From Streptomyces sp. NRRL B-1347 (lineage in GTDB: Bacteria > Actinomycetota > Actinomycetes > Streptomycetales > Streptomycetaceae), in contig NZ_JOJM01000023.1 in NCBI RefSeq assembly GCF_000720325.1, positions 1 through 64,000 of the forward strand: a stretch of 64,000 nucleotides of DNA, written 5' to 3'. Made by a program: the position numbers and the translations under genes. Under the pieces are notes generated by a model. The model was not told where the DNA came from, did not search any database, and saw only the letters and a list, made by a program, of their open reading frames with translations. This document shows, piece by piece, positions 1 through 64,000 of the stretch. The stretch's first letter is position 1, and each line of letters begins with the position of its first letter.

Positions 1-3000
1 GGGCCGAGCGGGTCGAGGTCGCGGCCGTGAACGGGCCTTCCTCCGTGGTGATTGCTGGTGATGCCGAAGCCTTGGACGAGGTCCTGCAAGTGCTCTCCGG
101 TGACGGCGTACGAGTGCGGCGCGTGGCTGTGGACTACGCCTCCCACACACGGCACGTCGAGGACATCGAGGACACCCTCGCCGAAGCTCTGGCCGGGGTG
201 AGCGCGCAGGCTCCGGTGGTGCCGTTCTACTCGACTGTGACCGGTGCTTGGGTGGAGGACGCCGGGGTGTTGGACGGCGGGTACTGGTACCGCAACCTGC
301 GCGGGCAGGTGGGCTTCGGCCCGGCCGTGGCCGATCTGCTGGCGCAGGGCCACGGCGTGTTCGTGGAGGTCAGCGCCCACCCCGTACTGGTTCAGCCGAT
401 CACTGAGATCGTCGACGACGCCGACAGCACGGCGGTGGTGACCGGTTCGCTGCGGCGTGAGGAGGGTGGTCCGCGGCGGCTGTTGGCGTCGGTGGCCGAG
501 CTGTTCGTGCGGGGCGTGACCGTGGACTGGGCCCGCCTGCTGCCCGCCGGAGCCGCCTCCACACGCGCGGACCTGCCGACGTACGCCTTCGACCACCGGC
601 ACTACTGGCTCAAGCCGGCCGCGCAAGGCACCGACGCGGCGGCACTGGGCCTTGCGGGGGCCGAACACCCCTTGCTGGGTGCGGTGGTGCGGCTGCCGCA
701 GACGGACGGGCTCGTCTTCACCTCGCGCCTGTCGCTGCGGACCCACCCCTGGCTGGCCGACCACGCGGTCAGCGGAGTCGTACTCGTCCCGGGCACCGGG
801 CTCGTGGAACTGGCCGTGCGGGCCGGTGACGAGGCCGGGTGCGGGGTCCTGGAAGAGCTGGTGATCGAGGCGCCGCTGGTCGTGCCCGAGCGCGGCGGGG
901 TGCGGGTGCAGGTCGCGGTGGGCGGGCCCGGCGAGACGGGCGCGCGGACCGTGGAGGTGTTCTCCCAGCGCGAGGACGCAGCCGACGACGGTGGCGCGGA
1001 CGCGTGGACGCGGCACGCCACCGGACTCCTCGCGACCACCGGCCGACCCGGGGCCGGCGGCAGCGGCTACGACTTCGCGGCCTGGCCGCCGCCCGGCGCC
1101 GAACCGGTGGACATCAGCGACGGCTACGGCCTGCTCGCCCGGGGCGGCTACGGCTACGGGCCCGCGTTCCAGGGCGTACGGGCCGTGTGGCGGCGCGGCG
1201 ACGAAGTGTTCGCGGAGGTCGCCCTGCCCGAGGAGCAGCGCGAGGAGGCGGGCAGGTACGGCATCCACCCCGCGCTCCTCGACGCGGCCCTGCACTCGAC
1301 CATGCTGAACGCCGTGGCGGCGCTCACGGCGGCCGCCGACGGCGCCCCTGACCGCGAGGACGGCCTTGAGCTGCGGCTGCCGTTCGCCTGGAACGGGCTC
1401 GAACTGCACGCGGCAGGCGCGTCGGCGCTGCGCGTTCGCGTGGCGAGGCCCGAGCCCGACGCGCTTTCCCTGGAAGCGGTGGACGAGGCCGGTGGCCCGG
1501 TCGTGACGATGGAATCGCTGGTGGGCCGGGTGGTGTCCACCGAGCAACTGGCGGCGGCGTCGGACACGGCACGCGTCGACTCGCTGTACCGGGTGGAGTG
1601 GACCGAGCTGCCCCCGGCGCGGGAGGCGGGACCCGCGCCTTCACGGGTGACGGTAGCCACCGCGGAGGAAGTGGCGACGCTGGCCGACGACGTGGAGTCG
1701 GGAGCGGCGGCGGCCCCGGCAGCGGCGGTGCTGGACGCCGTCGGCGGCGACGAGGAGGACGCGGCGCTTTCCTTGGCCTCCCGGGTCCTCGACGTGGTGC
1801 AGTGCTGGCTGGCCGGGACCGGGCTCGAAGAGTCGCGGCTCCTCGTGGTGACGCGGGGCGCGGTCCCCGCGGGCGACGGAGCGGTGACGGATCCGGCCGG
1901 AGCGGCCGTGTGGGGCCTGGTACGCGCCGCACAGGCGGAGAACCCGGACCGGATCGTCCTGCTCGACACCGACACCGACACCGACGCAGGCACCGACACC
2001 GACGCAGGCACCGACACCGACACCGGCATCGACTTCGACGCCGACACGGAACGTGTTCTGGGTACGGTCCTCGCCAGCGGCGAGCCGCAGCTGGCGGTGC
2101 GCGGCACGCGCTTCTCCGTGCCCCGCCTCACCCGAGCCACCGGCCAAGTCCCGGACGTACCCGCGGTGTTCGGGCCCAACAGCACCGTCCTGATCTCGGG
2201 CGCCGGATCGCTGGGAGCTCTCGCGGCCCGGCACCTGGTCACCCGGCACGGCGTACGGCGGCTGCTCCTCGCCAGCAGGCGGGGCCGGGACGCCGAGGGC
2301 GTGCCGGAGCTGGTGGCCGAGCTGACCGAGCAGGGCGCGACGGTGTCGGCCGTGGCCTGTGACGTGTCCGACCGGGACCAGGTCAAGGCCCTGCTGGCGT
2401 CGGTACCGGACGAGCAGCGGCTCACCGGGATCATCCACACGGCAGGTGTGACGGACGACGGCGTGATCGGAGCGCTGACGCCGGAGCGCCTGGAGCGGGT
2501 GTTCGCGCCGAAGGTGGACGCGGTGCGGCATCTCGACGAGCTGACGCGTGAACTGGGCCTGGACGGACGACCTCACCAAGAGCCGGATGAGTCGGCGCGG
2601 CGGCCTGACGGCGATGACACCCACCGAGGGCATGGAGCTGTTCGACGCCGCGGTGGCGTCCGGACAGGCGCTCCTGGTACCGGCCAGGCTCGACCTGCGC
2701 GGCGTACGCGCCGGTGCGGCGGCCGGTGGCGGCGTGCCGCACCTGCTGCGCGGCCTCGTCCGCGCTGGCCGCCAACTGGCGCACACGGCGGGCGGCGCGG
2801 GCGAGCACCGGCAGCTGGCCGAGCGGCTCGCCGCACTGCCCGCCGCCGAGCGGGCGAAGGCGCTGCTCGACCTGGTGCGGGCGCAGGTGGCCGCGGTCCT
2901 CGGCCACGGCACGACGTACCACATCGACGCCGACCAGGGGCTCTTCGAGATCGGCTTCGACTCCCTCACGGCCATCGAGCTCCGCAACCGGCTGCGCGCC

Positions 3001-3126
3001 CTCACCGAGCGGAAACTCGCGCCCAGCCTCGTCTTCGACCACCCGACGCCAGGGATGCTCGCCGCGCACCTGCACGCGCTGATGTACGGCGCACAGGCCG
3101 CGGCCCCGGTGCCGCTCTCCGTGTGA
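1..3126 (+). CDS. Type I modular PKS, last module (3' part, frame broken in KR)
   Basis: This is the 3' end of a modular polyketide synthase entering from upstream; the open frame runs from base 3. Domains in order are the end of an AT, a DH, a KR and an ACP. The AT carries the YASH motif (bases 135-146), typical of methylmalonyl-CoA selection. The DH has a complete HxxxGxxxxP motif (near 760-790) and a DxxxH second motif (near 1280), so it looks active. The KR has its GxGxxG nucleotide site (near 2200) and a TDD in place of the B-type LDD. After about base 2560 the frame shifts by +1 and about 50 KR residues, including the catalytic Ser/Tyr region, are missing. The ACP with its GFDSL phosphopantetheine site (near 2957) lies in the new frame and stops at 3126. 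The amide synthase follows 49 bases later, so this is the final module. The break is either real or an assembly error. Confidence 0.9.
1968..2036 (+). repeat. In-frame minisatellite in the KR structural subdomain
   Basis: A run of near-identical GACACC hexamers interrupted by GACGCAGGCACC encodes a low-complexity Thr-Asp/Ala-Gly stretch in the linker before the catalytic KR half. The period is a multiple of three, so length changes would stay in frame. Confidence 0.8.
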
Positions 3127-3175
3127 ACCCAGTGATCCCCCTGTGAATCCGTAGAAAGCAGAAAGAGGCGACGAC

Positions 3176-4024
3176 GTGTTCGACGTGAGCGACTACCTCC
3201 AGCGGATCGGCTGCGGCGGAGAGACCGGCGTGGACGCCGCGACGCTGCGGAAGCTGCACAAGAGCCACCTCATGGCGATTCCGTACAACGGCGCCGCGCA
3301 GGACCTCCGCGACGGCATCCGCCTCGTGGACCTCGACGAGGACGCCGTGTTCGAGACGAGCGTCGTCGACGGGCACGGCGGCACCTGCTTCCAGCTCGCC
3401 CGGCTCTTCCACCGGCTGCTCGCCGCACTCGGCTACGACGTCACGCTGATGGCGGGCAGCACCGCCGAAGGCCGCGAGAACTTCGGGCTCGACGTGGAGC
3501 ACATGTTCAGCCGGGTCGCCCTCGACGGCGAGGAGTGGCTCGTCGACGTCGGCTACCCGGGCCCGAACTACATCGAGCCGCTGCGGATCACCGACGCCGT
3601 GCAGAGCCAGTACGGGTGCCAGTACCGCCTCGTCGAGGACGCCTCGGGGTTCGCCCTCCAGCGGCGGGGGCGGGTCAGCCGGTGGAGCGTCGTCTACACC
3701 TTCACCAGGAAGCCCCGGCAGTGGAGCGACTGGAAGGAACTGGAGGAGTACCTCAACCGGGAGTACGCGGCCGCCCCCGCCGAATCCGACGCCTGCCCGA
3801 TCGCGCGCGGCACGGACCGCATCTTCGGGGAGATCGAGGCGGCCACCGGCGCGCACGAGGGCCAGGACGTGCTGTGCGGCCGCACCTTCGACAACGGCCA
3901 GGTCGTGCTGAAGGGACGCCGCTACCTGACGGTCCGCGACGGCCGCGAAGAAGTCCGCACGATCAAGGACGACGACGAACACCGCGACCTGGTCTTCCGC
4001 ATCCTGTCCGGCGACTTCAGCTGA
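3176..4024 (+). CDS. rifF: Ansamycin amide synthase (arylamine N-acetyltransferase family)
   Basis: RifF-type amide synthase that releases the finished polyketide from the last ACP by attacking the thioester with the AHBA amine, closing the macrolactam. The 282-aa protein belongs to the arylamine N-acetyltransferase family and has the full catalytic triad: Cys71 in GGTCFQ, His109 in VEHMF and Asp124 in LVDVGY. It starts with GTG after a purine-rich AAAGAGG site. Its place directly after the last PKS module and before rifG matches the rifamycin cluster and marks the product as an ansamycin. Function is well supported by family and context; the substrate is inferred. Confidence 0.95.
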   Translation: MFDVSDYLQRIGCGGETGVDAATLRKLHKSHLMAIPYNGAAQDLRDGIRLVDLDEDAVFETSVVDGHGGTCFQLARLFHRLLAALGYDVTLMAGSTAEGRENFGLDVEHMFSRVALDGEEWLVDVGYPGPNYIEPLRITDAVQSQYGCQYRLVEDASGFALQRRGRVSRWSVVYTFTRKPRQWSDWKELEEYLNREYAAAPAESDACPIARGTDRIFGEIEAATGAHEGQDVLCGRTFDNGQVVLKGRRYLTVRDGREEVRTIKDDDEHRDLVFRILSGDFS

Positions 4025-4069
4025 ACGCGCGCCGCGCACACCCCGCACAGCACCCGTCCGAAGGGGGAC

Positions 4070-5146
4070 ATGATGGCCACCGTTCCGCTGCGTCTCGACG
4101 ACCACGCGTACGACGTGCTGATCGGCCCGGGGGTGCGCGCGTCGCTCACCGACGTGGTCCGGCGCCTCGGCGCCGGACGGGCCGTCGTCGTGTCGGCCCG
4201 CCCCGCGGAGTGGGTGCCCGACACCGGTGTCGAGACCCTGCTGCTGCGGGCCCGGGACGGCGAGCGGGACAAGACCCTCGCGACCGTGGAGGCGCTGTGC
4301 GGTGAGTTCGTGCGGTTCGGGCTCACCAGGTCCGACGTCGTCGTGTCCTGCGGCGGCGGGACGACCACCGACGTGGTCGGCCTCGCGGCCGCGCTGTACC
4401 ACCGGGGCGTGCCCGTGGTCCATCTGCCCACGTCGCTGCTCGCCCAGGTGGACGCCAGCGTCGGCGGCAAGACGGCGGTGAACCTGTCGGCGGGGAAGAA
4501 CCTCGTCGGCGCGTACTGGCAGCCCAGCGCGGTGCTGTGCGACACGGACTACCTCACGACCCTGCCGCGCAGGGAACTCCTCAACGGGCTCGGGGAGATC
4601 GCCCGCTGCCACTTCATCGGCGCGGCCGACCTGCGCGGCCTGCCGCTCGTGGAACAGATCACGGCGAGCGTGACCCTCAAGGCCCGCATCGTGGAGGCGG
4701 ACGAGCGGGACACCGGCGTGCGGCACATCCTCAACTACGGCCACACGCTGGGCCACGCCCTGGAGAAGGCGACCGACTACGCCCTGCGCCACGGCGAGGC
4801 GGTGGCCGTCGGCACGGTCTTCGCGGGGCGCCTCGCCGGAGCCCTGGGCCGCATCGGCCCGGCACGGGTCGCGGAACACCAGGACGTCGTCGCGTACTAC
4901 GGACTGCCCGCCGCGCTGCCCGCCGAGGCCGAGCCCGCGGACCTGCTGCGGCTCATGCGGCACGACAAGAAGGCGATCACCGGCCTCGCGTTCGCCCTGG
5001 ACGGCCCGCACGGCGCGGAGCTGGTGAGCGACGTGCCGCCCGAGGTGGTCGCGCGCGTCCTGGAGCGGATGCCCCGGGCGCCCCTCGCCGACCTCGTCGG
5101 CGCCGCCGCGACCGGCGCCGCCGCGAACGACGCGGCCCGGACGTGA
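4070..5146 (+). CDS. rifG: 3-amino-3-deoxy-type dehydroquinate synthase (aminoDHQ synthase)
   Basis: Cyclises aminoDAHP to 5-deoxy-5-amino-3-dehydroquinate in the AHBA pathway. The 358-aa protein has the dehydroquinate synthase fold motifs: GGGTTTDVVG, the PTSLLAQVDASVGGKTAVN segment, and metal-binding NYGHTLGHALE and HGEAVAVG. The usual EVIK metal-site segment reads EIAR (Glu176-Arg179), as expected of the aminoDHQ branch rather than housekeeping AroB. Two ATGs lie in a row; 4073 has the better spacing to the AGGGGG site, so either start is possible. The stop overlaps the start of the next gene by four bases. Confidence 0.93.
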   Translation: MMATVPLRLDDHAYDVLIGPGVRASLTDVVRRLGAGRAVVVSARPAEWVPDTGVETLLLRARDGERDKTLATVEALCGEFVRFGLTRSDVVVSCGGGTTTDVVGLAAALYHRGVPVVHLPTSLLAQVDASVGGKTAVNLSAGKNLVGAYWQPSAVLCDTDYLTTLPRRELLNGLGEIARCHFIGAADLRGLPLVEQITASVTLKARIVEADERDTGVRHILNYGHTLGHALEKATDYALRHGEAVAVGTVFAGRLAGALGRIGPARVAEHQDVVAYYGLPAALPAEAEPADLLRLMRHDKKAITGLAFALDGPHGAELVSDVPPEVVARVLERMPRAPLADLVGAAATGAAANDAART

Positions 5147-6471
5147 GGCGCGCGCCCCGGCCGACGGCCGGACCCGAGAGCGCGGCCGGACCCGAAGGGA
5201 CGGCCGACGCCGCCGATCCGGTGCACCGCCTCCTGGCGGGGAAGCTGACGGCGGCCCTGGCCCGACCGGCCGCCCAGCAGCCGCACTGGCCGGACCCGGA
5301 GCGGGCGCAGGCCGTGGTGGCGTCCCTGAGCCGGGCCGCGCCGATCGTGACGCCCGCCGAGACCGCGCGCCTGGCGGACCGGCTCGCCGCGGTCGCGCGC
5401 GGCGAGGCGTTCCTGCTCCAGGGCGGTGACTGCGCCGAAGCCTTCGCCGAGAACACCGAAGCCCACCAGCGGGCCAACCTGGCCGTGCTTACCGACATGG
5501 CCGCGGTCCTCGCCCGCCGCACCGCACTGCCCGTCGTCGCGGTCGCCCGCATGGCCGGGCAGTACGCCAAGCCCCGCTCCCGGCCCTTCGACGCGCTGGG
5601 CCTTCCCGTCTACCGCGGCGACCTGGTCAACTCGATCGAGCCCACGCCCGCCGCGCGCACGCCGGACCCCTCCCGGATGCTGCGGGCCCGCGCCGAAGCG
5701 GCGGGCGCCATGGCCCTGGTCCGCGCCTTCCGCCCCGGCGCCACGCCCGACGCGCGGGCGCGGCCCGGCGGCGTGAGCGAGCTCTACGTCAGCCACGAGG
5801 CGCTCGTACTCGACTACGAGCGGTCCTCGCTGCAGGCGGACACCAGTGGCCCCGAACCCCGCCTGGCCAGCGGCCTCGGACACTTCCTGTGGATCGGCGA
5901 GCGCACCCGTGACCTGGACGGCGCGCACATCGCGTTCGCGGAGCTCCTGTCCAACCCGATCGGCCTCAAGATCGGCCCCCGTACCACCCCGGAGCAGGCC
6001 GTCGACTACGTGCGCAGGCTCGACCCGCACGGCGAACCGGGACGCCTCACGCTGATCAGCCGCATGGGGCACACCCGGGTCCGTGCCGTCCTGCCCGCGA
6101 TCGTGGAGAAGGTCACCGCCTCGGGACACCAGGTGATCTGGAGCTGCGACCCCATGCACGGCAACACGTACACCGCGGCGAACGGCTACAAGACCCGCGA
6201 GGTCCGGCACATCGCCGACGAGATCTCCGGGTTCTTCGCCGTGCACCGGCGCCTCGGCACCCACCCCGGCGGCCTGCACGTCGAGCTCACCGGCGACGAC
6301 GTCACGGAGTGCCTCGGCGGCGCCCGCGGCATCACCGAGGCCGACCTGCCCGCCCGCTACCGCACGGCCTGCGACCCGCGCCTCAACGCGGAGCAGTCGA
6401 TGGAACTCGCCACCGCCGTCGCGGACCTCGCGGCGGCCGGTCCCACGGACAGAGAACGCACGGAAAGCTGA
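5143..6471 (+). CDS. rifH: AminoDAHP synthase (class II DAHP synthase family)
   Basis: First dedicated ring-precursor enzyme of AHBA synthesis, condensing an aminated tetrose phosphate with phosphoenolpyruvate. The 442-aa protein shows class II (plant-like) DAHP synthase motifs: QGGDCAEAF, RMAGQYAKPRS, GDLVNSIEP, SRMGH, WSCDPMHGNT and TECLGG. The GTG start at 5143 lies in a GTGA overlap with rifG, indicating translational coupling. An extra Pro/Ala-rich stretch of about 20 residues precedes the core. A housekeeping class II DAHP synthase is possible in principle, but the gene order makes that unlikely. Confidence 0.93.
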   Translation: MRRAPRPTAGPESAAGPEGTADAADPVHRLLAGKLTAALARPAAQQPHWPDPERAQAVVASLSRAAPIVTPAETARLADRLAAVARGEAFLLQGGDCAEAFAENTEAHQRANLAVLTDMAAVLARRTALPVVAVARMAGQYAKPRSRPFDALGLPVYRGDLVNSIEPTPAARTPDPSRMLRARAEAAGAMALVRAFRPGATPDARARPGGVSELYVSHEALVLDYERSSLQADTSGPEPRLASGLGHFLWIGERTRDLDGAHIAFAELLSNPIGLKIGPRTTPEQAVDYVRRLDPHGEPGRLTLISRMGHTRVRAVLPAIVEKVTASGHQVIWSCDPMHGNTYTAANGYKTREVRHIADEISGFFAVHRRLGTHPGGLHVELTGDDVTECLGGARGITEADLPARYRTACDPRLNAEQSMELATAVADLAAAGPTDRERTES

Positions 6472-6478
6472 GGCCGCG

Positions 6479-7291
6479 ATGACCGGACACCCTCCCGGCA
6501 CGCCCATCAAGGGCACCACCCGGCTGTACGCCGTCCTCGGCGACCCCGTCGCCCAGGTCCAGTCGCCCGGCCTGATGAATCCGCTCTTCGCGCGGCTCGG
6601 CAGGGACGCCGTGCTCGTGCCGGTGCACGCCAGGGCGCCGCACCTCGACGCCGTCGTGCGCGGCCTGCGGCGGATCGACAACCTCGACGGCATGTTCGTC
6701 ACCGTGCCCCACAAGGCGGCCGTACGCCGGCTCGCCGACCGGTGCAGCCCGACCGTGGACGTCGTCGGCAGCGCGAACGTGCTGCGCCGGGAGGCCGACG
6801 GCTGCTGGCTCGCCGAGAACTTCGACGGCTCGGGCTTCGTCACGGGACTCGTCGCGGCCGGACACGAACCCAAGGGCGCCCACGTGGCGCTGGTCGGGAC
6901 GGGCGGCGCGGGCAGTGCCATCGCCGCGGCCCTCCTCGCCGCGGGCGTCGACCGCCTGTCCGCGTACGACACGGACACCGCGAAGCTCGGCGACCTGATC
7001 ACCCGCCTCGACGCGCACTGGCCCGGCCGGGTCCGCGCGCTGGCCGGACCGCACCTGCGGGACGTCGACATCGCCGTCAACGCGACGCCGCTCGGGCTGC
7101 GCCCCGACGACCCGCTGCCCTTCGCGCCGGACGGCCTGCCGCCGGGCGGCGTGGTGGCCGACATCGTGATGAAGCCGCGCGAGACGAAGCTCCTGCGCGA
7201 GGCGGCCGCCCTGGGCCACCCCGTCCACCACGGCATTCACATGCTGGAAGGCCAACTGGAGGCCTATCAGGCCTTCTTCGGCCTGACCTGA
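6479..7291 (+). CDS. rifI: Aminoquinate/shikimate dehydrogenase family protein
   Basis: A 270-aa member of the shikimate/quinate dehydrogenase family, matching RifI, which interconverts aminoquinate and aminoDHQ. The substrate site Lys79 (TVPHKAA) and Asp116 (NFDGSGF) are present, and the nucleotide site GTGGAGSAIA follows. RifI is thought to be auxiliary rather than essential for AHBA formation in rifamycin producers. It starts seven bases after rifH and ends the rifF-G-H-I group; a promoter-like region with a LuxR-type box follows. Confidence 0.9.
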   Translation: MTGHPPGTPIKGTTRLYAVLGDPVAQVQSPGLMNPLFARLGRDAVLVPVHARAPHLDAVVRGLRRIDNLDGMFVTVPHKAAVRRLADRCSPTVDVVGSANVLRREADGCWLAENFDGSGFVTGLVAAGHEPKGAHVALVGTGGAGSAIAAALLAAGVDRLSAYDTDTAKLGDLITRLDAHWPGRVRALAGPHLRDVDIAVNATPLGLRPDDPLPFAPDGLPPGGVVADIVMKPRETKLLREAAALGHPVHHGIHMLEGQLEAYQAFFGLT

Positions 7292-7301
7292 GGCAGGCCA
7301 G

Positions 7302-7366
7302 GAGGCCCGCCCCGAGGCCCGCCCAGAGGTCTGCCCCGAGGTCGGCCCGAGGCCCGCCCCGAGGGC
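7302..7366. repeat. Imperfect GAGGCCCGCCCC tandem repeats
   Basis: Five to six degenerate copies of a GAGG(C/T)C(C/T)GCCCC unit fill the space after rifI. No clear hairpin or T run is seen, and the role is unknown. Confidence 0.6.
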
Positions 7367-7373
7367 GCGCCGA

Positions 7374-7391
7374 CTACCTGACCGAGGGATG
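7374..7391 (+). promoter_or_regulatory. RifZ-type LuxR box upstream of AHBA synthase
   Basis: CTACC-TGACCGAG-GGATG is an exact match to the RifZ consensus CTACC-N8-GGATG recalled from rifamycin work. It ends 115 bases before the rifK start, a sensible place for an activator site driving rifK-L-M-N. Confidence 0.7.
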
Positions 7392-7506
7392 CGGAGGCGT
7401 CGTCAGGCCTCTACTTTGGACCTGTTGGTCATCTTTTCTCCCCTCCGCGGCACGCGGCCCCGACTGTCCCGCACCCCGCGTCGAGCCGATCCATGGTTGG
7501 AGAAAC

Positions 7507-8667
7507 ATGAACGTGCGACAGACGCCGGAATTCCCCGAGTGGCCGCAGTACGACGCGAAGGAGCGGGAAGGCCTCGTCCGCGCCCTCGAACAGGGCCAGT
7601 GGTGGCGGATGGGCGGCAGCGAAGTCGACTCCTTCGAGCGGGAGTTCGCCGAGCACCACGGCGCCCCCCACGCCCTCGCGGTCACCAACGGGACGCACGC
7701 GCTCGAACTCGCCCTGCAGTGCATGGGCGTGGGCCCGGGCACCGAGGTCATCGTCCCGGCCTTCACCTTCATCTCCTCCTCCCAGGCGGCCCAGCGGCTC
7801 GGCGCGGTCGCGGTCCCGGTGGACGTCGACGAGGACACGTACTCCATCGACGTGGCGGCGACCGCCGCCGCCGTCACGCCCAGGACCCGGGTGATCATGC
7901 CCGTGCACATGGCGGGCTTCATGGCGGACATGGACGCCCTCGCCAAGCTCTCCGCCGACACGGGCGTCCCGCTGCTCCAGGACGCCGCGCACGCCCACGG
8001 CGCCCGCTGGCGCGGCAGGCGCGTCGGCGAACTCGGCTCCGTCGCCGCGTTCAGCTTCCAGAACGGCAAGCTCATGACCGCCGGTGAGGGCGGCGCCGTC
8101 CTGTTCCCCGACACGGAGATGTACGAGACGGCGTTCCTGCGGCACAGCTGCGGGCGGCCCCGCACCGACCGCAGGTACCTGCACCAGATCGCTGGATCCA
8201 ACCTGCGGCTCAACGAGTTCTCCGCGGCCGTGCTCCGCGCCCAACTGGGTCGCCTCGAACAGCAGGTGACGACCCGGCAGCAGCGCTGGGCGCTGCTTTC
8301 CGGGCTCCTCGGCGCGATCGACGGCGTGGTCCCGCAGCGCGGCGACGAGCGCACCGACTTCCCCTCGCACTACATGGCCATGTTCCGGATTCCCGGCATC
8401 GGCGAGGAGCAGCGCAACGCGCTCGTCGACCGGCTCGTGGCGGCGGGCGTCCCGGCGTTCGCGGGCTTCCGCGCGATCTACCGCACCGCCGCCTTCTGGG
8501 AGTTCGGCGCGCCCGACGAGAGCCCCGACGAGGTCGCCGAGCGCTGCCCCCGCACCGAGGCCATCAGCCAGGACTGCGTCTGGCTCCACCACCGGGTGCT
8601 GCTCGCCGCCGAGCAGGCCCTGCACGGGACCGCGGCGATCGTCGCGGACGCCGTGGCCGCCATATGA
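7507..8667 (+). CDS. rifK: AHBA synthase (PLP-dependent)
   Basis: Aromatises aminodehydroshikimate to 3-amino-5-hydroxybenzoic acid, the ansamycin starter unit. The 386-aa protein is of the DegT/DnrJ/EryC1 aminotransferase fold. The PLP-binding lysine is Lys188 in SFQNGK, the same number as in RifK. The ATG at 7507 follows a GGAG site five bases upstream. It begins the rifK-L-M-N operon, with its stop overlapping the rifL start by four bases (ATGA). This is the diagnostic gene for the pathway. Confidence 0.97.
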   Translation: MNVRQTPEFPEWPQYDAKEREGLVRALEQGQWWRMGGSEVDSFEREFAEHHGAPHALAVTNGTHALELALQCMGVGPGTEVIVPAFTFISSSQAAQRLGAVAVPVDVDEDTYSIDVAATAAAVTPRTRVIMPVHMAGFMADMDALAKLSADTGVPLLQDAAHAHGARWRGRRVGELGSVAAFSFQNGKLMTAGEGGAVLFPDTEMYETAFLRHSCGRPRTDRRYLHQIAGSNLRLNEFSAAVLRAQLGRLEQQVTTRQQRWALLSGLLGAIDGVVPQRGDERTDFPSHYMAMFRIPGIGEEQRNALVDRLVAAGVPAFAGFRAIYRTAAFWEFGAPDESPDEVAERCPRTEAISQDCVWLHHRVLLAAEQALHGTAAIVADAVAAI

Positions 8668-9764
8668 GCGTCAGGACGGCCGTCGTCGGGCTCGGCTGGG
8701 CGGGCCGGGAGCTGTGGCTGCCGCGGCTGCGCGCGCACGCCGACTTCGACGTGGTGGCCGCCGTCGACACCGAACCCGCGGCACGGGCCGCCTTCGACAC
8801 CGCCCTCGGCGTCCCCGTGCACCCGACGGCCGACGCACTCACCGCGCAGGACGTCGACCTCGCCGTCGTCGCCGTACCCAACCATCTGCACGCCGAGGTG
8901 GCGGGAGCCCTCCTCGGCCGAGGCGTCCCCGTCTTCCTGGAGAAGCCGGTGTGCCTGACCGCTGCCGAGGCCGACGCCCTGGCCGCCGCCGAACGCGACG
9001 GCGACGCCACGCTCCTCGCGGGCAGCGCCGCCCCGCACCGCAGCGACGTGGCGGCCCTGGCAGCCCTGGTGCCGGACCTCGGCCACGTCCGGCACGCCGA
9101 TCTTTCCTGGGTCAGGGCGCGCGGCGTCCCCCGGGCGGGCGGCTGGTTCACCCAGCGCGGCACGGCCGGTGGCGGAGTGCTGTTCGACCTCGGCTGGCAC
9201 CTGTTCGACACGCTCGCCTCGCTGCTCGGCCCCGCCCCCTTCACCCAGGTCGTCGGCGTGACGTCGAGCGACTTCGTCAACGCCGCCGCCTGGGGCGCGA
9301 CCTGGCGGCGGGACCGGCCCGCCGACGACGCCGTCGGCGACGTCGAGGACACCGCCCGGGGCTTCCTGGTCCGCGCCGACGGGATCTCCGTGTCGCTGCG
9401 CGCGGCCTGGGCGTCGCACGAGGCCCTGGACGTCACCCGGATCCAGCTCGTGGGCAGCGAGGGCACCGCCGAACTGCGGTGCACCTTCGGCTTCAGCCCC
9501 AACCGCGCCCCCGAGTCGGCCCTGACCCTGACGCGTGCGGGCACCACCACGGCCGTCCCGGTGCCGGACGAGCCCATCGGCGACGAGTACCGGCGCCAGC
9601 TGGACGGCCTCGCCACCGTCCTGAAGGAACCGGCCAGCCGCGGCAGGGCCGTCGGCGAGGCCCGCACGACGGTCCGCGTCATCGAGGACTTCTACGCCTC
9701 GGCCCGTTCCGCACCCGCGCGGAACGTCGGGCCCGCTCACCGGTGGACGGGGGAGGACCAGTGA
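8664..9764 (+). CDS. rifL: Gfo/Idh/MocA-family oxidoreductase, AHBA pathway
   Basis: A 366-aa NAD(P)-dependent oxidoreductase matching RifL. In AHBA synthesis RifL is implicated with RifK in converting UDP-glucose to UDP-kanosamine, the nitrogen donor sugar. The N-terminal Rossmann motif is GLGWAG (residues 9-14) and the family EKP motif is in FLEKPVCL. It overlaps rifK by four bases and rifM by four bases (GTGA), so the three genes are translationally coupled. Confidence 0.92.
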   Translation: MSVRTAVVGLGWAGRELWLPRLRAHADFDVVAAVDTEPAARAAFDTALGVPVHPTADALTAQDVDLAVVAVPNHLHAEVAGALLGRGVPVFLEKPVCLTAAEADALAAAERDGDATLLAGSAAPHRSDVAALAALVPDLGHVRHADLSWVRARGVPRAGGWFTQRGTAGGGVLFDLGWHLFDTLASLLGPAPFTQVVGVTSSDFVNAAAWGATWRRDRPADDAVGDVEDTARGFLVRADGISVSLRAAWASHEALDVTRIQLVGSEGTAELRCTFGFSPNRAPESALTLTRAGTTTAVPVPDEPIGDEYRRQLDGLATVLKEPASRGRAVGEARTTVRVIEDFYASARSAPARNVGPAHRWTGEDQ

Positions 9765-10501
9765 CAGCAGCGGTTCCGGGAGAGCCGGCCGACGCGCTGG
9801 ACGGCGATCGCGTGCCGGGCCGGGCGCCGGGGGCAGCCGCGACGGACACGCTCACCCCGGTCAGGCGCGCCGTGGTCTTCGACCTGGACGGGGTGATCGT
9901 CGACAGCTTCGCGGTGATGAACGAGGCCTTCGCCCTCGCCTACAAGGAGGTCGTCGGCGAGGGCCCGGCCCCCTTCGACGAGTACCGGCGGCACCTGGGG
10001 CGCTACTTCCCGGACATCATGCGGATCATGGGCCTGCCCCTGGAGATGGAGGAGCCGTTCGTCCGCGAGAGCTACCGCCTCGCCCCCAAGGTGCCCGTCT
10101 TCGAGGGCGTCGTCGAGCTGCTCCTGACCCTGCGCGTGCGCGGGCTCAAGCTCGCCGTGGCCACCGGCAAGAGCGGGCCGCGGGCGCGCTCCCTGCTGGA
10201 GCAGCTGGGCCTCCTCCCGTTCTTCGCCCACGTCCTCGGCTCGGACGAGGTGCCACGGCCCAAGCCCGCGCCCGACATCGTGGAGCACGCCCTGCGCCTG
10301 CTGGACGTGACCGCCGATGAGGCCGTCATGGTGGGCGACGCGCCGACCGACCTCGCCAGCGCCCAGGGCGCGGGAGTGACCGCGGTCGCCGCGCTGTGGG
10401 CCGTGGACGACACGGACGAGCTGCTCGCCGCCCGGCCGGACGCCGTCCTGCGCCGCCCGGCCGACCTGCTGGACCTGTGCCCGCCCGTGCCGGGCGCCTG
10501 A
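9761..10501 (+). CDS. rifM: HAD-family phosphatase, AHBA pathway
   Basis: A 246-aa haloacid dehalogenase-type phosphatase matching RifM, required for AHBA formation and placed in the kanosamine branch. Catalytic motif I is FDLDG (Asp41 and Asp43), a Thr-Gly-Lys segment provides the phosphate contact, and motif IV is VGDAPTDL. About 30 poorly conserved residues precede the core, so a later start is possible, but the GTGA overlap with rifL favours 9761. Confidence 0.9.
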   Translation: MTAAVPGEPADALDGDRVPGRAPGAAATDTLTPVRRAVVFDLDGVIVDSFAVMNEAFALAYKEVVGEGPAPFDEYRRHLGRYFPDIMRIMGLPLEMEEPFVRESYRLAPKVPVFEGVVELLLTLRVRGLKLAVATGKSGPRARSLLEQLGLLPFFAHVLGSDEVPRPKPAPDIVEHALRLLDVTADEAVMVGDAPTDLASAQGAGVTAVAALWAVDDTDELLAARPDAVLRRPADLLDLCPPVPGA

Positions 10502-10520
10502 GGGAGGAAGGGCGTACGGC

Positions 10521-11474
10521 ATGGACAGCGCCGGGTACCTGGGGGTCGACATCGGGGGCACCAAGGTCGCCTTCCGGGTGGAGACCGAGGCGGAGTGCGT
10601 CCACGAGAGCGCGTTCGCGTGGGACCCGCGGCACAGCGCCGCCCGCGACCTCCGCCAACTCGCCGACGCCGTCGCCGAGGTGCGGGCGCGCCTCGGCGCC
10701 CCCTTCCGGGCGGTGGGCGTCGCCATGCCCGCGACGGCCGGGCCGGACGAGCGCGTCACCGCCTGGCCGAGCAGACCTGAGTGGACCGGCACGGACCTGG
10801 GCGCGGCCCTGCGCCCGCTGTTCCCCGAAGCAGCCGTCGCCTGGGCGGACGACGGCGACCTCGGCGCACTCGCGGAGTCCCGGGCCGCGGGCTGCGACGA
10901 CCTGCTCTACCTCGGTGTGGGGACGGGCGTCGGCGGCGGCCTCGTCCTGCGGGGCGAGCCGTGCCCCGGGATCGGCCGCGGCTCCTTCGAGGTCGGGCAC
11001 GTGGTCGTCGAGCTCAGCGGCCCGCGGTGCGGCTGCGGCCGCAGGGGCTGCCTCCAGGCGGTGGCGTCGGGCCCGGCCACCCTGCGCCGCGCGCACCGGC
11101 TGCGGGGGAGCGCGGTCACCTTCGCCGACCTGCTCACGGCCTGGGGCGACGGGCGGCCGTGGGCCGTCACCGCGCTGCGCGGGACCTGCCGGGCCCTGGC
11201 CGCCGCGGCGGTGGGCGTCCAGGAGCTGCTCCGGCCGCGCCTCGTACGCGTCGGCGGCGGCTTCGCGAGCGGCATCCCGGGGTTCGCCGGGCTCGTCGCC
11301 GACCACGTCACGGAACTGGCCCGCCCCGGACTGCCCCCGCTCCCTGTGGAGCAGGCCGCGCTGGGCGGCCTGTCGTCCTTGCACGGCGCGGTGTCACTGG
11401 CCCGGCTGATCGCAGCGCGCCCCGTTCCGGATTTCGCACAGCGGGAAAAGAGCGCGGAATCCCTATCAGGTTGA
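10521..11474 (+). CDS. rifN: Kanosamine 6-kinase (ROK family)
   Basis: Phosphorylates kanosamine, supplying the nitrogen-bearing sugar phosphate that leads to iminoerythrose 4-phosphate and aminoDAHP. The 317-aa protein is a ROK-family sugar kinase with an N-terminal phosphate loop DIGGTK (Asp10) and the zinc-type CxCGxxGC motif (Cys170, Cys172, Cys177). It starts 19 bases after rifM with a GGAGG-like site. Its stop codon lies inside a LuxR-type box. Confidence 0.92.
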   Translation: MDSAGYLGVDIGGTKVAFRVETEAECVHESAFAWDPRHSAARDLRQLADAVAEVRARLGAPFRAVGVAMPATAGPDERVTAWPSRPEWTGTDLGAALRPLFPEAAVAWADDGDLGALAESRAAGCDDLLYLGVGTGVGGGLVLRGEPCPGIGRGSFEVGHVVVELSGPRCGCGRRGCLQAVASGPATLRRAHRLRGSAVTFADLLTAWGDGRPWAVTALRGTCRALAAAAVGVQELLRPRLVRVGGGFASGIPGFAGLVADHVTELARPGLPPLPVEQAALGGLSSLHGAVSLARLIAARPVPDFAQREKSAESLSG

Positions 11475-11480
11475 GGGGTG
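11463..11480 (+). promoter_or_regulatory. RifZ-type LuxR box overlapping the rifN stop
   Basis: CTATC-AGGTTGAG-GGGTG fits YTAYC-N8-GGRTG and shares the inner AGGTTGAG exactly with the box at 14889. It is followed by CTCAACC, giving a GGTTGA/TCAACC inverted repeat. It lies 338 bases before the first P450. Confidence 0.6.
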
Positions 11481-11817
11481 CTCAACCGCTTATGGCTGCC
11501 CTATCGTCCCGAAGGGTCGGGCTGTTCCGGAGCGTCGGCACGCATTCCGGCACGGCGCGACGACTCATCGGCGTACTGACGGCTTATCGGCTTACCGATG
11601 ATTCATCGGTAAGCCGACGAGTCATCGGTGCGCTGAAGGCCTATCGGCGTACCGACGGCATATCGGCGTACCGGCGCAGCACGGAGAGCACCGGCGTGGC
11701 CCGGAGGAATTGAGGCCGCCGGTCCTTCACCGCCCCGCACGGCAGCGCCCGTCCCTGTCGCCGTCCCACGTCGGTGGGTCGGCAGGTCACTTTCCTCGAC
11801 GCAGAAGGGGTACCCCC
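11475..11817. other. Intergenic region before the first P450
   Basis: No convincing gene. It contains the end of the LuxR-type box, a perfect inverted repeat (11588-11616), several ATCGGCGTAC direct repeats, and the AAGGGG ribosome site for the P450. Confidence 0.6.
11588..11616. repeat. Perfect 13-bp inverted repeat with repeated half-sites
   Basis: Arms CGGCTTACCGATG and CATCGGTAAGCCG are separated by ATT. No T run follows, so an operator is more likely than a terminator. Related TCATCGG and TATCGGCGTACCG units occur on both sides (about 11566-11690). Confidence 0.7.
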
Positions 11818-13062
11818 ATGACAGCCACCGCCGAGAACGCGACCGAGCCGATCGACCTGCTCTCGCCGGACCTGACTGCCGACCCCTTCGCCAAGTACGC
11901 GCGGATGCGCGAGCAGGCGCCGGTCCTGGCGGGCACGGTCCTGGGGTCACCGATGTGGCTCGTCACCGGCTACGACGACGTGCGTCTGGTCCTCACCGAC
12001 CCCCGGTTCGTCACCGACGCGACGTCCGTACGAGGAGACGACCCGGACGGCGGGCACGCGATCCTGAAGAAGCTCAACATCCCGTCCGACGTGGAGGACC
12101 TCATCGCCAAGGCGATGATGAACCTCGACGGCGCCCCGCACGCCCGGCTGCGCAAACTGGTCTCGCGCGCGTTCACCGCCCGACGGGTGGCCGAGATGCG
12201 CCCGCGCATCGAGGAACTCACCGCGCGGCTGCTCGACGGGATGGCGGCGGCGGGCCGCGACGGCACGCCTGTCGACCTCGTCGAGTCGTTCTGCTACCCG
12301 GTGCCGATCGCCGTGATCTGCGAGCTGGTCGGCATCGACGAGGAGGACCGGCCGCAGTGGTCGGGCTGGGGGCGCGTGCTGTCCCTGATGCAGGTCGAGC
12401 GCCTCCCCACCATCCTGCGCGAGTGCTCCGCACACGTCATGGACGTCATCGAACGCCGCCGCGCCGAGCCGCGCGACGACCTGATCTCCGCGCTCATCCA
12501 GGCCCAGGAGGACGACGGCGACCGGCTCTCCGACCGGGAGATGGTCACGCTCGTCTTCACCATGGTCACCGCGGGGCACGAGTCGACGACGTACCTCCTC
12601 GGGAACTCCGTGCTCGCGCTCCTGGAACAGCCGGACCAGCTCGCCCTGTTGCGTGCGGACCCGTCCCGATGGCAGCCGGCGGTGCGCGAACTCATGCGCC
12701 TGGGCCCCTCGCAGTTCGCACAGCCCCGGTACGCGGCGCAGGACGTCGAGCTGAGCGGCGTGCGCATCCCCGCGGGCTCCGCGGTCACCCCGCTGCTCCT
12801 GGCCGCGAACACCGACCCGCGCAAGTACGCGGACCCCGAGCGCCTCGACGTCGGCAGGGGAGCCGCGAGCCACGTCGGCTTCGGCATGGGGGTGCACCAC
12901 TGCCTGGGCGCGCCGCTGGCCTATCTGGAGGCGGAGGTGGCGCTCCAGGCGCTGTTCGACCGGTTCCCCGACCTGTCCCTCGCGGTGCCGCGCGAGGAGA
13001 TCCCGTGGGCGCTGCGGCCCGGCTTCACCCGGGTCGCGGAGCTGCCGCTGCGCCTGGCCTGA
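11818..13062 (+). CDS. Cytochrome P450 (tailoring)
   Basis: A 414-aa bacterial class I P450, likely oxidising the ansamycin after ring closure. The I-helix oxygen site is AGHEST, the K-helix ExxR is ELMR, and the heme-binding Cys362 lies in GFGMGVHHCLG. The ATG follows AAGGGG by eight bases. It is a close paralogue of the P450 at 15068: the first 20 residues are nearly identical (MTATAENATEP...DLLSPDL) and identity remains high throughout. Electrons probably come from the nearby 3Fe-4S ferredoxin. The site of oxidation cannot be told from sequence. Confidence 0.93.
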   Translation: MTATAENATEPIDLLSPDLTADPFAKYARMREQAPVLAGTVLGSPMWLVTGYDDVRLVLTDPRFVTDATSVRGDDPDGGHAILKKLNIPSDVEDLIAKAMMNLDGAPHARLRKLVSRAFTARRVAEMRPRIEELTARLLDGMAAAGRDGTPVDLVESFCYPVPIAVICELVGIDEEDRPQWSGWGRVLSLMQVERLPTILRECSAHVMDVIERRRAEPRDDLISALIQAQEDDGDRLSDREMVTLVFTMVTAGHESTTYLLGNSVLALLEQPDQLALLRADPSRWQPAVRELMRLGPSQFAQPRYAAQDVELSGVRIPAGSAVTPLLLAANTDPRKYADPERLDVGRGAASHVGFGMGVHHCLGAPLAYLEAEVALQALFDRFPDLSLAVPREEIPWALRPGFTRVAELPLRLA

Positions 13063-13113
13063 CCGGCCACCGCCCGCCCGCTCACCGCCCGCGGCGGATC
13101 GCGCGACGGCCCG

Positions 13114-14763
13114 TCAGACGGCCCCGCGCGGTGCGCCGGCCGGGACCGGGGCGCGCAGCTGGTCCCGCAGGTCGTCGAGCAGTTCCCGGATGCCGTCGGG
13201 CCCGCTCGCGGCGCCGAAGACGTGGTAGTCCGGGCGGACGAGCAGCGCCGTCGCCGCGAACCGGGCGAGGTACGGCCGGTAGACGTCATCGGTGTCCACC
13301 ACCTCGACGACGCCGGGCGCCGCGGCGTCCACCGTGGCGGGCGCGTCCTTCCGCGCGGCTCCCGGCGGCAGCAGCCGCACCACGTGGGCCGCGAGGTCCC
13401 CGAGGAGGGCGAGCCGCTCCTCGTCGAGCACGGCCCGCGGGTCCTCGGTGGTCAGCAGCACGAAACCGCGGCCCACGACGTCGTCGAAGAGCCCGCCGAA
13501 GCCGTCCCGGTCCACGCGCCCTTGCGGGACGACCGCGCCCGCGGGCGCGGTCGCCGCGGCACCCCGGTGCAGCAGCCCGCCCGGGAGCGGCTTCGCGGGC
13601 TCAGGCCCCGACGGCGCGCGGCCGCGCCGGTTGGCGAGGACGGTGGCGTCGCGTTCGGCGGCGGCCTCGGGGTCCGTCACACAGATCAGCCGGCCCAGCT
13701 GGACCGACGCCAGGATCGCCTCCTTGGCCTGCGCGCGGCGCTCCCGCGCATAGCTGTCCAGGAGGGCCGGTCCTGCCTGCCCGCGCAGCGTCAGATCCAG
13801 CTTCCACGCCAGGTTGACGACGTCCCGGATGCCGGAGCACATGCCCTGCCCGGCGAACGGCGGCATCAGATGGGCCGCGTCCCCGGCCAGCAGGACGTGC
13901 CCCACGCGCCACTGGTCGGCCCAACTGGCCTGGAAGATGTACGTGGTGCTGCGCAGCAGCGTCGCCGTGTCGGGAGTGACGCCGAACGGCGCGAGCAGCC
14001 GCCAGGCCGCCTCGTCCCCGCTGAGCTCGGCGGCCCGCTCGCCCGGCAGGCGCATGAACTCCCAGCGCCGCCGCCCGGGGCCGCTGCCCACCAGGGTCGT
14101 GGGCCGCGCCGGGTCGCAGATCTGCACGTTGGTGGGGGTGAACGCGCGCGGCTCGCGCAGTTCGACGTCGCAGAGCAGCCACTCGTAGGAGAACCCGAGG
14201 TCGGTGACGGGCACGTCGAGGTGGTCGCGCACGAAGCTGTTGGCGCCGTCGCAGCCCACGACCCATCGCGCGGACAGGGCCCGGGTGGTGCCGTCGTCGG
14301 TGGCGGCCGTCACCTCCACCCGGTGCTCGCCGTCGGCGATCCCCACGACCTCGTGGCCGCGCAGGACCGTCACCCCGAGCGCCGCGGCCCTGGCCGCGAT
14401 CAACTCCTCCAGGGCGGGCTGGTGCATCGTGTTGGCGTCCGGCCAGCCGTAGGGGCCCGCCGTGGTGAAGGGGATGTCGAGGAGCGCCGCGCCTGCGGCC
14501 GTCCGCCACTGGTAGCCGTTGGCCGGTTCGGTGATCCGGCCGAGGTCCGGGCCGATGCCGGTGGCGGCCAGGAGCCGGGCGGTCTCCCCGTCGAAGCTGG
14601 TGGCGCGCGGCAGCGGATACGGCCTGCGGCGGCGCTCCAGGACGGTCACGCGCAGTCCGCGCTGGGCGAGCAGCACCGAAAGCGCGGCGCCGACCGGTCC
14701 GTTGCCCACGACGACGACATCCGCGTCCGTGGGGTCCGCGGGCACTTCCAAAAGGGGTGTCAA
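13114..14763 (-). CDS. FAD-dependent aromatic monooxygenase (Rif-Orf19 type)
   Basis: A flavoprotein hydroxylase of the phenol/3-(3-hydroxyphenyl)propionate hydroxylase class. In rifamycin synthesis the Rif-Orf19 homologue is needed to form the naphthalene ring, so this gene suggests a naphthalenic ansamycin. It shows the FAD dinucleotide site VVGNGPVG, the DG motif in VVGCDGANSFVR, and the GD motif in LLAGDAAHLMPPFAGQG. A TTG start at 14763, six bases after GAGG, gives 549 aa; a GTG at 14775 would add four residues. It is divergent from the second P450 and lies between the two P450 paralogues. Confidence 0.9.
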   Translation of the reverse strand: MTPLLEVPADPTDADVVVVGNGPVGAALSVLLAQRGLRVTVLERRRRPYPLPRATSFDGETARLLAATGIGPDLGRITEPANGYQWRTAAGAALLDIPFTTAGPYGWPDANTMHQPALEELIAARAAALGVTVLRGHEVVGIADGEHRVEVTAATDDGTTRALSARWVVGCDGANSFVRDHLDVPVTDLGFSYEWLLCDVELREPRAFTPTNVQICDPARPTTLVGSGPGRRRWEFMRLPGERAAELSGDEAAWRLLAPFGVTPDTATLLRSTTYIFQASWADQWRVGHVLLAGDAAHLMPPFAGQGMCSGIRDVVNLAWKLDLTLRGQAGPALLDSYARERRAQAKEAILASVQLGRLICVTDPEAAAERDATVLANRRGRAPSGPEPAKPLPGGLLHRGAAATAPAGAVVPQGRVDRDGFGGLFDDVVGRGFVLLTTEDPRAVLDEERLALLGDLAAHVVRLLPPGAARKDAPATVDAAAPGVVEVVDTDDVYRPYLARFAATALLVRPDYHVFGAASGPDGIRELLDDLRDQLRAPVPAGAPRGAV

Positions 14764-14888
14764 GGAAAACCTCACAGATGCGCACCGTTTGACGAGATGA
14801 ATTCCATCGTGCCGAAAAGCGCCGACAGTTGCAGGAATTCGCTGGCACCGTATTCCGCAGTACGAAACGTGTCAAGAAGCGGAAAACC

Positions 14889-14906
14889 TTACCAGGTTGA
14901 GGGATG
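14889..14906 (+). promoter_or_regulatory. RifZ-type LuxR box between FAD monooxygenase and P450
   Basis: TTACC-AGGTTGAG-GGATG differs from CTACC-N8-GGATG at one position. It lies 162 bases before the second P450 and about 115 bases from the divergent monooxygenase start, so it could serve both. Confidence 0.65.
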
Positions 14907-15067
14907 CCCCGCCCGTCATTTTCGCCCTATCCTGCCGAGGAGTCGTGCCCATAACCGTAAGAGCACCGGCACTTCACGCCGCACGGCCGCAGGAACGTCG
15001 GAATTCCCGTCCGCCGGTCCCATTCAGCTCCGCACGCGCGACATCCTTGACGCCGAAGGGGAGACCT

Positions 15068-16321
15068 ATGACAGCCACCGCCGAGAACGCGACCGAGCCG
15101 GTCGACCTGCTCTCGCCGGACCTGATCGCCGACCCGTTCGCCGCGTACGCGCGGATGCGTGAGCAGGCGCCGACCCTGACCGGCTCGATCATGGGCGGGC
15201 GCCCGATGTGGCTGGTCACCCGCTACGAGGACGTCCGCAAGGTGCTCACCGACCCGCGGTTCCACAACAACCCGGCATCGGTGCCGGACGCCCCGGACAC
15301 CCGGACGACGATCATGCGCCAGCTCAACCTGCCGACCGACCTGGTCGACTACCTCGAAGACAAGCTCATGCAGATCGACGGCGCCGACCACCGCCGACTG
15401 CGCGGCCTGGTCTCCAAGGCGTTCACGGCACGGCGGGTGGCCCGCCTCCGCCCCCGCGTCGAGGAGATCACCACGACGCTGCTCGACGGGATGGCGCAGG
15501 CGGGCCGCGACGGCACGCCCGTCGACCTGTTGACCGCGTTCTGCTATCCGCTGCCGTTCACCGTGATCTGCGAGCTGGTCGGGATCGACGAGGCCGACCG
15601 CGCGCCCTGGTTCGAGTGGGGGCACTGCCTGTCCTCGCCCACGGAGCACCGCGAGCGCCTCCCGCAGGTCATGCGCGAGTGCGTCGACCACATGCTGGAG
15701 GCGATCGAGCGGCGCCGCGCCGAGCCGCGCGACGACCTGATCTCCGCGCTCATCCAGGCCCAGGAGGACGACGGCGACCGGCTCTCCGAGCGGGAGATGG
15801 TCACCCTGGTCTTCACCCTGGTGATCACCGGACACGAGACGACGACGCACCTGCTCGCCAACTCGGTGCTCGCCCTCCTGGAGAACCCGGACCAACTGGC
15901 CCTCGTACGCGCCGATCCGTCCCGGTGGCCGCAGGCGGTGAACGAGCTCATGCGCCTGGGGCCCACGCAGTGGGGCCTGCCCCGGCACCCGTCGGAGGAC
16001 GTCGAAGTCGGCGGCGTGACGATCCCCGCGGGCGCCACCGTCATGCCGCTGATCCTGCCCGCGAACACCGATCCGCGCCGGTACGACGACCCCGAGCGCC
16101 TCGACATCGGCCGCGAGACCGGGCAGAGCCACCTCGGCTTCGGGCAGGGGGCGCACTACTGCCTCGGCGCGCCGCTGGCGCTCCAGGAGGCGGAGGTGGC
16201 GCTGCACGCGCTGTTCGAGCGGTTCCCCGGTCTGTCCCTCGCGGTGCCGCGCGAGGAGGTCGTCTGGACGCTGCGCCCCGGCGTCACCCGTGTCGAGAAG
16301 CTTCCGCTGCGCCTCGTCTGA
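15068..16321 (+). CDS. Cytochrome P450 (tailoring), paralogue
   Basis: A 417-aa P450 closely related to the one at 11818. The I-helix motif is TGHETT, the ExxR is ELMR, and heme-binding Cys365 lies in GFGQGAHYCLG. The ATG at 15068 is preceded by GAAGGGGAGA, and the leader resembles that of its paralogue. The gene ends just before a 19-bp stem terminator that separates it from the convergent methyltransferase. Specificity is unknown; changes around the I helix and the B-C region suggest that the two copies act on different positions. Confidence 0.93.
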   Translation: MTATAENATEPVDLLSPDLIADPFAAYARMREQAPTLTGSIMGGRPMWLVTRYEDVRKVLTDPRFHNNPASVPDAPDTRTTIMRQLNLPTDLVDYLEDKLMQIDGADHRRLRGLVSKAFTARRVARLRPRVEEITTTLLDGMAQAGRDGTPVDLLTAFCYPLPFTVICELVGIDEADRAPWFEWGHCLSSPTEHRERLPQVMRECVDHMLEAIERRRAEPRDDLISALIQAQEDDGDRLSEREMVTLVFTLVITGHETTTHLLANSVLALLENPDQLALVRADPSRWPQAVNELMRLGPTQWGLPRHPSEDVEVGGVTIPAGATVMPLILPANTDPRRYDDPERLDIGRETGQSHLGFGQGAHYCLGAPLALQEAEVALHALFERFPGLSLAVPREEVVWTLRPGVTRVEKLPLRLV

Positions 16322-16330
16322 GCACACAGG

Positions 16331-16379
16331 ACGCCGTACCCCCTCGCCCGCTGCTGCCAAGGGCGAGGGGGTACGGCGT
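16331..16379. terminator. Bidirectional hairpin terminator
   Basis: A perfect 19-bp inverted repeat (16331-16349 and 16361-16379) with an 11-base loop sits between the convergent P450 and methyltransferase genes. Confidence 0.85.
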
Positions 16380-16432
16380 GTGCTGCGGGGGATCAGAGCG
16401 CGTCGACGGCGTACGGCACGGCCAGGGTCGGC

Positions 16433-17500
16433 TCAGGCGACCTTCGTCGCGCACAGGATGCCGTGGGCGATCAGGGCCCCCGGCATGGTGGTGAGGTCCT
16501 GGGCGACCGTCCTGGTGACCCGGAACCCGGCTTCCTCCAGCCACTTCCGGTACGTCGACAGCTTCTGCGGCCCGCCCTGCCCCATGGTGCAGGCGAGGAA
16601 GTAGGCGGGGAAGATGTCGACGCCGGCGCTGCTGGGCTCCGTGATGTCCTCGGGGTAGACCGGCACCAGGATGTTGACCTTCCCGCCGACGTCGAGGGCC
16701 TCGCTCACGCCGTTGAGGATCGTGCGCACGTCGTCCTTGTCGAACATGTCGAGGAAGTGCTTGATCAGGACGACGTCGAACCCTTTGGGGACGCTCTTGA
16801 AGACGTCGCCGCCGATGAAGGAGCAGTGCTCCGCCACGCCCTCGGCCCGGAAGTTCTCCAGGCACTCGGCTTCCTTCTCGGGCAGGTCGAACGTCGTCAC
16901 GCGCAGGCCGGGCGAGGCCTTGAGGCGGTGGGTCAGGATCGCGCCGAGCCCGGTGTTCCCGGCCAGGTCGAGCACCCGCGAGCCCGGCGGGATGTGGATG
17001 TTGCGGAAGAACCAGGGGTCCATGTGGGCGGTGACGTCGTCCATCATCGTCGCCCAGGACTCGCGCAGGTCCTTGTGCTCGGCCACGGCCTCGTACAGGT
17101 TCCCCTCGAATCCGTACAGCTTGTCCAGGCCGACGATGCTGCCGGTCCTGACGCTGTCGGTGAGGTAGAACAACTGCCGGAGCATGACCACCTTGATCAT
17201 GTTCAGGACGGGGAGCACCCGCTGGAGATCGGCGTCGGACACGCCCGCGAACGCGTCGAGGGAGTAGCCGCCGGAGGCCTTGTCGAAGGCGACGAAGCCC
17301 TCCTTGACCGGCAGGTGCAGGAGTTGCTCCACGGCGTCCGGCTTGGCGCCGACGGCCTCGCCGAGCTGGGCCGCGGTCAGACCGGGCCGCTTCCGCAGCG
17401 CGTCGACGATGCCGAGCTCGAAACAGGACAGCAGGATCATGAACCGCGAGGGCCCCACCATGTACTCGCGCAGACGCGTGAACGTGGCCACTGCATTCAT
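16433..17500 (-). CDS. O-methyltransferase (plant/actinomycete family 2 type)
   Basis: A SAM-dependent O-methyltransferase of about 355 aa. The N-terminal helical winged-helix dimerisation region is followed by the Rossmann domain with SAM site LDLAGNTGLG, the acidic end of strand beta2 in TTFDLP, and the catalytic-region His in LIKHFLD. The start is taken as the ATG at 17500, ten bases after GAAGGA; an ATG at 17509 is too close to that site. It lies 76 bases after the second methyltransferase and is probably cotranscribed with it. It likely methylates a hydroxyl of the ansamycin; the position is unknown. Confidence 0.88.
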   Translation of the reverse strand: MNAVATFTRLREYMVGPSRFMILLSCFELGIVDALRKRPGLTAAQLGEAVGAKPDAVEQLLHLPVKEGFVAFDKASGGYSLDAFAGVSDADLQRVLPVLNMIKVVMLRQLFYLTDSVRTGSIVGLDKLYGFEGNLYEAVAEHKDLRESWATMMDDVTAHMDPWFFRNIHIPPGSRVLDLAGNTGLGAILTHRLKASPGLRVTTFDLPEKEAECLENFRAEGVAEHCSFIGGDVFKSVPKGFDVVLIKHFLDMFDKDDVRTILNGVSEALDVGGKVNILVPVYPEDITEPSSAGVDIFPAYFLACTMGQGGPQKLSTYRKWLEEAGFRVTRTVAQDLTTMPGALIAHGILCATKVA

Positions 17501-17576
17501 CGCACTCATTCCTTCGGGTCGGCTGGTCGGCTGCCACAACGTCCCGCTCCGGCACGGCGGCTTCCGTGCCCCGCAC

Positions 17577-18380
17577 TCACTCCGGTCGCCGGGCGACGAT
17601 CCTGGCGTGGTGGAGACCGGCCTTGCCCGCGGCGAAGGCCGCCCGCAGCACCTCGTCCACGAACTCGTCGACGCGCTCGCCGAGGGCGTCGGCCTGCGTG
17701 GCGAAGCCCATCAGCTTGTACCGCCTGCGCATCTCGGCCAGCTCCGCGTCGGACGGCAGGGATCCGTTCCCGCCCAGGGAGTGCACGATCGCCGGGTCGT
17801 AGTCGACCAGTTCGAGACCGGCGTCCCGGAGCACCGCCGCCACCTCGTCGGCCGGGTAGTCCCGCATCGCGGGCGGCGCCGACGCCAGCAGGTCCCGCCA
17901 CTTCGCGCTGCCCGAGACCTCGCGCACGATCCCGAACATCCCCGCGCCGTCGCCGCGCGGCTGGGCGCCGGACCACTGGAGTACGAGGTGGCCGCCCGGG
18001 CGCAGCGCGCGGGCCATCCGGCGCAGCGGCTCCTCGGCCTCGGCCAGCCAGTGCAGCACCCAGGAGGAGTGGATCAGGTCGAACTGGCCCTGCGGCAGTT
18101 CCAGGTGCTCGGCCGGGCAGACATCGGCCCGCACGGAGAGCCCCGCGCACCGCTGCCGCGTGGCCTCCACCATGGACGGCGAGGCGTCGCTCGCCCATAC
18201 GTCGAAGCCCCGCTCCGCGACGGCCCGCGCGACCTCTCCGGTGCCGCACCCGATCTCGGCGAAGGAGCCGCCCTTCTCCAGGGCGCCGCCCGCGAGTTCG
18301 AGAGCGGCCAGGGCCGTCTTGATGTGTGGCGCGTTGACCTGCGCGTAGTCCTCGGCCAGCCAGGCGTTGACTGCGGTCAT
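17577..18380 (-). CDS. Class I SAM-dependent methyltransferase
   Basis: A 267-aa methyltransferase of the Methyltransf_11/25 type. Motif I is IGCGTGEVA, the acidic residue of motif II is in VWASDASPSM, and the later motif is FDLIHSSWVLHW. The ATG at 18380 is chosen because AGAGAGG lies nine bases upstream. It precedes the second methyltransferase on the same strand. A LuxR-type box lies about 215 bases upstream. It is probably a tailoring enzyme; substrate and target atom (O, N or C) cannot be assigned. Confidence 0.85.
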   Translation of the reverse strand: MTAVNAWLAEDYAQVNAPHIKTALAALELAGGALEKGGSFAEIGCGTGEVARAVAERGFDVWASDASPSMVEATRQRCAGLSVRADVCPAEHLELPQGQFDLIHSSWVLHWLAEAEEPLRRMARALRPGGHLVLQWSGAQPRGDGAGMFGIVREVSGSAKWRDLLASAPPAMRDYPADEVAAVLRDAGLELVDYDPAIVHSLGGNGSLPSDAELAEMRRRYKLMGFATQADALGERVDEFVDEVLRAAFAAGKAGLHHARIVARRPE

Positions 18381-18594
18381 CGACGAAGTCCTCTCTCTGC
18401 CGGGAAGACCGCGGCGGCCGGAGCGCGAGCCGTACGGCACGCCGCTCTCGTGCGACACCGCGGTCACGAGTGCCCGGGACACCGGAAGGGATGAGGCGCC
18501 GTCAGAGTTGAGTACCGATGCGGTACTGGGGGCCGTTGTCGGCCCGCCGCGGCCCCTGCCCTTCCGTAGCCTAGGGCGGCCCCGAGCGGCTTGG

Positions 18595-18612
18595 CACCCC
18601 TCGATCTGATAG
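18595..18612 (-). promoter_or_regulatory. RifZ-type LuxR box upstream of methyltransferase genes
   Basis: Read on the minus strand it is CTATC-AGATCGAG-GGGTG, matching the other boxes including the inner GAG. It lies between the ferredoxin stop and the methyltransferase start. Confidence 0.55.
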
Positions 18613-18624
18613 GGCGTCGGCCGG

Positions 18625-18822
18625 TCAGTCGGCCAGGGAGAGGGCCTGGCCCGGGCAGTTGTCGACGGCCTCGTGGGCCCTTCGCACCAGGAGTTCGCCC
18701 TCGGGCTCGGCGTTCAGGACGACGACCGTGCCCTCGTCCTCGCTCTGGTCGAACAGGCCCGGTTCGGTGAACACGCACTGGCCGGAGCCGACGCACTTGT
18801 CGGCGTCCGCGATGATCTTCAT
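18625..18822 (-). CDS. 3Fe-4S ferredoxin (P450 redox partner)
   Basis: A 65-aa small ferredoxin likely delivering electrons to the two cluster P450s. It has three cluster-binding cysteines, Cys10, Cys16 and Cys56 (the last in NCPG). The middle cysteine expected of a 4Fe-4S protein is absent, so a 3Fe-4S cluster is expected, as in ferredoxins paired with Streptomyces P450s. The ATG at 18822 is set by a strong GGAGGAG site eight bases upstream. A ferredoxin reductase is not in the window. Confidence 0.93.
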   Translation of the reverse strand: MKIIADADKCVGSGQCVFTEPGLFDQSEDEGTVVVLNAEPEGELLVRRAHEAVDNCPGQALSLAD

Positions 18823-19153
18823 GGTGATGCCTCCTCCTTGCGAAACCCGTCGTGCACGGGGGAAAGAGCCACCCGTCGTGCACGCTGAAAGAGCCGCCCG
18901 GAAGGCCGCGTCGGGCATCGCTGAATTCCGCCGGTGCCAACGGTGTTGGCGAGTGGCACCGACGGGATCGGACGCGCGCCGCGGCACGGTGAATTGCTCC
19001 GTGGAAGTGCCCCGATGATCGTGCGGAAATGCGCGTGGAAATCCGTGAGGACCTCTGTCCGCACGTCGTGCGGGATATCGCGGGGCACTTCCTGGTATCC
19101 GGGATGTCCGGCCGGGTAACGTTACCACCGGACGTCGGACGACGGTGCCGGGC
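18823..19153. other. Intergenic region between ferredoxin and LuxR gene
   Basis: No gene is supported. Besides the ferredoxin ribosome site it contains a duplicated stretch (CCCGTCGTGCACG at about 18847 and 18872) and a 12-bp palindrome at 19115-19126. Confidence 0.5.
19115..19126. promoter_or_regulatory. GGTAACGTTACC palindrome
   Basis: A perfect 12-bp palindrome 28 bases beyond the LuxR gene's stop and upstream of the ferredoxin. It could be an operator for the ferredoxin transcript. Confidence 0.35.
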
Positions 19154-20452
19154 TCAGTAGTCGGCGCTCGAAATCCGGCTCCACGTACGCGTGAGTTCGA
19201 CGCGCGAGGCCACGTTCATCTTGCGGAAGATCTTCTTGAGGTGGAAAGCCACCGTGTGCCCGGAGATGAAAAGCCGCTCACCGACCTGGGAGTTCGTGAA
19301 GCCCTGGCTCACCAGCTCGGCCACGGCCACCTCCGAATTGGTGAGAGAGCCGACCTTCACGCTGTCGTGGGCGGCGTACTGCGGATAGCGGCCGCGCCGC
19401 ACTCCCAGTGACCTGAGCCTGCTCACGACCCGGCGGGCATCGCGCGGGGCCGAGGACTTCGAGTATCCGTCCACCGCCCGTTCGAGGACGTCCACCGCCC
19501 GGTCGCGGTCCTGCCGGGTGTCCGCGAGCAGCTTTCCGGCGTCTTCGTAGGCGGACGCGCCCGCCCACAGATCCCGGTGTGCCTCGGCCGCGGCGATCAG
19601 GAATTCCGGATTCTCGGCCACCAGCCCGTCGGCGTGCGTTCCCGCCGCCTCCACGGAACGGATCCCGCGGTTGCGCGCGGCGAGTTCGGACGCCTCGGCC
19701 GCCACCCGCTTGGCGAGGACCTCGTCGCCCAGCTTCCGCGCGGCCCGGACGAGCCAGGCGGCGGCGGCCGGCTGCGCGGCAAGGAGCTCCAGGATGAGCT
19801 GGTCGTCGGTGATGATGCCGACGACGAGGTGGGCGGCGCTCGGCGCACCGCCCTGCACCTCCAGGAGCTGGGCCGCCGCCCAGGCGCACTGGCTGGGGCG
19901 GTGGATCGTCTGCCCGAGGAGGGCGTCGTCCCGGAGCTGATTGGCGAAGTCCGAGCTCACGCTCATGTTGCCCTGCCTGAGGGCGCTGAGCGCCATCACG
20001 GCGTGCGCCTCGGGGAGCAGACAGGTGAGGCCCAGCTGCTGTGCCTCGCGCACCCCCTTCTCCGCCAGGTCGACAGCGGTGTCGATGTCCCCCTGGGTGA
20101 AGGCGAGTTCCGCCGCGCACGTCAGCGAGGCCGCGACCAGACCGCCGGACGTCGTGGTGCCGGCCGTCAGCTCCTCCACGCCGGCGAGTACGCGTGCTCC
20201 GGCCGCCGGTTCGCGGATTCTCACCAGGAGGGCGGAGTGCCAGATCCTGGCGAGGCCCACACATTTCCCCGAGCACTCCGGTTGTGTTTTCCCGGCTCTT
20301 TCCGCAAGGCGCAGGCCTTCTGTGAGATCGCCGCGCGACCAGGCGGAAAAGGAGAGTGTGGCAAGCCGAACGGTTTCGCAGGAGCTGTTCTCGCAGGCCC
20401 CCATGACGTACAGGGAAGGCGGCAGCTGCAGGCGGAACGGTGAATCGAGCAT
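19154..20452 (-). CDS. LuxR-type transcriptional regulator, candidate cluster activator
   Basis: A 432-aa regulator with a C-terminal LuxR helix-turn-helix (SEVAVAELVSQGFTNSQVGE followed by ISGHTVAFHLKKIFRKM, roughly residues 365-420). The N-terminal 350 residues look like TPR-type helices as in the back half of large LAL regulators, but there is no Walker A ATPase domain. The ATG at 20452 has AGGAG five bases upstream; a GTG at 20455 is also in frame. It is the best candidate to bind the RifZ-like boxes found upstream of rifK, the P450s, the methyltransferases and rifJ, and would then be a positive pathway regulator. Binding is inferred from the motif only. Confidence 0.88.
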   Translation of the reverse strand: MLDSPFRLQLPPSLYVMGACENSSCETVRLATLSFSAWSRGDLTEGLRLAERAGKTQPECSGKCVGLARIWHSALLVRIREPAAGARVLAGVEELTAGTTTSGGLVAASLTCAAELAFTQGDIDTAVDLAEKGVREAQQLGLTCLLPEAHAVMALSALRQGNMSVSSDFANQLRDDALLGQTIHRPSQCAWAAAQLLEVQGGAPSAAHLVVGIITDDQLILELLAAQPAAAAWLVRAARKLGDEVLAKRVAAEASELAARNRGIRSVEAAGTHADGLVAENPEFLIAAAEAHRDLWAGASAYEDAGKLLADTRQDRDRAVDVLERAVDGYSKSSAPRDARRVVSRLRSLGVRRGRYPQYAAHDSVKVGSLTNSEVAVAELVSQGFTNSQVGERLFISGHTVAFHLKKIFRKMNVASRVELTRTWSRISSADY

Positions 20453-20871
20453 CACATCTCCTGTCGGTGGATCATCACTAACGCCTGGTGGTCCGCGCGC
20501 GGTTCCGGCAGCGCCGACCGTGGGAAGTGTGCACAGGAACGGTTGCAGTTATGGCGGACAGGTGCGCAAGGGGGCGCGCGCCACCACTATGTGACGCCTC
20601 GTCGACTACCGCGTGGCGCCGGCTTCGCCGACCGAAGGCGGGCAGACATGCCGCAGGGGCGGCACGAGTCGGTGCCGACGAGGGGGAACTGGCTGGAGGG
20701 GGGTGGGGGCTCAAGTTGCATCTGACATGTTCCGATGATCCAACGTTAAGCCCCGGAAGTGCAGGAGCACTTCAGCGGAGATGAAGCATAATTTCAAAGC
20801 TGCGGCAGGGCCTCAGAGGTGTCGCTTGCGATTTGACCGATTTTGCAGCGATCTTCCCGGGGGCAGCTTTC

Positions 20872-20905
20872 CTGTGGCCAATTCCTTACTGTGGCCAGTT
20901 TCTTA
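20872..20905. repeat. 17-bp tandem direct repeat
   Basis: Two abutting copies, CTGTGGCCAATTCCTTA and CTGTGGCCAGTTTCTTA, differ at two positions. They lie in the control region between the two regulators. Confidence 0.7.
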
Positions 20906-21411
20906 CCTTAGCCGCAGCGCGGGGACTTACGGGCGAGTAACCCTCGCATTCGCGCCTGCTTCGTCAACTCCGGCGCGCCGTGGGGCGGTCGGGGCGCGCG
21001 GGGATAGGGGCTTACGGGGTCTTTGCAGGATGATCTTGGTGTGGCACGGTGGGTGCCTGCGCGATCACGTCCGGGTGTGCCGCCCGGGCGGAAGTGGGCT
21101 GGTGGGGCGCGCAGTTCGGCCCGGCCGGATCGACGGGTGAGTCAGGTGCGGACCTTGCGGCAGCCATGTGCGGAGTGACCGTCCGGGACGGGGTGGACCT
21201 TGTGCGTGAAGTGGCCCGCGGAGCGGCCCGGGGAGCGGCGTCCGGCGGTGGCGCGAAAGGCCTCGGTGCTCACCGGGAACCCGGTCGGGACCGGCGGCAA
21301 CAACGCCACCGCCCGTATCCAGGGTGTCCTGCGTGCCGACGGCGACAACTGCCCCGCGACGCCCGCAAGTTCACTCAAGCAAAATTCAAGCCGGAACTAC
21401 AGCTACCGTTT

Positions 21412-21497
21412 CGGAGCAATAGCAGCCGGGTAGGTCTTCAGGTCGGATCAATAGGGGGCGGGTAGTTCGGATCGAGGCAAGAGGAGCCGGGTAGGTC
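21412..21497 (+). promoter_or_regulatory. Triple direct repeat, likely OmpR-type operator
   Basis: Three units each begin CGGA(G/T)C and end CGGGTAG(G/T)TC; the ends start at 21427, 21459 and 21488. The 29-32 base spacing places them on about the same DNA face. The last lies 26 bases before the start of the response-regulator gene, suggesting autoregulation. Confidence 0.6.
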
Positions 21498-21522
21498 ATC
21501 AGTATTTCTGGAGGGAAGCGTT

Positions 21523-22254
21523 TTGGGAAAGCCATCCACACGCGTTCTGCTGGTAAGCAATGATGCGCGTCTGAGCACTGCCCTGCACCACCCACCGCTC
21601 CCCGCGAAGTACTTCGTCATCTCGGTGCCGACCAGCACGCAGGCCCTGGAGAACTTCGGCGATTTCGACCTCTTGCTGCTCGACTCCTCCACACCCGGTA
21701 TGGACAGCCACGAGGTGTGCAAAAGAATCCGCAACCAGGCGTCGGTGCCCATCATCATCCTCGGCCCCTGCGTGAATGAGATCGACCGGGTACTGGCGCT
21801 GAACGCCGGGGCGGACTACTGCGTGGTGAAATCGGACTCGCTCCACGAGTTGCAGGCGAGCATGGACGCCGTCATGCGGCGCTCGTCCCCCTGTCCGACC
21901 GGTCAGAATGCTCCGGGGTCAGCCGCTCAGGGCGGCGAGATCCTGGTCGCCGGGCCGCTGCGGCTGAATCCGCGCAACCGGGACGTGACCTTGGCGGGAC
22001 GGCCGGTCAGGCTTACCCCCAAGGAGTTCGATCTGCTCGCCATGCTGATGGAGGATCCGGACACCCTGCACACCCGCAAGGCCATCATCGCGCGGGTGTG
22101 GAACGAGCACTGGTTCGGCTCGACTCGGACCCTGGACGTCCATATCGGGGCGCTGCGTCAGAAACTCGGTTCCTACGAATGGATCGAGACCAAACGCGGG
22201 ATCGGATTCCGGCTCGGCACGGTGCCGGTGCCCGGTGCCCGGGACTCGCCGTAG
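21523..22254 (+). CDS. OmpR/PhoB-family response regulator, atypical receiver
   Basis: A 243-aa regulator with an N-terminal receiver-like domain (about 1-125) and a C-terminal winged-helix DNA-binding domain of the OmpR type (about 145-240). The receiver keeps the phosphoacceptor-type Asp (LLLLDSS) and the Lys (VVKSD), but the first acidic pair is reduced to SND and the conserved Thr/Ser strand reads ILGPC. No histidine kinase is nearby, so it may act without phosphorylation. The TTG start at 21523 has GGAGGG seven bases upstream. It converges on rifJ with a nine-base gap and is likely a cluster-situated regulator. Confidence 0.88.
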   Translation: MGKPSTRVLLVSNDARLSTALHHPPLPAKYFVISVPTSTQALENFGDFDLLLLDSSTPGMDSHEVCKRIRNQASVPIIILGPCVNEIDRVLALNAGADYCVVKSDSLHELQASMDAVMRRSSPCPTGQNAPGSAAQGGEILVAGPLRLNPRNRDVTLAGRPVRLTPKEFDLLAMLMEDPDTLHTRKAIIARVWNEHWFGSTRTLDVHIGALRQKLGSYEWIETKRGIGFRLGTVPVPGARDSP

Positions 22255-22263
22255 CCGTGGGCA

Positions 22264-22755
22264 TCACGGCCGCGTCTGCCCGCCGACCTTGCCGTTCGAG
22301 CCGCGCGGGCTCCGCGGGGCCGCCGCGGTGAGGTGCAACAGGGCGCGGGCGGCCAGGCGATAGCCGAAGGCCCCAAGACCGACCACGACTCCGCTCGCCA
22401 ACGGAGCGATCACCGACTCGTGGCGGAATTGCTCGCGGGCCCACACGTTACTGAGATGCACTTCGACCCACGGCGGCGCATAGCTCGCCAGCGCGTCGCG
22501 CAGACTCCATCCCGCAATCATGAGGGCGCCCGGATTGACGATGGCACCGACCGTGCTCTCGCCGTGCCGGTGAATCGCGCCGACGAGATCTCCTTCCGAA
22601 TCGTGCTGGACGGAGAGGACTTCCCATCCCCGGGCCCGCACTTCATCGGCGACCGCCGCCTCGATGTCGGCGAGCGTATCGGTGCCGTATATCTCGGGCT
22701 CACGTCGGCCCAGAACGCCCAGGTTGGGTCCGTTGAGGAGCAGCACGACACTCAA
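22264..22755 (-). CDS. rifJ: AminoDHQ dehydratase (type II dehydroquinase family)
   Basis: Dehydrates aminoDHQ to aminodehydroshikimate, the AHBA synthase substrate. The 163-aa protein is a type II dehydroquinase with the catalytic Tyr23 in GRREPEIYG, Asn74 in NPGAL, and His100 in VEVHLSN. The loop that in housekeeping enzymes carries a substrate-binding His reads NPGALMIAG here, a possible adaptation to the amino substrate. A TTG start at 22755 is favoured by GAGG six bases upstream and family length. It completes the AHBA set found in this window. Confidence 0.9.
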   Translation of the reverse strand: MSVVLLLNGPNLGVLGRREPEIYGTDTLADIEAAVADEVRARGWEVLSVQHDSEGDLVGAIHRHGESTVGAIVNPGALMIAGWSLRDALASYAPPWVEVHLSNVWAREQFRHESVIAPLASGVVVGLGAFGYRLAARALLHLTAAAPRSPRGSNGKVGGQTRP

Positions 22756-22841
22756 GGGGAACCTCGCTATTCCTTGGGAAGGCAGACGGTCGGCGAACCG
22801 GGGACCGCTCCCCATAATCGGCGATCCCGGGCACCGCACAC

Positions 22842-22859
22842 CATCATCAGAATTGATAG
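22842..22859 (-). promoter_or_regulatory. Possible RifZ-type LuxR box upstream of rifJ
   Basis: On the minus strand CTATC-AATTCTGA-TGATG keeps the spacing but departs from the consensus at two positions and lacks the inner GAG. It ends 86 bases before the rifJ start. Confidence 0.35.
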
Positions 22860-22910
22860 TTCCGGTGGCGCGCGGGAGCGGCCGACGTGCTGCGCGGCAG
22901 GGCGGACAAC

Positions 22911-22934
22911 AGGTCTACCAGCATGGGTAGACCT
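22911..22934. promoter_or_regulatory. AGGTCTACC inverted repeat, likely operator
   Basis: Perfect 9-bp arms AGGTCTACC and GGTAGACCT with a six-base spacer, in the divergent region between rifJ and the DUF5988 gene. The CTACC element resembles half of the LuxR box. Confidence 0.5.
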
Positions 22935-23314
22935 GGGTGTCGAGGCGATTGCGGACGCCCGCGCGTATACCACTCCGCGTACCCGCCGCGTACGCTGGCG
23001 GCAACTCCTTGACGGAGCGGGGGAGACGGGGGAACGGGGGTTGATGGCTTTCGGCCGAGCGATCCGGTGCGACGGTCCGCACCGGCACGGCTTCACGGCA
23101 CAGGACGGCACGGAACAGAACGGCACGGCGCGGTGCGGCACCACGACAGGGAAGCCGTCTTCCCGCAGGGAAATGATCTCCTCATTCCGAAGTCGTCCGC
23201 GCGCTCACGACCGGCGCGCAATTCGAGGTCGGGAATGGCGCACGCCGACGGAGTGCGCGCGCCGGGTGATCGCCCTCCCGCTGACCCGGGGCCCTTGAGC
23301 CGACGAGCCGCACA

Positions 23315-23378
23315 CCGGTGTCCCCGCGCTCCGGTGTCCCCGCGCTCCGGTGTCCCCGCGCTCCGGTGTCCCCGCACT
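23315..23378. repeat. Four tandem 16-bp repeats
   Basis: CCGGTGTCCCCGCGCT is repeated four times end to end (the last copy has one change). It lies about 110 bases upstream of the DUF5988 gene; function unknown. Confidence 0.85.
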
Positions 23379-23489
23379 CCGGACGGACCGGGTCCGGGGC
23401 AGGGTGCGCCTCCCGCCGCAACCACCTCTCCAGAACCCCAAGTTCAGCGCGACAACCGGAACCGGCAGCCCAGAAGGTGAGGACGAACC

Positions 23490-23714
23490 ATGGTCGACCA
23501 CGGCACTCCCAACGTATTCCTCAGCGGCGGCTCTCGTTCGTTGATCACGGACGAGGACCGACTGCACTATCTGCCGGACCTCAGCGTGGACAAGGTCAAG
23601 GTGCTCTGCGGCAACCGCTACGAGCACTTCGAGGCCAGCTCCGAGACGACCCGCGTCGACGACCGCGAACTGCGCGTCTTCGTATGGACCCAGCGCACGT
23701 ACGTCGCGGAGTGA
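23490..23714 (+). CDS. DUF5988-family small protein
   Basis: A 74-aa protein with the pattern I recall for DUF5988: an N-terminal NVFLSGG stretch, a central YEHFEAS segment and a C-terminal VFVWTQRTYVAE. Such proteins often sit in Streptomyces natural-product clusters, but no function is known to me. It is not an MbtH protein, since the MbtH Trp signature is absent. The ATG follows GGTGAGGA. A strong hairpin follows directly, so it is a single-gene transcript. Confidence 0.75.
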   Translation: MVDHGTPNVFLSGGSRSLITDEDRLHYLPDLSVDKVKVLCGNRYEHFEASSETTRVDDRELRVFVWTQRTYVAE

Positions 23715-23720
23715 GGCGGC

Positions 23721-23754
23721 GGGCCCTCCCCGGCCGGGACGCGGGGGAGGGCCC
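23721..23754. terminator. Hairpin terminator after DUF5988 gene
   Basis: A perfect 11-bp stem (GGGCCCTCCCC and GGGGAGGGCCC) with a 12-base loop starts six bases after the stop codon. No T run, as is common in Streptomyces. Confidence 0.75.
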
Positions 23755-23869
23755 ACCGCGCGCCGGGGCGGCTTGTCCGGGCGGGCGGCCGTGTGCCAGA
23801 TTTCGATGGTGCGCGCGTGCGCACATTCTGTGACCGATCTGTGCACACCATGCAGAGCGAAGGGACGTA

Positions 23870-25726
23870 ATGAGCACCGAGACGCTGGAGTTTCAGGCGG
23901 AAGCGCGGCAGCTGCTGCAGTTGATGGTCCACTCGATCTACTCGAACAAGGACATCTTCCTGCGCGAGCTGATCTCCAACGCCTCCGACGCCTTGGACAA
24001 ACGGCGCCTCGCCGGCCTGACCGATGACTCCCTGCGGGCCGACGACCTGCACATCGAGATCGAGGCGGACGGCGAGGCCCGCACCCTGACCGTGCGGGAC
24101 AACGGCATCGGCATGTCGCGCGAGGACGTGGTGGGGCTCATCGGCACCATCGCCCGGTCCGGCACGGCCGAGACCCTGCGCCGCCTCAAGGAGAACAAGG
24201 AGAGCAAGGGGGCCGCGGAGAGCGGGGCGTCGGCGGAGCTGATCGGCCAGTTCGGCGTCGGCTTCTACTCCGTTTTCATGGTCGCCGACAAGGTCAGCCT
24301 GCTCACCCGCAAGGCCGGGGCGGAGCAGGGCGTCCGCTGGGAGTCGGACGGCGACGGCACGTACACCATCGAGACCGTCGAGGACGCGCCGGAAGGCACC
24401 TCGGTGACCGTCCAGCTGCGCCCGGCGGACGAAGAGGACGCGCTGTACGACTACGCCGACGACCGGAAGATCCGGGAGATCGTCAAGCGCTACTCGGACT
24501 TCATCTCGTTCCCCATCCGGATGGGCGACGAGACCCTCAACTCGATGAAGGCGCTCTGGGCGCGGCCCCGGTCCGAGGTCAAGGACGAGGAGTACCGGGA
24601 GTTCTACCGGCACGTCAGCCACGACTGGACGGACCCGCTCGACGTCATCCAGATGAGGGCGGAGGGCACCTTCGAGTACGAGGCCCTGCTCTTCATCCCG
24701 TCGCGCGCCCCGCACGACCTCTTCCAGCGCGACGCCCGCCACGGCATCCAGCTGTACGTCAAGCGCGTGTTCATCATGGACGACACCCGCGAGCTGCTGC
24801 CCGACCACCTCCGCTTCGTCAAGGGAGTCGTGGACGCGGCCGACCTGTCGCTGAACATCTCCCGCGAGATCCTCCAGCAGGACCGGCACATCCAGCTGAT
24901 CCGCCGCCGCCTCGCGAAGAAGGTCCTGGCCACGGTCAAGGACCTCATGAAGAACGACGCCGAGAAGTACCGCACGTTCTGGCGCGAGTTCGGGCCCGCC
25001 GTCAAGGAGGGCCTGCTCGACAGGTCCGAGGACCACAAGGCGATCCTCGACATCGCGTCCTTCGGCTCCACCGCGGGCGACGAGCCCACCACCCTGGCCG
25101 ACTACGTCGCCCGGATGAAGGACGGCCAGGACAAGATCTACTTCATGACCGGCGAGAGCCGCGCGCAGGTCGAGAACTCCCCGCACCTGGAGGCCTTCAG
25201 GGCCAAGGAGTACGAGGTCCTGCTGCTCACCGACCCGGTGGACGAGATCTGGGTCGAGGGGGTGGGGGACTACGAGGGCAAGGAGTTCCAGTCCGTCACG
25301 CGGGGCGCGGTCGACCTGCCCGCCGACGAGGAGCTGTCGGAGGAGGAGTCCGGCACCTACGCGCCGCTGCTCGGCTGGCTCAAGGAGACCCTCGACGACG
25401 TGAAGGACGTACGGCTCACCACCCGTCTGACCAGCTCGCCCGCGTGCCTCGTCAGTGACGCCGAGGGCCTGACGCCGACGCTGGAGAAGATGTACAAGGC
25501 GATGGGCCAGGAGGTCCCGGCGGTCAAGCGGATCCTGGAGCTGAACCCCGAGCACCCGCTGGTCACCGGCCTCAGGTCCGCGCACGAGCAGCGCGCCGAC
25601 GCCCCGGAGCTGACCGAGACGGCCGAGCTGCTCTACGGCACCGCCCTGCTCGCGGAAGGCGGCGACCTGGCGGACCCGGCGCGCTTCGCCAAGCTGCTCG
25701 CGGACCGCCTCGCCAGGACGGTGTGA
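23870..25726 (+). CDS. htpG: Hsp90-family chaperone HtpG
   Basis: A full-length (618 aa) bacterial Hsp90: the N-terminal GHKL ATPase domain has the ELISNASDAL, DNGIGM (Asp77) and GQFGVGFYS motifs, followed by the middle domain and the C-terminal dimerisation domain. It folds client proteins in the cytoplasm with ATP. The position equivalent to yeast Asn92 in the nucleotide/geldanamycin pocket is Leu90, and yeast Glu88 corresponds to Asp86. The gene stands alone, downstream of the DUF5988 terminator, at the edge of an ansamycin cluster, which raises the question of a self-resistance role. Confidence 0.97.
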   Translation: MSTETLEFQAEARQLLQLMVHSIYSNKDIFLRELISNASDALDKRRLAGLTDDSLRADDLHIEIEADGEARTLTVRDNGIGMSREDVVGLIGTIARSGTAETLRRLKENKESKGAAESGASAELIGQFGVGFYSVFMVADKVSLLTRKAGAEQGVRWESDGDGTYTIETVEDAPEGTSVTVQLRPADEEDALYDYADDRKIREIVKRYSDFISFPIRMGDETLNSMKALWARPRSEVKDEEYREFYRHVSHDWTDPLDVIQMRAEGTFEYEALLFIPSRAPHDLFQRDARHGIQLYVKRVFIMDDTRELLPDHLRFVKGVVDAADLSLNISREILQQDRHIQLIRRRLAKKVLATVKDLMKNDAEKYRTFWREFGPAVKEGLLDRSEDHKAILDIASFGSTAGDEPTTLADYVARMKDGQDKIYFMTGESRAQVENSPHLEAFRAKEYEVLLLTDPVDEIWVEGVGDYEGKEFQSVTRGAVDLPADEELSEEESGTYAPLLGWLKETLDDVKDVRLTTRLTSSPACLVSDAEGLTPTLEKMYKAMGQEVPAVKRILELNPEHPLVTGLRSAHEQRADAPELTETAELLYGTALLAEGGDLADPARFAKLLADRLARTV

Positions 25727-25873
25727 CCCGTCCGTCAAGGGGAGGGCGGGACGCGTGATGCGGGGGTGCGGGCCTTCATGAGCTGTTAACTGTACGTAGC
25801 TAGATCGTACTTGACCGTAATTGTCAGAGGGTGATTGGCTGCTTGCTCCCCGTCATCGACGCGAGAGCAAGCC

Positions 25874-27277
25874 ATGACCTCTGAGAGCTCAGACCTGCTC
25901 GCACCCCTCGATCTCGCCTTCTGGAGCATCGAGTCCGCCGAACACCCCATGCACCTGGGGGCCCTGGGCGTCTTCACGGCCGACTCGCCCTCGGCCGCAG
26001 CCCACGCCGCCGAGCTGCTCGCCGCGCGCGCCGCCGCCGTGCCGGGCCTGCGCCTGCGCATCCGGCAGGTGCTGCTGCCCCTCGGCGGCGCCGCGCGGCA
26101 CCCCGCGCCCGGCTTCAACCCGCTGGACCACGTGCGGCTCGCCGCACCCGTACGGGACTTCCACGCCGTGGCGGGCGCGCTGATGCAGCGGCCGCTGGAC
26201 CGCGACCGGCCCCCGTGGGAGGCGCACGTCCTGCCCGCCGCGGACGGCGGGTCCTTCGCCGTGCTCTTCAAGTTCCACCACGCGCTCGCGGACGGGCTGC
26301 GGGCGCTCACGCTCGCGGCCGCGGTCATGGACCCGGCCGCCCGCGCCCAGGCCACGGCCGCACCCGCCGCGCACCCCGCGGCGCGCCCGCCGTGGTGGCG
26401 CGCCCTCGACCCGCGCGGACTGCCAGGCCTGGCCGCCGCCGCGCCCGGCCGTGCCGCGTCGACCGTCCTGTCCGCCGTCGGTGACGTCGGCAGGGCGCTC
26501 GGCATCGGCGCGTCCGTGGCCCGCGCGACCTGGGGGACGCGCTCCACCGCGGCCCTCACGTCCCGGCCCACCGGCACGCGCCGCACCGCGGGCGTCCTGC
26601 TCGACCTCGACGACGTGCACCGCGTGCGCAAGACCGCGGGCGGCACCGTCAACGACGTCCTGATCGCCGTCGTCGCCGGAGCGCTGCGGCGCTGGCTCGA
26701 CGAGCGCGGCGACGGCAGCGCGGGCGTCGCGCCGCGCGCCCTCATCCCCGTGTCGCGCCGCCGCCCGCGCACCGCACAGCCCCAGGGCAACCGCCTCTCC
26801 GGCTATCTGATCCGGCTGCCCGTCGACGACCCCGCCCCGCTGGCGCGCCTGGACGCGGTGCGCGCCGCCATGGACCGCAACAAGGACGCGGGGCCCACGC
26901 GCGGCGCGGGCGCCGTCGCGCTGCTCGCCGACCACGTGCCCCCGCTCGGGCACCGCGTCGGCGGCCGGGCCGTCGCCCACGCCGCCCGGCTGCTCTTCGA
27001 CGTCCTGGTCACCAGCGTGCCCCTGCCGAGCCTCGGCCTGACCCTGGGCGGCTGCCCGCTCGCCGAGGTCTACCCCTTCGCCCCGCTCGCGCACGGCCAG
27101 GCCCTGGCCGTCGCGGTCTCCACCTACCGCGGGCACGTCCACTACGGCCTGGTCGCCGACGCGGCGGCGGTGCCGGACCTGGAGCGGCTCGCGGCCTGCC
27201 TGCGCGCGGAGCTCGCCGGGCTCGTGGCCGCCTGCGACGACCGAACGAGTTTGATACGAGGCCCCCGCGCTACGTAA
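25874..27277 (+). CDS. Wax ester synthase/diacylglycerol acyltransferase (WS/DGAT)
   Basis: A 467-aa acyltransferase that would join acyl-CoA to a long-chain alcohol or diacylglycerol, making neutral storage lipid. The catalytic HHxxxDG motif is present (His135, His136, Asp140, Gly141), and a later PLPS-type segment marks the C-terminal domain. The ATG at 25874 is preferred over one 39 bases upstream because GAGAG precedes it. The 147-base leader is AT-rich for this genome and contains GTACG/CGTAC half-sites, perhaps a promoter. No link to the ansamycin genes is evident. Confidence 0.9.
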   Translation: MTSESSDLLAPLDLAFWSIESAEHPMHLGALGVFTADSPSAAAHAAELLAARAAAVPGLRLRIRQVLLPLGGAARHPAPGFNPLDHVRLAAPVRDFHAVAGALMQRPLDRDRPPWEAHVLPAADGGSFAVLFKFHHALADGLRALTLAAAVMDPAARAQATAAPAAHPAARPPWWRALDPRGLPGLAAAAPGRAASTVLSAVGDVGRALGIGASVARATWGTRSTAALTSRPTGTRRTAGVLLDLDDVHRVRKTAGGTVNDVLIAVVAGALRRWLDERGDGSAGVAPRALIPVSRRRPRTAQPQGNRLSGYLIRLPVDDPAPLARLDAVRAAMDRNKDAGPTRGAGAVALLADHVPPLGHRVGGRAVAHAARLLFDVLVTSVPLPSLGLTLGGCPLAEVYPFAPLAHGQALAVAVSTYRGHVHYGLVADAAAVPDLERLAACLRAELAGLVAACDDRTSLIRGPRAT

Positions 27278-27352
27278 AGTTCCGCTTTTGGAGTATCCGC
27301 GGCCCATCCCGGGCGAGCCGCGGCACGAGCGCGATGAGGAACGACAGCGGCG

Positions 27353-28861
27353 ATGACGGTCACAGACGAGAGCCAGCAGGAAGGCACCGGCGCCGTCGCC
27401 GGCGTCGACGCGTACGGTCCGGGCATCGACCCCGAGCGTCTCGCCGTCTGCCTCAGCGTGCTCCAGGAGCTCGACGAGCTGGACGTCGACCACCCCGACG
27501 CGATCACGGTGCGCCGCGCCACGGCCGGGATCTACCGCACCGTGAAGCAGCGCCGCCGCCAGGAGCGCCGGGCCGCGAAGACCGCCCACGACAAGGCCGT
27601 CACCGAAGCCACCGCCACCGGCTCCGCGCAGCGCATCGACGACGAGACCGAGGGCATCCTGCCGTCGTCGGTCACCGAGGCGGGCAAGATCGCGGGGATA
27701 CTCCAGCGCCCCCGCTCCTGCTACACCTGCAAGACGCGGTACGTGGAAGTCGACTACTTCTACCACCAGCTCTGTCCCGAGTGCGCCTCCCTGAACCGCT
27801 CCAAGCGCGACGCCCGCGCCGACCTCAGCGGCAAGAGCGCGCTGCTCACCGGCGGCCGCGCCAAGATCGGCATGTACATCGCGCTGCGGCTGCTCCGTGA
27901 CGGTGCCCACACCACGATCACCACGCGGTTCCCCAAGGACGCCATCCGCCGGTTCAAGGCCATGGAGGACTCGGCGGACTGGATCGACCGCCTTGACGTC
28001 GTCGGCATCGACCTGCGCGACCCGGCCCAGGCCGTCGCCCTGGCCGAGCAGGTCGCCGAGCGCGGCCCGCTGGACATCCTGATCAACAACGCCACCCAGA
28101 CCGTGCGCAGGCTGCCCTCCGCCTACGCCGCGCTCGTCGAGGGCGAGAGCGCCCCGCTGCCCGCCGGTGAGCTCCCCGCCCACCACGTGATCGGCGCCTT
28201 CAACTCGGGCGCGGTGGACGGCCTCGCCGCGCTGCCCCTCGGGGTCAGCGGGCTCGACGCGCAGCAGGTCGCCGACCTCGCCCTGGTCGCGGGCAACGCC
28301 AGCGTCGAGCGGCACCGCGACGGCAGCGCCATCGACGCGGGCGGCCTGGTGCCGGACGTGGTCGACAGCAACACCTGGGTGCAGTCCATCGAGCAGATCT
28401 CCCCCGTGGAACTGCTCGAGACGCAGCTGTGCAACTACACGGCGCCGTTCATCCTCATCAGCAAGCTGCGCGCGGTGATGGCCGAGGCCGCGCGCAAGGC
28501 CCCGAGCAAGCGCGCGTACGTCGTCAACGTCTCGGCGATGGAGGGCGTCTTCGGCCGCGGCTACAAGGGCGCGGGCCACCCCAACACCAACGCCGCGAAG
28601 GCCGCCATGAACATGGTGACGCGGACCAGCGCCCAGGAGATGTTCCAGACCGACGGCATCCTCATGACCTCCGTCGACACCGGCTGGATCACCGACGAGC
28701 GCCCCCACTACGACAAGCTGCGCCTCGCCGAGGAGGGCTTCCACGCCCCGCTCGACCTGGTCGACGGCGCGGCCCGCGTCTACGACCCGGTCGTGCGCGG
28801 AGAGGCGGGCGACGACGTGTACGGCGTCTTCCTGAAGGACTACGCGCCCGGCAAGTGGTAG
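27353..28861 (+). CDS. SDR-family protein with N-terminal zinc ribbon
   Basis: A 502-aa protein in two parts. Residues 1-150 are helical and charged and end in a zinc-ribbon-like CxxC...CxxC (Cys123, Cys126, Cys141, Cys144). Residues 155-500 are a short-chain dehydrogenase domain with the cofactor site TGGRAKIG, the NNAT motif and a serine in VNVSAMEG. The usual Tyr of YxxxK is replaced by Thr (TNAAK), so classical SDR catalysis is doubtful. An insertion of about 100 residues lies in the middle of the SDR fold. Function unknown. The ATG at 27353 has only a weak ribosome site. Confidence 0.85.
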   Translation: MTVTDESQQEGTGAVAGVDAYGPGIDPERLAVCLSVLQELDELDVDHPDAITVRRATAGIYRTVKQRRRQERRAAKTAHDKAVTEATATGSAQRIDDETEGILPSSVTEAGKIAGILQRPRSCYTCKTRYVEVDYFYHQLCPECASLNRSKRDARADLSGKSALLTGGRAKIGMYIALRLLRDGAHTTITTRFPKDAIRRFKAMEDSADWIDRLDVVGIDLRDPAQAVALAEQVAERGPLDILINNATQTVRRLPSAYAALVEGESAPLPAGELPAHHVIGAFNSGAVDGLAALPLGVSGLDAQQVADLALVAGNASVERHRDGSAIDAGGLVPDVVDSNTWVQSIEQISPVELLETQLCNYTAPFILISKLRAVMAEAARKAPSKRAYVVNVSAMEGVFGRGYKGAGHPNTNAAKAAMNMVTRTSAQEMFQTDGILMTSVDTGWITDERPHYDKLRLAEEGFHAPLDLVDGAARVYDPVVRGEAGDDVYGVFLKDYAPGKW

Positions 28862-29203
28862 CGCGCCGTTGAGGGCGCGCCCCGGCGCCCAGGAGCCGAG
28901 GGCGCGCGCCCGCCCGGAAGTCAAGAGCCGCGCGCGCCCGACCGGGGTGACGGGGCGTCCGCGCGCAGGCGGATGTCCGGAAGTCACCCCTGAGGTCTGG
29001 CGCTATCGAGCAGACTCCCGCTCATTTGGTTAATCTGGTGCGAACGGACGGCTGGAAGGCATCCACCAGCGCCTCGCGGCTGTCCAGGGACAGGCTCGCC
29101 ACCACGGCCGCGATCCCGCCCGCACCCGGCGCCACCGCGACCGCGAAGACAGCGAAAGCACTGAGGCATCGTTTGTCCGTTACGCGACACAGAGGAGTGC
29201 GCG
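28862..29203. other. Intergenic region before the small-peptide gene
   Basis: No gene is supported. Inverted GGCGCGC repeats near 28862-28885 may end the SDR transcript. An AT-richer stretch near 29010-29045 and the segment before 29204 could carry the promoter of the small gene. Confidence 0.5.
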
Positions 29204-29377
29204 GTGACACCAGATCTGACGAAGCAGGAGAAGCTGCCGGCCGAAGCCGGCGGTGAGCGGGCGGGCCGTCCGAAGCAGCTCCGCAACCTGGAAGCCTGGG
29301 CCAAGGCGGCCCCGATCCGTCTCGCCGGCTACGAGGACGACCTCGCCGAGCCGCACATCCTGCCGGGTATCGACTGA
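29204..29377 (+). CDS. Small conserved-looking peptide gene (57 aa)
   Basis: A GTG start with AGGAG seven bases upstream opens a 57-residue frame that ends at 29377, followed 24 bases later by a strong terminator. The N-terminal half is charged and Ala/Lys/Glu rich; the C-terminal part (about residues 37-57) runs APIRLAGYEDD...EPHILPGID and contains no Ser, Thr or Cys. The layout, a leader-like region followed by a distinct tail, resembles a modified-peptide precursor or a signalling peptide, but no modifying enzyme is adjacent. I do not recognise the family with certainty. Confidence 0.65.
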   Translation: MTPDLTKQEKLPAEAGGERAGRPKQLRNLEAWAKAAPIRLAGYEDDLAEPHILPGID

Positions 29378-29401
29378 CGGTATCCACCTGTACGAAGCAC
29401 G

Positions 29402-29432
29402 CACCCCGCGCCGTTTCCCACGGCGCGGGGTG
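29402..29432 (+). terminator. Hairpin terminator after the 57-aa gene
   Basis: A perfect 12-bp stem (CACCCCGCGCCG and CGGCGCGGGGTG) with a seven-base loop, followed by TTTGT. It supports the small gene upstream as a separate transcript. Confidence 0.85.
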
Positions 29433-29552
29433 TTTGTCGTGCGCCGCACGTTCCCGGCCTTCTCGCACCGCGCGGCGAGCTCCACCGGCTTCCCCAAAGA
29501 AATTCTGCAAAAACTCTTTTGGAAAGTGCGGGAGGCGGCCTAGGCTCCCCGT

Positions 29553-30428
29553 ATGGCTGACGAAGAGCGGGCTGCCCGGGACCGGGCGGCCGACGATCAG
29601 GCGCGCTCCGACCAGGGCGAGGACGCGCGCCACCGGGTCCTCGACCCCGAGCAGGACGCCGCCGCCCTGAAGGCCCTCACCCACCCCCTGCGCATCAGGC
29701 TGCTCGGCCTGCTGCGCGCGGACGGCCCCGCCACCGCGAGCGAGCTCGCCGTCAAGACCGGCGAGTCGTCCGCCTCCACCAGCTACCACCTGAGGGTCCT
29801 GGCGAAATACGGGTTCGTGGCCGAGGCCGAGCACCGCGACGGGCGCGAGCGGCGCTGGCGCTCCGTGCACGCGGTCACCAGCTGGAACAACGCGGACATG
29901 GACGCCTCACCCGGGGGCCGCGCGTTCAGGAGCACCATGGCCCGGCGCCAGATCGAGCATCTGGGCCGGTCCCTGGCCCGGCACGAGCGGGACCTGGACG
30001 ACGGGCGCATCGGACCCGAGTGGCGGGAGCACGCCGGGATCACCGACCTCATGCCGCGGCTGACCGCCGACTCCCTCGCCGAGCTGTGGCAGGCCTTCGA
30101 GGGGAAGCTGGCGGAGCTGACCGCGCGGGACGCCGACGACCCGCGGGCCGAGCAGGTCGTGGTCTTCGCCGCGACCCTGCCGCTGGCGGAGCGGCTGCCG
30201 GGGGAGCAAGACCCGCTCGCGACGCCCGGCGAGGACGACGGGTCCGCGCGGACGGAGGGCACCGGCGCCGCCGCGGGCCCGCCCGGCGGGTCCGCCGACC
30301 CTGGCCCGCACGGTCCGGACGACCCTGGCCCGCACGGTCCGGACGGCCCCGGCCCGCACGGTCCGGACGGCCCCGGCGAGCACGACGGCCCCGACACGCA
30401 CCGGAACGTCACCTGGGGTGTGTCGTGA
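29553..30428 (+). CDS. ArsR/winged-helix transcriptional regulator
   Basis: A 291-aa regulator with an N-terminal winged helix (about residues 30-110; ALTHPLRIRLLGLLRADGPAT, then a recognition helix in SSASTSYHLRVL). The central part is helical. The C-terminal 50 residues are low complexity, with three copies of a Gly-Pro-His-Gly-Pro-Asp unit. Its stop overlaps the start of the MFS gene (GTGA), so the two are coupled and it probably controls the exporter. The inducer is unknown. Confidence 0.85.
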   Translation: MADEERAARDRAADDQARSDQGEDARHRVLDPEQDAAALKALTHPLRIRLLGLLRADGPATASELAVKTGESSASTSYHLRVLAKYGFVAEAEHRDGRERRWRSVHAVTSWNNADMDASPGGRAFRSTMARRQIEHLGRSLARHERDLDDGRIGPEWREHAGITDLMPRLTADSLAELWQAFEGKLAELTARDADDPRAEQVVVFAATLPLAERLPGEQDPLATPGEDDGSARTEGTGAAAGPPGGSADPGPHGPDDPGPHGPDGPGPHGPDGPGEHDGPDTHRNVTWGVS

Positions 30429-31774
30429 CGGCCCGGAAGCCCCTCGACCCCCGCGCCGCCCGGCGCCGGTACGTGATCGCCTCGGGGCTGTTCTGGCTGC
30501 CGCTCGGCCTCGCCATCGCCCCGATGGTGCCGCTGATGACCGAGCGGGGGCTCGCCCTCGCCGCGGTCGCGGGCTGCGTCGCCGCGCACTCGCTCACCGC
30601 CGCGCTGCTCGAACTGCCCACCGGCGGCCTCGCGGACGTCCTCGGCCGCAGGACCGTGCTCGCCGCCGCGGGCGTGCTCGACGTGGTGGCGCTCACCCTG
30701 CACGCGCTCGGCACCACCGCCTGGGTCCTCGCCCTCGGCATGGCCCTCAAGGGAGCGGGCCGCGCCCTGTCCAGCGGCCCCGCGGAGGCCTGGTACGTCG
30801 ACACCGTGCAGGCGAGTGCGGGACCCGACGTGGAACTGCGCACCGGCCTGGCGCGCGGCGCCACCGCCACCTCCGTCGCCCTGGCGGTCGGCACGCTCGT
30901 CGGCGGCGCGCTGCCCTGGCTCCTCGGGCTCGGCCCCGACCTCAGCGGCCGTCTCGACGAGGCCACGTCGGGCCTCGTCCTGCCGCTGTCCGTACCGGCG
31001 CTGCTCGGCGTGGTCGTCGCGCTCGTCTTCATCGCGTACGTGCTGACGTCGCTGCCCGAGCCGCCCCGCCCCCGCGCCACCCTGCGCGGAGTGCTGCGCG
31101 GCGTCCCGGGCACCATCGCCGCCGGGATCCGCCTGGGCGGAAGCGACGCCCTGGTGCGCCGGGTGGTGCTCAGCGCGGGCGCGGCGGGCAGCGCCCTGGT
31201 CACCGTCGAGCTGCTCACGCCCGGCCGCGCCGCGGACCTGACCGGCGCGGCGGAGTCGGGCGCGGTGGTCTTCGCGGGACTCGCCTGCGCCGGATTCCTC
31301 TGCTCGGCCCTCGGCAGCCAGCTCGCCCCGCCCGTCGCCCGCCTGACCGGCGGCGGGGAGCGCGCCGTCCTGCTCTGCCTCGGCGCCGCCGGGGGCGGAC
31401 TGCTGCTGCTCGCGGTCACGGCGAACGGCACCGGCCTCGCCCCCGTGCTCCTCGCGGTCGGCGGCTACGGGCTCGTGTATCTGGGCCTGGGCGCGGCGAA
31501 CCCCAGCCAGAACGAGCTCCTGCACCGCCGCGTGCCGAGCGAGGGCCGGGCCACCGCGCTGTCCGTCCAGTCCCTCGCGCTGCAACTGGTCGGCGCCCTC
31601 ACGGGGCTGATCGCCGGTTTCCTCCCGGCCGGGCCCGCGCGCTGGCTGCTCGGCGCCGCCGTGCTGCTCGCGGGCGCCGCGCTGTGGGTCCGCCGCACGG
31701 AACCGGCCGCCGGTCCCGGCGCACCCCCCGATCGGTTCCCGCTGGTCAACTCCGAGTCGGCGGCCGAACGTTGA
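30425..31774 (+). CDS. MFS transporter
   Basis: A 449-aa membrane protein with about 12 hydrophobic segments. The loop between the second and third segments carries the MFS motif A-like GGLADVLGRRTVL. It probably exports a small molecule, possibly a drug, under control of the coupled ArsR-type regulator. The GTG at 30425 lies in the overlap. It is not clearly tied to the ansamycin cluster, from which it is separated by about 7 kb. Confidence 0.88.
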   Translation: MTARKPLDPRAARRRYVIASGLFWLPLGLAIAPMVPLMTERGLALAAVAGCVAAHSLTAALLELPTGGLADVLGRRTVLAAAGVLDVVALTLHALGTTAWVLALGMALKGAGRALSSGPAEAWYVDTVQASAGPDVELRTGLARGATATSVALAVGTLVGGALPWLLGLGPDLSGRLDEATSGLVLPLSVPALLGVVVALVFIAYVLTSLPEPPRPRATLRGVLRGVPGTIAAGIRLGGSDALVRRVVLSAGAAGSALVTVELLTPGRAADLTGAAESGAVVFAGLACAGFLCSALGSQLAPPVARLTGGGERAVLLCLGAAGGGLLLLAVTANGTGLAPVLLAVGGYGLVYLGLGAANPSQNELLHRRVPSEGRATALSVQSLALQLVGALTGLIAGFLPAGPARWLLGAAVLLAGAALWVRRTEPAAGPGAPPDRFPLVNSESAAER

Positions 31775-31851
31775 CGTGACGCGGTGGAACCGCGGCGCCG
31801 CCCACCGCGTTACCTGGGGGGTGACGTGACGGACGGCGCGAGGGGGACGCG

Positions 31852-34800
31852 GTGCTGGGGCTGACCATGCTGGTGACGTGGGCCAGGTCGATGCACGACC
31901 GGTTCGGACCGCAGCCGCCGGAGGTGCCGGGGGCGCGAGGGACAGCGCGGACACCGGAGGCGGCCGCGGTGACGGTCGACCGGGCGGCGGCCGAGGAGCG
32001 GCTGCGCGCCCTCGCGGCCCTGCCGCCCGCGGCCCGCCGCGACGACGTGGCGGAGCGCTCGGCCGACGCGACGACCAGCCTGCTCGCCGACCTCTTCGCG
32101 TTCGGGGCGACCTGCGAGGAACCCTGGCGGGTGCGCGAGGCGGCCGCACTCCTCGCCGACGTCCTCGAAGCGGTCGTCGCCGCGCTCGCGGTCGGCCGCG
32201 ACCCCCGCAGGAGCGACGCCCGGCGCGTCGCGCAGATGCTGGCGGCGCAGACCCACCTGGTGCACGGCATCGCCGCCGACGCGATCGGCCACCGCGGCGA
32301 GGCGCACCGGCACTTCTCGCTCGCCGCGCACCCGGCGGCCGCCCGGGTCGACGGCGTCGCCTTCGCCCTCGGCACCATCGGCGCCGCCCTCACCGACGAG
32401 GAGACCGACCGCGCGCCCCTCGCCGACGTCCCGGAATCCGCCCGGGACATGCTGGACCCGCTGGAGGAGATGTGCGGGTACGAACTCGCCGGACTCCGCC
32501 GGGCGTTGGAGGTGCGCCGCGCGGCGTACGACATGGTGGCGAAGGTCGCCGAGGACGGCCACCACGAGGAGGGCAGCCGGGAAGCGGCCCTCAAGCGCTG
32601 GCTGGAACAGTGGGGGCCGGGCGCGGAGGTCGAGCTGTGGATCGCCTGGACGGGCGCGTTCGTGCGCAGGCTGGGCGAGGAGGAGAACTCCGGCGAGAGC
32701 GGGGAGGGGCAGGGCGACGAGGCGCTCCTGGAGTGGGCGGCGCTCGGCGACCGGGTGCTCACGGCCTGCCCGGACGCCCCGCGGTTCCGCTGGGCGCTCG
32801 CCCGCCAGCTGCGGGCCCAGGGCGCGACGGCCCGCGAGATCCGCGTCCTGCGGGACCTCGTGGCCGACGACCCCGCGGACCCGCAGGCGGTCAGGTCCCT
32901 CGCCAACGCCTGCGCCGAGGCCGGCCGCCTGGACGAGGCCGTCGCACTGCTGCGCGCCCGGATCTCCGACCCGCCGGTGCCCGCCGACGAGCCCTTCGTG
33001 GAGCTGATCGTGCTGCTCCTCGCCGCCAGGATGCGCCCGGAGGCGGGGCAGTGGGACGAGGAGCTGGCCCGCATCACCGGCGGCCGCCGCATCACCGACG
33101 TCCTGCCGACGACGGGCAACGCCCCCGCACCCGCCGCCCGCCCGCCCGTGTACGCGCTGTTCAAGGACGGCGAACTGCTCATCGACCCCAAGAGCGGCAG
33201 CGTGCCGCCGGGCGAGGTCGCCGCCCAGCTCCGGGCCGCGATGATCGCGGGCAGCCCGGACGGCGCTGACCAGCTCCAGCGTCTCGCCGAGGACGATCCG
33301 GGCACCGCGGCCAAGGTGGCGAAGCTGCTCGGGGTGTCCCTCGTGACCCGCGCCCAGCGCGAGGCGTCCGAGTTCATCGGCCGCGGCGAGCACCACTTCC
33401 ACCGCGGTGAGTACGCCGACGCGGCGACGTACTACCAACGCGCCCTGGACGCCGACCCGGAGAGCTCGCTCGCCCTCCTGATGCTCGGCGACGTCCACTT
33501 CGTACGCCGTGAGATGGGGCTCGCCCGGGTCTACTTCCAGGAGTCGCTCGCCGTCGAGGAGACGCCGATGGCCTGGCGCTTCCTCGGCGACACCTTCCGC
33601 GACGCGCTCGACGGCGCGGAGGAGGCCCGGCGCTGCTACGAACGCGCGCTGGCCCTCGACCCCGGCTACGGCGGCGCCCGGCAGCCCCTCGAAGCACTGC
33701 CGCCCCCGACCGCGGCGCCCGCACCTGTGCCCGCACCGGCCGTCGACGAACCCGCGGCCGAACCCCCGACGGCCGAAGCCGACGCGGCCGAGCCCCGGAC
33801 GGACGGACCCCCGTCGCCCGAACCCCACGCGCCCGCCCGCTTCGGCGCCCCCTACGGCGGCCCCATCGGCCTGCCCGTCTCCGGGCCCGCCACCGGCACC
33901 GGCATCAAGTCCACCCTGCCCGCCGAACTCGAAGCCGCCGTGCGGGAGCGCGAGCCCGTCATCGGCGAGCTGCTCGCCGCGGCCGCCGACGACGACCGCT
34001 TCGACGCCTGGCTGCGCACCGAAGGCGCGGACCACTGGCCGGGCGCCCTCGACACCCTGCGGATGATGGTGTTCCAGTGGGCGGCCAAGGCGGGCGACTT
34101 CGAGCGCTCCCTGCTGCTCGCCCGGCGCGGCGTACAGCTCGCGGAGCACCTGGACCGGCAGTGGCCCACCGGCGACCCCGAGGAGCCGGGCCGGGCGCGG
34201 CTGCTCGCGGACGCCCTGAAGCAGGCCGCGGCCGTCCTCGACGACATGGGGCGCTACAGCGAGGCGTACGACCTGCTGCGCCAGGCCGAGCGGTGGCTGG
34301 TGACCGACGAGCACGAGAGGGAGCGCGCGGGCCGCGACCCGTGGCTCGACTTCGGGCAGTTCAGCAGCCTCGACAACTGGGCGATGCTGTACCGCGACCT
34401 CGCCCGGGTGGCGCGCCGCTGCGGCGACGCGCCCGCGGCCGAGGAGTACCAGCGCAGGCTCGACGAGATCACCGCCGACGTCCCGGCCAGCGACCACGAG
34501 CGGATCGTGTCGCTCGTCGAACTCGCCATGGCCTGGCACAAGCTGGGGGAGCGGGAGCGCGCCCTGAGCTGGTTCCACGAGGCCCTGCCGCTCGCCGAGC
34601 GGGAGGCGCTGCGCACCCCGGTGCCGGTCGCGCTCGCCACCGTCCACCACTACCTGGGCGTGGTCCTCGGCGAACAGGGCTTTCCCCGCATGGCCCTGCA
34701 CCACCTCGCCGAAGCCCGGCAGCGCAACTCCGGCAACGCCGACCGGCTCGCCCAGGACTGGCTCGCCACCGCCGCGGTGCTGCGCCGCTGGCCCGACCTC

Positions 34801-36561
34801 GGGCACGCCGTGCTCGCGTACGAGCAGGTCCTGCACCTGTCGGGCGTGCCGGGGCAGCGCGGCGACCCGCTGTTCTGGGCGCCCCGCGGCGAGCCCACGG
34901 CGCCGCGCGGCCACCGCGTGCTGTCCGCCGAGCGCGCCTGGCCCGCGATCCTGCCCATGGCCCACGCCGCCTGGGAGTACGGCCAGCAGTACACGGCCAC
35001 CGACGTGCTCGAACTCGGCGTGGAACTGGCCGACCTGGTGCGCGCGGCCGAACCGAACCCCGAGCGGCGCACCCACCTCCAGGACGACCGCGCCGAGGCG
35101 TACGAACTGCTGACCCGCTACCGCCTCCAGCGCGCGGAGACCGAGGCCGGGCGCGCGGCGGAACGGGCCGGTGACCGGCAGGCCGGCGCGGAGCACGACC
35201 CGCGCCACCACATCGCCGCGGCCTTCACCGCGTCCGAGCGCCTGCGCGCCCGCTCCCTGCTCGACGCCATGAGCACCGCCCAGCTCCGCGCGCCCGACGG
35301 CGTACCGCCCGCCCTGCTGGCCGACGAAGCGGCCCTCATCGGCGAGCGCGCGGCCCTCGCGGCGGCGCCCGCCGTGGACTGGAAGCGCCACTACGACCTG
35401 ACCGCGCGCCTCGACGCCCTGTGGCGGGAACTCGCCGGGCACGGTCCGCTCGCCGAGGAGTACGTCGCGGTCCGCCGCGCCAGCGTCATGGACCCGGCCG
35501 CGATCTCCCGCGAACTCGCGGGTCAGCGCACCGTGGTGGCCTCGTACGCCCTGCTCGACACCGGAGAGATCGCCCTGTTCACGCTGGACGGCGGCGACGA
35601 CGACGGCGACGAGGGCGCCGTGCGCGTGACCCGGGTCGACGCCGACGGCGCGGCGGTACTGCGCTTCGTCGCGGACAACCTGGGCAGCGCGGGGCGCGTC
35701 CGCGAGATGGCCGAGGACATGCCGGGGCTCTTCCACCGCGTCCTCGACCCGCTGGTGGCGCCGCTCACCGCGCTCACCCGCCCCGACGACACCGTCGTCA
35801 TCTGCCCCACCGGCGCCCTGCACCACGTGCCCTTCCACGCCCTGTGCCCCGACGCCTCCGGGGCGCTGATCGACCGCAACGCCGTGACGTATCTGCCGAC
35901 CGTGTCGCTCCTGCGCACCCTCACCCACCGCGCCCCCGCCGCGAGCGGCGGCGCCGTCGTCCTCGGCGACCCCGGCGGCGACCTGCCGCACGCGCGCGGC
36001 GAGGCCGTGGCCCTCGGGGAGCGCCTCGGCCGCGCCCCGCTGCTCGGCGAGCGGGCGACCCGGGAGCGGGTGCTGCGCGGCCTCCCCGGAGCGGAGGTCT
36101 TCCACGCCGCCTGCCACGCGTCCTTCGACGCCGCCGACCCGCTGGCCTCCGGACTCGTCCTCGCCGACGGCGTCCTGACGGCCCGTGACATCCTGCGGCA
36201 GGACTGGCACGGCGTCCGGCTCGCCGTCCTGTCCGCCTGCGAGACCGGCCTCGGCCGCACCAGCCGCACCGACGACACGCTCGGCCTGAGCTGGTCCCTG
36301 CTGTACGCGGGCGTGCGGTCCCTGGTGATGAGCCTGTGGCGGGTGCCGGACGCCTCCACGGCCGCCCTCATGGGCGACTTCCACGATCTGACCGCCGCGG
36401 GCGAGGCGCCCGGCGCGGCGCTGCGCACCGCCCTGCGCGCGGCCCGCGACCGACCGGGCGGTGACCGCCTGGCGAGCTGGGCGGCGTTCTGCCTGCTCGG
36501 CGACTGGCGCGCCCCGCGCCCCGACCCCCGTTCCGCGACCCCAGGGAGCACCCCGTGCTGA
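31852..36561 (+). CDS. Large TPR-CHAT protease-like protein
   Basis: A 1569-aa protein. TPR repeats are seen at about residues 290-370 and 505-615 (for example GRGEHHFHRGEYADAATYYQ). A Pro/Ala/Glu-rich linker (615-690) follows, then more helical repeats, then a C-terminal CHAT domain (about 1220-1560). CHAT is a caspase-like cysteine peptidase fold; the expected dyad is present as His1422 (ACHA) and Cys1463 (LSACETG). Such proteins usually act as regulated proteases in conflict or cell-death systems. The GTG start at 31852 follows GAGGGGGA. It overlaps the next gene by seven bases. The target is unknown. Confidence 0.9.
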   Translation: MLGLTMLVTWARSMHDRFGPQPPEVPGARGTARTPEAAAVTVDRAAAEERLRALAALPPAARRDDVAERSADATTSLLADLFAFGATCEEPWRVREAAALLADVLEAVVAALAVGRDPRRSDARRVAQMLAAQTHLVHGIAADAIGHRGEAHRHFSLAAHPAAARVDGVAFALGTIGAALTDEETDRAPLADVPESARDMLDPLEEMCGYELAGLRRALEVRRAAYDMVAKVAEDGHHEEGSREAALKRWLEQWGPGAEVELWIAWTGAFVRRLGEEENSGESGEGQGDEALLEWAALGDRVLTACPDAPRFRWALARQLRAQGATAREIRVLRDLVADDPADPQAVRSLANACAEAGRLDEAVALLRARISDPPVPADEPFVELIVLLLAARMRPEAGQWDEELARITGGRRITDVLPTTGNAPAPAARPPVYALFKDGELLIDPKSGSVPPGEVAAQLRAAMIAGSPDGADQLQRLAEDDPGTAAKVAKLLGVSLVTRAQREASEFIGRGEHHFHRGEYADAATYYQRALDADPESSLALLMLGDVHFVRREMGLARVYFQESLAVEETPMAWRFLGDTFRDALDGAEEARRCYERALALDPGYGGARQPLEALPPPTAAPAPVPAPAVDEPAAEPPTAEADAAEPRTDGPPSPEPHAPARFGAPYGGPIGLPVSGPATGTGIKSTLPAELEAAVREREPVIGELLAAAADDDRFDAWLRTEGADHWPGALDTLRMMVFQWAAKAGDFERSLLLARRGVQLAEHLDRQWPTGDPEEPGRARLLADALKQAAAVLDDMGRYSEAYDLLRQAERWLVTDEHERERAGRDPWLDFGQFSSLDNWAMLYRDLARVARRCGDAPAAEEYQRRLDEITADVPASDHERIVSLVELAMAWHKLGERERALSWFHEALPLAEREALRTPVPVALATVHHYLGVVLGEQGFPRMALHHLAEARQRNSGNADRLAQDWLATAAVLRRWPDLGHAVLAYEQVLHLSGVPGQRGDPLFWAPRGEPTAPRGHRVLSAERAWPAILPMAHAAWEYGQQYTATDVLELGVELADLVRAAEPNPERRTHLQDDRAEAYELLTRYRLQRAETEAGRAAERAGDRQAGAEHDPRHHIAAAFTASERLRARSLLDAMSTAQLRAPDGVPPALLADEAALIGERAALAAAPAVDWKRHYDLTARLDALWRELAGHGPLAEEYVAVRRASVMDPAAISRELAGQRTVVASYALLDTGEIALFTLDGGDDDGDEGAVRVTRVDADGAAVLRFVADNLGSAGRVREMAEDMPGLFHRVLDPLVAPLTALTRPDDTVVICPTGALHHVPFHALCPDASGALIDRNAVTYLPTVSLLRTLTHRAPAASGGAVVLGDPGGDLPHARGEAVALGERLGRAPLLGERATRERVLRGLPGAEVFHAACHASFDAADPLASGLVLADGVLTARDILRQDWHGVRLAVLSACETGLGRTSRTDDTLGLSWSLLYAGVRSLVMSLWRVPDASTAALMGDFHDLTAAGEAPGAALRTALRAARDRPGGDRLASWAAFCLLGDWRAPRPDPRSATPGSTPC

Positions 36562-37238
36562 CCGCCACCGGACTGCCCGCCGGATACGAGCTGATCGACC
36601 TCGTCACCCCCGCCGTCGAGGAGGACGAGCAGGACCGCGCCCTCGCCCCCGTCGGCGAGACCACGGTCACCCTGCTGCGGCGCGAGACCCGGATCGGGCT
36701 CGCCCGCGGCGCCGTGCAGCGCGTGGCAGGCGCCGAGCCGGGCCGCACCGGCTACGACATCCCGCTGATCTGTGTGGTCCAGACGCACCCGGAGACCGAT
36801 GTGCGCTGGTCGCGCCTGGTGATCGACCTGTCCCTCTCGCCCGGCGTGATCGTGGCGGACATGTCGCCCACGCTCGTCGACGGCGAGAGCCCCGTCGAGC
36901 TGGAGACCACGATGGGCGCGGGCCTCAGCTTCAACGTGGCCACCTCCGCGCTCGGCGCGCAGCTGTCCCCGCAGATCACCCGGCGCACGACGGTGTACTG
37001 CCCGCGCATCACGTCCTCCGGCGTCGGATTCACCACCGCCTACTGGGACTTCAGGACGTCCGACCGCGCCTTCCTGCACGTCAACGAGGAGCTGCGGCTG
37101 CTCGTCTCGGCCCCGGCGAACACCCCCGTGGAGGCCGCGGTGACCCTGCGGGCCCGCATCGTCCCCAAGGGCATCGGCCGGGTGGTCCGGCTCACCGGCA
37201 AGCTGGGCGGCGTCGAGGCGCGCTGCCGCCTGGCGTGA
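36555..37238 (+). CDS. Unknown protein coupled to the TPR-CHAT gene
   Basis: A 227-aa protein I do not recognise. It has no signal peptide or membrane segment. The second half alternates hydrophobic and polar residues, suggesting a beta-rich fold. The GTG start at 36555 lies inside the end of the CHAT gene (seven-base overlap), so both are made together; it is a plausible substrate, sensor or inhibitor of the CHAT protein. Confidence 0.8.
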   Translation: MLTATGLPAGYELIDLVTPAVEEDEQDRALAPVGETTVTLLRRETRIGLARGAVQRVAGAEPGRTGYDIPLICVVQTHPETDVRWSRLVIDLSLSPGVIVADMSPTLVDGESPVELETTMGAGLSFNVATSALGAQLSPQITRRTTVYCPRITSSGVGFTTAYWDFRTSDRAFLHVNEELRLLVSAPANTPVEAAVTLRARIVPKGIGRVVRLTGKLGGVEARCRLA

Positions 37239-37240
37239 CC

Positions 37241-37272
37241 GTGCGGGCGGCGGTTCACCCCGCCGCCCGCAC
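37241..37272. terminator. Bidirectional hairpin terminator
   Basis: A perfect 12-bp stem (GTGCGGGCGGCG and CGCCGCCCGCAC) with an eight-base loop lies between convergent genes; the LacI stop codon falls in the loop. Confidence 0.8.
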
Positions 37273-38313
37273 CGCACCCGTGCTCTCCCGCTCGATCAGC
37301 GTCGGCAGCGGCACCTGCACCGTCCCCGCAGGGGCGTCGTCGAGCAGGCCGAGGAGCTCGCGCGCGGCCGTGCGCCCGAACGACACCGTGTCCCGGGACA
37401 GGGCGGTCAGCCACGGGTGCACCATGCGGCACAGGGCCGAGTCCTCCCAGGCCACGACCGACACGTCGGCGGGCACGGCGAAGCCGAGCGAGGCCGCGGC
37501 CGCCACCCCCGCGACGGCCATCACGTCGTTGTCGTAGACGAGCGCCGTCGGCGGGGCCGCCGAGCGCAGCACCCGGCGGGTCACGGCCGCGCCCTCCGCG
37601 TCCGAGTAGTCGGTGGTGACCGACCGCACCCCGCTCAGTCCCCGGCGCTCGGCCTCGGCGCGCAGCGTACGCACGCGGCGTTCGGTGTGCGCGAGCCCCG
37701 GAAGACCGGCGATGTGCACGATGCGGCGGTGCCCGAGCGCGTGCAGATGGCCGACGACGGACGCCATCGCGCCCGCGTCGTCGGCCCACACCGTCGAGAG
37801 CCCCGCGCGCGGCGGCCGGCCGGGGTCGGGCACGCCGCCCGTGACCACCGCGGGCAGCCCCAGCTCCTCCAGGAGCGCGGGCCGCGGGTCGTCGGTGCGC
37901 GGATCCACCACGAGGACCCCGTCGACCCGGTGCTCGGCCCACCACCGCCGGTACGCCGCGCACTCCGCCTCGACGTCCTCCACCACCTGGAAGAGAAGCC
38001 CCAGTTGGCGCTCGGCGAGCACCTCCTGGATGCCCGAGATCAGCTGCAGGAAGAACGAGTCGACGCCGAGCGTGGCGGCGGGCCTCGCCACCACCAGGCC
38101 GACCGTGGCGGCGCCCTCGCCCGACAGGGCGCGCGCCGCCGTGCTGGGCCGCCAGCCCAGCTGCTCGGCGACCCTGCGCACCCGGTCGCGGGTGACCTCG
38201 GAGACCCCGGGTCTGTCGTTGAGCGCGAAGGAGACGGCACTCTCGGAGACTCCGGCGCGCCGGGCGATGTCCTTCATGGTCGGCCGGCGCGCCGGTGACC
38301 GCTTGCCTTGCAC
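37255..38313 (-). CDS. LacI-family regulator of the mannoside locus
   Basis: A 352-aa repressor: N-terminal LacI helix-turn-helix (MKDIARRAGVSESAVSFALN, from residue 13) with the hinge segment, then a periplasmic-binding-protein-like sugar domain. The GTG at 38313 has AAGGGG six bases upstream. It is divergent from the ABC transporter and hydrolase genes and probably represses them until a manno-oligosaccharide binds. A perfect inverted repeat lies just upstream. Confidence 0.92.
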   Translation of the reverse strand: MQGKRSPARRPTMKDIARRAGVSESAVSFALNDRPGVSEVTRDRVRRVAEQLGWRPSTAARALSGEGAATVGLVVARPAATLGVDSFFLQLISGIQEVLAERQLGLLFQVVEDVEAECAAYRRWWAEHRVDGVLVVDPRTDDPRPALLEELGLPAVVTGGVPDPGRPPRAGLSTVWADDAGAMASVVGHLHALGHRRIVHIAGLPGLAHTERRVRTLRAEAERRGLSGVRSVTTDYSDAEGAAVTRRVLRSAAPPTALVYDNDVMAVAGVAAAASLGFAVPADVSVVAWEDSALCRMVHPWLTALSRDTVSFGRTAARELLGLLDDAPAGTVQVPLPTLIERESTGAVRAAG

Positions 38314-38618
38314 CCGTTGCCCCTTTCCGCGTGCGGAGTGCCCGATGCACTCCGGCCGCGCAGGTACTAATGCGCTTGAGCTAGCACACCCTAAAGCGCA
38401 TTAGCTGTTGCTGACAAGGCTTTCAACCAACGCTTCTGACCTGCGAGTTAGCAGGAGGTGACGGCCTCGGGCGAGACGAATCGTCACCAATCCATTGACT
38501 TTTCACCGGGACTCAATGCAGGGTCTGCCTCGGTGCGATTCTGCGATACCAAGCGGTTCGCCACCGTTGCCGGTGGCCCGCGCCGCCATACGCCGGGCCG
38601 AGCAAAGGAGCCGTTCAC
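38314..38618. other. Divergent control region of the mannoside locus
   Basis: No gene is seen. The region holds the LacI-type inverted repeat and, before 38619, the AAGGAG site of the binding-protein gene. Confidence 0.7.
38367..38404. promoter_or_regulatory. Inverted-repeat operator for the LacI regulator
   Basis: Perfect 11-bp arms CTAATGCGCTT (38367-38377) and AAGCGCATTAG (38394-38404) are separated by 16 bases that include GCTAGC. Position and symmetry fit a LacI-family operator; the wide spacing is unusual. Confidence 0.7.
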
Positions 38619-39923
38619 GTGCGTCATTCCCGGATATTCCGCAGCCCCCGCAGGGCGGTCCCCGCGGCCGCCGCCGTCGCCTCCCTGCTCGTTCTGAGCG
38701 CCTGCGGCGGCAGTGACGACGGCGGCTCGACCGACGCCTCCGGCAAGGTCGAGGGCAAGATCACCTTCCAGACCTGGAACCTGAAGGCGAACTTCAAGTC
38801 GTACTTCGAGGGCCTGATCGACGACTTCGAGAAGAAGTACCCGGACACCGAGGTCAAGTGGGTCGACCAGCCGGGCGAGGGCTACGCCGACAAGATCAGC
38901 GCGGACGCCGCGGGGGGCACCCTGCCCGACGTCGTGAACGTCTCGCCGGACCTGGTGGCACCGCTCGCCAAGGCGGGCATCGCCCTCGACCTCGACCAGG
39001 CGGCGGGCAAGTACGAGAAGGAGTACCTGCCGGGCGCCTGGAAGAGCCACCAGGTCCCGGGCGTGCAGGGCACGTACGCCTTCCCGTGGTACCTGAACAC
39101 CGGGCCGCTGTTCTACAACAAGCGGCTGTTCAAGGAGGCGGGCCTGGACGCGAGCAAGCCGCCCAAGACGTACGACCAGCTCTTCGACGACGCCCTGGAG
39201 ATCGCGGACAAGAGCGACGGCGACATCGCCACCCTCGCCAACGTCCCCACCATCGAGGACTTCGGCCGCTACGGCGTCCCGCTGATGAACAAGGAAGGCA
39301 CCGGCTTCACCTTCAACGACGCCAAGGGCGTCGAACTGCTCACCAAGTACAAGAAGCTGTACGACGCCAAGGCCCTGGACGGGCAGGCCTTGACCGCGAC
39401 GCCCGAGTCGACCGGCAAGAAGTTCCTCACCGAGGCCGTCGCGATGAACCCGGGCAGCGCTCTCGACCTGGAGAAGTTCAAGAAGGACGCCCCGGGCCTC
39501 TACAAGAACATCGGCATCACGCCGCAGATCAGCAGCACCGGCAAGGACAACATGTACGTGATGGGCGTGATGGTGAACAAGCGCACCAAGCAGACGCCCG
39601 CCGCCGTCGCCTTCGCGCACTTCGTCACCGACGCGCAGCGCCAGATGTCCTTCGCCAAGAAGGTCGCGATCTTCCCCAGCACCAAGGGGTCCCTGGACGA
39701 CCCGTACTTCACCAAGGCGGACGGCACGGACGAGACGCGCGTGCGCATCGCCGCCGCCAAGTCCCTGAAGACCGCGGTGAACTACACGCCCGTGCTGTTC
39801 AGCGAGCAGATGAAGGTCGCCCTCCGCAACTCCGTCGCCAAGGCGCTGCAGGGCAAGGACAGTCCCCAGGAAGCGCTTGACAACGCTGTCAAGCAGTGTG
39901 ACCGACTGCTCCAGCAGAGCTGA
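38619..39923 (+). CDS. ABC sugar transporter, substrate-binding lipoprotein
   Basis: A 434-aa extracellular binding protein of the carbohydrate class 1 type. It has a positively charged N-terminus, a hydrophobic stretch and the lipobox LSAC (Cys at about residue 28), so it is anchored outside the membrane. It captures an oligosaccharide for the two permeases that follow. The GTG start is set by AAGGAG. The context (GH5-like and GH38 enzymes) suggests a mannoside substrate. No ATPase is encoded here; a shared MsiK-type ATPase is expected. Confidence 0.92.
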   Translation: MRHSRIFRSPRRAVPAAAAVASLLVLSACGGSDDGGSTDASGKVEGKITFQTWNLKANFKSYFEGLIDDFEKKYPDTEVKWVDQPGEGYADKISADAAGGTLPDVVNVSPDLVAPLAKAGIALDLDQAAGKYEKEYLPGAWKSHQVPGVQGTYAFPWYLNTGPLFYNKRLFKEAGLDASKPPKTYDQLFDDALEIADKSDGDIATLANVPTIEDFGRYGVPLMNKEGTGFTFNDAKGVELLTKYKKLYDAKALDGQALTATPESTGKKFLTEAVAMNPGSALDLEKFKKDAPGLYKNIGITPQISSTGKDNMYVMGVMVNKRTKQTPAAVAFAHFVTDAQRQMSFAKKVAIFPSTKGSLDDPYFTKADGTDETRVRIAAAKSLKTAVNYTPVLFSEQMKVALRNSVAKALQGKDSPQEALDNAVKQCDRLLQQS

Positions 39924-39945
39924 CCCACGACCAGGAACGTCAGCC

Positions 39946-40920
39946 ATGACCGCCATGAAGACCCCAAGTCCCGCCGCGTCCCCCGCGCTGTCCGCCGGGG
40001 ACGCGCCCAGGGCGACGAAGGCCGCGCGCGCCGGTCGCGCCGGCCGCCGCGTCCGGAGGCAGCTGCCGACCAGCCCCTGGCTGTTCGCCGCCCCCGGCCT
40101 CGTGATCGTCGGCTGGTTCATCCTCTATCCGTTCGTCAGCACGGTGCTCAACTCCTTCACCGACAAACGGCAGTTGGTCGAGGGCAAGTACGTGGGCCTC
40201 GCCAACTTCCGCGAGCTGCTGCACGACGACATGTTCTGGATCGGCCTGCGCAACAGCACCCTGTACGTCCTCGTGGTCGTACCCGCGCTCGTCGTGCTGC
40301 CGCTGCTGCTCGCGATGCTCGTGCAGAAGCAGATCCCGGGCATCACGTTCTTCCGGTCCGCCTTCTACACGCCGGTGGTCGCCTCCATCGTCGTCGTCGG
40401 CCTGATCTGGGTGTGGATGCTCGACGAGCGGGGCCTGGTGAACGCCGTCCTGGAGGCGGTCGGCGCGGGCAAGGTCGGCTTCCTCAGCGACCAGTGGCTG
40501 CTGCTGTTCTCCGCCATGGCCGTCACGGTCTGGAAGGGCCTCGGCTACTACATGATCATTTATCTGGCGGCGCTCGCGAACGTCCCGCGCGAACTGCACG
40601 AGGCCGCCGCCGTCGACGGCGCGGGACCGATCCGCCGCTTCGTCAGCGTCACCGTGCCCGCCGTGCGCTCCACCATGGTCCTGGTCGCCGCGCTGTCCTC
40701 CGTGGCCGCGTTCAAGGTCTTCTCCGAGGTGTATCTGATGGCGGGCCCGGCCGGCGGGCCCGCGGGCGAGGACACCACGCTCGTGATGCTCGTGCAGCGC
40801 ACCGGCACCGGTCTGACGGGGCGGGTCGGCTACGCCTCCGCGATCTCCGTCGTCATCTTCGTCGTCACCGTCGCGCTGATGCTGCTCGTGCTGCGCGCGG
40901 ACCGGAAGGAGAACCGATGA
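39946..40920 (+). CDS. ABC sugar transporter permease (MalF type)
   Basis: A 324-aa permease with a basic N-terminal tail of about 45 residues and six hydrophobic segments. The EAA loop near residue 220 (HEAAAVDGAGPIRRF) contacts the ATPase. The ATG at 39946 follows AGGAA. The stop overlaps the next permease by four bases (ATGA). Confidence 0.92.
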   Translation: MTAMKTPSPAASPALSAGDAPRATKAARAGRAGRRVRRQLPTSPWLFAAPGLVIVGWFILYPFVSTVLNSFTDKRQLVEGKYVGLANFRELLHDDMFWIGLRNSTLYVLVVVPALVVLPLLLAMLVQKQIPGITFFRSAFYTPVVASIVVVGLIWVWMLDERGLVNAVLEAVGAGKVGFLSDQWLLLFSAMAVTVWKGLGYYMIIYLAALANVPRELHEAAAVDGAGPIRRFVSVTVPAVRSTMVLVAALSSVAAFKVFSEVYLMAGPAGGPAGEDTTLVMLVQRTGTGLTGRVGYASAISVVIFVVTVALMLLVLRADRKENR

Positions 40921-41822
40921 CGACCCCCTCCGCCGAAGTGGAGCGCGCCGAGGCCCCCCGGCCGCGGAAGCGGCGGTTCACGGACGAGAACGGGCGCCGC
41001 ATGCGGGTGTGGGAGCTCGTCCTGCGCTACGTCCTGCTGCTCGCCGTCCTGGCCCTGATGATCGGCCCGTTCCTGTGGCAGCTGTCGACGTCCCTCAAGG
41101 GACCGCACGAGAACATCTTCAGCTCGCCGCCCAAGTTCCTGCCGTCCGACCCGACCCTGCACAACTACGAACGCGTCGCCGACACCATCCCGGTGTGGGA
41201 CTACGCGCTCAACTCCCTGAAGGTCGCCGCGGCGAACGTCGTCACCAACTGCGTGGGCGCGGCCCTCGCCGGATACGCCCTCGCCCGGCTGCGCTACCGC
41301 GGCCGCAAGGCGGCGACGCTGGTGTTCATCCTGGCCATGCTCGTGCCCGTCGAGGGCATCATCATCGCGCAGTTCACGACGATGCGGGACCTCGGCCTCA
41401 ACAACACCCTCATCGGCGTGCTGCTGCCCGGCTGCGTCTCGGCGCTCAACGTGCTGCTGATGCGCAACGCGTTCCTCAACGTCCCGTACGAGATCGAGGA
41501 GGCCGCGTTCGTCGACGGGGCGAACGTGTGGCAGCGGTTCCTCCGCATCGCGCTGCCCGCCGTGAAGGGCACCCTCGCCGTCGTGGCCATCTTCGCCTTC
41601 ATGGGCGCCTGGGACGACTTCCTGTGGCCCCTGATCGTCCTGAGCGACCCCGACAAGTTCACCCTGACCATCGGCCTCAACTACCTGCACGGCACCTTCG
41701 CCAACGACGAGCGCCTCGTCGCCGCGGGCACGGTGATCGCCGTGCTGCCGCTGATCGTGCTCTTCGCCTGCCTCCAGCGGTACTTCTTCCGCGGGGTCGG
41801 GGAGGGCGCGGTCAAGGGCTGA
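40917..41822 (+). CDS. ABC sugar transporter permease (MalG type)
   Basis: A 301-aa permease with six hydrophobic segments and the EAA loop (EEAAFVDGANVWQRF, about residue 197). It pairs with the preceding permease to form the membrane channel for the sugar importer. Translationally coupled to it by an ATGA overlap. Confidence 0.92.
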   Translation: MTTPSAEVERAEAPRPRKRRFTDENGRRMRVWELVLRYVLLLAVLALMIGPFLWQLSTSLKGPHENIFSSPPKFLPSDPTLHNYERVADTIPVWDYALNSLKVAAANVVTNCVGAALAGYALARLRYRGRKAATLVFILAMLVPVEGIIIAQFTTMRDLGLNNTLIGVLLPGCVSALNVLLMRNAFLNVPYEIEEAAFVDGANVWQRFLRIALPAVKGTLAVVAIFAFMGAWDDFLWPLIVLSDPDKFTLTIGLNYLHGTFANDERLVAAGTVIAVLPLIVLFACLQRYFFRGVGEGAVKG

Positions 41823-41887
41823 CCGCCCCGCACGCGCCTCCGCCCGCCCCACGCACCGCCCGCACCGTCCCGAGAACCAGGATCCGC

Positions 41888-43156
41888 ATGACGTCAGACG
41901 ACCTGTCCGGCGCGGCCCCCGCCGCCGCGACGCCCCGCTTCGGCGCCAACTACACCCCCAGCGAAGGGTGGTTCCACCACTGGCTCGACTTCGACCTGGA
42001 CTCCGTACGCCGTGACCTGGACGCCATCGCCTCGCTCGGCCTCGACCACATCCGGGTGTTCCCGATCTGGCCGTACTTCCAGCCCAACCGGACCCTGATC
42101 CGGCCGCGCGCCGTCGAGCAGCTCGTCGCGCTCGCCGACGCCGCGGCCGAGCGCGGGCTCGACGTCAACGTCGACGGCCTCCAGGGCCATCTGTCCAGCT
42201 TCGACTTCCTGCCCGCGTGGACGCAGACCTGGCACCGGCGCAACCTCTTCACCGACCCCGACGTGGTCTCCGGCCAGCGGGAGTACCTGCGCACGCTCGC
42301 GGCCGCGCTCGCCGACCGGCCCAACTTCATCGGCATGACCATCGGCAACGAGATCAACCAGTTCGCCGCCGGGCCCCACCCCGACCCCGACCGGATCACC
42401 CAGGAGCAGGCCGAGGCCTGGCTGCGGCAGGTCCTCGCCGCCTGCGAGGAGGGGGCGCCCGGACGCCTGCACCTGCACGCCGAGTACGACGCCGCCTGGT
42501 ACCAGGACGACCAGCCGTTCACCCCCGCGCAGGCCGCGCGGCTCGGGTCCGTGACCGCCGTGCACTCGTGGGTGTTCAACGGCACCGCGCAGCGCCACGG
42601 GCGCGACGGGGTCGCGACCGGGCAGCACGCCGCGTACCTCATCGAGCTGTCCAAGGCCTGGGCCCTGGACCCGCACAGGCCCGTGTGGCTCCAGGAGGTC
42701 GGCGCGCCCGCCCCGCTCATCCCTGCGGCGGACGCGGCGGCGTTCACCGAGACGACCGTGGCCGCCGCGCTCGACTGCGCGGACGTGTGGGGCGTGACGT
42801 GGTGGTGCTCCCACGACGTCTCGCGCTCGCTCGCGGACTTCCCCGAACTGGAGTACAGCCTCGGCCTCCTGACCAACGAGGGCCGGGTCAAGCCCGCCGG
42901 TGCCGCCCTCGCCCGGCTCGCCAAGGAGCGCTGGGAGGCGCCCGCGGCGCGGACCACTGCCGTGGTGGTGGACGTCGGCGCCGACGCGGGGCGGCGGGCC
43001 CGGTGCGGGCCCGGCGGGGACGTCTTCGAGGCCTTCGCGCGGCTGGCGGGGCAGGGTGTGCGGCCCGCGCTGGTTCTCGCCGAACGGGCGGCGGACGCGG
43101 GGTACCTCGCGGAGCGAGGCATCACGGAGGTGGTCCACCCGTCCGACGTCCTCTGA
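41888..43156 (+). CDS. GH5-like glycoside hydrolase (probable beta-mannosidase/mannanase)
   Basis: A 422-aa clan GH-A hydrolase without a signal peptide, so it probably acts on imported oligosaccharides. The acid/base is Glu155 in IGNEINQF and the nucleophile Glu270 in WLQEVGAP. The barrel ends near residue 350; the last 70 residues form a small extra region of unknown role. Its place between mannoside-type transporter genes and GH38 suggests a mannose-containing substrate, but the exact bond is not clear. Confidence 0.8.
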   Translation: MTSDDLSGAAPAAATPRFGANYTPSEGWFHHWLDFDLDSVRRDLDAIASLGLDHIRVFPIWPYFQPNRTLIRPRAVEQLVALADAAAERGLDVNVDGLQGHLSSFDFLPAWTQTWHRRNLFTDPDVVSGQREYLRTLAAALADRPNFIGMTIGNEINQFAAGPHPDPDRITQEQAEAWLRQVLAACEEGAPGRLHLHAEYDAAWYQDDQPFTPAQAARLGSVTAVHSWVFNGTAQRHGRDGVATGQHAAYLIELSKAWALDPHRPVWLQEVGAPAPLIPAADAAAFTETTVAAALDCADVWGVTWWCSHDVSRSLADFPELEYSLGLLTNEGRVKPAGAALARLAKERWEAPAARTTAVVVDVGADAGRRARCGPGGDVFEAFARLAGQGVRPALVLAERAADAGYLAERGITEVVHPSDVL

Positions 43157-43179
43157 CCGCTCCCGCCGCTGCCCGACCT

Positions 43180-43302
43180 GGGGGCTCCGCCCCCAGACCC
43201 CCGCTCCTCAAACGCCGGAGAGGCTGAAAGATCCAGCCCGTCCGGCGTTTGAGGACGAGGCGCGGAGCGCCGATTCGGGGGTCCAAGGGGGCGGAGCCCC
43301 CC
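43180..43302. repeat. Nested inverted repeat of the common Streptomyces intergenic type
   Basis: An inner perfect 14-bp repeat (CCTCAAACGCCGGA at 43206-43219 and its complement at 43241-43254) lies within an outer GGGGCTCCGCCCC/GGGGCGGAGCCCC pair (near 43181 and 43288). Such elements recur between Streptomyces genes and can end transcription. Confidence 0.85.
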
Positions 43303-43386
43303 TTGTTTCGGGAAGGGGCGGGCTAGGGGAGCCCCCGGCAGGGTCACCAGCCTCAGCCACTCACGCGCGACCTATGGAGAATCCTC

Positions 43387-46300
43387 ATGCACGACGACCG
43401 CAAGCTCGTAGAAGGCCGGCTCAAGCGCGTTCTGGACGAGCGCATCCGGCCCGCCGTCTACCCCGAGTCCGTCCCCCTGACCGTGGCCGTCTGGAACGCC
43501 CCGGGCGAACCGGTCCCCGTGGCCGAAGGCCTCGCCGCCACCCCCGAGCCCATCGAGGCCGGGGCCCGGTGGGGCGCCCCCTGGGGCACCAGCTGGTTCC
43601 ACGTCACCGGGACCGTCCCGGCCGCCTGGGCGGGCCGCACGGTGGAGGCGATCCTCGACCTCGGCTTCGACGAGAACATGCCCGGCTTCCAGTGCGAGGG
43701 CCTCGTCTACCGCCCCGACGGCACCCCGGTGAAGGGCCTCAACCCGCGCAACCAGTGGGTGCGGATAGCCACCCCGGCCGAGGGCGGCGAGACCGTGGAC
43801 CTGCGCGTCGAGGCCGCGTCCAACCCGGTCATCCTCGACTACCACCCCTTCCTGCCCACGCAGCTGGGCGACAAGGACACCGCGGGCAGCGAGCCGCAGT
43901 ACCGCCTGGAGCGGATGGACCTCGCCGTGTTCGACGAGACGGTGTGGGGGCTCGTCATGGACCTGGAGGTCCTGGGCGAGCTGATGCAGGAGCTGCCCGA
44001 GGACTCGGGCCGCCGCCACGAGGTCCTGCGGGCGGTCGACCGCGCGCTCGACGCCGTGGACCTCCAGGACGTGAACGGCACGGCCGCCGCCGCCCGCGCC
44101 CGTCTGGAGGGCGTCCTCGCCGCGCCCGCGCACGACTCCGCGCACCGCATCAGCGCCGTCGGTCACGCCCACATCGACTCGGCGTGGCTGTGGCCGCTGC
44201 GCGAGACCGTACGGAAGGTCGCGCGGACCACCTCCAACATGACGGGTCTGCTCGAGGACGACCCGGACTTCGTCTTCTCCATGTCGCAGGCGCAGCAGTG
44301 GGCGTGGGTGAAGGAGCACCGGCCCGAGGTGTGGGCGCGGGTGAAGAAGGCGGTCGCCGACGGGCGGTTCGTGCCCGCGGGCGGCATGTGGGTGGAGTCC
44401 GACACGAACATGCCGGGCTCGGAGGCGATGGCCCGGCAGTTCGTGCACGGCAAGCGCTTCTTCATCGAGGAGTTCGGGGTCGAGAACGACGAGGCGTGGC
44501 TGCCGGACACCTTCGGCTTCGCCGCGGGCCTCCCGCAGATCATCAAGGCGGCCGGCTCCAAGTGGCTGCTCACGCAGAAGATCTCGTGGTCGCAGACCAA
44601 CAAGTTCCCGCACCACACCTTCCAGTGGGAGGGCATCGACGGCACCCGGATCTTCACGCACTTCCCGCCCGTCGGCACCTACAACTGCGCCGTCAAGGGC
44701 AGCGAGATCGCGCACGCCGCACGGAACTTCAAGGACAAGGGCGTGGCCCGGCACTCCCTGGCGCCGGTCGGCTGGGGCGACGGGGGCGGCGGCACCACCC
44801 GCGAGATGATCGCGAAGGTGGCCCGGCTGCGGAACCTGGAGGGCTCGCCGACCGTGCGGTGGGAGACCCCGACGGAGTTCTTCGAGAAGGCCGAGGCGGA
44901 GTATCCGAACGCGCCGGTGTGGGTCGGCGAGCTCTATCTGGAGCTGCACCGCGCGACGCTCACCAGCCAGGCGGGCACCAAGCAGGGCAACCGCCGCAGC
45001 GAGCACCTGCTGCGCGAGGCCGAGCTGTGGGCGGCCACGGCCGCGGTGCGCGCCGGATTCCCGTATCCGTACGAGGAGCTTGACCGGATCTGGAAGACGG
45101 TGCTGCTCCACCAGTTCCACGACATCCTGCCCGGCTCGTCGATCGCCTGGGTGCACCGCGAGGCCCGTGCGACGTACGCGGCCGTGGCGGACGAGCTGAA
45201 CGCGATCGTCGACGCGGCGCAGCGGGCCCTCGCGGGCGACGGCGGCCGCACCCTGGTGTTCAACTCCGCGCCGCACTCCCGCGACGGCGTCCCCGCGGGC
45301 GGCGCCCACGCCCCGGTGGCCGACGGGCAGTCCGGGATCGCCGCGCGCGCCGACGGCGGCTACGTCCTGGACAACGGCCTGCTGCGGGTCGAGGTCGACG
45401 CGCGCGGGCTCGTGGTCTCCGCCTACGACCTCGTGGCGGGCCGGGAGACGGTCGCGCCGGGGCAGGCCGCGAACCTGCCGCAGCTGCACGCCGACTTCCC
45501 GAACATGTGGGACGCGTGGGACGTCGACGAGTTCTACCGCCACACCGTCACCGACCTGACCGAGGCCGCGGAGGTCGCCCCCGGCGAGGGCGCGTCCGTG
45601 CGGGTCGAGCGCCGCTTCGGGGACTCGCGGATGACGCAGGTCCTGACCCTCGCCCCGGGGCAGCGGCGCCTGGACATCGACACCGAGGTGGACTGGCACG
45701 AGACGGAGAAGTTCCTCAAGCTGGCGTTCCCGCTGGACGTGCACGCCGAGCGGTACGCGTCCGAGACGCAGTTCGGGCACTTCCACCGGCCCACCCACAC
45801 CAACACCAGCTGGGAGGCCGCGAAGTTCGAGGCCTGCAACCACCGCTTCGTGCACGTCGAGGAGCCCGGCTGGGGCGTCGCCCTCGTCAACGACTCCACA
45901 TACGGCCACGACGTGACCCGGACCGTGCGCGACAGCGACGCCGGGACGACCACCACGGTGCGCGTCTCGCTGCTCCGCGCGCCCCGCTTCCCCGACCCTG
46001 AGACGGACCAGGGCGTCCACCGCTTCCGGCACGCGCTCGCACCCGGCGCGGGCATCGTGGACGCGGTGCGCGAGGGCTACCGGATCAACCTGCCGGAGCG
46101 GCGGGTCACCGGGGCGGCGGCGGAGGTCGCGCCGCTGGTGGCCGTCGACGACGACGCCGTGGTCGTCACGGCCGTCAAGCTCGCCGACGACGACAGCGGC
46201 GACGTCGTGATCCGCTTTCACGAGGCGCGGGGCGGCCGGGCCCGGACCACGCTGCGCCTCGGCTTCGAGGCGGCGGCCGTCGACGTGACCGACCTCCTGG

Positions 46301-46404
46301 AGCGGCCCCTGGCCGGTGCGGACGCGCCGGAGCGCGACGGGTCCGCGATCGCCGTGTCGCTGCGCCCGTTCGAGCTGGTGACGCTGCGGGTCCGGCGGGC
46401 CTGA
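43387..46404 (+). CDS. Alpha-mannosidase, GH38
   Basis: A 1005-aa retaining, zinc-dependent alpha-mannosidase. The zinc site is in HAHIDSAWLW (His262 and Asp264), the nucleophile is Asp339 in WVESDTN, and the DTFGF motif follows. The helical and C-terminal beta domains are complete. There is no signal peptide, so it probably trims alpha-mannosides taken up by the upstream transporter. The ATG is preceded by GGAG at seven bases. The gene may be cotranscribed with the GH5-like gene, although the repeat at 43180-43302 lies between them. Confidence 0.95.
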   Translation: MHDDRKLVEGRLKRVLDERIRPAVYPESVPLTVAVWNAPGEPVPVAEGLAATPEPIEAGARWGAPWGTSWFHVTGTVPAAWAGRTVEAILDLGFDENMPGFQCEGLVYRPDGTPVKGLNPRNQWVRIATPAEGGETVDLRVEAASNPVILDYHPFLPTQLGDKDTAGSEPQYRLERMDLAVFDETVWGLVMDLEVLGELMQELPEDSGRRHEVLRAVDRALDAVDLQDVNGTAAAARARLEGVLAAPAHDSAHRISAVGHAHIDSAWLWPLRETVRKVARTTSNMTGLLEDDPDFVFSMSQAQQWAWVKEHRPEVWARVKKAVADGRFVPAGGMWVESDTNMPGSEAMARQFVHGKRFFIEEFGVENDEAWLPDTFGFAAGLPQIIKAAGSKWLLTQKISWSQTNKFPHHTFQWEGIDGTRIFTHFPPVGTYNCAVKGSEIAHAARNFKDKGVARHSLAPVGWGDGGGGTTREMIAKVARLRNLEGSPTVRWETPTEFFEKAEAEYPNAPVWVGELYLELHRATLTSQAGTKQGNRRSEHLLREAELWAATAAVRAGFPYPYEELDRIWKTVLLHQFHDILPGSSIAWVHREARATYAAVADELNAIVDAAQRALAGDGGRTLVFNSAPHSRDGVPAGGAHAPVADGQSGIAARADGGYVLDNGLLRVEVDARGLVVSAYDLVAGRETVAPGQAANLPQLHADFPNMWDAWDVDEFYRHTVTDLTEAAEVAPGEGASVRVERRFGDSRMTQVLTLAPGQRRLDIDTEVDWHETEKFLKLAFPLDVHAERYASETQFGHFHRPTHTNTSWEAAKFEACNHRFVHVEEPGWGVALVNDSTYGHDVTRTVRDSDAGTTTTVRVSLLRAPRFPDPETDQGVHRFRHALAPGAGIVDAVREGYRINLPERRVTGAAAEVAPLVAVDDDAVVVTAVKLADDDSGDVVIRFHEARGGRARTTLRLGFEAAAVDVTDLLERPLAGADAPERDGSAIAVSLRPFELVTLRVRRA

Positions 46405-46414
46405 CGCCCGTGCT

Positions 46415-46447
46415 CCTCGCGGCGGCGGTCAGCCCGTCGCCGCGAGG
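46415..46447. terminator. Bidirectional hairpin between convergent genes
   Basis: A perfect 10-bp stem (CCTCGCGGCG and CGCCGCGAGG) with a 13-base loop; the stop codon of the convergent hydrolase is in the loop. Confidence 0.7.
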
Positions 46448-47271
46448 AAGTCCCGCAGCAACGCGTTGAAGACCTCGGGCCGTTCCATGTTCGGGTAGTG
46501 CGCGGTGCCCGGCACCGTCGCCGTACGGCCGTGGCGCACGGAGTGGGCGAGGCGCTCGGCCATGCCGATGTTGTCGGAGGTGTCCAGGTCCCCGGTGACG
46601 GCCAGGAGCGGCAGGGTCAGCCGGGCGGCCCGGGCCCAGGTGTCGGTGACGGGCACGAGCGGGGACGCCTCGGCGCGGCTGTGCTTGGCGACGGTCTGCT
46701 CCGTCATCTCCCGCAGGCGGCGTACGACGTCCGGGTCGACGTCGTCGAGCGCCCGGTGCGGGCCCGCGGCGAACAGCATGGTCGCGTCGACGAAGGCCGC
46801 GGCGTCCCCCGCGGCCGTGGCGCGGGCCCACTCGGCCTGCACGGCCAGCACCCAGGGGCTGCGGAACTCGGGCTCGCTGGTGCCCGCGCCGCAGACCACG
46901 AGGGCCTTGACGAGATCCGGGTGTTCGAGCGCGGTGTCGACCGCGATGCCCGCGCCCATCGACAGGCCGACGACGACCGCGGGTCCTGCGTCGAGGTGGC
47001 GCAGGAGCGCGGCCAGGTCGTCGGTCTGGCGGAACGGCCGGGTCGCGTTCGCGGATTGCCCGTGGCCGCGCACGTCCGGCGCGACGACCCGGTGGTGCCG
47101 GGCGAAGACGTCGATCTGGTCGTCCCACATGCGGTGGTCGAGGAAGCCGCCGTGGAGCAGGACGAGCGGGGTGCCCCGGCCGGTGTCGCGGTAGGCGAGC
47201 GTGCCGTCGTCGGTCGGGAACGCGTGCAGACGGGAACCGTCCGTCTCGTACGGAGCAGAAGCGTCAGTCAT
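46429..47271 (-). CDS. Alpha/beta hydrolase
   Basis: A 280-aa alpha/beta hydrolase fold enzyme. The oxyanion region is LLHGGF, the nucleophile Ser lies in GLSMGAG, and the catalytic His is in GTAHYPN near the end. The substrate is unknown; the family includes lactonases, esterases and 3-oxoadipate enol-lactonase-like proteins. No clear ribosome site precedes the ATG, and a MarR-type operator abuts it, so the mRNA may be leaderless. It is divergent from the MarR gene that likely represses it. Confidence 0.88.
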   Translation of the reverse strand: MTDASAPYETDGSRLHAFPTDDGTLAYRDTGRGTPLVLLHGGFLDHRMWDDQIDVFARHHRVVAPDVRGHGQSANATRPFRQTDDLAALLRHLDAGPAVVVGLSMGAGIAVDTALEHPDLVKALVVCGAGTSEPEFRSPWVLAVQAEWARATAAGDAAAFVDATMLFAAGPHRALDDVDPDVVRRLREMTEQTVAKHSRAEASPLVPVTDTWARAARLTLPLLAVTGDLDTSDNIGMAERLAHSVRHGRTATVPGTAHYPNMERPEVFNALLRDFLAATG

Positions 47272-47318
47272 GACAACCAAGGTGTCATCTGGGCGCCAGG
47301 ATGGCAACCAAGGTGTCA
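47271..47318. promoter_or_regulatory. Two MarR-type operators
   Basis: TGACAACCAAGGTGTCA (47271-47287) and TGGCAACCAAGGTGTCA (47302-47318) are imperfect palindromes 31 bases apart, filling the space between the divergent hydrolase and MarR genes. The first overlaps the hydrolase start codon. Confidence 0.75.
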
Positions 47319-47328
47319 TGATGCGGGG

Positions 47329-47814
47329 GTGAGCGATGAGCGGAGCAACCCCGGCGAGCCCCTCGACCCCGACGCCCTCGCGGGCCGGCTCGCCGAAGTG
47401 TTCGACCTGGTGGGCCCGTTGTACCGGCGCGCGCAGCGCAAGGTGGAGCAGGCCGAGCCGATCGAGGGCCTGTCCGTCGGGGTGCGCGCGGTCCTCGACC
47501 TGCTGCGCGGGCACGGCCCCCTGACCGTGCCGCAGATGGGCCGCGCCCAGTCCCTCAGCCGTCAGTTCGTCCAGCGCATGGTGAACGACGCGGCCGCGCG
47601 CGGCCTGGTCGAGAGCGCCCCGAACCCCGCCCACCGGCGGTCGTCCCTGATCCGGCTCACGCCGGAGGGGCGGTCGGCGATCGCGGCCGCGACCGCGCGC
47701 GAGCACGCCGTGATGCGGCAGGTGCGCGGTGACATCACCGACGCCGACGTGACGGCGTGCGTGCACGTCCTGACGCGGATGCTGGAGCTGTTCGACGACG
47801 TCGACGTGGACTGA
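47329..47814 (+). CDS. MarR-family regulator
   Basis: A 161-aa MarR-type winged-helix repressor. The DNA-binding part covers about residues 50-110 (VPQMGRAQSLSRQFVQRMVND, then a wing with NPAHRRSS). It probably controls itself and the divergent hydrolase through the two palindromes. The GTG at 47329 gives the family's usual length. Confidence 0.9.
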   Translation: MSDERSNPGEPLDPDALAGRLAEVFDLVGPLYRRAQRKVEQAEPIEGLSVGVRAVLDLLRGHGPLTVPQMGRAQSLSRQFVQRMVNDAAARGLVESAPNPAHRRSSLIRLTPEGRSAIAAATAREHAVMRQVRGDITDADVTACVHVLTRMLELFDDVDVD

Positions 47815-47841
47815 GCCCGCCGCCGGACCTTCAGTCGTAGC

Positions 47842-48588
47842 TCAACTCCCGCTCGCCGCAGGGCTGTTCGGCTGCTGCTCGTACTGTCCTCGCAGCCACG
47901 CCTCCACCTCTCCCACGTGGGCGGCCGCCGCCGCCCGCGCCGCCTCCGGGTCGCGGGCCACCAGGGCGCGGTGGATGCGGTCGTGCTCGCGCCGGGTGCG
48001 TTCGAAGGCGCCCTCTTCCTGGTAGCCGCGCCACACCCGGGCCCGGAAGGTGTGCGACGACAGGCCTTCGAGGATCGCGGCCATCGTGTCGTTGCCCGCC
48101 GCCAGGGCGATCGTGCGGTGGAAGGCCAGGTCGTGGGAGAGGATCTCCTCGGGGTCGTCGGTGGCGTTCATGGCCGCCAAGTGATCCGCCACCTCGGCCA
48201 GTTGGGCGGGGGTGATGCGGGCGGCCGCCAGGCCCGTGGCGGTGGACTCCAGGACGCGGCGGACTTCGAGGAGCTCCACCAGGCGGGGGCCGCGGGACAG
48301 GTCCGCGACCACGCCGAAGGTCTCCAGGAGGTCACCGGCCTCCAGCTGCGTGACGTAGATGCCCGAGCCGTGCCGCGCCTCCAGGACGCCGAGCACCGTC
48401 AGGGCCCGGATGGCCTCGCGCATGGAGCTGCGCGAGATGCCCAGCTGGGCGGCCAGGTCCCGCTCGGTCGGCAGCCGCTGGCCCGGCTCCAGGAGCCCCT
48501 CCGCGATCATCGCCTTGATCTGCTCGATGGCCCGCTGCGTCACGGTGCCCTTCTGCGCGGGCGCGGCGCTCTGCGCGGCCTGGTTCAC
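47842..48588 (-). CDS. GntR/FadR-family regulator of the fucose operon
   Basis: A 248-aa regulator: N-terminal GntR winged helix (about residues 15-80; RLPTERDLAAQLGISRSSMREA) and a C-terminal FCD ligand domain with metal-site His residues (SHDLAFHRTIA and later). The GTG at 48588 has AAGGAG seven bases upstream. It is divergent from the fucose transporter genes, and a TGGTCNGACCA operator lies between. It probably represses them until a pathway sugar acid binds. Confidence 0.92.
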   Translation of the reverse strand: MNQAAQSAAPAQKGTVTQRAIEQIKAMIAEGLLEPGQRLPTERDLAAQLGISRSSMREAIRALTVLGVLEARHGSGIYVTQLEAGDLLETFGVVADLSRGPRLVELLEVRRVLESTATGLAAARITPAQLAEVADHLAAMNATDDPEEILSHDLAFHRTIALAAGNDTMAAILEGLSSHTFRARVWRGYQEEGAFERTRREHDRIHRALVARDPEAARAAAAAHVGEVEAWLRGQYEQQPNSPAASGS

Positions 48589-48634
48589 GTGACGCTCCTT
48601 CACTTGCCGGGTGCCGCGCAGTTTAGTCAGAGAT

Positions 48635-48647
48635 GTGGTCCGACCAC
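48635..48647. promoter_or_regulatory. GntR (FadR-type) operator
   Basis: GTGGTCCGACCAC is a perfect 13-bp palindrome matching the TGGTnnnACCA pattern of FCD-type GntR regulators. A related half-site, GTGGTCTGAT, lies about 60 bases further on toward the transporter gene. Confidence 0.75.
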
Positions 48648-48768
48648 TACGGCTTGAATGCCGGAAAACTTGGCGTCGAGGGGTGTTGTGCGCCGTGAGT
48701 GGTCTGATAAATATTCGCCCATCCGCCGCTGAACCGCGGCTGAGTCCCGCTCGATGAGGAGCCGTCAG

Positions 48769-49845
48769 ATGGTCGGCAGCACAGTGCGGAACACCACCGG
48801 CAGGACCCGGCGGTCGCGGGCGCTCGGCGCCACCGCCGCGGCGGCCTGCGCCGCCCTCGCCCTCGCGGCCTGCGGCAGCACCAAGGACACCGGGGGAGCG
48901 GGCGCCGGGGGCGAGGGCAAGGTGGGCGTCGTCCTGCCGCTGCTCACCTCGCCGTTCTGGCAGTCGTACAACGACTACGTGCCGAAGATGGCGAAGTCCG
49001 AGGACGTCGACGCGCTCAAGACCGTGAACTCCAACAGCGACCCCTCGCAGCAGATCACCGACATCAACAACCAGCTCAACCAGGGCGTGAAGGGCCTGGT
49101 CGTCGCCCCGCTCGACAGCGCCGCGGTCTCCGCCGGGCTCGACCAGGCCGAGCGCAAGGGCGTGCCCGTCGTCGCCGTGGACGTCGCCCCCGAGAAGGGC
49201 AAGGTCGCGATGGTCGTCCGCGCCGACAACGCCGCCTACGGCCGCAAGGCCTGCGACTACCTCGGAAGGAAGGCCCGGAGCGGCGAGGTCGTGCAGATCA
49301 TGGGCGACCTGGCGTCCGTCAACGGCCGCGACCGCTCCAAGGCCTTCCGCGACTGCGTCAAGGACAAGTACCCCCGCCTGAAGGTCCTGGAGATCCCCGC
49401 CAAGTGGGAGTCGGACACCGCCGCCTCCCAGCTGGACACCCTGCTGAACTCCCACCCCGGCATCAAGGGCATCTACCTCCAGGCGGGCGGCGTCTACCTC
49501 GCGCCCACGCTCCAGACCCTCAAGTCCAAGGGGCTGCTGAAGAAGGCGGGCGAGAAGGGCCACATCACCGTCGTGTCGAACGACGGGATCCCGCAGGAGT
49601 TCGACGCGATCCGCAAGGGCCAGATCGACGCCACCGTCTCGCAGCCCGCCGACGCGTACGCCAAGTACGGCATGTACTACATCAAGGCCGCGATGAACGG
49701 GAAGAAGTTCAGGCCCGGCCCGACCGACCACGGCTCGACCATCGTGAAGCTGCCCGGCGGCAATCTGGAGGACCAGCTGCCCGCACCGCTCGTCACGAAG
49801 GCCAACGTGGACGACGCCGGACTGTGGGGCAACGCGGTCCGATGA
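48769..49845 (+). CDS. ABC sugar transporter, ribose-type binding lipoprotein
   Basis: A 358-aa periplasmic-binding-protein type 1 (RbsB family) lipoprotein with a lipobox LAAC after a basic, hydrophobic N-terminus. It likely binds L-fucose for import, as judged from the downstream catabolic genes. The ATG at 48769 is chosen because GAGGAG lies seven bases upstream. The stop overlaps the ATPase start (ATGA). Confidence 0.92.
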   Translation: MVGSTVRNTTGRTRRSRALGATAAAACAALALAACGSTKDTGGAGAGGEGKVGVVLPLLTSPFWQSYNDYVPKMAKSEDVDALKTVNSNSDPSQQITDINNQLNQGVKGLVVAPLDSAAVSAGLDQAERKGVPVVAVDVAPEKGKVAMVVRADNAAYGRKACDYLGRKARSGEVVQIMGDLASVNGRDRSKAFRDCVKDKYPRLKVLEIPAKWESDTAASQLDTLLNSHPGIKGIYLQAGGVYLAPTLQTLKSKGLLKKAGEKGHITVVSNDGIPQEFDAIRKGQIDATVSQPADAYAKYGMYYIKAAMNGKKFRPGPTDHGSTIVKLPGGNLEDQLPAPLVTKANVDDAGLWGNAVR

Positions 49846-51389
49846 CGACGCCGAGCCCCGCGACCCCCGCCCCCGCGCCCCCCGACGCCCCGCCGCTCGT
49901 CGAGGCCAGCGGCATCGTCAAGCGCTACGGACCCACCGTGGCCCTCCAGGACGGCCGGCTCACCGTCCGGCCCCGCGAGTCCCACGCCCTGGTCGGCCGC
50001 AACGGCGCGGGCAAGTCCACCCTCGTCTCCCTCCTCACCGGCCTCCAGGCCCCGGACGCGGGCCGCATCTCCTTCGACGGCGAGCCCGCGCCGCCGCTCG
50101 CCGACCGCGACGCCTGGCGCCGCAAGGTCGCCTGCGTCTACCAGAAGCCCACCGTCGTCCCCGAACTGACCGTCGCCGAGAACCTCTTCATCAACCGGCA
50201 GCCCCGGGGCCGCGGCGGACTCATCAGCTGGCGCCGCCTGCGGGCCGAGGCCGCCGACGTGCTGCGCACCTGGGACGTGCGCGTCGACCCCGAGGCGCGC
50301 ACCGCCGACCTCACGGTCGAGGACCGGCAGATGGTCGAGATCGCCCGGGCGCTCGGCTTCGGCGCCCGGTTCATCGTCCTCGACGAGCCGACCGCCCAGC
50401 TCGACAACCGCGAGATCGAGCGGCTCTTCACGCGCATGCGCGCGCTCCAGGAGTCGGGCGTCACCTTCCTGTTCATCTCGCACCACCTGCAAGAGGTGTA
50501 CGAGGTGTGCCAGGCCGTCACCGTCCTGCGCGACGCCCGCTGGATCACCACCGCGCCCGTCGCCGCACTGCCGCGCACCGCCCTCGTGGAGGCCATGGCG
50601 GGCGAGGCACCCACCGGGAGCGCCGCGCGGGCCGGGGCCGGGGTGCCCGCGAAGGCGCCGGTGCGGCTCGACGTGCGCGGGCTCACCAGCCCCTCGTACG
50701 CCGACGTCGACCTCACCGTGCGCCGCGGCGAGGTCGTCGGGCTCGCCGGGTCGAGCGGCAGCGGGAAGATCAGCCTGGCGGAGTCCTTCGCGGGCCTGCA
50801 CACCCCGACCGGCGGCAGCGCGACCCTCGACGGCGCCCCGCTGCCCCTCGGCGACGTGCCCGCGTGCCTGCGCGCCGGAGTCGGCTGCGTGCCCCGCGAC
50901 CGGCACGGCGAAGGCCTCGTCCGCTCCCTGTCGATCGGCGACAACGCCACCCTGAGCGTCCTCGGCAGGCTCGGCCGCCACGGCTTCGTCGCCACCGACC
51001 GCAAGCGCGCCTTCGCGCGCGAGCTCATCGAGCGCCTCGACATCCACGCCGAGGGACCCGACCAGCCCGTGTCCGACCTCTCCGGCGGCAACGCGCAGAA
51101 GGTCGTGATGGCCCGCGCGCTCGCCTCCGAGCCGCGCCTGCTCGTCCTCATCAACCCCACCGCGGGCGTCGACGTGAAGTCCAAGGAGTCGCTGCTCGCC
51201 CGCGTCGACCGGGCCCGCGACGACGGCATCGCCGTGCTCGTCGTCTCCGACGAACTCGACGACCTGCGCCGCTGCGACCGCGTCCTCGTCCTCTTCCACG
51301 GCCGCGTCGTCGCCGAACACCCCGCGGGCTGGCACGACCACGAGCTGATCGCCTCCATCGAAGGAGTGGCCCGTGACCGACACGGCTGA
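49842..51389 (+). CDS. ABC sugar transporter ATPase (RbsA type, two domains)
   Basis: A 515-aa protein with two fused ATPase domains. The first has a good Walker A (GRNGAGKST) and Walker B (IVLDEPTAQLD), but its signature is degenerate. The second keeps the LSGGNAQK signature, while its Walker A reads GSSGSGKIS and its Walker B LVLINPTAGVD, lacking the catalytic Glu. This leaves one composite active site, a pattern known in RbsA-type proteins. It powers the fucose-type importer. Overlaps both neighbours. Confidence 0.92.
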   Translation: MTTPSPATPAPAPPDAPPLVEASGIVKRYGPTVALQDGRLTVRPRESHALVGRNGAGKSTLVSLLTGLQAPDAGRISFDGEPAPPLADRDAWRRKVACVYQKPTVVPELTVAENLFINRQPRGRGGLISWRRLRAEAADVLRTWDVRVDPEARTADLTVEDRQMVEIARALGFGARFIVLDEPTAQLDNREIERLFTRMRALQESGVTFLFISHHLQEVYEVCQAVTVLRDARWITTAPVAALPRTALVEAMAGEAPTGSAARAGAGVPAKAPVRLDVRGLTSPSYADVDLTVRRGEVVGLAGSSGSGKISLAESFAGLHTPTGGSATLDGAPLPLGDVPACLRAGVGCVPRDRHGEGLVRSLSIGDNATLSVLGRLGRHGFVATDRKRAFARELIERLDIHAEGPDQPVSDLSGGNAQKVVMARALASEPRLLVLINPTAGVDVKSKESLLARVDRARDDGIAVLVVSDELDDLRRCDRVLVLFHGRVVAEHPAGWHDHELIASIEGVARDRHG

Positions 51390-52407
51390 CACCAAGGCAC
51401 CCCCGCTCGCCCCCCTGCGCCCCGCCGACCCCCGCGCGGCCAAGGCGGCCCTGCTGCGCCGCGCCCGCGAACTCGCCCTCCTACCGGCCCTGTTGCTGCT
51501 CATCGTGCTCGGCGCCTTCGTCAACGACTCGTTCCTGACCGAGCGGAACCTCATCTCCGTCCTCGGCGCGTCCGCGGCCCTCGCGATGGTCGTCCTCGCC
51601 GAGTCCCTCGTCCTCATCACCGGGAAGTTCGACCTCTCCCTGGAGTCGGTCGTCGGCATCGCGCCCGCCGTGGGCGCGCTGCTCGTCCTGCCCGCCGCGC
51701 AGGCCGGCTTCGGCACCGAACTGCCCGCCGCCGCCGGGCTGCTCGCGATCGTCCTGGTGGGCGCGGTGATCGGCGCCTTCAACGGCCTCCTCGTGGTGAA
51801 GCTGAAGCTCAACGCCTTCATCGTGACCCTGGCCATGCTGATCGTGCTGCGCGGCCTGCTCGTCGGCGCCACCGAGGGCAAGACGCTCTTCGGCATGCCG
51901 GAGTCCTTCTTCACCCTCGCCACCTCCACGTTCCTGACCGTGCCGGTCTCCGTGTGGCTGTCGGCGGCCGCGTTCGCCGCCACCGGGCTCGTCCTGAAGT
52001 ACCACCGGGTGGGCCGCGCCCTGTACGCGATCGGCGGCAACGCGGACGCGGCCCGCGCCGCGGGCATCCGGGTGGAGCGCGTCATGCTCGGCGTGTTCGT
52101 CGTCGCCGGGACGCTCGCCGCCCTCGGCGGTCTGATGCAGACCGGCTACGTCGGCGCCATCAACGCCAACCAGGGCCAGAACATGATCTTCACGGTGTTC
52201 GCCGCGGCGGTCATCGGCGGCATCAGCCTGGACGGCGGCAAGGGCACCATGTTCGGCGCGCTCACCGGCGTCCTGCTGCTCGGCGTCGTCCAGAACCTGC
52301 TGACGCTCGCCCAGGTGCCGTCCTTCTGGATCCAGGCCATCTACGGCGGGATCATCCTCGTCGCCCTGATGATCGCCCGCGTCACCACGGGCCGCGCACA
52401 GGACTGA
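51373..52407 (+). CDS. ABC sugar transporter permease (RbsC type)
   Basis: A 344-aa permease with eight to ten hydrophobic segments and the RbsC-type segment [16 protein letters not shown]. The GTG at 51373 lies 17 bases inside the ATPase gene and is preceded by AAGGAG. It forms the membrane channel of the sugar importer. Confidence 0.92.
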
Positions 52408-52445
52408 GCCGCCGCCTCCCCGCCTCCCTTCCGGAAAGGCCTTCT

Positions 52446-53786
52446 GTGTCCCCGACTCCCGGCCGCGTCACGGCGGTCGACACCTACGACATCCGGTTCC
52501 CCACCTCGCGGGAGCTCGACGGGTCCGACGCGATGAACCCGGACCCCGACTACTCGGCGGCCTACGTCGTCCTGCGCACCGACGCCGAGGACGGCCACGA
52601 AGGGCACGGCTTCACCTTCACCATCGGGCGCGGCAACGAGGTCCAGGTCGCCGCCGTCCAGGCGCTGCGCGCCCATGTCGTCGGACGCCCCCTGGACGAG
52701 CTGTGCGCCGACCCGGGCACGCTCAACCGCGATCTGATCGGGGACAGCCAGCTGCGCTGGCTCGGCCCCGAGAAGGGCGTGATGCACATGGCGATCGGCG
52801 CCGTCGTCAACGCCGTCTGGGACCTGGCCGCCAAGCGCGCCGCCAAGCCGCTGTGGCAGCTGCTCGCCGACGCCGACCCGGCCTGGCTCGTCTCCCAGGT
52901 CGACTTCCGCTACATCGCCGACGCCCTCACGCCCGAGGACGCCCTCGCGCTCCTGCGCTTGGGCCGCGGCGGCGCGGCCGCCCGCGAGACCCGGCTGCGG
53001 CAGTACGGCTACCCCGGCTACACCACCTCGCCCGGCTGGCTCGGCTACAGCGACGAGAAGCTCACCCGCCTCGCCCGCCAGGCAGTCGCCGACGGCTTCA
53101 CCCAGATCAAGCTCAAGGTCGGCGCCGACCTCGCCGACGACGTCCGCCGCTGCCGCGCCGCCCGCGCCGCCATCGGCCCCGGCATCCGCCTGGCCATCGA
53201 CGCCAACCAGCGCTGGAACCGGGACGAGGCGGTGCGCTGGACCCGCGCCCTCGCCGAGTTCGACCCGTACTGGGTGGAGGAGCCCACCAGCCCCGACGAC
53301 GTCCTCGCGCACGCCGCGATCCGCGACGCCGTCGCCCCCGTGAAGGTCGCCACCGGCGAACACGTGCAGAACCGCATCGTGTTCAAACAGCTGCTCCAGG
53401 CGGGCGCCGTCGACGTCCTCCAGATCGACGCGGCCCGCGTCGGCGGCGTCAACGAGAACCTCGCGATCCTGCTGCTCGCCGCCCGCTTCGGCGTCCCGGT
53501 CTGCCCGCACGCGGGCGGCGTCGGCCTGTGCGAACTCGTCCAGCACCTGTCGATGTTCGACTACGTGGCCCTGTCCGGCACCACCGAGAACCGCGTCATC
53601 GAGTACGTCGACCACCTCCACGAACACTTCACCGACCCCGTGGAGGTGCGCGGCGGGCACTACACCGCGCCCACCGCCCCCGGGTTCTCGGCGACGATGC
53701 GCGCCGAGTCCATCGCCCGGTACACCTACCCCGACGGCGCGTTCTGGGCCGCCGACCGCGCCCGGCGCGAGGGAGCAGCCGCATGA
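52446..53786 (+). CDS. L-fuconate dehydratase (enolase superfamily)
   Basis: A 446-aa enolase-superfamily enzyme converting L-fuconate to 2-keto-3-deoxy-L-fuconate. It has the KxK bases (Lys222, Lys224), metal ligands Asp252 (AIDANQRW), Glu278 (WVEEP) and Glu305 (TGEHVQN), and a HAGG segment carrying the acid/base His. The N-terminal [20 protein letters not shown] block is characteristic of fuconate dehydratases. The GTG at 52446 starts it 38 bases after the permease. Coupled to the next gene by ATGA. Confidence 0.92.
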
Positions 53787-54541
53787 CGGACTTCGAAGGC
53801 CTGAACGCCCTGGTCACCGGCGGCGCGTCCGGCATCGGCCGGGCCACCGCGGAGCTCCTGGCCGCGCGCGGCGCCCACGTCGCCGTGCTCGACCTGGACC
53901 CGAGCGGCGTGGCCGGGCCGCTGCGCGCGTACCCCGCCGACGTCACCGACGACACGGCGGTACGGGCCGCGGTCGCGGCGGCGGCCGCCGACCTGGGCGG
54001 CCTGGACGTCCTGGTCAACAACGCGGGCATCGGCGCGCAGGGCACCGTGGCCGACCACGACGACGCGCAGTGGCGCGCCGTCCTCGACGTCAACGTCCTC
54101 GGCCTGGTCCGCACCACCCGCGCCGCCCTGCCGCACCTGCGCCGCTCCGCGCACGCGGCGATCGTCAACACCTGCTCCATCGCCGCGACCGCGGGACTGC
54201 CGCGGCGCGCGCTGTACTCGGCCTCCAAGGGCGCCGTGCTCTCCCTGACCCTCGCCATGGCGGCCGACCACGTCCGCGAGGGCATCCGGGTGAACTGCGT
54301 CAACCCCGGAACCGTGGACACGCCCTGGGTCGGCCGCCTGCTCGACGCCGCCCCCGACCCGGCCGCCGAACGCGCCGCCCTGGAGGCGCGCCAGCCCACG
54401 GGCCGCCTGGTGAGCGCGGAAGAAGTCGCCGCCGCCATCGCGTACTTGGCCAGCCCGCTGTCCGGCGCCACCACCGGCACGGCGCTCGCGGTCGACGGCG
54501 GGATGCAGGGCCTGCGGCTCAGGCCCCCGGCCCCCCGGTGA
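53783..54541 (+). CDS. SDR dehydrogenase, probable 2-keto-3-deoxy-L-fuconate dehydrogenase
   Basis: A 252-aa classical SDR enzyme with cofactor site [12 protein letters not shown], and the active-site Ser and YxxxK (YSASK). In the fucose pathway the next step after dehydration is oxidation of 2-keto-3-deoxy-L-fuconate to the 2,4-diketo acid, which this enzyme probably does. Overlaps both neighbours by four bases. Oxidation of L-fucose itself is an alternative role. Confidence 0.85.
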
Positions 54542-55548
54542 ACGGCAACCGCACCCGGCGCCTGGGCCGCGGCCCGGTCGCCGTCGGCGCGCTGTCCCTC
54601 GGCGGCGCGGGCCTCGGCAACCTCTACGCGCCGGTCGGCGACGAGGACGCGGCCCGCACCCTCGACGCGGCCTGGGACGCGGGCCTGCGCTCCTTCGACA
54701 CGGCCCCGCACTACGGCCTCGGCCTGTCCGAACGCAGGCTCGGCGCCGCCCTGCGCGGGCGCCCTCGGGACGCGTACACGATCTCCACCAAGGTGGGGCG
54801 GATCCTGGAGCCGGTCACCGGACCCGTCCGCGGCGACGACCTGTCCGACGGCGGCTTCGCCGTGCCCGCCGCGCACCGCCGCCGCTGGGACTTCAGCGCG
54901 GACGGGATACGCCGCTCCCTGGAGTCGAGCCTGACCCGGCTCGGCCTCGACCGCGTGGACGTCGTCTACCTCCACGACCCGGACGACCACGGCGAACAGG
55001 CCTTCCGCGAGGGCTATCCGGCCCTGGAGCGGCTGCGCGCCGAAGGTGTCGTGGGCGCGATCGGCGCGGGCATGAACCAGGCGGCGATGCTCACCCGCTT
55101 CGTCCGCGACACGGACGTGGACGCCGTGCTGTGCGCGGGCCGCTACACCCTCCTCGACCACCGGGCGCTGCCCGCGCTGCTGCCCGCCGCGCACGAGCGC
55201 GGTGTGTCGGTCGTCATCGGCGGAGTCTTCAACTCCGGCCTCCTCGCCGACCCCAGGGACGGGGCGCGCTTCGACTACGCGCAGGCGCCGCCCGCCCTGC
55301 TCGACCGCGCCCGGCGGCTGCGGGCGGTCGCCGGACGGCACGGCATCGGGCTGCGCGCCGCCGCCCTCGCCTTCCCGTTCGGGCACCCGGCGGTGGCGAG
55401 CGTCCTCGTCGGCGTCCACGCCCCGCACCACGTGCGGGACGCGGTGGCGCAGTTCGCCGTGGACGTCCCCGCCGCGTTCTGGGAAGAGGCACGGGCCCTC
55501 GGTCTGCTGCCGCCGCACGTGCCCGTACCGGGCGACGAGACGTCATGA
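54538..55548 (+). CDS. Aldo/keto reductase, probable L-fucose dehydrogenase
   Basis: A 336-aa aldo/keto reductase with the catalytic Asp/Tyr in FDTAPHYG, Lys in STKVGR and His in YLHDPDD. It resembles D-threo-aldose 1-dehydrogenases, which oxidise L-fucose to L-fuconolactone, the first step of the pathway. GTG start in a GTGA overlap with the SDR gene. Confidence 0.88.
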   Translation: MNGNRTRRLGRGPVAVGALSLGGAGLGNLYAPVGDEDAARTLDAAWDAGLRSFDTAPHYGLGLSERRLGAALRGRPRDAYTISTKVGRILEPVTGPVRGDDLSDGGFAVPAAHRRRWDFSADGIRRSLESSLTRLGLDRVDVVYLHDPDDHGEQAFREGYPALERLRAEGVVGAIGAGMNQAAMLTRFVRDTDVDAVLCAGRYTLLDHRALPALLPAAHERGVSVVIGGVFNSGLLADPRDGARFDYAQAPPALLDRARRLRAVAGRHGIGLRAAALAFPFGHPAVASVLVGVHAPHHVRDAVAQFAVDVPAAFWEEARALGLLPPHVPVPGDETS

Positions 55549-55564
55549 GGAAGGAGGGGCCGGC

Positions 55565-55879
55565 GTGAGAGTCGCCCTGCACACCAAGGTCCGCACGGAC
55601 CGGATCGACGCGTACGAGGCCGCCCACCGGGAGGTCCCCGCCGAGCTGGCGGCGGCGATCCACGCGGCGGGCGCCACGGCCTGGACGATCTGGCGCAGCG
55701 GAAGCGACCTGTTCCACGTCGTGGAGTGCGACGACTACGCCCGGCTGCTCGCGGCGCTGGAGCGGCTGCCGGTCAACGTCGCCTGGCAGGCCCGCATGGC
55801 CGAGCTGCTCGACGCGGTCCACGACTACTCCGCCGCGGGCGCAGACGCGGCCCTGCCCGTCGTGTGGGAGCTGCCGTGA
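55565..55879 (+). CDS. L-fucose/L-rhamnose mutarotase family protein
   Basis: A 104-aa protein of the RhaM family, which interconverts alpha and beta anomers of 6-deoxy sugars. The N-terminal RVALHTKVRTDRIDAYEAAH block with its His is typical. It would supply the anomer used by the dehydrogenase. The GTG at 55565 has GGAGGGG about six bases upstream. Coupled to the lactonase by GTGA. Confidence 0.88.
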   Translation: MRVALHTKVRTDRIDAYEAAHREVPAELAAAIHAAGATAWTIWRSGSDLFHVVECDDYARLLAALERLPVNVAWQARMAELLDAVHDYSAAGADAALPVVWELP

Positions 55880-56817
55880 CGCGAGCGACCGAGGCAACCC
55901 CCTTGACTGAGACGGTCGTTGACGCCCATCACCACGTGTGGGACCTCGCCGTGCGCGACCAGGAGTGGCTCGCCGGGCCCGCGATGGCCCCGATCCGGCG
56001 CGGCTTCTCGCTCGCCGACCTCGCGCCGCACGCCCGCGCGCACGGCGTCGCCGCCACCGTCCTCGTGCAGACCGTCACCGTGGCCGATGAGACCCCGGAG
56101 CTCCTCGCCCTCGCGGCCACCGACGGCCTGGTCGCCGGGGTGGTCGGCTGGACCGACCTCACCCGGCCCGACGTCGCCGAGACCCTGGCCGCGCTCCGCG
56201 AACTCCCCGGCGGGCGCCACCTGGTGGGCATCCGCCACCAGGTGCAGGGCGACCCCGACCCCGAGTGGCTGCTGCGCGCCGACACGCGGCGCGGCCTCGC
56301 CGCCGTGGCGGCCGCGGGGCTCGTGTACGACCTCGTGGTGCGCCCGGACCAGCTGCCGCTGTGCGCCGAGGCCGCCGCGCGCCTGCCCGGGCTCACCTTC
56401 GTCCTCGACCACCTGGGCAAACCGCCCGTGGCGTCCGGCGCCCTCGAACCCTGGGCGTCGTCCCTGCGCGCCCTCGCGACCCCGCCGAACACCGTCTGCA
56501 AGCTCTCGGGCCTGGTGACCGAGGCCGACTGGGCGACCTGGACGACGGCCGACCTGCGCCCCTACGCCGACACGGCCCTGGAGGCCTTCGGCCCCGGACG
56601 GCTCATGTTCGGCTCGGACTGGCCGGTGTGCGGACTCGCCGCCTCGTACGGTCAAGTCGTCGACACCGCACGGGAGTTGACGGCAGGACTGACCGGCGCC
56701 GAGCGCGCCCGGGTGTTCGCGGGCACGGCCCGGCGCGTGTACGGCCTGCCGGACCGGGCCCCGGGCGACGGCCTCAGCCCTCCTGGTCCGGCGGGCCCGC
56801 CGGGACCGCGGGGGTGA
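55876..56817 (+). CDS. L-fuconolactone hydrolase (amidohydrolase 2 family)
   Basis: A 313-aa TIM-barrel amidohydrolase opening L-fuconolactone to L-fuconate. Metal and catalytic residues are in DAHHHVWD, IRHQVQ, VLDHLGKP and the late SDWPVC Asp. It is the last gene of the fucose operon; its final 44 bases overlap the convergent small gene. The tail after about residue 290 is Pro/Gly-rich and may be an artefact of that overlap. The hydrolase expected to split the 2,4-diketo acid is not in this operon. Confidence 0.9.
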   Translation: MTRATEATPLTETVVDAHHHVWDLAVRDQEWLAGPAMAPIRRGFSLADLAPHARAHGVAATVLVQTVTVADETPELLALAATDGLVAGVVGWTDLTRPDVAETLAALRELPGGRHLVGIRHQVQGDPDPEWLLRADTRRGLAAVAAAGLVYDLVVRPDQLPLCAEAAARLPGLTFVLDHLGKPPVASGALEPWASSLRALATPPNTVCKLSGLVTEADWATWTTADLRPYADTALEAFGPGRLMFGSDWPVCGLAASYGQVVDTARELTAGLTGAERARVFAGTARRVYGLPDRAPGDGLSPPGPAGPPGPRG

Positions 56818-57019
56818 CCCCGGCGGGACCCTCCGGCGGCAGGGCCTCCTCCTCGGGGAGCTCCTCGGCCTTGGGGCCGTGCGTGCCGCGCGGCGGTCCC
56901 GCCCAGATGCCCAGGTCGTCGAGGTCGTCCGGGTCGCTGGGGCCGTCGGGTGCATCGGGTACGCCGGGTGTGACGGACACGCGGCCCGCGTCGGCGGTCG
57001 GGGCGTCAGGATCGGTCAT
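56774..57019 (-). CDS. Small acidic protein, end of the CHAT operon
   Basis: An 81-aa, very acidic, Pro/Gly/Asp-rich protein with no hydrophobic segment, probably largely unstructured. The ATG at 57019 has GAGGAG seven bases upstream and overlaps the DUF6338 gene by 14 bases, which supports a real gene. The only compact motif is DDLGIWAGPPRGTHG (about residues 34-48). Function unknown; it may be an adaptor or substrate of the CHAT protein. Confidence 0.75.
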   Translation of the reverse strand: MTDPDAPTADAGRVSVTPGVPDAPDGPSDPDDLDDLGIWAGPPRGTHGPKAEELPEEEALPPEGPAGVTPAVPAGPPDQEG

Positions 57020-57659
57020 CGGTGTCTCCTCGGGTCCTGCGGCGTGGTTCGTAGATCTCCACGAGGTCCAGGTCGCTCGCGCGCACGTAGAGGCCGCCCG
57101 TCTGGGGCAGCCGCGGTCCGAACGAGCCGTCGGCCTCCATGCGGTACTGGGATTCCAGGAAGAGGTCACCGGGCTGTGGGTAGGCGGAGGCGCGCGAGCG
57201 CGTTCCGTACCAGCCTCCCGCCCAGCCGCCGTTCTTGAGCCGCACGCGGACGTAACAGACCCCGCGGTCCTGGAACAGGGCGTCCCACGCCGTGGGGGTG
57301 CGCTCGTGCAGGGCCGCGCGCCGCCGCCGCACCCAGCGGGCCTCCACCAGGGCGACCAGGGCGGGCACCGCGACGGCGAGCAGCAGCAGGCACAGGCCGA
57401 ACACGCGCGGATGGTCGCCGACGCCCGCCAGCGGAGCCTTCCGGTCGCCCCGCAGAAGGCGGACGAGCTGGGGCCCGGCGGCGATCAGGTACACCGTGTC
57501 GAGCAGGACGCCCACGCCGAGGGCGCGCAGGATCCGGTTGCCGCTCTCCTGCTCGGCCTCCCGGATGCCGAGGAACCCCTCCCTGGCGAAGAGGTACGTG
57601 GTGCCGGGCAGGACGAGGAGCACCACGATCGCCAGCTGCTGGACGGTGCCCGGCGTCAT
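57006..57659 (-). CDS. DUF6338-family membrane protein
   Basis: A 217-aa protein matching what I recall of DUF6338. Three hydrophobic segments (about residues 5-24, 43-62 and 85-106) are followed by a soluble tail with the GGWAGGWYGTRSRASAYP block and DLFLESQYRM. It probably anchors a complex at the membrane. The ATG at 57659 overlaps the stop of the TPR gene (ATGA) and has AAGGAG seven bases upstream. Biochemical role unknown. Confidence 0.85.
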   Translation of the reverse strand: MTPGTVQQLAIVVLLVLPGTTYLFAREGFLGIREAEQESGNRILRALGVGVLLDTVYLIAAGPQLVRLLRGDRKAPLAGVGDHPRVFGLCLLLLAVAVPALVALVEARWVRRRRAALHERTPTAWDALFQDRGVCYVRVRLKNGGWAGGWYGTRSRASAYPQPGDLFLESQYRMEADGSFGPRLPQTGGLYVRASDLDLVEIYEPRRRTRGDTDDRS

Positions 57660-58786
57660 CCGCGTCTCCTTCGCCATGTCCGTCGGCCGCGTCTGCCGCC
57701 GCCCCGGCCGCCCCCGCCCCGGCCGCCGGTCGGGCCGTCCCGCCGGGCCTCCCAGGCCACACCTTGCGCCAGTTGCCGCAGATCGTCCAGGTCGCCCAGG
57801 TGCGCGCGCAGCTTCACCCAGTCGCCCTGCGCCTTGCCGACCTTCGCCACCTCCTCCCCGGCCCGGCCGAGCAGCTCGGCCGCGGCGCCCGCCGCGTCCT
57901 CGTCGGCGGCCTGCGCCCAGGTGAGCCGGGCGAGCACGAGCAGGAGGAAGGCGGCGAGCATCCGCTGCGGCTCCCGGGTGCGCCGCCGCAGAAGGAGCAG
58001 CGCGCGCGAGAAGCAGGTCGTCGCGCGGTCGGGCCGCTCCCGCGACAGGCTCTCCACCCCGTCGGCGACGAGGGCGTGCACCTCCGTGAGGACACCGGGG
58101 CCGAGCGTGGGCGCGCCCGCCTCGCCGGTGAGCAGTCGGTCCGCCTCCTGGAGGTGGCGCACCGTCTCGCGCCGCATCGTCCGGGCCCCGCCCAGGGACT
58201 CGCTGAGGACCAGCATCCGGTCCAGCGCGTCGACGGCTTCGGCCGCCCGCCCCCGCGCGAGGAGGGCCGCGCCCAGCAGGCCGCAGGCCCGTGCCGCCTG
58301 CGGCCGCTGGCCCGCCGCTTCGAAGACGGCGCGGCACTCCTGGAGGAAGGCCAGCTCGCGCTCGCCCGTGGGCTGCCCGGACTCGAGCGCGAGCAAGGCG
58401 TTGCTCCCGGCCTTGCCCAGCGTCTCCCGCAGGTCGGCCCGGCGGCAGTGCGTCCAGCTCTCCAGGTACGAGTCGAGTCCTTGCGCGAGGTCACCGGCCT
58501 GGCTGTGGGCCACGCCCAGGTTCAGCCGCACGTGGCCGAGGAGGGCGGAGTCGCCGGAGGCCTGTTCGGTGGCGATGCGCAGAGCCCGCCGCCCGGTGCT
58601 GATCGCCTCGGCGTAGCGCTCCTCTTCCGCGTAGGCCTGGCAGAGGAAGCAGAGGAGGTAGGCCAGGGTTTCGGGGGAGGTCGTGTCCCGGAGCCCGGGG
58701 AGCTCGACGAGCTGGAGGTACGCGATCCGCGCGTACGCGGGCATCCGCTCCAGGTCCGCGAAGTCCCGGAAGGGCGGCGGCTTCAT
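57656..58786 (-). CDS. TPR-like helical protein, CHAT operon
   Basis: A 376-aa protein made mainly of helical repeats of the TPR type; the clearest lie at about residues 35-110 and 130-190 (RLNLGVAHSQAGDLAQGLDSYL). The last 25 residues are Gly/Arg-rich, a likely nucleic-acid or acidic-protein binding tail. The ATG overlaps the CHAT gene's stop (ATGA). It probably scaffolds or senses for the CHAT protein. Confidence 0.85.
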   Translation of the reverse strand: MKPPPFRDFADLERMPAYARIAYLQLVELPGLRDTTSPETLAYLLCFLCQAYAEEERYAEAISTGRRALRIATEQASGDSALLGHVRLNLGVAHSQAGDLAQGLDSYLESWTHCRRADLRETLGKAGSNALLALESGQPTGERELAFLQECRAVFEAAGQRPQAARACGLLGAALLARGRAAEAVDALDRMLVLSESLGGARTMRRETVRHLQEADRLLTGEAGAPTLGPGVLTEVHALVADGVESLSRERPDRATTCFSRALLLLRRRTREPQRMLAAFLLLVLARLTWAQAADEDAAGAAAELLGRAGEEVAKVGKAQGDWVKLRAHLGDLDDLRQLAQGVAWEARRDGPTGGRGGGGRGGGRRGRRTWRRRRG

Positions 58787-61700
58787 GTGCCCACCAGAGC
58801 GAAGGGCGCCCACAAGTAGGGGTGCGCGAAGGGCCGTTCGGGCACGCCGTCGGCCGTGAGGCGGTGCCGGACCTCGGCGGGAAGCAGGTCAAGGGCGAGG
58901 AGTTCGGGCACGGTCGCGGCCCGCAGCCACAGCTGGGCTCCCCGCAGGGCGCTCGCCGGAGTGGCGGGCCCGGGCGGTGGCGGCGCACCGGGGTCAGGGC
59001 CGTCGTCGAGGCCGAGCAGCCGCCGGTAGCAGGCGAGCATCAGCAGGACGGCCGCGGTGTCGCGCGCCTCCCACTGCGTGCACACCACCCCGGCCCCGCC
59101 CGCGAGCATGATGCCCGTGGGCAGGCCGATCGCCTCGTCGGGCAGCCGGGCGTCCACGAGCCCCGACTCGCAGGCGGACAGGGTCACAAGCCGGGCGCGC
59201 TCCAGCGGCCGGGGCCGGGCGTCGAGCAGAGCGGCCAGGGTGACGCGGCCGCCGTCCAGGTCGAGCCCGGAGGCGAGCGGGTCGTCGGGGTCGTAGGCGC
59301 CGTGGCAGGCCAGATGGACGTGGGTGGCACGGGCCAGCTCCGCCAGCAGGTCCCGGGTCACGTGGTGGCCCTCGCCCGCGGCGGCGAAGAGGCGGGTGAG
59401 CGCCCGCGCCTCCTGGGCGGCGAGGATGCCGCTGTCCGCGCCGGAGTCGGACGCCGCGACGAGGACGGGCGCGGACGGCGCGGCGGCGGCCCGCCGCCGG
59501 GCCGCGAGGAGCAGCCGCACCGACGGGGCGTAGGCCACCGCGTGCGTGACGAGCAGCGGTTCGCCGGTCGCCGGGAGCGTCGCGGCGTGCAGCGGAAGGT
59601 GGGCGAGCGGACCGCAGGCCACCACGGCCGCGCCCGCAGCGGCCGGGCCGAGGGCGTCGGCGAGCGGCGCGACCAGGCGCTCCCCGAGCCGGGCGAGGAG
59701 GGGCCGCAGCCCGCGCCCGTCGGCGCGGGCGGCCGCGGCGACCTCGCGGGCCAGACCGGTGGCCTCCGTGACGGTCAGCGGCGAGCGGACGGCTTCGAGC
59801 TCCGGCCCCGCGTCGCCCGCGTGCCGGACGATCAGGGACACGCTCCCGGCGGGCGCGCAGGCCACGAAGCACAGCGGCTCCCCGGGCCGGGCCGCGGCGC
59901 GGACGTCGTCCCACGTCGTGTGCCGGAGGAACGTCCCCGTGCCGGGGAGTTCCCGGATCCGCGCGACGGCGGCCGCGAGCGCGGCACGGGCCTCCTCCAG
60001 GAGCGCGCCCACCTCGTACTCGGCGGACTCGATCCAGCGGCCGTCGCCCTCGGCGGAACGCGGCCTGCCGAGGTCGCGGTTGCGGGACTCCAGGGCCTGC
60101 ACGGCCTCGGCGGCCCGCACGTACGCGGCGTGCGCCTCCGGGTCCGTCCGGGCCACCTCGTCGAGCTGGGCGTGGTCCGGTGAGAGCGCCAGGTTGAAGG
60201 TCCGCGTCCGGCCCCGCTCCAGGCACAGCACCGCGTCCCGCGGCCGCCCCGCGCGGGCGAGCGCGTAGGCGGCCCGCTGGTGCAGATCGCCCGCCGACCG
60301 CAGGTGCCGCTCCCGCGAGGCGCTCACCAGGCAGTACCGGAACAGCTCGTCGTCGGCCGACACCGCCTGCTCGTACGCGGTGCCCGCCCGGGTCCAGTCG
60401 CCCTGCTCGGCGACGGCGTTCCCGAGGCCCGTCGCCACCTCCCGCAGGACCCGGGGCCGGTCGTGCGCCTGGGCCACGGCCGATTCGAGCGCGGTCACCT
60501 CCAGCTCCCGCAGCTCGGCGGCCCGGTCCGGGTCGAGCGCCCGGCAGCGCCGGGCCGCATCCGCCAACTGCCCCTGTGCGAGGGCGAGTTCGACCCTCGT
60601 GGGCAGCCCGTCGTAGGCGTCGACGGCCTCCCGTACGTGCCGCAGCGCCTGCCGGGCCTTCGCCACCGGATCGTCAGCCGCGCCCCGCTCGGCCTGCCGG
60701 AGCAGGGCGAAGCCGAGCTTGGTCGTGGTGCGGGCCCACAGATGCGGAGCGGTGCTCTTGGGGCGGTCCGCGAGCGCGGCCCGGTGCAGCCGCACCTCCT
60801 CGTCGTACTCGTCCAGGGCGTGGGCGATGAGGGCGAGTTTGTCGTAGGTGCTGGACGCCTCCAGGCGGTCACCGACGCGTTCGTAGATCGTGAGGGCGCG
60901 CTGCGCGTGCGCACGGGCCCTCAGGAGGTTGTCCCGCCGGACGCCACGGGTGCGCTTGAACAGCGAGACCGCGAGCCTGGCCTGGGTGTTGGCCCACTGC
61001 TCGGGGTCGGTCTCCTCCGACTCGACCTCGTTGAGCCGCTCGTACAGGCGGATCACCTGCTCCTGGTTCACGGCGGGGTCACCCTGCTGCCGGGCGTTGT
61101 ACGCCGCCGCGAGGTGGCTCTGGGCGTCGCACCACAGATGCTTGGCGTCGGCGGGGTCGAGCCGCTCGACGACGGGCTTCAGGAGGTCGATGGCCTCCTC
61201 GATGTCCTCAGGGCCGGACTGGGTGCCCCGCTCGACGAGCACGACCGCCAGCTCGGTGCGGGCCCGCGCCCACGTCTCCGCGGCCGTCTCCGGCTCCACC
61301 GCGGCCAGGGCCGTGCGCAGATGGCGCAGCGCGTGCTCCTGGTTGGCGCGGAAGTCGCCGATGGACCGGCGGCCGTAGGCGCGGCCCGCTTCGAGATGGG
61401 CGATGGCCCGGACCGGGGCGTGCTCGTCCCGGGTGAGGCCGCGGGCCGCGCGGACCAGCAGGCCGATGCCGCGCTCGACGTCGACCACGTCGCCCTCGCG
61501 GCGCATGGCGCACAGGGCCTGGCCCAGGCACATCCGGAGGGTGGTCCGCAGCTCGGGGTGGGTTTCGCCGTCGCCGAGCAGTTCGAGGCCCTGCTCGGCG
61601 AGGCGGACCAGCTCGTCGACCAGCGGCCCGTGCGTCACCGACCTGCCGAGGCCGGGCGGCCACTGATCGAGGATCCGCTCCAGGACCCGCAGCACCCGCT

Positions 61701-62160
61701 CCGGCGGCGGTCCGCTCGCGGGCTTGGCGGGGAACGAGCCGGACCGCTCCGCGGGGAGGTCGTCCGGGACGTAGGAGCGCAGGAACACCGACGCCGCCTC
61801 GAAGGGCAGCGGGACGACGCCCGACTCCTCGGCCTCCTCCGCGCTGACCGGCCCGAGCCGGTCGAGGAGGGCGTCCGCGTAGGTCTTGCGGTTCGCCTCG
61901 TCGGCCGCCGCCGACGAGGCCGGCGGGCAGAAGAAGAACAGCTGCGGGGAGGAGCGGCTGCCGTACACGAGCAGCGGCACCCCCCGGCGGGTCCTGGCCC
62001 CGCAGGCCGGGCACGTGACCGCCGGGATCTCGCCGCCGATCACCTTCGCGACCAGATCGGGGCGTGCGTCGGCGTCGACGGCCAGATACGTCTCGTCGTC
62101 CGCCGCCGCGCCGCAGTCCTGGCAGTTCCAGCGGAACCGCAGGACGGACGAGTAGTCCAT
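58783..62160 (-). CDS. CpXC-TPR-CHAT protein
   Basis: A 1125-aa protein that opens the operon. The N-terminus is a CpXC-type zinc ribbon (Cys13, Cys16, Cys50, Cys53) of about 170 residues. Helical TPR-type repeats cover about 200-640, and a CHAT caspase-like domain is C-terminal (about 780-1110). The catalytic dyad is His953 (LACHG) and Cys997 (LSACESG). The ATG at 62160 is chosen because it starts the zinc-ribbon core and follows a GGGGGGAA site. It is likely a protease switched on by a signal read through the ribbon or the repeats. Confidence 0.9.
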   Translation of the reverse strand: MDYSSVLRFRWNCQDCGAAADDETYLAVDADARPDLVAKVIGGEIPAVTCPACGARTRRGVPLLVYGSRSSPQLFFFCPPASSAAADEANRKTYADALLDRLGPVSAEEAEESGVVPLPFEAASVFLRSYVPDDLPAERSGSFPAKPASGPPPERVLRVLERILDQWPPGLGRSVTHGPLVDELVRLAEQGLELLGDGETHPELRTTLRMCLGQALCAMRREGDVVDVERGIGLLVRAARGLTRDEHAPVRAIAHLEAGRAYGRRSIGDFRANQEHALRHLRTALAAVEPETAAETWARARTELAVVLVERGTQSGPEDIEEAIDLLKPVVERLDPADAKHLWCDAQSHLAAAYNARQQGDPAVNQEQVIRLYERLNEVESEETDPEQWANTQARLAVSLFKRTRGVRRDNLLRARAHAQRALTIYERVGDRLEASSTYDKLALIAHALDEYDEEVRLHRAALADRPKSTAPHLWARTTTKLGFALLRQAERGAADDPVAKARQALRHVREAVDAYDGLPTRVELALAQGQLADAARRCRALDPDRAAELRELEVTALESAVAQAHDRPRVLREVATGLGNAVAEQGDWTRAGTAYEQAVSADDELFRYCLVSASRERHLRSAGDLHQRAAYALARAGRPRDAVLCLERGRTRTFNLALSPDHAQLDEVARTDPEAHAAYVRAAEAVQALESRNRDLGRPRSAEGDGRWIESAEYEVGALLEEARAALAAAVARIRELPGTGTFLRHTTWDDVRAAARPGEPLCFVACAPAGSVSLIVRHAGDAGPELEAVRSPLTVTEATGLAREVAAAARADGRGLRPLLARLGERLVAPLADALGPAAAGAAVVACGPLAHLPLHAATLPATGEPLLVTHAVAYAPSVRLLLAARRRAAAAPSAPVLVAASDSGADSGILAAQEARALTRLFAAAGEGHHVTRDLLAELARATHVHLACHGAYDPDDPLASGLDLDGGRVTLAALLDARPRPLERARLVTLSACESGLVDARLPDEAIGLPTGIMLAGGAGVVCTQWEARDTAAVLLMLACYRRLLGLDDGPDPGAPPPPGPATPASALRGAQLWLRAATVPELLALDLLPAEVRHRLTADGVPERPFAHPYLWAPFALVGT

Positions 62161-62284
62161 CGTTCCCCCCGGGAGGCGCCCGCCGCACCCCCTGGCGCGG
62201 GCCCTTCCTCTCCCTTGGAGGGCACGGTAGGGGCCGGGCACCGAGAGTGTCCACGCCGCGCGACAAGGCGGCCGTGCCGGAGTA

Positions 62285-63736
62285 CTATCCGCGCTCCTGC
62301 TCCCGGCCGCGCACCGCGTCGAGCCGGGTCGGCGGCAGGAACTCCCGTACGTACGTGCGCTCCCAGCACGCGCCCGTCGCGCGCAGCTCGCGCCACGTCG
62401 TGTAGCGGTAGCGGTAGAGGCGGGCCCGCACGTACCGCGGCGGCCGGTCCGGGAAGGGGCAGCGGCGCAGCAGCCGCAGGGTGTCCCGGTCGCCCTCCAG
62501 GAGGCGCTCCACCAGCGGCCCGAACCAGGCGCGCGCGTACGCGGGGGAGAGCCCGGCGAACCACATCAGCCAGTCGAGCCGCAGATGGTACGGCGCGAAC
62601 TGGCGCGGCCAGCGGCGCGGGTCGCCCGGCTTGCCCCTGAACTCGTACTCCCGCCACACGGAGTCGCGCCGCGGCGCCTCGTCCGCCGTGCCCTCGATCA
62701 CCACCTCCTGGCGCACCCGGCTGACGCTGCCGAACGCGCCGTAGGTGTTGACCAGGTGCAGCGGATCGAAGGAGGTGTTCATGATCTGCCGCCGGGACAG
62801 CATGTTGCGCGCCGGGCGGTGGCTCAGGCCGAGCAGCGCGGCGGTGACGGCGATGACCAGGACCTCGTACCAGAGCGGGGGAGCGGCGAGGCGGTCCGGC
62901 GGGTCCGCCGCTGCGCCGAGCAAGAGGCGGAAGTCGACGGCGGACAGGGCGAGCGCGACCGTCAGCCAGTTCAGCCAGGAGAAGTTCCCGGAGAGCACCA
63001 GCCACAGCTGGGTGACGACCATCAGGCAGGCGGCGCCCGTGGCCACCGGCTGCGGGGTGAACAGGAGGATCGGCACGACGAGTTGGGTGACGTGGTTGGC
63101 CGCGGCCTCCACGCGGTGCAGTGGCCGCGGCAGCCGGTGGAAGAACCAGCTCAGCGGCCCCGGCATCGGCTGGGTCTCGTGGTGGAAGTACAGACAGGTG
63201 AGCCGCCGCCAGCAGGCGTCCCCGCGCATCTTGATCAGGCCCGCGCCGAACTCGACGCGGAAGAGGACCCAGCGCAGCAGGAACAGGACGAGGACCGGCG
63301 GCCCGACGTCGTCGCCCGCCAGGAACACGGCGAGGAAGCCGACTTCGAGGAGCAGCGACTCCCAGCCGAAGGCGTACCAGGTCTGCCCCACGTTCACGAC
63401 GGACTGGTACAGCACCCACAGCAGCAGCCAGAGCGCCATCGCGGCCCCCAGCGGAAGCCATCCGTCCGCGCCCGCGAGGAGCGCCGCGGAGACCGCGCAG
63501 CCCGCCCAGGCGCAGCCCGCGAAGAACCGGTCCGAGTAGTGCAGCTGGAACAGGCTCGGCGCCGCGCGGAACGGCACCCGCGCCACGTACCGGGGCACCG
63601 GCAGCATGCCGCGCTCGCCGATGAGCGCGCGGAACTGCAGCGCCGCGCCGAGGAAGGCGACGAGGTAGACCGCGGCGAGCGCCCGCTGGAAGACCAGGCG
63701 GCTCAGCCAGTAGCCGTCCGCCGTGAACCACTCCAC
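62285..63736 (-). CDS. LMF1-family (lipase maturation factor-like) membrane protein
   Basis: A 483-aa multi-spanning protein of the lipase maturation factor family. It has about seven hydrophobic segments, the RWVLFRVEFGAGLIKMRGD block with WRRLTCLYFHHETQPMP, and the late NTYGAFGSVSRVRQEVVIEGT and APYHLRLDWLMWFA segments, all characteristic. Animal LMF1 helps fold lipases in the ER; the bacterial role is unknown. It lies 124 bases upstream of the CHAT operon on the same strand. Confidence 0.9.
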   Translation of the reverse strand: MEWFTADGYWLSRLVFQRALAAVYLVAFLGAALQFRALIGERGMLPVPRYVARVPFRAAPSLFQLHYSDRFFAGCAWAGCAVSAALLAGADGWLPLGAAMALWLLLWVLYQSVVNVGQTWYAFGWESLLLEVGFLAVFLAGDDVGPPVLVLFLLRWVLFRVEFGAGLIKMRGDACWRRLTCLYFHHETQPMPGPLSWFFHRLPRPLHRVEAAANHVTQLVVPILLFTPQPVATGAACLMVVTQLWLVLSGNFSWLNWLTVALALSAVDFRLLLGAAADPPDRLAAPPLWYEVLVIAVTAALLGLSHRPARNMLSRRQIMNTSFDPLHLVNTYGAFGSVSRVRQEVVIEGTADEAPRRDSVWREYEFRGKPGDPRRWPRQFAPYHLRLDWLMWFAGLSPAYARAWFGPLVERLLEGDRDTLRLLRRCPFPDRPPRYVRARLYRYRYTTWRELRATGACWERTYVREFLPPTRLDAVRGREQERG

Positions 63737-63781
63737 CTCCCCATTGTGACGCTGAGTGAGCCGACGGTCGCGTCGGCGGGG

Positions 63782-64000
63782 TCACCGCGACCGCGCCACG
63801 AGCCCCGTCTCGTACGCGATGATCACCAGCTGCACCCGGTCGCGGGCGTCGAGCTTGGCGAGCAGCCGGGTCACGTACGTCTTCGCGGTGGCGACGCTGA
63901 TGGTCAGGCGCTCGGCGATCTCGGTGTTGGACAGACCGCCGCCCACGAGGGTCAGGACCTCGCGCTCCCGGTCGGTGATGGCGCCGATCCGCGGCGGCTC
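63782..64000 (-). CDS. NarL/LuxR-type response regulator (3' end)
   Basis: The last 72 residues of a response regulator whose start lies beyond the window. They form the LuxR-type DNA-binding domain: TDREREVLTLVGGGLSNTEI, then a recognition helix in SVATAKTYVTRLLAKL. The last hydrophobic helix and a short tail end the protein. Probably part of a two-component pair outside the window. Confidence 0.9.
   Translation of the reverse strand, partial: EPPRIGAITDREREVLTLVGGGLSNTEIAERLTISVATAKTYVTRLLAKLDARDRVQLVIIAYETGLVARSR

Follow-up and report, generated by a model that had tools for sequence, protein, structure and literature searches.

A Streptomyces operon linking a CHAT protease to a DUF6338 membrane protein and an acidic microprotein, and a candidate membrane module of bacterial immunity

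Four overlapping genes in a 64,000-nucleotide stretch of Streptomyces DNA, hereafter the window, raise the question of what a caspase-like protease does in one operon with a tetratricopeptide repeat (TPR) protein, a DUF6338 membrane protein, and a small acidic protein. Neither PADLOC nor NCBIfam put a name on the four-gene system, and PADLOC returned a single weak match, for the CHAT protein at E 8.9e-4, the other three proteins giving no hit. In the literature covered by our search, which lay outside most subscription journals, neither a DUF6338-CHAT pair nor a CpXC-CHAT protein was found described, and the word DUF6338 occurred only in PMC10433244.

Layout and conservation of the four-gene operon

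All four genes are encoded on the minus strand and overlap by 4, 4, and 14 bases, exactly as the first-pass annotation had described. The features are as follows.

62160..58783, minus strand: CpXC-TPR-CHAT protease gene (1125 aa, ATG start)
61891..62127, minus strand: N-terminal, zinc-ribbon-like CpXC domain (residues 12-90; Cys13, 16, 50, and 53; PF14353, E 4.4e-8)
58789..59703, minus strand: CHAT protease domain (residues 820-1124; PF12770, E 7e-39)
59302..59304, minus strand: His953, predicted catalytic histidine, in ACHGA (from invariance across homologues)
59170..59172, minus strand: Cys997, predicted catalytic cysteine, in ACESG (from invariance across homologues)
58786..57656, minus strand: TPR protein gene (376 aa; TPR_12, E 4.9e-12)
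57659..57006, minus strand: DUF6338 membrane protein gene (217 aa; PF19865, E 6.4e-60)
57042..57299, minus strand: predicted Sm/LSm-like domain of the DUF6338 protein (residues 121-206)
57019..56774, minus strand: acidic microprotein gene (81 aa, pI 4.05)
56816..56905, minus strand: conserved core of the acidic protein (residues 39-68, WAGPPRGTHxPK...LPPEGPAGV; 15 sequences)

The operon is flanked by lipase-maturation and amidohydrolase genes and not by a defence island. The acidic protein had no match in a Pfam search at E <= 1, and its composition suggests that it may be disordered.

The gene set and its order are established at the sequence level. The same order was recovered at three further loci, L070 (genome G688), L022 (Streptomyces sp. 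BK340), and L023 (S. mangrovisoli), and is rare. Identity to the window operon at these loci was about 60-85% for the CHAT protein, 52-78% for the TPR protein, 75-92% for DUF6338, and 57-78% for the acidic protein, the last measured over the core stretch only in L022 and L023. In the two close pairs compared, every one of the four genes had dN lower than dS, the difference being weak for the acidic gene (0.13 versus 0.18 and 0.14 versus 0.31). The acidic protein was found in at least 2 of 392 genus genomes, the source genome included, when the best 14 candidates per genome were scored, and a DUF6338 protein more than 75% identical to that of the window likewise occurred in 2 of the 392, the source genome again included, so that few genomes carry this exact operon.

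In the protein database, the close CHAT family comprised 13 proteins including that of the window, nine with a CpXC match among the precomputed domains and four that are N-terminally shorter. For 12 of the 13, the longest contig was equal in size to that of a TPR or acidic homologue, which was taken as linkage on one contig; the 13th, from Acrocarpospora, had no equal-sized contig for a TPR or acidic homologue. All named homologues of the TPR protein came from Streptomyces. The flanks of the L022 and L023 operons are unlike those of the window, which suggests that the operon is transferred as one unit. A degraded copy was seen in an S. spectabilis record (P0038), in which CpXC sequence continues straight into TPR sequence and the protease is missing; an acidic homologue was present there on a contig of equal size to that of the degraded copy.

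The second gene had been read as a TPR scaffold with an Arg/Gly tail. Its TPR character was confirmed, but the tail is common to L070 only and absent from L022 and L023, and it was rejected as a functional feature.

The CHAT protease and its DUF6338 partner

Membership of the CHAT family followed from the PF12770 domain and the presence of both the conserved His and the conserved Cys. His953 and Cys997 were invariant in 20 aligned sequences and in 25 of 25 CHAT proteins (21 survey loci plus L022 to L025, with L035, L036, L088, and L099 left out), and we take them to be the CHAT catalytic pair from their motifs and this conservation. The AlphaFold2 model of the protein had a mean pLDDT of 80 with low confidence in the CpXC part. 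In a Foldseek search with this model, Csx29 chains were the top matches, and the VIA-align rows included Csx29 and separase; the predicted fold is that of a Csx29/separase-like TPR-CHAT protein. The matched CpXC and CHAT domains, the retained His/Cys pair, and this predicted fold agree with the earlier naming of the protein as a zinc-ribbon TPR-CHAT protease.

With 49.9 bits, the protein stays far below the curated Csx29 cut-off (300) and thus fails as a member of the Craspase protease Csx29, which acts with Csx30 in type III-E CRISPR. In contrast to Craspase, neither Cas7-11 nor Csx30 was found in the operon; its four genes and the gene on either side of it all belong to families other than Cas7-11. 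The window protease also differs from Csx29 in its extra CpXC domain and its membrane partner.

Close relatives of the window's DUF6338 (E <= 1e-10) were present in 26 of 392 genus genomes at 27 loci, two pieces in G082 being counted once. When the 25 other DUF6338-bearing genomes were searched with PF12770, a CHAT gene was the neighbour of DUF6338, at most about 1.7 kb away, at 25 of the 27 loci in four orientations (11 convergent, 9 DUF6338 then CHAT, 3 CHAT then DUF6338, and 2 divergent). The window type, with a TPR gene between, belongs to the three CHAT-then-DUF6338 loci. Among the 25, L035 and L036 look broken, and the two loci without a CHAT neighbour were L033, at a contig end, and L092, where the neighbour is an NB-ARC/AAA-TPR protein. 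No CpXC match was found in seven examined DUF6338-adjacent CHAT proteins outside the CpXC operon. The distances of the DUF6338 and CHAT proteins were correlated over 25 pairs (r 0.897, with 0 of 5000 permutations as high) in a Mantel test that ignores shared species history and that was run on the same 25 loci as the residue count above. A distant DUF6338 of the same genus (L075) and a DUF6338 on a Streptomyces plasmid also lie beside TPR-CHAT genes.

The DUF6338 protein passed PF19865 with 202.7 bits against a cut-off of 26.5. Its model showed long helices at residues 5-30, 39-70, and 84-120 followed by an Sm-like domain, the helix packing being of low confidence (pTM 0.46). The three-helix membrane anchor of the first-pass annotation is in line with these predicted helices and is extended by the predicted Sm-like domain. 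The predicted fold of residues 121-206, an Sm-like barrel with an N-terminal helix, resembles the Sm/LSm/Hfq fold, but unlike in those proteins it is fused to membrane helices. The Pfam LSM families gave no sequence match, DUF6338 alone being matched at E <= 1, and the best hit of a PDB sequence search with the DUF6338 profile had an E value of 0.22. Homology to MscS was considered and rejected (hhalign probability 0.2%), with a profile weakened by 3 mis-framed rows of the 20 MscS rows (L102, L111, and L114), which sat at contig edges.

Companion microproteins and defence neighbours of DUF6338

Many DUF6338 genes were directly followed by one to three tiny proline-rich open reading frames (ORFs) with a GYxP motif, their start being sought from 40 bases before to 90 bases after the DUF6338 stop. 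The Streptomyces ORFs read ERGYTPKRTVAEPDEAPGGPAGTS or KTYRPTDLMAEPDELPPGPSG. Those of proteobacteria carry one or two copies of GYQP or a related motif, often with PPKKP or a comparable run at the end, and on Acinetobacter and Sphingomonas plasmids two or three stand in a row after DUF6338.

A tiny ORF with the strict motif directly followed 24 of 50 DUF6338 genes compared to 1 of 495 other genes, and the lone control match was the DUF6338 gene of L088. Because this motif was drawn by eye on the same loci, the 24 of 50 are descriptive, and the weight is carried by the controls, which are crude ORF calls. With a broader motif, the counts were 30 of 50 and 1 of 494. At plasmid and phage loci, the strict motif was found at 9 of 18 compared to 0 of 115 controls and the loose motif at 12 of 18 compared to 1 of 115; 12 of these 18 loci were already among the 50, and several loci are closely related to each other.

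In a leave-one-out hidden Markov model (HMM) analysis, the companion scored above the best of 494 controls at 21 of 24 close Streptomyces DUF6338 loci, which lie outside the CpXC operon family. Over all loci, 22 of 49 beat the best control, namely, the 21 from Streptomyces and L121, and the misses included four CpXC-operon loci and L075. The 19 training sequences had been picked by motif; left out were the contig-edge locus L033, the broken loci L035 and L036, and L088, which duplicates L025.

The acidic ORF of the window shares 14 bases with the end of the DUF6338 gene, in the same place as the companion ORFs. The GYxP core is absent from its family, which has RGTHxPK or the like instead, and the companion HMM did not recover the window protein (-6.4 bits versus 11.9 for the best control); the acidic proteins of L022 and L023 reached 10.1 and 11.8 bits, just under that control. 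The acidic profile compared with the companion profile scored 20.8, versus 9.5 on average and 17.1 at most in 200 column shuffles, with a probability of only 11% from hhalign itself. The alignment paired AGPPRGTHxPK...LPPEGPAGVS with RGYTPK...EPDEAPGGPAGTS. From this profile similarity and the shared position, the acidic protein is a probable counterpart of the GYxP companion microproteins and not a member of their family.

A similar arrangement has been reported in Pseudomonas stutzeri, where, in the available text of PMC10433244, three proline-rich small proteins in a predicted operon with DUF6338 were seen by mass spectrometry. They were detected with 44-114 spectra and were well expressed in ordinary growth, and no peptide was seen for the DUF6338 protein itself, membrane fractions being outside that analysis. 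The authors judged the small proteins to be unconserved beyond P. stutzeri, and the account carries no immune link in that text. The likeness to the companions, DUF6338 with small proline-rich proteins, was matched by description and not by sequence.

DUF6338 genes also adjoin genes of other defence systems. ThsB-type TIR and caspase C14 genes lie beside DUF6338 at three loci, in an actinobacterium (L074), Curtobacterium pTCL, and Proteus penneri pPp47, and the Proteus set sits beside Tn7-like transposition genes. When an E. coli collection of 5426 genomes was searched with the DNA of the Proteus set, a single genome matched, and only over 112 bases of the caspase gene. On Acinetobacter plasmids, DUF6338 adjoins genes for E2, E1, and JAB domains together with a metallohydrolase; in Mesorhizobium, its neighbours are a CBASS-type cyclase (PADLOC E 5.8e-125) and an effector of the 2TM SLATT kind. 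It was also found beside a type IIG restriction enzyme (L080), PD-T7-4 (L072), and, in Gordonia, a type I restriction gene. On an Acinetobacter plasmid, the neighbour was a DUF4062 gene, from a family described in the available text of PMC13174449 as TIR-like NADase defence.

An adjacent conflict gene was present at 10 of 19 plasmid or phage places with DUF6338 (H1, H2, H3, H4, H11, H12, H17, H20, H24, and H33, H1 via its duplicate L091) and at 4 of 15 distant chromosomal loci. At the other 9 and 11, respectively, no adjacent defence gene was found in a neighbour check of one to three genes per locus, with none for L079 and L083. The phylum genomes over the DUF6338 cut-off numbered 19, of which 15 besides the source genome were taken and G307, G387, and G344 left out. 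Among the chromosomal loci, a PIN_8 gene in the vicinity of L085 and a Dsr1-like gene some 4 kb away from L082 were not scored as adjacent defence genes; among the plasmids, the same holds for a weak methyltransferase match next to H8 and a TIR gene 3 kb from H7. At the class level, DUF6338 was present in 10 of 296 genomes, two of the ten within the genus; of the other eight, G381 and G456 belong to the set whose loci had been taken.

Possible roles of the operon and of the DUF6338 module

We lean slightly towards the operon being a caspase-type conflict system, immune or programmed-dormancy, that uses DUF6338 and the microprotein as its membrane module. A membrane-linked caspase-like conflict module had been proposed for these genes, and this role fits because DUF6338 homologues elsewhere adjoin defence genes, including TIR-caspase pairs; zinc binding, complex formation, trigger, substrate, and outcome are all putative. 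The CpXC-TPR-CHAT protein is predicted to be a cysteine endopeptidase, with its zinc ribbon and TPR solenoid probably sensing the trigger and holding the protease off, and the TPR protein would probably serve as an adaptor. DUF6338 and the acidic microprotein would make up a membrane module in which three helices precede a cytosolic Sm-like domain that the flexible acidic peptide likely binds. Upon activation, the protease would act at the membrane on or through the DUF6338/acidic pair, by cutting or releasing, and growth stop or cell death would follow.

On balance, and by no wide preference, we also favour a broader reading, that DUF6338 and the GYxP microproteins form a portable, previously unrecognised immunity module gained independently by unrelated systems (TPR-CHAT, TIR-caspase, E1-E2/JAB, CBASS, and restriction), one Streptomyces branch of which became a near-obligate partner, and maybe the membrane target, of a class of TPR-CHAT proteases. 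Such a module could be a part new to the field. In the literature found, a CHAT substrate is named for Csx29 only, and DUF6338 offers a concrete, testable CHAT partner. If the reading is true, the module would be a component shared by several immune systems and a marker for finding further ones, and it could explain small proteins that were taken for de novo genes.

Type IV Thoeris consists of a TIR enzyme and a caspase-like protease, which the TIR product activates (available text of PMC12847820, the activation citing Rousset et al. 2025). The window operon shares with it a caspase-fold protease, and the same DUF6338 family occurs at the three TIR-caspase loci, which are candidate type IV Thoeris systems. 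Unlike type IV Thoeris, the operon has no TIR (no match in the four proteins at E <= 1), and its protease is of the CHAT type with no C14 match. The available text of PMC12799240 describes the Canu caspase-nuclease and the Hachiman/AVAST nuclease-trypsin genes as protease-activated pairs acquired by unrelated immune systems. The DUF6338-microprotein pair would resemble these as a gene pair recurrently gained by unrelated immune systems together with a protease. In contrast to them, the place of the nuclease is taken here by a membrane protein and its microprotein, for which activation through cleavage is putative.

Tentatively, DUF6338 and its microprotein might instead constitute a membrane tether or brake, docking the protease or another immune effector at the membrane and holding it inactive until infection. 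The addition of DUF6338 to systems that already have a sensor and an effector (TIR-caspase, E1-E2/JAB, and CBASS) and the expression of the P. stutzeri small proteins in ordinary growth (available text of PMC10433244) are consistent with this role, but several plasmid or phage places show DUF6338 with no defence gene seen alongside. It is rather doubtful that DUF6338 is a proteolytically triggered membrane effector, in which the helix bundle would be kept closed by the microprotein or by the linker preceding the Sm-like domain until CHAT cleavage opened a pore. Bacterial gasdermins form a pore that is opened by proteolytic cleavage, and MscS channels also combine helices with an Sm-like domain. 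CHAT partners in Streptomyces and caspase partners elsewhere, as well as the predicted helices and Sm-like domain of DUF6338, point to such an effector, but sequence similarity to MscS was absent, the helix packing in the model is of low confidence, and the CBASS-type locus already owns a 2TM effector. The gasdermin Pfam family had no match in the four proteins, the soluble part of DUF6338 being predicted to be Sm-like and the packing of its membrane part of low confidence. Since the CBASS and restriction neighbours come without a protease, partner cleavage cannot be the universal mode of the DUF6338 module, and a tether or brake is at least as likely as a cleavage-triggered effector.

A housekeeping or developmental regulator of Streptomyces, acting in envelope stress or differentiation and not in conflict, is unlikely, for although the chromosomal site beside metabolic genes, with the same neighbours in G688, and the one to eleven CHAT matches per DUF6338-bearing genome of the genus would agree with it, the patchy distribution (2 of 392 genomes), the differing flanks in L022 and L023, and the defence neighbours of DUF6338 elsewhere argue against it. 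The source genome of 10.2 Mb has nine CHAT matches (PF12770), and in G045, G655, G628, and G023 the DUF6338-adjacent CHAT gene is the sole CHAT match of the genome.

A second CHAT gene, a degraded operon copy and broken-looking DUF6338-CHAT loci

The window carries a further TPR-CHAT gene in addition to that of the operon, followed by a small gene that overlaps it and was without a Pfam match in the Pfam search.

31852-37238 of the window: second TPR-CHAT gene (+ strand, 1569 aa) and downstream 227-aa gene

A CHAT match was likewise present approximately 22 kb from the relative's own operon in G688, a genome of the same genus with the same four-gene order. In Streptomyces spectabilis (P0038), the operon copy is degraded, with the CHAT domain gone and the CpXC part reading into the TPR gene. 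The Streptomyces DUF6338-CHAT loci L035 and L036 both look broken into pieces, as if decay were in progress.

DUF6338 with other partners

Next to DUF6338 and its companion ORF in another Streptomyces locus, L092, an NB-ARC/AAA-TPR protein takes the place of CHAT.

L092, 59-3836: DUF6338 gene and companion ORF, with the NB-ARC/AAA-TPR gene adjoining

On the Acinetobacter plasmids L133, L134, and L136, DUF6338 and tandem GYxP microproteins (tiny, proline-rich) accompany E2-E1-JAB genes, and WYL regulators adjoin these sets. L134 has both a metallohydrolase and TniB genes, of which the metallohydrolase recurs in L133 and TniB in L136; the genes in L136 look fragmented.

A DUF6338-like gene is also carried by Klebsiella phage pJN2-26.

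L131 (circular record of this phage), 3665-4415: DUF6338-like gene, then a GYQP-form microprotein
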